Of a stretch of 20,284 nucleotides of DNA, positions 1-20,284 are shown one piece after another; positions within the stretch are counted from its first letter, which is position 1, and each line of letters begins with the position of its first letter. Below the pieces are notes generated by a model. That model had not been told where the DNA came from and searched no databases. It saw only the letters and a list, made by a program, of their open reading frames with translations. The position numbers and the translations under genes are program-made. The DNA lies in the IMG/VR virus record IMGVR_UViG_3300027710_000172, positions 1-20,284 of that record; one strand, given 5' to 3'. The stretch comes from a virus.

Positions 1-366
1 CCTTTGGCCGCTGCTGAACGTGTTCACAAATTGGCAATCGAAGCAACAGAGGGCGGAATTAGAGCCTCTGAGGTTGCAGAAAAGATTAAGCAATCGACGC
101 AAGTATCAATCGGAAAAGCAAACACTATTGCGCGCACAGAGGTATCAAGTGCGTCATCCAAGCTAACCGAGGCAAGAGCAACGCATATCGGAAGCGAAGG
201 CTACATTTGGCGCACAAGTGGCGATAGCGACGTTAGAGACAGTCACGAGGCCATGAACGGTAAATTTGTGCGATGGGATTCGCCTCCTACGCTAGACAAA
301 ATGACAGGTCACGCTGGATGTTTTCCGAATTGTCGCTGTTATCCCGAACCCGTCTTACCTGAGTAA
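1..366 (+). CDS. Phage Mu gpF-like minor head protein, C-terminal part
   Basis: The reading frame is open from base 1, so the gene starts upstream of the window; the TTG at base 4 is probably not a real start. The visible 121 residues match the C-terminal half of the Mu gpF / SPP1 gp7 minor head protein family. They contain an RTEV helix, then W-R-T-S-G-D-S-D-V-R-D-S-H, and a closing cysteine cluster C-F-P-N-C-R-C-Y-P. In this family the protein sits at or near the portal vertex inside the head and is needed for head assembly or genome ejection. The gene ends in TAA three bases before the next ATG, so the two are probably co-transcribed. In related phages a portal gene comes directly before it, which would put the portal just outside the window (inference). 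Confidence 0.85.
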   Translation, partial: PLAAAERVHKLAIEATEGGIRASEVAEKIKQSTQVSIGKANTIARTEVSSASSKLTEARATHIGSEGYIWRTSGDSDVRDSHEAMNGKFVRWDSPPTLDKMTGHAGCFPNCRCYPEPVLPE

Positions 367-369
367 ATT

Positions 370-1566
370 ATGCGATTTTTTAGCAAACAACGATTAGGAC
401 TAAAACGGTCGCTAACCCCCGAAGGCTTTTTGATTTGTCAGGATGTGCCGATCGCGCGCACGGGCGATATGGTCTATGCCGAAGGCGAGTTAATGGACGA
501 TGATGGTACGGCAGTCGTCAAGGCAAAAAATGGCATTGTTGTTATTGAGCGTGACGAAACAGAGCTATTTAGCGAGATCACGATTGCTAGTTGTGTCGCA
601 AAGCCTGTAACGATTAGTCACCCGAAAGACTGGGTTAATCCTGACAATTACTCTGTTTTAGCCAAAGGCACGATGATTAATCTGCGCCGTGGCGAAGGCG
701 GCGATAACGATTTATTGATTGCTGATTTGCTAGTTACCGAGCGTCAAGCAATCGACAAGATCGTTAAAGATGGTGTTGAAGAGGTCAGCTTAGGTTACGA
801 CGCTGACTACGAGGAAATTGAGGCGGGGCGCGGTAAACAGCGCAACATTATTGTTAATCACATTGCGTTAGTTGAGATGGGTCGCTGTGGCTCACGCTGC
901 GCTATCGGAGATAAAAAACCTATGAGCTGGTTAGACAAGCTAAAGTCGGCATTAAAGACTAAAGATCAAAAAGCGATTGATGAAGCGATGGCGGAAGCTG
1001 AAAAAGCCGAAACCAAAGACGAAGAAACCGAAGAAGAAAAAGCCGCTCGTGAAGCTGCTGAGGCCAAAACGAAAGATGAGGCCGAAGAAGCTGAGAAGGC
1101 GACTAAGACGGGCGACTCTGCGTTATTAGTCGCAATAAATGCTCTCGGTAAACGCCTCGAAGCCATCGAAAAAGGTACAACAGCTAAAACAGCCGATGCG
1201 TTAACGCTTGATGATGGCCAGTGGGCTGACTTGGTTTCTAAAACTGAGATCATTGCACCTGGTACGCGCCTCGATCGCGAAAGTGTCAAAACAAAAGACG
1301 GCTTATGTGCTTGTCAGCGTCAAGTCTTGCAACAAGCAATGGCTAAAGATGCAGGCTCAGTCACTCCATTTTTGCAAGGCGTAGAGTTGAGCAAGATGAC
1401 ACGCGACCAGCTCGGCATGGCATTTACCGCTGTTGCTGAAGTGATGCGTGCGAAAAACAATTTAAACGGTGCGCGTCACAGCATCACCACCAAGGATTTT
1501 GGCCGTCGCCCACCGACACCAGCCGAAATTAACAAAGCCGCCAAAGATTTTTGGAAAACTCACTAA
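370..1566 (+). CDS. DUF2213 capsid maturation protease / scaffold protein
   Basis: This 398-residue protein has two parts. Residues 1-180 match DUF2213, recognised by S-H-P-K-D-W at 83-88, the E-V-S-L-G-Y-D-A-D-Y stretch from 138 and N-H-I-A-L-V from 163. By analogy with herpesvirus-type prohead proteases, H84, S140 and H164 are candidate active-site residues; that is inference, not shown. Residues 185-270 are rich in Lys, Glu and Ala and look like a long charged helix or coiled coil, typical of scaffolds. The C-terminal 130 residues are mixed and end in basic residues. Its place between the minor head gene and the cement and capsid genes fits a protease-scaffold that shapes the prohead. An in-frame ATG at codon 185 with GGAG upstream could give a separate scaffold product. 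A long ORF on the opposite strand here is a shadow of the low-complexity region. Confidence 0.8.
   Translation: MRFFSKQRLGLKRSLTPEGFLICQDVPIARTGDMVYAEGELMDDDGTAVVKAKNGIVVIERDETELFSEITIASCVAKPVTISHPKDWVNPDNYSVLAKGTMINLRRGEGGDNDLLIADLLVTERQAIDKIVKDGVEEVSLGYDADYEEIEAGRGKQRNIIVNHIALVEMGRCGSRCAIGDKKPMSWLDKLKSALKTKDQKAIDEAMAEAEKAETKDEETEEEKAAREAAEAKTKDEAEEAEKATKTGDSALLVAINALGKRLEAIEKGTTAKTADALTLDDGQWADLVSKTEIIAPGTRLDRESVKTKDGLCACQRQVLQQAMAKDAGSVTPFLQGVELSKMTRDQLGMAFTAVAEVMRAKNNLNGARHSITTKDFGRRPPTPAEINKAAKDFWKTH
907..924 (+). promoter_or_regulatory. Possible internal ribosome binding site and start for a nested scaffold
   Basis: GGAG at 907-910 is followed after 11 bases by ATG at 922-924, in frame with the DUF2213 gene (codon 185, M-S-W-L-D-K). 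The start falls exactly where the protease-like domain ends and the Glu/Lys/Ala-rich helix begins. Lambda Nu3 inside C is the known precedent for a scaffold made from an internal start in a protease gene. The spacing is slightly long, so use in vivo is uncertain. Confidence 0.4.
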
Positions 1567-1587
1567 CCTGCAAACTCGGAGATATTC

Positions 1588-2337
1588 ATGAGTGCATTTT
1601 TATACCGTATGCCTTCAGGGATTGCAGGTGCAATCTCTCGCGTACAAACATCTGACGTTGACACTGGTTTTTTTGATAGCAGCTATCCGTTCACTGCTTA
1701 TGGTGTGCCATGTAAAGAAGTTAGCGGCAAATTGCGCCCTATCGCTTCAGGCGATACAGCCGCCAATGTTATCGGCTTCTTGGTTCGTCCATTTCCCACG
1801 ACTGGTGCAAATGCGTCCGACCCGTTAGGTGTTGCTGTTCCGCCAACTACTGGCATCGGCAACCGTATGACTCGCGGCTACATGACCGTCATCAATAACT
1901 CTGGTACGCCTGCTCGTAATGGTCAGGCATATGTCCGTGTTGCTAATGCGTCCAGTGGCAAGCCTATTGGTGGTATTGAGGCAGCAGCAGAGGCAGTATT
2001 CACTGGCGGCACGATTACAGGTACAGGTACAGGCACTATTGCTGGCTCTGCAACTGGTGCGGCTGTGGCGGGTACTTACAGCCTGACGTTACAAACAACT
2101 AGCGGTACATCGAAAGTAACGGTGATTGACCCTAACGGCAAACGTCTTGCTGATGCGACAGTGGGTACAGCTTACACATCCAACGGTGTGACGTTCACGA
2201 TTACTGCCGCAGGTACCATGACTGCTGGTGACTCATTCGCTCCTGTTGTTGCTCAAAATACGCAGGCTATCGCAGGCTGTAAATTTACCAACGCAGGCGA
2301 TGCCAACGGCAACGTCGAAATTGAATACAATATTTAA
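1588..2337 (+). CDS. Capsid structural cement / decoration protein
   Basis: This 249-residue protein lies directly before the major capsid gene and resembles phage structural cement (Gp24-like) proteins that bind the outside of the capsid and stabilise it. The base domain is residues 1-145 plus 222-249. The N-terminus reads M-S-A-F-L-Y-R-M-P-S-G-I-A-G, and a P-F-P-T-T-G loop lies near 68-73. Residues about 146-221 look like a separate beta-rich domain: a Thr/Gly linker, then A-G-T-Y-S-L-T-L, V-I-D-P-N-G-K-R-L, A-T-V-G-T-A-Y-T-S-N-G-V-T-F and A-G-D-S-F. The same pattern recurs in decoration and fibre-like proteins of many phages. A Shine-Dalgarno CGGAGA lies about 8 bases before the ATG. The capsid gene follows after 14 bases, so the two products are probably made together in large amounts. 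Confidence 0.75.
   Translation: MSAFLYRMPSGIAGAISRVQTSDVDTGFFDSSYPFTAYGVPCKEVSGKLRPIASGDTAANVIGFLVRPFPTTGANASDPLGVAVPPTTGIGNRMTRGYMTVINNSGTPARNGQAYVRVANASSGKPIGGIEAAAEAVFTGGTITGTGTGTIAGSATGAAVAGTYSLTLQTTSGTSKVTVIDPNGKRLADATVGTAYTSNGVTFTITAAGTMTAGDSFAPVVAQNTQAIAGCKFTNAGDANGNVEIEYNI
2017..2033 (+). repeat. Short ACAGGT hexamer repeat
   Basis: Two full ACAGGT units and five bases of a third encode a Thr-Gly linker at the start of the inserted domain of the cement protein. The length may vary by replication slippage without breaking the frame, because the unit is six bases. The tract is short and may be incidental. Confidence 0.5.
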
Positions 2338-2351
2338 GGAGCAGAATTATT

Positions 2352-3077
2352 ATGACATCGCATAATAAATACATGAACTCACCACTCACCGTGAGCTTGC
2401 TTGCTCTGTCGATTGGTGCGATCAATGCTGATATTCCGTTGCAAGAGGCTATGCTTCGCTTTAACAAGAAAGTGAAGACCCGTGACGAATTTAAAACCTT
2501 TGACGCTGCAACATTAGACAGCTCAGGCGTATTTTTGGTTGGTGAATTAGAGCGTTTAGACCCTACGCTTCACGAACCACTCTACGAATACACCTTCTTG
2601 CGCGATATTAATTTGCGCGAAGACGTGTCTATCGCTGATGAATTGTCATCGTTCACCAACTCCACATTTGCTGCGGCAGGTGGCGCGAGTCCAAGCGGTA
2701 AGTCTTGGATTGGCAAAGATGCGACTGCTATCGCTGGCTTGGCATTGGACATCGGCAAAACTGCGCAACCTTTGAGCCTTTGGGGTCAAGAGTTAGCTTG
2801 GACAATCCCTGAGTTGTTGTCAGCACAACAAATGGGTCGCCCTGTGGACTCTCAAAAGTTTGAAGGCTTGCAAATCAAATGGAACATGGATGTTGATGAA
2901 CAGGTCTACATCGGTGACTCAACCATTGGTGCGGTCGGCTTAGCTAACAACACAGCGGTCGATACTGCAAACGTGGCTAACGGCGCGTCTACATCGCCTT
3001 TATGGTCAACAAAAACAGCCGACGAAATCCTCGCTGACGTTAATACGTTCTTGAGTCGTGTATGGCGTAGTGCCTAA
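2352..3077 (+). CDS. Major capsid protein (DUF2184), N-terminal fragment before a frameshift
   Basis: These 241 residues form the first two thirds of a DUF2184 major capsid protein, which builds the icosahedral shell. Family-like stretches are the N-terminal S-P-L-T-V-S-L-L-A-L segment, the E-P-L-Y-E-Y-T-F-L-R-D-I motif at about 75-86, and W-N-M-D-V-D-E-Q-V-Y-I-G-D near 180-192. The frame ends at a TAA (3075-3077) in the middle of the fold, after V-W-R-S. The rest of the family sequence continues in the +1 frame from about 3058 to 3429. Correcting the break would give about 363 residues, a normal length for the family. A Shine-Dalgarno AAGGAG lies 9-14 bases before the ATG. The break is either a real inactivating deletion or a sequence/assembly error; see the frameshift site entry. 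An essential capsid gene would not tolerate it in a functional phage. Confidence 0.85.
   Translation: MTSHNKYMNSPLTVSLLALSIGAINADIPLQEAMLRFNKKVKTRDEFKTFDAATLDSSGVFLVGELERLDPTLHEPLYEYTFLRDINLREDVSIADELSSFTNSTFAAAGGASPSGKSWIGKDATAIAGLALDIGKTAQPLSLWGQELAWTIPELLSAQQMGRPVDSQKFEGLQIKWNMDVDEQVYIGDSTIGAVGLANNTAVDTANVANGASTSPLWSTKTADEILADVNTFLSRVWRSA
3055..3077 (+). other. Frameshift site in the major capsid gene
   Basis: The first frame reads R-V-W-R-S-A-stop across this stretch and the +1 frame reads V-Y-G-V-V-P-K-K. Both readings of the 12-mer TATGGCGTAGTG (3061-3072) look like adjacent parts of the family motif. If that 12-mer were present twice with GT between, the gene would read V-W-R-S-G-Y-G-V-V-P-K-K in one frame. 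The observed sequence is therefore what loss of one 14-base repeat unit would leave. The ancestral sequence is inferred, not seen. Confidence 0.65.
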
Positions 3078-3429
3078 AAAGCTGTTATTGCCTCCTGCAA
3101 AATACGGCTACTTGGTCGCCCAGAAGGTCAGTGCTGCGGGCAACATGTCTATCCTTGAGTACATCAAACTCAACAACATTTGCACAGCGCAAAACAACGT
3201 GCCTTTGGATATTCAGCCTCTTAAATGGCTGAATGGTCGTGGTGCGGGTGGTACTGACCGCATGATCGCCTACACGAACGAGAAGAAGTTCTTACGCTTT
3301 CCGATGGTGCCATTGCAGCGCACTCCGCTTGAATATCGCGGCTTGCGTCAAATGACAACTTACTACGGTCGTTTAGGTCAAGTTGAGTTTGTTTATCCTG
3401 AAACCATTGGCTATGCGGACGGTATCTAA
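3058..3429 (+). CDS. Major capsid protein (DUF2184), C-terminal fragment after the frameshift
   Basis: This frame carries the C-terminal third of the DUF2184 capsid protein: P-K-K-L-L-L-P-P-A-K-Y-G-Y, then S-I-L-E-Y, P-L-D-I-Q-P-L-K-W-L, G-G-T-D-R-M-I-A-Y, R-F-P-M-V-P-L-Q-R-T-P, and a final F-V-Y-P-E-T-I-G-Y-A-D-G-I. The frame is open from 3055, just after a TGA at 3052. The GTG at 3058 has no good ribosome binding site, so this is the tail of the interrupted gene rather than a gene of its own. It ends two bases before the next ATG. On its own it lacks the N-arm and much of the capsid core, so it should not assemble. Confidence 0.85.
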   Translation: MYGVVPKKLLLPPAKYGYLVAQKVSAAGNMSILEYIKLNNICTAQNNVPLDIQPLKWLNGRGAGGTDRMIAYTNEKKFLRFPMVPLQRTPLEYRGLRQMTTYYGRLGQVEFVYPETIGYADGI

Positions 3430-3431
3430 TC

Positions 3432-3758
3432 ATGCCTAAGATTCTCGTAAAACAGGCGTTTACGCTACAGCGCGACAATGGCACGACACAGCGTTTCAAT
3501 GCTGGCATTAATGTTGTTTCCGATGCTGATGCCGAGCATTGGTTTTTGAAACTGCATTCCGAGCCAGTTCAAGAAGGTGACGCTGAGTCTGTTGCAGAAA
3601 TGCAGCAAATTCACGCTGAGCTGTTGGCGGCTCAAGAGGCTTTAGCTGTCGAACGTCAACAGCTTGAGGCTGACAAAGCTGAGCTGTTGGCGGCTCAAGA
3701 GGCTTTTTTGGCTGAGAAGTCAGCCTCAGAAAAAACCAAGAAAGCAAAGGCCGAGTAA
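3432..3758 (+). CDS. Small coiled-coil protein after the capsid gene, function unknown
   Basis: I do not recognise a family for this 108-residue protein. Residues 1-50 look globular (I-L-V-K-Q-A-F-T-L-Q-R-D-N-G, then F-N-A-G-I-N-V-V-S-D-A-D-A). This resembles short beta-hairpin proteins often found after capsid genes in other phages. From about 58 on it is an Ala/Glu/Leu/Gln-rich helix ending in a Lys-rich tail, very probably a coiled coil. The motif A-E-L-L-A-A-Q-E-A occurs twice, 21 residues apart, matching an exact 29-base DNA repeat. It sits between the capsid and the neck genes with almost no spacing. A role in the head-neck region is only inferred from position. Confidence 0.65.
   Translation: MPKILVKQAFTLQRDNGTTQRFNAGINVVSDADAEHWFLKLHSEPVQEGDAESVAEMQQIHAELLAAQEALAVERQQLEADKAELLAAQEAFLAEKSASEKTKKAKAE
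3615..3706 (+). repeat. Intragenic 29-base direct repeat
   Basis: Copies at 3615-3643 and 3678-3706 are identical over 29 bases, beginning GCTGAGCTGTTGGCGG. The offset is 63 bases, or 21 codons, which is three heptads, so duplication or loss of a unit would keep the coiled-coil register. The perfect identity, including third codon positions, suggests a recent duplication. Confidence 0.9.
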
Positions 3759-4142
3759 ATGGACGTTTCAGCATTCCGCACAGCGTTCCCTGAGTTTTCG
3801 GACACAGGGATTTATAGAGATGGCCAGATAAATTTTTATTCTGGTATCGCACTAAAGCTGCTTAATGCAGATCGTTGGGCGGATATGTTGGATGAGGCAA
3901 CACAATTATTTGTTGCTCATCATTTAGCTTTGGGTGACCGTGAGGCTAGGACGGCAGAAACGGGCGGCATTGCTGGTAAGGTTGCAGGGCAGCAAACATC
4001 TAAAACGGCTGATAAGTTATCGGCTTCTTATGATGTCGCGGCTGTCAGTTTGGAGAATGGCGGGTACTGGAACGCAACCAGTTACGGTATTCGCCTTCTA
4101 CAATTTGCACGCTGGTTTGGCGCAGGTGGCATACAGCTTTGA
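3759..4142 (+). CDS. DUF4054 head-tail connector protein
   Basis: This 127-residue protein matches the DUF4054 family: F-R-T-A-F-P-E-F-S-D near the start, W-A-D-M-L-D-E-A-T-Q-L-F-V-A-H-H-L-A in the middle, and Y-G-I-R-L-L-Q-F-A-R-W near the end. These mainly helical proteins lie in the same place as gp6/gp15-type connectors and are thought to bind below the portal to form the neck. The ATG follows the previous stop directly (TAA at 3756-3758). The TGA stop overlaps the TTG start of the next gene. The family call is good; the exact connector role is known by homology and position. Confidence 0.8.
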   Translation: MDVSAFRTAFPEFSDTGIYRDGQINFYSGIALKLLNADRWADMLDEATQLFVAHHLALGDREARTAETGGIAGKVAGQQTSKTADKLSASYDVAAVSLENGGYWNATSYGIRLLQFARWFGAGGIQL

Positions 4143-4753
4143 AAACAGGCGCAAGTGTTCTTCAGGACAACATGCTTGAATTAAAAAGATCACTTGCCGA
4201 GTTAGTTAAAAAACGTGTTGTTGTGGGTATTCCTGCTTCGACAACCGAGCGTGAAAGCGGATCCCCAGTCACCAATGCTGAGTTGGGTTATATCCATACT
4301 TACGGCGGCACGATTCAGGTACCAGCGCATCAAGCCACTATTTATCGTTTAATTGATAAAGAAGGCGGCTTTTTGCGTGGTGGGCGATTTGTTCGTCGTG
4401 ATGCGAGTAATTTTGCAACTTCTCATGTTGTTCCTGCGCACAGTATTCATATTCCTCCTAGACCGTTTTTGGTTGAGGGAATTCAAGAAAATCAAGAAGA
4501 AATCAATAAATATCTTGGCCAAGCTGCCAAAGCCGCTCTAAATAGCGATATGACAGGTGTAGAAAATAACCTTCATGCGGCAGGATTGTCTGGGCAAAAC
4601 GGAGCTAGAAACAGGATTTTAACAGGGCCATTCATTCCACTATCGCCATCAACCATAAAAAATAGATTGAGCAGGGGTCGCACAGGCACAAAGCCACTCA
4701 ACGATTCAGGTGGATTAAGAAATTCAATCACTTACGCTCTACGAGATAAATAA
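4139..4753 (+). CDS. Phage virion morphogenesis protein, gpG / HK97 gp10-like
   Basis: The 204-residue product has V-V-V-G-I-P-A, N-A-E-L-G-Y-I-H-T-Y-G, I-P-P-R-P-F-L-V-E-G-I and a C-terminal K-P-L-N-D-S-G-G-L-R-N-S-I-T-Y. These are hallmarks of the family that includes Mu gpG and HK97 gp10-like proteins, which act in head-tail joining or tail completion. Compared with shorter members it has an extra segment near residues 65-95 rich in Arg and Gly. Two starts are plausible: TTG at 4139, overlapping the preceding TGA and with AGGTGG 9 bases upstream, and ATG at 4172, with AGGA 4 bases upstream, giving 193 residues. I list the longer form, but the ATG may be the main start. Confidence 0.75.
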   Translation: MKTGASVLQDNMLELKRSLAELVKKRVVVGIPASTTERESGSPVTNAELGYIHTYGGTIQVPAHQATIYRLIDKEGGFLRGGRFVRRDASNFATSHVVPAHSIHIPPRPFLVEGIQENQEEINKYLGQAAKAALNSDMTGVENNLHAAGLSGQNGARNRILTGPFIPLSPSTIKNRLSRGRTGTKPLNDSGGLRNSITYALRDK

Positions 4754-5130
4754 TGGCACTGCTTGATCTGTCGGATGTTATAGAAGACATCGACCTGAAT
4801 GATGTTTTTTATCGAATCGTCCAAGAGCAAGGCGTTGATAGTCATGGTGAAGCAGAAAACAGCGAAAAGAAAACCCGATGCTTTGGTGTTATCACTAGCT
4901 CAAGCGGTGACAAGATCGTTAGAAAAGCTGATGGCTCGTTTGTCACAGGCACTATCACTATTCATACAAAAACAAAATTAAGTGACGGTAAAAGCGGATT
5001 TGATGCTGATGTTGTTCTTTGGCAAGGCACGAGATTTAACGTCATTTTGGTTAATAACTATTCTCATGTTGGCCGTGGCTTTGTCTGTGCAACGTGTGAA
5101 ATCGTGCCTTTGAGTGGAGCCGCTAAATGA
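4753..5130 (+). CDS. Putative neck or head-closure protein, family not recognised
   Basis: This 125-residue protein begins at an ATG overlapping the preceding TAA by one base and ends in a TGA overlapping the next ATG. After a short acidic N-terminus (L-S-D-V-I-E-D-I-D-L-N-D-V-F) it looks mostly beta: F-G-V-I-T-S-S-S-G-D, T-G-T-I-T-I-H-T-K-T, R-F-N-V-I-L-V-N-N-Y, F-V-C-A-T-C-E-I-V-P-L. The position between the gpG-like gene and the neck terminator is where phages usually encode a head-closure (stopper) protein, and a small beta-rich fold would fit. That role is inferred from context only. Confidence 0.6.
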   Translation: MALLDLSDVIEDIDLNDVFYRIVQEQGVDSHGEAENSEKKTRCFGVITSSSGDKIVRKADGSFVTGTITIHTKTKLSDGKSGFDADVVLWQGTRFNVILVNNYSHVGRGFVCATCEIVPLSGAAK

Positions 5131-5687
5131 CCAATACATCAGTAACAGGTGGTTATTTATCGCCGATCGGCACGCAGCCTGACTATGACAAAGCTCTGTC
5201 TCACGTCCTGCAGGAAGCCATTGCAGGAATAACAGGCATATCGGGCGACTTGGTTAGACGTAAATATCAGCCAACAACACCGAAAATGCCAGAGCCTAGT
5301 GTTGATTGGGTGTCGTTTTATGTTCACACCACAACACCAGACGACAGCCCTGCAATCACGCATAAAGACAGCGTAGACGGTGGTTATGATGAAAACGTCC
5401 GCCACGAAGAATTAAATGTGCTGTGTACGTTTCACGGTACGAATGCTGAAAGCTACGCAAGCAGATTGCGCGACGGCTTGGGCATACCTCAAAACATGGC
5501 AACACTAAGAGCAAATCAAATTAGCTTTATTGATGTTGGCCAAGTGACTGCTGTACCCGAATTTATCAATCAAGTGTGGGTTAGACGCTTTGATGTTCTA
5601 GTCGCATTTAGACGCAAAACAACACGCTCTTATGCTGTTTTAAATGTACTTGGTGCAAATGCGCCAGAAATAACAACCGACCAATAA
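5127..5687 (+). CDS. Neck / tail terminator protein (gp12-like, LIC_12616 family)
   Basis: The 186-residue protein lies directly before the sheath gene, the usual place of the tail terminator that caps the finished tube and joins it to the neck. It resembles the LIC_12616 / phage neck terminator group. It has a helical N-terminus (A-L-S-H-V-L-Q-E-A-I-A-G-I-T-G-I), V-D-W-V-S-F-Y-V near 60-67, a H-E-E-L-N-V-L-C-T-F-H-G strand, and Q-V-W-V-R-R-F-D-V-L-V-A-F-R-R near the end. The ATG overlaps the previous stop (ATGA). Ten bases separate it from the sheath ATG. The call rests on remembered family pattern and position. Confidence 0.65.
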   Translation: MTNTSVTGGYLSPIGTQPDYDKALSHVLQEAIAGITGISGDLVRRKYQPTTPKMPEPSVDWVSFYVHTTTPDDSPAITHKDSVDGGYDENVRHEELNVLCTFHGTNAESYASRLRDGLGIPQNMATLRANQISFIDVGQVTAVPEFINQVWVRRFDVLVAFRRKTTRSYAVLNVLGANAPEITTDQ

Positions 5688-5697
5688 AGGGGATATT

Positions 5698-7512
5698 ATG
5701 TCTACTGGTCTTCCTGTATCTGACGTAAGTAACGTCCAGATCATTATGTCGCCCCTTGCGGCGGCTGTTCGTAATTTTGGCGCAATGATGATTATCGGTT
5801 CGTCCGATGTGATCGACACGTCCGAGCGTTTGCGTTATTACGCGGGCATTACCGATATTGCTACCGATTTTGGCACTGAGTCAGAAGAATACAAAGCGGC
5901 CATTCCGTTCTTTGGCCAGTCTCCTGCGCCATTGTTTTGTTATATCGCTCGATGGGCTAAAACAGCAACTATTGGCGCAATGCGCGGTGCGATTTTAACA
6001 TCCACTCAGCAAGCGATTGCTAATTTTACCGCAGTTTCTAGTGGCGCGATGTTTATCAAAATTGATGGCATTCCCATCTCGTTAAACAGTATTAATTTGT
6101 CATCCGTGACCAATTTGAATGGTGTTGCATCGGCAGTTGAAGCGGCTTTGGATGCAAAAGCAAGTGGCTCTACCGTGGTGTGGGACGCAGGCTATAAGCG
6201 TTTCGTGGTCAAGTCAGGTACAACAGGCACTAGCTCTAAAGTCTTTTATGGCTCAGCACCGACAGCCACGGGCAGCATCTCGTTTGCTGGTCAACCTGCA
6301 AACAATGACACTATCACGCTGAATGGCACGGCTGTTACGTTTGTTAGTGGTACACCGACATCGGGACAGGTACAAATCGGCGCGAGTCTAAGCGTGACAT
6401 TAGCAAGTCTTTTAACGATGCTTAACGCCTCGACCGATGCCGAGCTGGTCAAGTTTGTTTGCGTTAAAAGCGGCACCGTTTTGTACTTACAAGCAGCTGC
6501 AAGCGGAACAGGCGGCAACTCGTTAACAGTGGCCAAATCAGGCACGAACATCAGTGTATCAGGCGCAACATTATCGGGCGGCAGTGGTACCGATATTTCG
6601 TCATTGATGGGGTTGCGTACCGATCAGGCATTAGTACCTGTGGACGGTGTTGCGGCTGAGAATTTGATTGATTGCGTTACTGATTTGGCCGATTTAAGCA
6701 ATGACTGGTACGGCGTATATGTTGCAGATAATACGCTAGTAGATGCCGATATTGTGGCTGTGGCTGATTTTATCGAAGCTGCTGTCCCGTCTCGTATTTT
6801 TGGTAACACTATCATCACGACCGATGTTATCGACTCGGCTAGCACTGATAATTTGGCAATTACGCTAAAAACAGCCGCGTACAGTCGGACACTAGACCAG
6901 TATTCATCGACTAATAACCACGCGGCTATGTCGATTCTTGGTCGTATTGCAACGGTTGATTTTACTGCCCAAAACAGCACATTAACGATTAAGTTTAAGC
7001 AAGAGCCGACAGTTGTTGCTGAAAACTTGCGGTCTAGTCAGGCTCGCACGCTCAAAGAGCGTAACGTCAATGTGTTCGTTAAGTACCAAAACAACACCAA
7101 CATCATTCAAGAAGGCGTGATGTGTAGCGGCATGTTTATTGATGAGCGTCATGGTTTGGATTGGCTACAAAATGACATGCAGACCGAAGAATACAACCTC
7201 TTGTATGCAAGTGGCCAACCTAAAATACCTCAAACCGATGCAGGTTTTAATCAATTTGTGTTAGCAGATGAACGCTCGCTTGAGCGTGCTGTCAATAACG
7301 GTTTGATTGCAGCAGGCGTTTGGAATGGCCCATCATTTGGCGCATTAAAAACAGGCGATACGCTAACTAAGGGGTATTACGTTTACTGCCCACCTGCTGA
7401 CTCTCAGGCGCAGGGCGATCGTGACCAGCGCATTGCGCCGACTCGCCAAATAGCCATTAAATTGGCGGGTGCCGTTCACAAATCTAACGTCATTATTAAC
7501 GTCAATCGCTAA
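5698..7512 (+). CDS. Tail sheath protein (DUF3383) with inserted domain
   Basis: The 604-residue product matches DUF3383 sheath proteins of contractile tails, which form the outer cylinder that shortens to drive the tube through the envelope. Family features are L-P-V-S-D-V-S-N-V-Q at the N-terminus, a K-I-D-G-I-P-I-S-L motif near 121-129, V-W-D-A-G-Y-K-R-F near 161-169, G-T-D-I-S-S-L-M-G-L near 297-306, and W-Y-G-V-Y-V-A-D. Family members are usually about 450-500 residues. The extra length is mainly a Thr/Ser/Gly-rich beta domain at about 189-295, inserted between the S-S-K-V-F-Y-G and G-T-D-I-S-S segments. It probably projects from the sheath surface. A Shine-Dalgarno AAGGGG lies upstream of the ATG. 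The tube gene follows after 11 bases. Confidence 0.88.
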   Translation: MSTGLPVSDVSNVQIIMSPLAAAVRNFGAMMIIGSSDVIDTSERLRYYAGITDIATDFGTESEEYKAAIPFFGQSPAPLFCYIARWAKTATIGAMRGAILTSTQQAIANFTAVSSGAMFIKIDGIPISLNSINLSSVTNLNGVASAVEAALDAKASGSTVVWDAGYKRFVVKSGTTGTSSKVFYGSAPTATGSISFAGQPANNDTITLNGTAVTFVSGTPTSGQVQIGASLSVTLASLLTMLNASTDAELVKFVCVKSGTVLYLQAAASGTGGNSLTVAKSGTNISVSGATLSGGSGTDISSLMGLRTDQALVPVDGVAAENLIDCVTDLADLSNDWYGVYVADNTLVDADIVAVADFIEAAVPSRIFGNTIITTDVIDSASTDNLAITLKTAAYSRTLDQYSSTNNHAAMSILGRIATVDFTAQNSTLTIKFKQEPTVVAENLRSSQARTLKERNVNVFVKYQNNTNIIQEGVMCSGMFIDERHGLDWLQNDMQTEEYNLLYASGQPKIPQTDAGFNQFVLADERSLERAVNNGLIAAGVWNGPSFGALKTGDTLTKGYYVYCPPADSQAQGDRDQRIAPTRQIAIKLAGAVHKSNVIINVNR

Positions 7513-7523
7513 GGAGCTGATTC

Positions 7524-7967
7524 ATGGGTACTTATAGTTTTCAGGCGGTATCGGCTTCTTTGGTTGGTCCAACGGGCGTTATCCCTAGCATGGGTTATGG
7601 CGCGGCCACCGCCGACGAAGGCATCACCATCGAAATGACCGAAGATAAAAACACGATGACTATTGGCTCGGATGGCGAAGTGATGCACTCCCTTCACGCG
7701 GGGAAAAGTGGCACGGTGACAGTGCGCTTATTACAAACATCGCCTGTCCATGCGCTTTTATTAGCAATGTACAACGCACAATCCATTACCCCGAAATTAT
7801 GGGGTAAAAATATCATTGTCGTGACCAATTCAACCAATACTGAAATTCATACCTGTCGCGAAGTGGCATTCAAAAAGCGCGCAGGTGCTGCATTCAAAAA
7901 AGATGGCGACAAATACGAATGGGCTTTTGATGCAGGCAAGATTGATGGCTTGGCAGGGGTTTACTGA
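7524..7967 (+). CDS. Tail tube protein (DUF3277)
   Basis: This 147-residue protein has the DUF3277 pattern: Y-S-F-Q-A-V-S-A-S-L-V-G-P-T-G at the start, then D-E-G-I-T-I-E-M-T-E-D-K-N-T-M-T-I-G and D-G-E-V-M-H-S near the middle. It is the inner tube of the contractile tail, through which DNA passes. Sheath followed by tube is the standard order. A Shine-Dalgarno AAGGAG lies 8 bases before the ATG. Its TGA overlaps the ATG of the chaperone gene (TGATG), suggesting coupled translation. The length is normal for the family. Confidence 0.88.
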   Translation: MGTYSFQAVSASLVGPTGVIPSMGYGAATADEGITIEMTEDKNTMTIGSDGEVMHSLHAGKSGTVTVRLLQTSPVHALLLAMYNAQSITPKLWGKNIIVVTNSTNTEIHTCREVAFKKRAGAAFKKDGDKYEWAFDAGKIDGLAGVY

Positions 7968-8440
7968 TGATCCAGTTTCAAATTGACGATAAAAATTATC
8001 GTTTAGAAAAACTTGATACGTTTAGTCAGTTGCATTTGGCGCGTAAAGTTGCGCCATTGCTGCCTAAACTATTGCCTGTATTGCCTGTGGCTTTATCGGT
8101 CGGCATTCAAATTAAAGATGCCGTCGAGAAAAAACAGGATGTGCCAATTAGCTCAATGGAAAGCATCTCTTATATTTTAGAGCCTGCCATTGATGCGATG
8201 GCCACAATGTCCAAAGAAGATGTTGAGTACGTTGTCGGTCTTTGCTTGACCGTGGCGAAACGTCAAAGTGGTGATGTATGGATGGCAGCGTGGCATAACG
8301 GACAGTTAATGCTAGGTGACATGGATATGGTGACGATGGTTAAAATCGTTTGGAAAGTCATTGAGATGAACCTCGCTAATTATTTTCCTACCAGCCTCTT
8401 GCAGTCCCCAGCGGCAGCGGCAAGTCAGCAAGCTGGGTAA
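7967..8440 (+). CDS. Tail assembly chaperone, zero-frame product
   Basis: The 157-residue protein lies between tube and tape measure genes, the invariable place of the tail assembly chaperone (lambda gpG counterpart), which coats the tape measure protein during tail building. It is mostly helical, opening with F-Q-I-D-D-K-N-Y-R-L-E-K-L-D-T-F. It ends in a low-complexity S-P-A-A-A-A-S-Q-Q-A-G tail at a TAA (8438-8440). A second frame, open from 8380 and running to 8610, carries a conserved-looking domain without its own start. This fits the usual two-product arrangement made by ribosomal frameshifting. The name is a positional and size call supported by the frame arrangement. Confidence 0.75.
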   Translation: MIQFQIDDKNYRLEKLDTFSQLHLARKVAPLLPKLLPVLPVALSVGIQIKDAVEKKQDVPISSMESISYILEPAIDAMATMSKEDVEYVVGLCLTVAKRQSGDVWMAAWHNGQLMLGDMDMVTMVKIVWKVIEMNLANYFPTSLLQSPAAAASQQAG

Positions 8441-8610
8441 AACTGCCCAATGGCCTAGACTGGCTATTACGGCCAGTCACCAAAGGTATGTGCAAGTATG
8501 AATCACTCAAAGATGGCACGATTGATTTATACGACATCGCACTAATGAATGATGCGCTTGATGCGATAGCTCAGAATCAACAAATAGCCAACGAACTGGA
8601 CGAAGACTAA
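8380..8610 (+). CDS. -1-frame extension of the tail assembly chaperone (DUF6889-like)
   Basis: The frame -1 relative to the chaperone is open from just after a TAA at 8377-8379 to the TAA at 8608-8610, 76 codons. It has no ATG, GTG or TTG before its conserved part; the first ATG is at 8488. The product includes S-W-V-K-L-P-N-G-L-D-W-L-L-R-P-V, K-Y-E-S-L-K-D-G-T-I-D-L and M-N-D-A-L-D, which resembles DUF6889 proteins that follow the chaperone in related phages. Translation therefore probably comes from -1 frameshifting within 8380-8437. I see no canonical X-XXY-YYZ heptamer; TTTT at 8383-8386 and CCCC at 8406-8409 are the only nearby runs. The stop overlaps the tape measure ATG. An indel between two formerly fused parts is the alternative. 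Confidence 0.7.
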   Translation, partial: LFSYQPLAVPSGSGKSASWVKLPNGLDWLLRPVTKGMCKYESLKDGTIDLYDIALMNDALDAIAQNQQIANELDED

Positions 8611-10643
8611 TGTCAGACGTAAATACCCTAAAAGAGTTTTTAGTATCTTTGGGGTTCAAGGTAGATGCGTCCAGCGAACGCGCATTTACCGTGTCTGTCG
8701 ATAATGTCGAAAAAGCCGTTAATGATTTAGGTGATGCTGCAAAACAAGCAGCAACTGATACCGAAACATCTGCCAACAAATCCGTACAAGCCAATAGCAA
8801 GGCCGCGCAAGAATCAAAAAAATCAGCCAATTCTCAGACAAAAGACAAGCAGGATATTGCCCGTGCTGAGAATCAGGCAGAAGAAGCAAGGAAGAAGGCT
8901 GAGAAGGCTCGGCAAGACGCTAATAAGCGGCGCCGCGAAGATTTAGAAAAGTCTCACAAAGACCAGTTAGCGAAAAACAAAGCACAGATAGAAGGATTAC
9001 TGTCTTACGCTAAAACGATGCAGTATGTCGCCTTGGCGGTTGGTGTTGGCATCGTCAAAATGGCAACTGACCTTAATAATTTGTATTTTGCGAGCCTTAG
9101 AACTAATTCCTCTGTTGATAAAATACAGGGCTTGAATTTTGTCAGCAGCCAAACAAATGGAGATTTTGCGGGGTCATTGGAAGGGTTATCTAGCTTTATT
9201 CGGCGTAGTCCAGGAGCGTATGACCTAATAAATAAAATTGGTGTTGCGACAAAAGGAGCGAATGGCCAACTTCGTGACACCAGCGATATTCTTTTAGATG
9301 TTGGCAAGTCACTAGCTAATATGCCTATTGCTCAGGCGATTGCGTTTAGCAACGCGCTGGGCATTGATGAAAACACGCTACTTGCGATGCGTCGCGGTGA
9401 TTTACAGCAATACATTGACCTTCAGGCGAAATACGCAAAAACGGTGGGTCTTAACGGGGATGATGCCGCAAAAAATGCTAGCGCATTTAAAGGGCAGATA
9501 GCCAGCGTCACTACCATTCTTGACCTGATTGGCAAGAAAATAGCAGGAAACATCGCCAACGATCAAAAAGGCGGACTTAATAAACTCATTGATTACTTGC
9601 TAACTCATAGCGACCAAATCGTTACGGGCGTTACCAATTTTGCTAATGCAATGGCGAGCCTAGCTATTTCTATTGCTAAAGTGGTTTCGTTTTTAGCGGA
9701 TGTTATTGCGTTTTTTGCACCACTAGCAAGCGGAGTCAGCAGTATCACAGGGTTGACTGGCGAATGGCAGGGCGCATTAAATCTCTTGCTTGCTTATGTT
9801 GCAGGTAAATGGCTTTTAGGGATGTTGGGCAGTATTGGCAAAGTAAGTGCGGCGGTTGGATTGGCGACCGCACAATCATCGGGATTGATGGCTTTGCTGG
9901 GCAAGGCTGGCATGGTTGGTGGTGCAGGCGCGGCAGGTTACGGAATTGGCTCGCTTATTTACAATCATTTAATTGATGGCACTAAATTTGGCGAATCTAT
10001 CGGCAAGGGCGTTGCTAATGTTTTAGGGTTTTTAGGTATTAGCGAAGCAAGACAGGCGACACAATCTTCCCCAACACCAACAGCTATCCCAGCCCCTGCA
10101 CGAAAAAATGGAACACCTCGCGGCATTAGAAATAATAATCCAGGTAACATTGAGTACGGTGAATTTGCAAAACGCATGGGTGCAACGGGTACAGATGGCC
10201 GTTTTGCTATTTTTCCGTCACCTGAGGGTGGACTTGCTGCTTTATCGGCATTGCTGTCTAGTTATGGCAGTCGTGGGATAAACACTGTGCAGGCAGTGAT
10301 AAATCGTTATGCGCCGCCGAACGAAAACAATACCGCTGGTTATTCAGCAGGCGTAGCTAGAGCAATGGGTGTATCACCCATGCAGCCGCTCAATATGGGT
10401 GATCCAATGGTGCGAGCTGCTTTAATGCAGCAAATCACGCGCATTGAGAACGGCAGCAATCCCTATGCTAGTGACATGATGATTAACGCCTCGCGCACGA
10501 CAAGCAGCAAGTCATTGCAGTTTAGTCAACAAACAAACATCAATGTAAATTCTTCAAATAGTGCGCTTGCTCAGGATGTAGCCAATGCGTCATCAAGAGC
10601 CACAGAAGCCGCTATCAGAAACTTTATTCCGAAGGTGCAATGA
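8610..10643 (+). CDS. Tape measure protein with C-terminal murein-hydrolase-like domain
   Basis: The 677-residue protein sets tail length and lies inside the tube. Residues 1-45 resemble the common N-terminus of tape measure proteins (F-L-V-S-L-G-F-K-V-D). Residues 45-130 are a Lys/Glu/Ala/Gln-rich coiled coil. Hydrophobic segments occur at about 138-150, 346-380, 390-425 and 427-450, suited to membrane insertion during DNA entry. Residues about 501-615 form a compact domain opening R-G-I-R-N-N-N-P-G-N-I-E-Y-G, with R-F-A-I-F-P-S-P-E-G-G and R-Y-A-P-P-N-E-N-N-T. This pattern is known from phage structural proteins (P5-like) thought to cut peptidoglycan. The catalytic residue cannot be named with certainty; E515 or E571-region residues are possible. 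For a contractile phage this is a rather short tape measure, implying a short tail. Confidence 0.85.
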   Translation: MSDVNTLKEFLVSLGFKVDASSERAFTVSVDNVEKAVNDLGDAAKQAATDTETSANKSVQANSKAAQESKKSANSQTKDKQDIARAENQAEEARKKAEKARQDANKRRREDLEKSHKDQLAKNKAQIEGLLSYAKTMQYVALAVGVGIVKMATDLNNLYFASLRTNSSVDKIQGLNFVSSQTNGDFAGSLEGLSSFIRRSPGAYDLINKIGVATKGANGQLRDTSDILLDVGKSLANMPIAQAIAFSNALGIDENTLLAMRRGDLQQYIDLQAKYAKTVGLNGDDAAKNASAFKGQIASVTTILDLIGKKIAGNIANDQKGGLNKLIDYLLTHSDQIVTGVTNFANAMASLAISIAKVVSFLADVIAFFAPLASGVSSITGLTGEWQGALNLLLAYVAGKWLLGMLGSIGKVSAAVGLATAQSSGLMALLGKAGMVGGAGAAGYGIGSLIYNHLIDGTKFGESIGKGVANVLGFLGISEARQATQSSPTPTAIPAPARKNGTPRGIRNNNPGNIEYGEFAKRMGATGTDGRFAIFPSPEGGLAALSALLSSYGSRGINTVQAVINRYAPPNENNTAGYSAGVARAMGVSPMQPLNMGDPMVRAALMQQITRIENGSNPYASDMMINASRTTSSKSLQFSQQTNINVNSSNSALAQDVANASSRATEAAIRNFIPKVQ

Positions 10644-11233
10644 TGCAAGTTGTTGGTGATACGTTAGCCGTTATTTCGGTATCAAATGGCCGTCAAATAG
10701 CGAGTATTTTTCCTGATGTGACGACAGAAGAATCGCATCAAGACACGCTGACGATTACCGAGCATCCAATACAGCAAGGCGCGCCAATTACCGACCATGC
10801 TTATAAAAACCCGTCTGAAGTAACGATGCGCGTGGCGTGGTCGAACTGCAAAGAAGCCGCTGATAGAAAGTCTGTTGATAGTGTAGTTATTGACACAATC
10901 GCCGATGCCTATGCTTATTTATTGAAATTACAGGCTAGTAGAAGGCCATTTGATGTGATTACGGGTAAGCGCGCCTATAAAAACATGCTGATTAAGTCGC
11001 TGGCAAATACCACAGACCGCAAAACAAACGAGACACTGGATATTGTTGTTGGGTTTAAGCAACCTAATTTTGTTAAAACATCGACCTCTAAAATAGAGAT
11101 TACCAATCAAAGTAATCCGCAGGTGACGGTAGGCGTGCAAAATACAGGAAATAAAAACCCATTGCCCGTGACTGGCAATCCATTTGCCAAGCTACAGGCA
11201 GTTATTGCCGAAAATAAGGCAGCAAGACAATGA
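10640..11233 (+). CDS. Dit-like baseplate protein
   Basis: This 197-residue protein follows the tape measure gene, where the distal tail (Dit-like) or first baseplate protein normally sits. Its N-terminal half looks like the Dit-like N-terminal domain: I-F-P-D-V-T-T-E-E-S-H-Q-D-T-L-T-I-T-E-H-P, then G-A-P-I-T-D-H-A-Y. A K-N-P-S-E-V-T-M-R-V-A-W strand and a L-Q-A-S-R-R-P-F-D-V-I-T-G-K segment follow. The protein would form the ring joining tube end and hub. ATG occurs twice in a row with one base between (10640 and 10643); GAAGG at 10631-10635 suits either. The TGA stop overlaps the next ATG. Confidence 0.75.
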   Translation: MMQVVGDTLAVISVSNGRQIASIFPDVTTEESHQDTLTITEHPIQQGAPITDHAYKNPSEVTMRVAWSNCKEAADRKSVDSVVIDTIADAYAYLLKLQASRRPFDVITGKRAYKNMLIKSLANTTDRKTNETLDIVVGFKQPNFVKTSTSKIEITNQSNPQVTVGVQNTGNKNPLPVTGNPFAKLQAVIAENKAARQ

Positions 11234-11544
11234 CAGAAAAGATATTTGAAATACCACTAAGTGCCGAGCCTCAGTTGTTTTTAATTAACCTAGTTGGTAA
11301 GCAATACTATTTTCGCGTGTGGTGGAATGATGCGATCAGTACATGGCATTTAGATATTTTATTGTCAGATAAAGCACCTTTGATAAACGGAATTCCGCTA
11401 ATCACGGGTACGGATTTATTAGGGCAATATGAGCATTTAGGCATTGGTGGTAGTTTGTTCGTTTGCAGTGATACTGAGTCGCCCGATGATCTGCCAACAT
11501 TCCAAAATCTTGGCATAGACAGCAAGTTGTATTTTTCAACATGA
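11230..11544 (+). CDS. Baseplate plug protein (Pam3 gp18-like)
   Basis: The 104-residue protein matches the baseplate plug family typified by cyanophage Pam3 gp18. It shows F-E-I-P-L near the start, W-W-N-D-A-I-S-T-W-H-L-D-I, G-I-P-L-I-T-G-T-D-L-L-G-Q-Y, L-G-I-G-G-S-L-F-V, and a final L-G-I-D-S-K-L-Y-F. In Pam3 this protein plugs the tube at the hub before ejection. Gene order here (Dit-like, plug, hub, spike) agrees with that baseplate. Start and stop both overlap neighbours by four bases (ATGA), so translation is likely coupled. Confidence 0.75.
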   Translation: MTEKIFEIPLSAEPQLFLINLVGKQYYFRVWWNDAISTWHLDILLSDKAPLINGIPLITGTDLLGQYEHLGIGGSLFVCSDTESPDDLPTFQNLGIDSKLYFST

Positions 11545-12476
11545 CCACTCAATACCTACGCAAAGTACAGATTTTAGTTGTTGATGAGTTTGGCAATGCA
11601 CTGGATCTATCGCAGTTCAAAGTCAAGTTTCAGACTCGCAGAGCAGAAGTTCAGACGCCTGCATCGGCCGTTATCCGCATTTACAATGTCGCACCTGATA
11701 CGATAAAGAAAATACAGAAAGAGTTTACACGGGTGCAATTACAGGCAGGGTATGAAGGCAATTTCGGCTTGATCTTTTCGGGCGTGATGCGCCAAAAAAG
11801 ACAAGGCCGCGAAAATGCCACCGACACTTTTTTAGAAATTGTCGCGGCCGATGGTGATAACGCTTACAACTATGCCGTCATCAATAAATCAATCGCGGCA
11901 GGGGCAACAAAACGCGATGCGCTTGATGCGTGTTTAGAAGCATTTGCGCCTTATGACATTTCAGTTGGCCACATTCCAGTCTTAGATGAAGGCACTCAAA
12001 TGCCACGCGGCCAAGTGTTTTTTGGTATGGCGCGCAACACGATGCGCCAAGTTGCCCAAAGCTCAAACTGTAGCTGGCAGTTTAATAATGGCCGTCTAGA
12101 CATGATTCAAATCGCACAGCCGATTGCAGGAGAGGCGATTGTCATCACCGCCAATACAGGCATGATAGGCGTGCCACAGCAAACGATTGATGGCATTGAG
12201 CTAAAGTGCCTAATCAATCCTATGTTGAAGTTTGGCGGTCAAATCAAGCTAGACAATGCGAGTATTCAGCAGGCCGTTATTAGTGTGGCTTACGGCGCGT
12301 TAAACTACTTTCCAAGCCTTGATGCCGATGGAAATTACAAGATTATCAGCATTGAAAACACTGGGGACACTCGAGGCAATGCGTGGGAAACAAGCCTTGT
12401 TTGTATCTCAATTAACGGAACATCACCGCTTCAAGGCCCTACAATTAATGTTACTGCATCGTCCATAGGCAACTAA
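11541..12476 (+). CDS. Baseplate hub protein
   Basis: This 311-residue protein sits between plug and spike, where contractile phages encode the hub (gp27/gp44-like). Residues 1-100 look like the first hub barrel: F-K-V-K-F-Q-T-R-R-A-E-V-Q-T-P, I-R-I-Y-N-V, Q-L-Q-A-G-Y-E-G-N-F-G and I-F-S-G-V-M-R-Q. Then come E-I-V-A-A-D-G-D-N-A-Y, a long helical part, and S-S-N-C-S-W-Q-F-N-N-G-R-L near 180-192. A second G-M-I-G-V-P-Q-Q-T-I-D-G-I-E-L strand follows near 206. The hub is a trimer that carries the spike and connects to the tube. The spike ATG follows the TAA directly. Confidence 0.75.
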   Translation: MTTQYLRKVQILVVDEFGNALDLSQFKVKFQTRRAEVQTPASAVIRIYNVAPDTIKKIQKEFTRVQLQAGYEGNFGLIFSGVMRQKRQGRENATDTFLEIVAADGDNAYNYAVINKSIAAGATKRDALDACLEAFAPYDISVGHIPVLDEGTQMPRGQVFFGMARNTMRQVAQSSNCSWQFNNGRLDMIQIAQPIAGEAIVITANTGMIGVPQQTIDGIELKCLINPMLKFGGQIKLDNASIQQAVISVAYGALNYFPSLDADGNYKIISIENTGDTRGNAWETSLVCISINGTSPLQGPTINVTASSIGN

Positions 12477-13085
12477 ATGATTGACTCACGCGAACGATTT
12501 AACGACCAAGAAGAAACGCTTAGAGTCATCTTTGAGGCAATGGCGCGTGAATTGTGGACATCGTGCGTGGGTATTATTGAATCGTTTGATGAGGACTTAC
12601 AGACGGCTAAAGTACAACCAGCAATCAAGGCGATGGTTCAGGGCATTAACGGAAAATGGACGGCTCAAGCATTGCCTTTGCTGCTTGATGTGCCAGTCTA
12701 TTTTCCAAGTGGCGGCGGCTGCTCGTTAACGTTTCCAGTGGCTAAAGGCGATGAATGCCTTGTGTGCTTCGCTGATCGCTGTATTGATAGTTGGTGGCAG
12801 TCAGGCGGAGTACAAGTGCCGATTAACTCACGGGCGCATGATCTGAGTGATGCTATGTGTTTTGTGGGCTTTCGCTCCAAGCCCAAAAAGATAAACAGTC
12901 TCAGCACGACATCAACCGAGCTAAGAGCCGATGACGGATTGACCAAAATCGCGCTTAATCCCACAGCCAAAACAATCAACATCTCAGCCCCTAATGGTCT
13001 TTTTATTAACGGTAAGCGCGTGGATGATACTCATACGCATAGTGGGGTGACTGTTGGTGGTGGTGTTACTGGGGTGGTTGTTTGA
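12477..13085 (+). CDS. Baseplate spike protein with Gp138-type OB domain
   Basis: The 202-residue product has an N-terminal OB-fold domain of the phage T4-like Gp138_N type (about 31-125). It includes V-Q-P-A-I near 46-50, L-L-L-D-V-P-V-Y-F-P near 68-77, and C-L-V-C-F-A-D-R-C-I-D-S-W-W. A short beta-helix-like part (about 145-180, with T-I-N-I-S-A-P-N-G) follows. The tip reads D-D-T-H-T-H-S-G-V. H186 and H188 form an H-x-H pair; in P2 gpV-type spikes such histidines hold a metal ion at the point of the needle. The protein should be the membrane-piercing needle under the hub. It is the last gene before the moron-like insertion. Confidence 0.82.
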   Translation: MIDSRERFNDQEETLRVIFEAMARELWTSCVGIIESFDEDLQTAKVQPAIKAMVQGINGKWTAQALPLLLDVPVYFPSGGGCSLTFPVAKGDECLVCFADRCIDSWWQSGGVQVPINSRAHDLSDAMCFVGFRSKPKKINSLSTTSTELRADDGLTKIALNPTAKTINISAPNGLFINGKRVDDTHTHSGVTVGGGVTGVVV

Positions 13086-13116
13086 TGTAGGATAGGGTTT
13101 TTATCTGAGGGACGAG

Positions 13117-13860
13117 ATGATGAAGGCTCTATACTTATTGTTTTTGGTTGTTTTTAGTCAGTGTGCATTAGCCCTTGATTATCTTAAACCGATATATACG
13201 AAAGAGGGCGCGGTTGTTTGCCCTTATGGCTTAACCCTTGATGTTAGGCTTGAGCATAAAAAACTCTTGGGTTTATTTAAAGACTCCGATGAAGCTAGGC
13301 AAAAGGCATCCCATATTGGGTGTACAAGATTCCCAGCAGACGCAAGAATGTACACCTATGACATAGGGAAAGGGTTAATTGCCATAAGCCCAACCGAAAC
13401 AAATTATTATCAATTTATTACCGTTACTTCTTATTTGAAAAATGATGATTATTTGGATAATTATTATGCTGACTTAGAAAGGAGAAAAGAAGCATTGATT
13501 CTTGAGGAAGCAGTCAGGGATATTGAAAATCAGAAAAAAATAGAAGAGCTAAGAAAAAAGGACATTGAGGAAGAGATAAGGCAAAAAGAAGAAAAACTTC
13601 TTGCCGATAAAAGATTTATAAATTGCAATGATTATGGGGTTTGCAGCGACGCTCCAAATGAAATAGCAAAAAAATATATTGAGAAGCAGTGGCAGGCATC
13701 GCCAGACTATGTGCGAGAAAAATGCTTAAAAAAGAAAAAATATAATGACGCTCAAAATTGTTTAGTTGAAGAAGTGGTTCCTTATATGCAAAGCCACCCA
13801 TCAAAAATGGCAGAATGGTTAAACGTAAAACCCGATGAGCCTTATTTGATTAGCCAATAA
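13117..13860 (+). CDS. Moron-like gene: predicted secreted, cysteine-rich coiled-coil protein of unknown function
   Basis: I recognise no family. The 247-residue product opens with a likely signal peptide: M-M-K, a hydrophobic run at 4-19 and A-L-A before a probable cut near 19-20. There is no lipobox. The mature part has six cysteines (35, 69, 170, 176, 203, 215), enough for three disulfides in the periplasm. It also has a Glu/Lys/Arg-rich helix at about 115-165 that should form a coiled coil. The gene looks richer in A/T than its neighbours and splits the baseplate genes between spike and wedge. GAGG at 13107-13110 lies 6 bases before the first ATG; the second ATG at 13120 is equally usable. 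It has its own terminator but no promoter that I can support. Host-surface change or superinfection exclusion is a guess from export and layout; an uncommon virion or lysis-related protein is also possible. Confidence 0.75.
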   Translation: MMKALYLLFLVVFSQCALALDYLKPIYTKEGAVVCPYGLTLDVRLEHKKLLGLFKDSDEARQKASHIGCTRFPADARMYTYDIGKGLIAISPTETNYYQFITVTSYLKNDDYLDNYYADLERRKEALILEEAVRDIENQKKIEELRKKDIEEEIRQKEEKLLADKRFINCNDYGVCSDAPNEIAKKYIEKQWQASPDYVREKCLKKKKYNDAQNCLVEEVVPYMQSHPSKMAEWLNVKPDEPYLISQ

Positions 13861-13874
13861 TTTACCTTAAAACC

Positions 13875-13899
13875 AAAGCCGCCATTGAGTGGCTTTTTT
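13875..13899 (+). terminator. Rho-independent terminator after the moron-like gene
   Basis: Arms AAAGCCGC (13875-13882) and GTGGCTTT (13889-13896) pair over eight positions with one G-T wobble, around a six-base loop CATTGA. A run of six T lies at 13894-13899. It starts 14 bases after the moron stop and is the only clear terminator in the window. It would cut the structural operon unless transcription restarts or reads through. Confidence 0.85.
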
Positions 13900-13982
13900 A
13901 TTGCCCATAGTTGTAATTTTTATAATTACTTATATTATGAAAATTACATTAATGTTATTTTTATGATGATTGAAAACCGTCA
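13900..13982 (+). promoter_or_regulatory. A/T-rich promoter-like stretch with dyad, before the baseplate wedge genes
   Basis: TTGTAA (13911-13916) and TATTAT (13933-13938), 16 bases apart, form a plausible -35/-10 pair. A perfect TATAAT at 13921-13926 is a second -10 candidate, with a poor -35. GTAATT (13913-13918) and AATTAC (13924-13929) make a perfect six-base inverted repeat inside the candidate promoter. AATTAC recurs at 13942-13947. The location just after a terminator supports a restart of transcription. A/T-rich DNA produces such matches by chance, so this is tentative. Confidence 0.45.
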
Positions 13983-13994
13983 TTGGTGTCAAAA

Positions 13995-14339
13995 ATGCGC
14001 TATCGTAAACTAGATGAAAATGGCGATTATGTATTAGGCACTGGCCAAGATTTTTTAATTAATAGTCCTGAAGCTGTTGCACAAGCCATTAAAACAAGAC
14101 TGTTATTGCTGAAAGGCGAGTGGTTTACCGATATTACCGATGGTATGCCACAAGACCAAATACTTGGTAAATACACTGATAGTAAAGATATTTTAATAAA
14201 ACAACGCATATTAGAAACACAGGGCGTTAGCGATATTGTGAGTTATTCGTCTGTCACCAATCCCAATACGCGCGAATACACATTTACTGCAACTGTAAAT
14301 ACGATTTATGGCCAAGTCCAATTAAGCGAGATTCTTTAA
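13995..14339 (+). CDS. Baseplate wedge protein, gp25 / gpW-like
   Basis: From the ATG at 13995 the product is 114 residues starting M-R-Y-R-K-L-D-E-N-G-D-Y, then A-V-A-Q-A-I-K-T-R-L-L-L-L-K-G-E-W-F-T-D. This is the pattern of T4 gp25 / P2 gpW-like wedge proteins, which tie the sheath to the baseplate. An in-frame TTG at 13983 would add four residues, but the ATG gives the natural family N-terminus, so I chose it. The ribosome binding site is weak. The stop overlaps the next ATG (TAATG). In intact relatives this gene normally follows the spike gene closely; here the moron segment lies between. Confidence 0.82.
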   Translation: MRYRKLDENGDYVLGTGQDFLINSPEAVAQAIKTRLLLLKGEWFTDITDGMPQDQILGKYTDSKDILIKQRILETQGVSDIVSYSSVTNPNTREYTFTATVNTIYGQVQLSEIL

Positions 14340-15508
14340 TGTCATTAACTCCAATTTCGCCCGTCATTGACGCCAACGGAATATCTATTACAGATTTTGA
14401 AACAAAGTTAAATTGGCTTAAAGATCAGTATCGAGGCATTTTTGGCAATGATATTTATTTGGAAAATGACAGCCAAGACGGTCAGTTAATCGCGGTTATC
14501 TGCAAGGCATTTCAAGATTATGACAACGTGCTTGTCTCCGTTTTTAATAGCTACAGTCCAAGCACATCTCAGGGCGTAGCGTTATCAAATAACGTAAAAA
14601 TTAACGGCATTAGCAGACAAACATCGTCCTATTCGACAGTCGATATTGATGTTGTTGGTCAAGAGGGAATAACTATTATCAATGGCCAAGTCGGTGATGG
14701 TGCTTATAAATGGGCGTTACCTGCGAGCGTGGTCATTCCTTCGGGTGGCGCAATCACCGTTACCGCGACTTGTACAACCTTAGGCGCGATTGTTGCCTTA
14801 GCCAACACCATCACGACCATTATCACCCCTACACGCGGCTGGCAAACCTGTAACAATCCTGATGCGGCCTCAGTCGGCGCGCCAGTTGAAACGGACGCAG
14901 CGTTACGCAGACGACAAGCAAGATCAACGGCATTAGCCGCCAATTTCGTACTTGATGCGATCGAGGGGAGCATTGCTAACGTATCAGGCGTTACTCGTGT
15001 AATTGTTTATGAAAATGACACTAGCACGACTAACGGAGAGGGGGTTCCTGACCATTCAATTAGTGCAGTGGTCGAAGGTGGTGATAGTGATGAGATTGCA
15101 CTGGCCATTGCCGTTAAAAAGCCGTCAGGCACAGGAACTTATGGCGATGTACATAAAACTGTTATTCGCGCCAATGGCTCTACTGTCTTAATCGACTTTT
15201 TCAGACCCGACCCGAAAATCATCAAGGTCTATGTGAGCTTGACCGCCAAAACAGGCTATTCAAGCACTGTGGGCGACTTAATAAAACAAAACATTGTTGA
15301 CCTGATTAACGCGAATTACATCGGCGACGACGTTGAGTATGACTCTGTTTATAGCCAAGCAAAACTCAATAACGACCCACTATCCAAGACCTACAAAATC
15401 GACAGCCTGACTATGTGTATTGATGGTGGTACACCTGCTGCTGCTGATGTGGCTATTGCTTTTGACGAAGTGGCCATTTGCACGATCGACGATGTTGAGA
15501 TCACATAA
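14339..15508 (+). CDS. Baseplate J-like wedge protein
   Basis: The 389-residue protein matches the baseplate J family (P2 gpJ, T4 gp6 relatives), main component of the wedge ring. Typical stretches are N-D-S-Q-D-G-Q-L-I-A-V near 42-52, a P-S-T-S-Q-G-V-A-L-S-N-N-V segment near 72-84, an A-L-R-R-R-Q-A-R-S-T motif near 187-196, and V-I-V-Y-E-N-D-T near 219-226. The C-terminal part has P-D-P-K-I-I-K-V-Y-V-S-L-T-A. Both ends overlap neighbours by one base (TAATG), between the gp25-like and DUF2612 genes, the standard W-J-I order. Confidence 0.88.
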   Translation: MSLTPISPVIDANGISITDFETKLNWLKDQYRGIFGNDIYLENDSQDGQLIAVICKAFQDYDNVLVSVFNSYSPSTSQGVALSNNVKINGISRQTSSYSTVDIDVVGQEGITIINGQVGDGAYKWALPASVVIPSGGAITVTATCTTLGAIVALANTITTIITPTRGWQTCNNPDAASVGAPVETDAALRRRQARSTALAANFVLDAIEGSIANVSGVTRVIVYENDTSTTNGEGVPDHSISAVVEGGDSDEIALAIAVKKPSGTGTYGDVHKTVIRANGSTVLIDFFRPDPKIIKVYVSLTAKTGYSSTVGDLIKQNIVDLINANYIGDDVEYDSVYSQAKLNNDPLSKTYKIDSLTMCIDGGTPAAADVAIAFDEVAICTIDDVEIT

Positions 15509-16203
15509 TGAGTGAGATTAGTCAATATCTTGACCTAATACCAAGTGCCAACAGCGACAAGCCTAAATTTATCGCCCTGCTGACTGCGATATTAAGTCCT
15601 TTGATTGATGGCCAAAACGCCGCTCTTGATGTTGTTAATAAATACGACCTAGACCAAGCCATAGGCAAGCAATTAGATGTGATTGGCGAGTGGGTAGGCC
15701 AAAGCAGAACACTATCAGACAACATTGAATTTAAGTTTTTTGGTTTTGATGACACGCCTAATTCTTTGAATTTTGGCGAAGAAGGCAGCCCGAGTATTGG
15801 TGGGCGTTTTAGAGAAGAATACGAGCCTTTCATCAATACGACCACACTCCAAGACCCTGAATACCTATTCGCCATTAAAGCAAAAATCGCCCGAAATTTA
15901 ACGGATGGCACGATTGATAGCTTAATACAGGCTCTTGATTTTTTATTGGGTAATGGTGTTTCAACGGTTCAAGACATTGGCGGCATGGCTGTTTATTACT
16001 CAGTTGCCCGTGAGTTGACGTTTAACGAAAAGGCATTGATTCGCGCAGGTATTTTGCCAAAACCAGCAGGCGTGAGAATTGTTGCGGGTGTGGCATTTAA
16101 CCCGTCTGGCTACTTTGGATTTGACGGGATGACGGGTGCGCTAGGATTTGGCGAAGAAGGCGACATAAGTATTGGCGGCACTTTTGCCGAAGAATTTATA
16201 TAA
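15508..16203 (+). CDS. DUF2612 baseplate protein (gpI-like position)
   Basis: The 231-residue product matches DUF2612: D-L-D-Q-A-I-G-K-Q-L-D-V-I-G-E-W-V-G at about 47-64, then a middle helical part, and A-G-I-L-P-K-P-A-G-V-R-I near 180-191. It takes the place of P2 gpI, the outer wedge protein that links fibres to the baseplate. Two segments, 76-107 and 203-230, are clearly related: G-F-D-[DG], then F-G-E-E-G, S-I-G-G, F, E-E. They suggest a duplicated small fold on the fibre-facing side. The first fibre gene follows after nine bases, with AGAGGA before its ATG. Confidence 0.85.
   Translation: MSEISQYLDLIPSANSDKPKFIALLTAILSPLIDGQNAALDVVNKYDLDQAIGKQLDVIGEWVGQSRTLSDNIEFKFFGFDDTPNSLNFGEEGSPSIGGRFREEYEPFINTTTLQDPEYLFAIKAKIARNLTDGTIDSLIQALDFLLGNGVSTVQDIGGMAVYYSVARELTFNEKALIRAGILPKPAGVRIVAGVAFNPSGYFGFDGMTGALGFGEEGDISIGGTFAEEFI
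15733..16197 (+). repeat. Pair of related segments within the DUF2612 gene
   Basis: Translated segments at 15733-15828 and 16114-16197 share G-F-D, F-G-E-E-G, S-I-G-G and F-x-E-E in the same order and spacing. At DNA level they share TTTGGCGAAGAAGGC and ATTGG pieces. Each ends near a break in the protein: one before the long helical region, one at the C-terminus. Confidence 0.75.
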
Positions 16204-16212
16204 GAGGATTTT

Positions 16213-17052
16213 ATGGCATTAACACGACCAGTCATCATTCCGCCATGGGCAGAAACGGGCGACAAAAGCACTCAGCCATCTGACAGTGACATTCAAGCGG
16301 GATGGCCATTAACCACTACGCCACCGAGCCGTCAAAAATTCAACTGGCTACTAAACTTTTTAGCAAACGGCATTCGCTATTTAACAGCACGCGGCGTTGC
16401 TGATTGGAATAGCGGCGAGACTTATGCCAAAAACTCTGTCTGTATAGGTGATGATGGTCGCCTATATCAATCAATCCAGGCAAGTAATCTAAATAATACT
16501 CCATCCACAAGTTCATCTTATTGGGCGCGTGTTGGCGAGCCAGTTGGCTCTACAAAATTTCATACAGGCAGCACAGCCCCGTATGATTGGGTTGAAGAAA
16601 ACGGCGGAACAATCGGCAGTGCATCAAGCGGCGCGACTACGCGGGCAAATGCTGATACGTCTGCATTGTTTGCCCACTTATGGGGAAATTATGACAACAC
16701 TGCTTTAGTCATCCAAGCAAGCGACGGGTCACCAAGCACGCGGGGTGTAAGCGCGGCGGCTGACTTTGCAGCCAATAAACGTATGCCTCTTTTTGATATG
16801 CGCGGTGAGTTTGCCCGTGGCTGGGACAACGGGCGAGGTGTTGATAGCGGCCGAGCGTTGGGCAGTTATCAGGCGGATGAAATCAAGGCTCATACCCACG
16901 GTACAGATGCCGAGGGTGACAATGGTGGCATGGGTATTAACCCTGCAAACGGTCATGCGCCTATTTACACGGCCAGCGGCAATACTGAGTCTACTGGCGG
17001 GACTGAAACACGGCCACGCAACCGCGCGCGCCTTGCAATTATCAAGCTTTGA
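16213..17052 (+). CDS. Tail fibre with carbohydrate-binding-like and collar domains
   Basis: Three parts are visible in the 279 residues. Residues 1-60 (P-P-W-A-E-T-G-D near 10-17, then a N-W-L-L-N-F-L-A-N-G-I segment) look like the baseplate-attachment domain common in phage fibres. Residues 63-104 (A-D-W-N-S-G-E-T-Y and D-G-R-L-Y-Q-S, ending S-S-Y-W) resemble a chitinase-type carbohydrate-binding module. Residues about 110-279 match a tail collar domain: L-F-D-M-R-G-E-F-A-R-G-W-D-N-G-R-G-V-D-S-G-R, K-A-H-T-H, and a closing E-T-R-P-R-N-R-A-R. Such proteins bind the bacterial surface. AGAGGA precedes the ATG. It is followed by a second, much longer fibre gene. Confidence 0.82.
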   Translation: MALTRPVIIPPWAETGDKSTQPSDSDIQAGWPLTTTPPSRQKFNWLLNFLANGIRYLTARGVADWNSGETYAKNSVCIGDDGRLYQSIQASNLNNTPSTSSSYWARVGEPVGSTKFHTGSTAPYDWVEENGGTIGSASSGATTRANADTSALFAHLWGNYDNTALVIQASDGSPSTRGVSAAADFAANKRMPLFDMRGEFARGWDNGRGVDSGRALGSYQADEIKAHTHGTDAEGDNGGMGINPANGHAPIYTASGNTESTGGTETRPRNRARLAIIKL

Positions 17053-17064
17053 GTGTTGATTAAT

Positions 17065-17427
17065 ATGTCCACATTAAACATAACAGGACAACGCCTTGAT
17101 ATTTTAATTAGAAAAGGTGTCGATACTGGAAGCATTACTTTTTCAATAAAAAACGATGACGGCACGCTTGTTAATCTTGGTGACTTTACAGCCACTGGCG
17201 CAATTTATCGTAATGCTGATAAGTTAAAAATGGTGGACTGGTCAATTTCCACGCCTGACGAATATCACTTTTCGGTGAATTTGACACATGAGCAGCTTGC
17301 CGAATTATCAACATCAAGCGAAGACTATCCTCAGTATTTCCACGAAATAAATCTAATAAATGGCGCGGGATTGATTACGCCCTTTGTTTACGGTGATTTT
17401 GTGAGTGTTTGGAGTGCAAATCCGTGA
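17065..17427 (+). CDS. Small beta-rich baseplate or fibre-associated protein
   Basis: From ATG 17065 the product has 120 residues: M-S-T-L-N-I-T-G-Q-R-L-D-I-L-I-R-K-G, then G-S-I-T-F-S-I-K-N-D-D-G, alternating beta strands, and a final G-D-F-V-S-V-W-S-A-N-P. It resembles small proteins between or before fibre genes in many phages, similar in outline to BppU N-terminal domains that anchor fibres. That similarity is a general impression. An in-frame GTG at 17053, directly after the previous stop, would add four residues; the ATG fits the family-like N-terminus better. The TGA overlaps the GTG start of the long fibre gene, so a joint role with that fibre is likely. Confidence 0.65.
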   Translation: MSTLNITGQRLDILIRKGVDTGSITFSIKNDDGTLVNLGDFTATGAIYRNADKLKMVDWSISTPDEYHFSVNLTHEQLAELSTSSEDYPQYFHEINLINGAGLITPFVYGDFVSVWSANP

Positions 17428-20284
17428 ATCAGAAAATAATCGTGGAGCAGGGCGGAGTATCAAAAGAAGTCGATGTTTACAATACTTATTCTACAAATGG
17501 CTGGACTCCAACTGCTGTAAACATCGTAGATGGCGAGCGTGTTGTACAAAAAATTGATGATTTAATTGGCGGGACAGGTAATAAACCAAGCGGAATTATT
17601 GGTAAATATATTTCTAGCGATGGGCTTGTCACAGACATATCGCTTGCAACTGACATAAAAGGAGAGCAGGGCGTACAGGGGGAGCAAGGATTACAGGGTA
17701 CTCAGGGTGAAAAGGGCGATGATGGGGATGTTACGCCTGAGTTTATTGCTCTCGCTGAGCAGGTCGCGGCCGACGCGTTGTCGTCTAGTGAATCAAAAGA
17801 CGCTGCACAGCAGTATAAAAACGAGACTCAATCAGCACTTGCTGAAGTTGAAATTTTAGCAAACCAAGTTCAAATAAACACCGACAATGCAAGCGGCAGT
17901 GCGTCCCTATCTGAGCAATACGCAGAAATAGCCGCAGCAGCAGGACTAATCTTTGACAATACTGCCGATGGTATCACAGCAACTAACGGAACAACCAATA
18001 AATACTTCCATGTTCCACAAGCCGCCCCTAATAACGCATTCTATGACCTATACAAGAATGTGGCTACAGTTGCTACTTACATCAACAGCTATCCAAGTTC
18101 CACCCTAGTGGCTGCCTTGCAACAAACTGCTGATGACGCAGGTGTTAATGCTAGAGCAGCGGCTTTGTCAATTCAACTTGGTGGAACAGATCCTGAAGTT
18201 ATCAATGCTATTCAGACTGCTGGGGGCTACTTTAACTTACTGACTACAGACAACTTGCTATCAGGCGTGGTTAAGACGGACTTTCAAGCATTCTCCAATG
18301 TAACTTTTAGTCGGGCAGGTGCAGCATTAGCTTTGAACACTTCAGGAGTTTATAGCTCTTTTGCAGTTAACACTCTACGCAAGACCAATAAGGGCGTTCT
18401 TTTAGAGTTGGCAGCTACTAACTTGGTGCAAGCTCCTACCACCTTGAATGGCACTGGTTGGTCAGGCTCAGGACAAACACTGACAACAGGTATTGCAACT
18501 CCCAACTCTGCGACAGATGGTACGTCTGTAACCCAAACTGGAGCAACTGATAGCGGCCGTAATTTGAGCATCACACCTTCTGCTGCTGGCGACTTTGTAT
18601 GGTCGCTGATTATGAAGAAGGAGGATATTCAGTATACGCTGTTTACTTTTTCTGGTGGGGGCTATGGTGCAACTCAAGGTTTAGCTGTTAATTGGAATAC
18701 TTCTCCCCCAACTTTGATGACAACTGGTATTGGTGCTCCAACTGCTTACAGTATTAAAGAAGTTTTAAATGGTGGTTGGTATCGTATTCAGATGGTTGTT
18801 AAGCCTACAACTACTGCTACTATGACCATGCAGATTAGAAGTACAAGCGACGGGACATATGCTAATAGAGGGGGTGGCGCGACTGCTGGGCAGAAACTTT
18901 ATAGTTTCTGGCACACTCAATTCGAGACTGGACCTGTGGCCTCCTCTCCGATACTTGCGGCTGGAACTCGTGCGGCTGATGTTGCAACAATCACATGGGC
19001 AGGGTCTGGCCAGACAACGGACAGTGCAAGTGTCACCTATGGCACAGGGCAAGTTGCAACTCTTACTCGTGCAAGTTTTGCTGATAGCACTAAATTCAAT
19101 TTGATTAGCGATAACGGCGCATGGCTTGGCAGTTACATCACAAGCATTGTTTTAACGCCCTCACAATCGACATCATTTAGAACCATCAATCAGCGCGATA
19201 CTGACGCTGTGAGTACCCTAATCGCTGGCTCTATTTCGCCGCTTGTTGCTGCTGTCCGTAATGTGTTGGCAGCCAATGGATTAGGTTGGATGAGTCAAAG
19301 ATTCGGCAACAGAAACACGATAGAAGCAACTGATAACGGGGCAACGCCGTATCTGTATGAAGATGGCACACTGCATTATTGGAATGGCCGCAACTACAAT
19401 ACAGAAGCCGCAATGTTGGCAGCGAGTAACGGTGTTCGCGCATCTAATGTTGTCACGTTTGGAGCGTATGTTGATACAAGTGTCGATTTGTTGGGCGGTA
19501 TCAGTTTTGCGTCTAGTGTAGGGGGCTTTGAAGCGTTAAGCGCGAATAGTGTTTTGTCGTTTAGCGGTGGCAAGTTGATTAACACGTCAACTGCTAACCC
19601 AAACGGATTTCGCATGAATTTAAAAGGCTTTTCGGGTAAAGCCTTAGCATTTAGAGCAAATTGTCGTCGTACAACAGCAGGGGCTTTTACCCTTGCTTAC
19701 ACCAAAATCAATAACAATTTTGGCGGCGCACAATTAGCATCACTTGGTACAACAGCCGCCGATGTAACTGTTATCGGGTCGGCAGGGGCAGGGACTAATT
19801 TCTGGATTGGCGGTGTTCAATCAGGTGGCGGCACAGGTGTTACTGAGTACAATAACGCTCGCTTATATGAAGCCGCACCCAGTCAAAATTTTCCTAATGG
19901 TAACTGGACTTTGTATCTTGAAGGCGTTGCTCCTGCAAGTTTGCCAAGTTCAACAGAAGTTATCGCGCAGGGTGATGTAGGCGTTAACAATGACCGTTTC
20001 CGTATTGAATATCGTACTGACGGTACAGTGTATTTAGTGCAAGACAGCGCGTTTGGTCAAGCAGGTGTAGCACAACAGGCAAGCGTGCAAATTGGCTCGT
20101 TAACGCTAAATTCAGCGTATAAAATTGCTATCAGTTTGAATCGTTCTGAGATTTTAGGCGGTTGCAACGGTTCAACAGGCTCAATAGATAGCGCATTAGC
20201 TACTGCTATTGCCTATTTGCGCTTAGGCCGCAGTCTATCAGGCGAGGCGTTTAGCGGCACGATTACTAAATACGCTGTTTATTC
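17424..20284 (+). CDS. Long tail fibre / receptor-binding protein, 3' end outside window
   Basis: Starting at GTG 17424 (GTGA overlap, GGAG at 17411-17414), this frame stays open to the window edge, at least 953 codons. It has no stop in the window, so a search needing both ends would miss it. Residues 1-79 resemble a fibre-anchoring domain (G-G-T-G-N-K-P-S near 49-56, then S-D-G-L-V-T-D-I). Residues 80-103 are eight uninterrupted Gly-X-Y triplets, a collagen-like rod. About 104-175 is a Ser/Ala/Glu/Gln-rich helix. About 294-520 resembles the concanavalin-like phage spike/fibre module (R-A-G-A-A, K-G-V-L-L-E-L-A-A-T-N-L, T-R-A-A-D-V-A-T-I). The remainder looks like a second lectin-like module, with L-R-L-G-R-S-L-S-G-E and F-S-G-T-I near the visible end. 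It should bind host glycans. Opposite-strand ORFs here are shadows. Confidence 0.82.
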   Translation, partial: MNQKIIVEQGGVSKEVDVYNTYSTNGWTPTAVNIVDGERVVQKIDDLIGGTGNKPSGIIGKYISSDGLVTDISLATDIKGEQGVQGEQGLQGTQGEKGDDGDVTPEFIALAEQVAADALSSSESKDAAQQYKNETQSALAEVEILANQVQINTDNASGSASLSEQYAEIAAAAGLIFDNTADGITATNGTTNKYFHVPQAAPNNAFYDLYKNVATVATYINSYPSSTLVAALQQTADDAGVNARAAALSIQLGGTDPEVINAIQTAGGYFNLLTTDNLLSGVVKTDFQAFSNVTFSRAGAALALNTSGVYSSFAVNTLRKTNKGVLLELAATNLVQAPTTLNGTGWSGSGQTLTTGIATPNSATDGTSVTQTGATDSGRNLSITPSAAGDFVWSLIMKKEDIQYTLFTFSGGGYGATQGLAVNWNTSPPTLMTTGIGAPTAYSIKEVLNGGWYRIQMVVKPTTTATMTMQIRSTSDGTYANRGGGATAGQKLYSFWHTQFETGPVASSPILAAGTRAADVATITWAGSGQTTDSASVTYGTGQVATLTRASFADSTKFNLISDNGAWLGSYITSIVLTPSQSTSFRTINQRDTDAVSTLIAGSISPLVAAVRNVLAANGLGWMSQRFGNRNTIEATDNGATPYLYEDGTLHYWNGRNYNTEAAMLAASNGVRASNVVTFGAYVDTSVDLLGGISFASSVGGFEALSANSVLSFSGGKLINTSTANPNGFRMNLKGFSGKALAFRANCRRTTAGAFTLAYTKINNNFGGAQLASLGTTAADVTVIGSAGAGTNFWIGGVQSGGGTGVTEYNNARLYEAAPSQNFPNGNWTLYLEGVAPASLPSSTEVIAQGDVGVNNDRFRIEYRTDGTVYLVQDSAFGQAGVAQQASVQIGSLTLNSAYKIAISLNRSEILGGCNGSTGSIDSALATAIAYLRLGRSLSGEAFSGTITKYAVY
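17661..17732 (+). repeat. Collagen-like Gly-X-Y repeat in the long fibre gene
   Basis: Eight consecutive triplet repeats (GEQ, GVQ, GEQ, GLQ, GTQ, GEK, GDD, GDV) are encoded here. Phage fibres use such tracts as trimeric rods joining an anchor to a coiled coil. The DNA units vary, so this is an old repeat maintained at protein level. Confidence 0.85.

Follow-up and report, generated by a model that had tools for sequence, protein, structure and literature searches.

Programmed +1 ribosomal frameshifting is known from the capsid gene of Listeria phage PSA and from tail genes, where it occurs at proline CCC codons, and the +1 sites described for those phages consist of CCC_UGA or of a CCC that stands before a pseudoknot (PMC5009743). 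Major capsid genes of the DUF2184 type (PF09950) share the motif W-x-x-[STA]-[GA]-[YFW]-x-x-x-P, with a spacing that is constant, and a W-to-P residue count that is identical, in 92 distinct IMG/VR homologues and in 69 homologous bacterial-genome loci. The window analysed here, that is the whole 20,284-base stretch of DNA (IMG/VR virus record IMGVR_UViG_3300027710_000172, positions 1 to 20,284), comes from an uncultured bacterial virus and is probably a fragment, since genes run past both of its ends. Its capsid gene is open in two frames in succession. The most probable account, to which a probability of about 0.88 is given, is that a single-frame DUF2184-type tailed-phage major capsid gene recently lost 17 bases at about 3060–3066, either in a real defective genome or allele or through an error in the contig.

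A major capsid gene in two frames

The two open reading frames that follow the upstream structural gene (Table 1) matched consecutive parts of one capsid profile, which bears out the sequence-only reading that the capsid gene is split between two frames. The N-terminal part matched PF09950 (Major_capside) over profile positions 4–125 (3e-39, 135.3 bits) and the C-terminal part over positions 131–251 (2.1e-41, 142.4 bits), both above the curated cut-off of 26.8 bits, with five profile positions absent between the matches. As two profile matches of ~1e-40 are ordered and adjacent, only five positions apart, the split is not due to chance. The same order was found against phrog_264 (‘major head protein’), with the N-terminal part at 16–202 (8.9e-47) and the C-terminal part at 207–321 (4e-32). 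The capsid assignment agrees with further matches of the profile to major capsid chains of solved structure (8hdt_A, 1.2e-31; 7kmx_A, 4e-06).

Both frames are open together only over a 23-base overlap (3055–3077), which is bounded by a stop of the +1 frame at 3052–3054 and by the first frame's own stop; the codons after the W at the end of the first open reading frame are not family sequence. A working protein would need a single open frame through the domain, with the constant W-to-P spacing; in the window the frame changes between 3055 and 3077, and the gene is filed as an interrupted member of the PF09950/phrog_264 major capsid family.

Table 1. Position of the split capsid gene, its junction and its immediate neighbours in the window
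Feature	Coordinates	Strand	Details
Upstream neighbour, virion structural protein	1588..2337	+	phrog_563; intact; 88% amino acid identity to IMGVR_UViG_3300009419_000041
Major capsid gene, N-terminal part (PF09950/DUF2184)	2352..3077	+	241 aa; stop TAA 3075–3077
Major capsid gene, C-terminal part, +1 frame	3055..3429	+	homology from about 3058–3061; stop 3427–3429
Deletion junction GTATGGC	3060..3066	+	fits both flanks of the intact relative, itself 17 bases longer here
Downstream neighbour	3432..3758	+	phrog_2619; intact

Size of the deletion and its junction

The nearest relative found in IMG/VR was IMGVR_UViG_3300009419_000041, a 34.8 kb uncultured phage contig that aligns collinearly with 13 kb of the window (78% nucleotide identity). 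Its capsid protein is 85% (N half) and 91% (C half) identical to that of the window and, unlike the latter, is encoded by one intact open reading frame; the relative also differs in carrying other cargo genes at the 13.1–13.9 kb site. Aligned from both flanks, it possesses exactly 17 extra bases at the junction. That a small deletion interrupts the capsid gene, as the sequence-only reading had suggested, is therefore upheld by comparison with relatives. Within the gene, capsid residues ~1–45 (2352–2500) differ strongly from those of the relative while the remainder is >90% identical, a sharp change of divergence inside a single gene.

The size first proposed for the loss was 14 bases, one unit of an ancestral repeat in which the 12-mer TATGGCGTAGTG would have occurred twice with GT in between. 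The 12-mer does lie at 3061–3072, where the two frames translate it as W-R-S and Y-G-V-V, and losses of 14 and 17 bases give an identical change of frame. The nearest intact relative, however, is longer by 17 bases, a loss that fits the family spacing, whereas a loss of 14 would make the ancestor (W-R-S-G-Y) shorter by one residue than any of the 161 homologues. The serine of W-R-S would stand at W+2, against the S, T or A that the family has at W+3; W-R-S and Y-G-V-V are not consecutive parts of the family motif, and this serine is the V-V-P codons read out of frame, outside the motif. Nor did an alignment of relatives recover a duplicated 12-mer, as none of the 172 homologous sites contained TATGGCGTAGTG and no direct repeat longer than 4 bases at an offset of 14 was present at the 151 distinct sites. 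The 14-base unit was rejected on the family spacing and the nearest relative and is considered highly improbable, the 12-mer repeat being a coincidence of overlapping frames.

The junction of the 17-base loss was compared with the flanks of the relative, to which it fits at 6 of 7 bases on the left (V-W codons) and 5 of 7 on the right (Y-x codons, GTATG exact), an inexact fit measured against a 78%-identical sequence. Such a fit to both sides is compatible with the remnant expected of a deletion between short direct repeats, which would leave the breakpoint ambiguous over roughly 5–10 bases. Repeats of about this length, 17 bases apart, may have given rise to the loss through slipped-strand mispairing or template switching. 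The loss puts the final third of the capsid gene in the +1 frame, so that the protein ends at residue 241. As sequenced, this copy of the gene would probably be unable to make a capsid. No direct repeat >6 bases at an offset of 17 was found among 151 distinct homologous sites in more distant homologues. The search returned no intact same-species copy of the window phage, and among viral contigs no second record with the same junction, though such a search may leave out near-identical records. Against the phage collection megablast gave no match to the window; distant blastn matches had about 67–70% identity to Klebsiella, Acinetobacter, Escherichia and other phages.

Selection, translation and origin of the lesion

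Both capsid halves are under equal and strong purifying selection (dN/dS about 0.04). Compared with the relative, the N-terminal part (564 bases) had a dN of 0.038 and a dS of 0.86 (dN/dS 0.044), and the C-terminal part (360 bases) a dN of 0.039 and a dS of 0.98 (dN/dS 0.040). The +1 frame contained no further stop before 3427 and no further indel in its alignment with the relative. As a rough bound, all of the nonsynonymous change in the C-terminal part, were it neutral and later than the lesion, would make up only some 4% of all divergence between the two sequences. Capsid aside, 19 window genes match the relative, 17 of them in a full-length open frame; the remaining two are a gene truncated where the fetched stretch ends (14339–15508) and a variable cargo gene (13117–13860). 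From the equal selection on the halves and the intact neighbours it follows that the lesion either arose very recently or is a mistake in the record. A decayed prophage, as had been supposed for the case of a real break, finds no general support in a single fresh lesion with selection intact on both halves.

Intact selection on both halves would also be expected if ribosomes shifted +1 within the 23-base overlap and thereby made a functional capsid protein that lacks six residues in the loop following a long helix; there is precedent for frameshifting in phage capsid and tail genes (PMC5009743). If this were true, the +1 shift would accommodate a tolerated deletion and frameshifting would be required for the core capsid fold. 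Read directly, however, the overlap contains neither CCC_UGA nor a CCC before a pseudoknot. Relatives are single-frame at 102 of 102 IMG/VR loci and at 69 of 71 bacterial-genome loci, the two exceptions breaking elsewhere, and the joined product would be six residues short in a loop that has the same length in all 161 homologues. In an AlphaFold model of the intact relative's protein this gap falls between helix 222–239 and strand 248–251; the model as a whole is of low confidence (mean pLDDT, 61.7), and only residues 220–260 were used (block means about 86–89). Programmed frameshifting is unlikely, and of the readings weighed here it is the least probable.

The two frameshifted bacterial-genome loci are a prophage capsid gene of Acinetobacter calcoaceticus ANC 3811 (locus L174, about 5636–5642), which is broken ~20 residues further on than in the window, and a prophage capsid gene of an Arsenophonus endosymbiont (locus L177, about 5383–5387), broken near residue 175. 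A break recurring at the site of the window was not found among the 102 IMG/VR and 71 bacterial-genome capsid loci. With 2 of 71 loci frameshifted, such lesions arise at a low background rate, and the lesion in the window is an ordinary one.

For the 17-base deletion itself, the somewhat more probable origin is that the sampled population harboured a defective genome or allele. A contig error is a possible but less probable origin; the sampled phage would then be intact, and the gap would stem from a chimaera formed by amplification or template switching, from a low-coverage read or from a choice made in bubble resolution. The equal strong purifying selection on both halves with no other lesion points in that direction, none of the 102 other IMG/VR capsid loci examined is broken, and a structural gene broken with no further decay leaves room for it; against it, a clean internal 17-base deletion is atypical of homopolymer error, and frameshifted capsid genes occur in isolate genomes too, as the Acinetobacter and Arsenophonus loci demonstrate. 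Collapse of a repeat of 5–12 bases is implausible in de Bruijn assembly with the usual k of 21 or more. Likewise, the collapse of a 10–12 base repeat, the artefact that the sequence-only reading had proposed, is implausible at these k-mers; as an artefact, the gap would be better explained by a chimaeric or low-coverage read.

Genomic setting and comparison with known capsid genes

Beyond the capsid gene, the window encodes a DUF3383 tail sheath protein (5698–7512) of 604 aa which, matched in two stretches to a profile of 493 positions, seems to bear an inserted domain and is also present in IMGVR_UViG_3300009419_000041 (87% identity). A variable cargo site lies among the late genes (13117–13860), where the window has one 247-aa open reading frame without a Pfam match; in the relative the site spans ~2.5 kb, with a 468-aa open reading frame (39% identity over 92 residues) and a 317-aa one that, judged by eye, has the look of a Bro-N-type antirepressor. 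A large tail-fibre-like open reading frame (17409–20284, 958 aa), open at the window end, includes a short collagen-like stretch with a weak PF01391 match (E 0.0035, below the cut-off).

For annotation, the two capsid open reading frames are best recorded as one interrupted major capsid gene and not as two proteins, with the inferred loss corrected from 14 to 17 bases, and until the reads at 3040–3090 have been checked the contig should not be treated as a functional genome.

The window gene resembles the PF09950/phrog_264 family in that its halves match in order and it lies among head and tail genes (Mu F-like, DUF2213, DUF3383 sheath), and it differs from the intact members in its broken frame, with a net loss of 17 bases. 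With the capsid gene of Listeria phage PSA it shares the use of two frames in a capsid gene (PMC5009743); unlike PSA, the window has no proline CCC shift site here, and the core fold would depend on a shift whose product would be six residues short.
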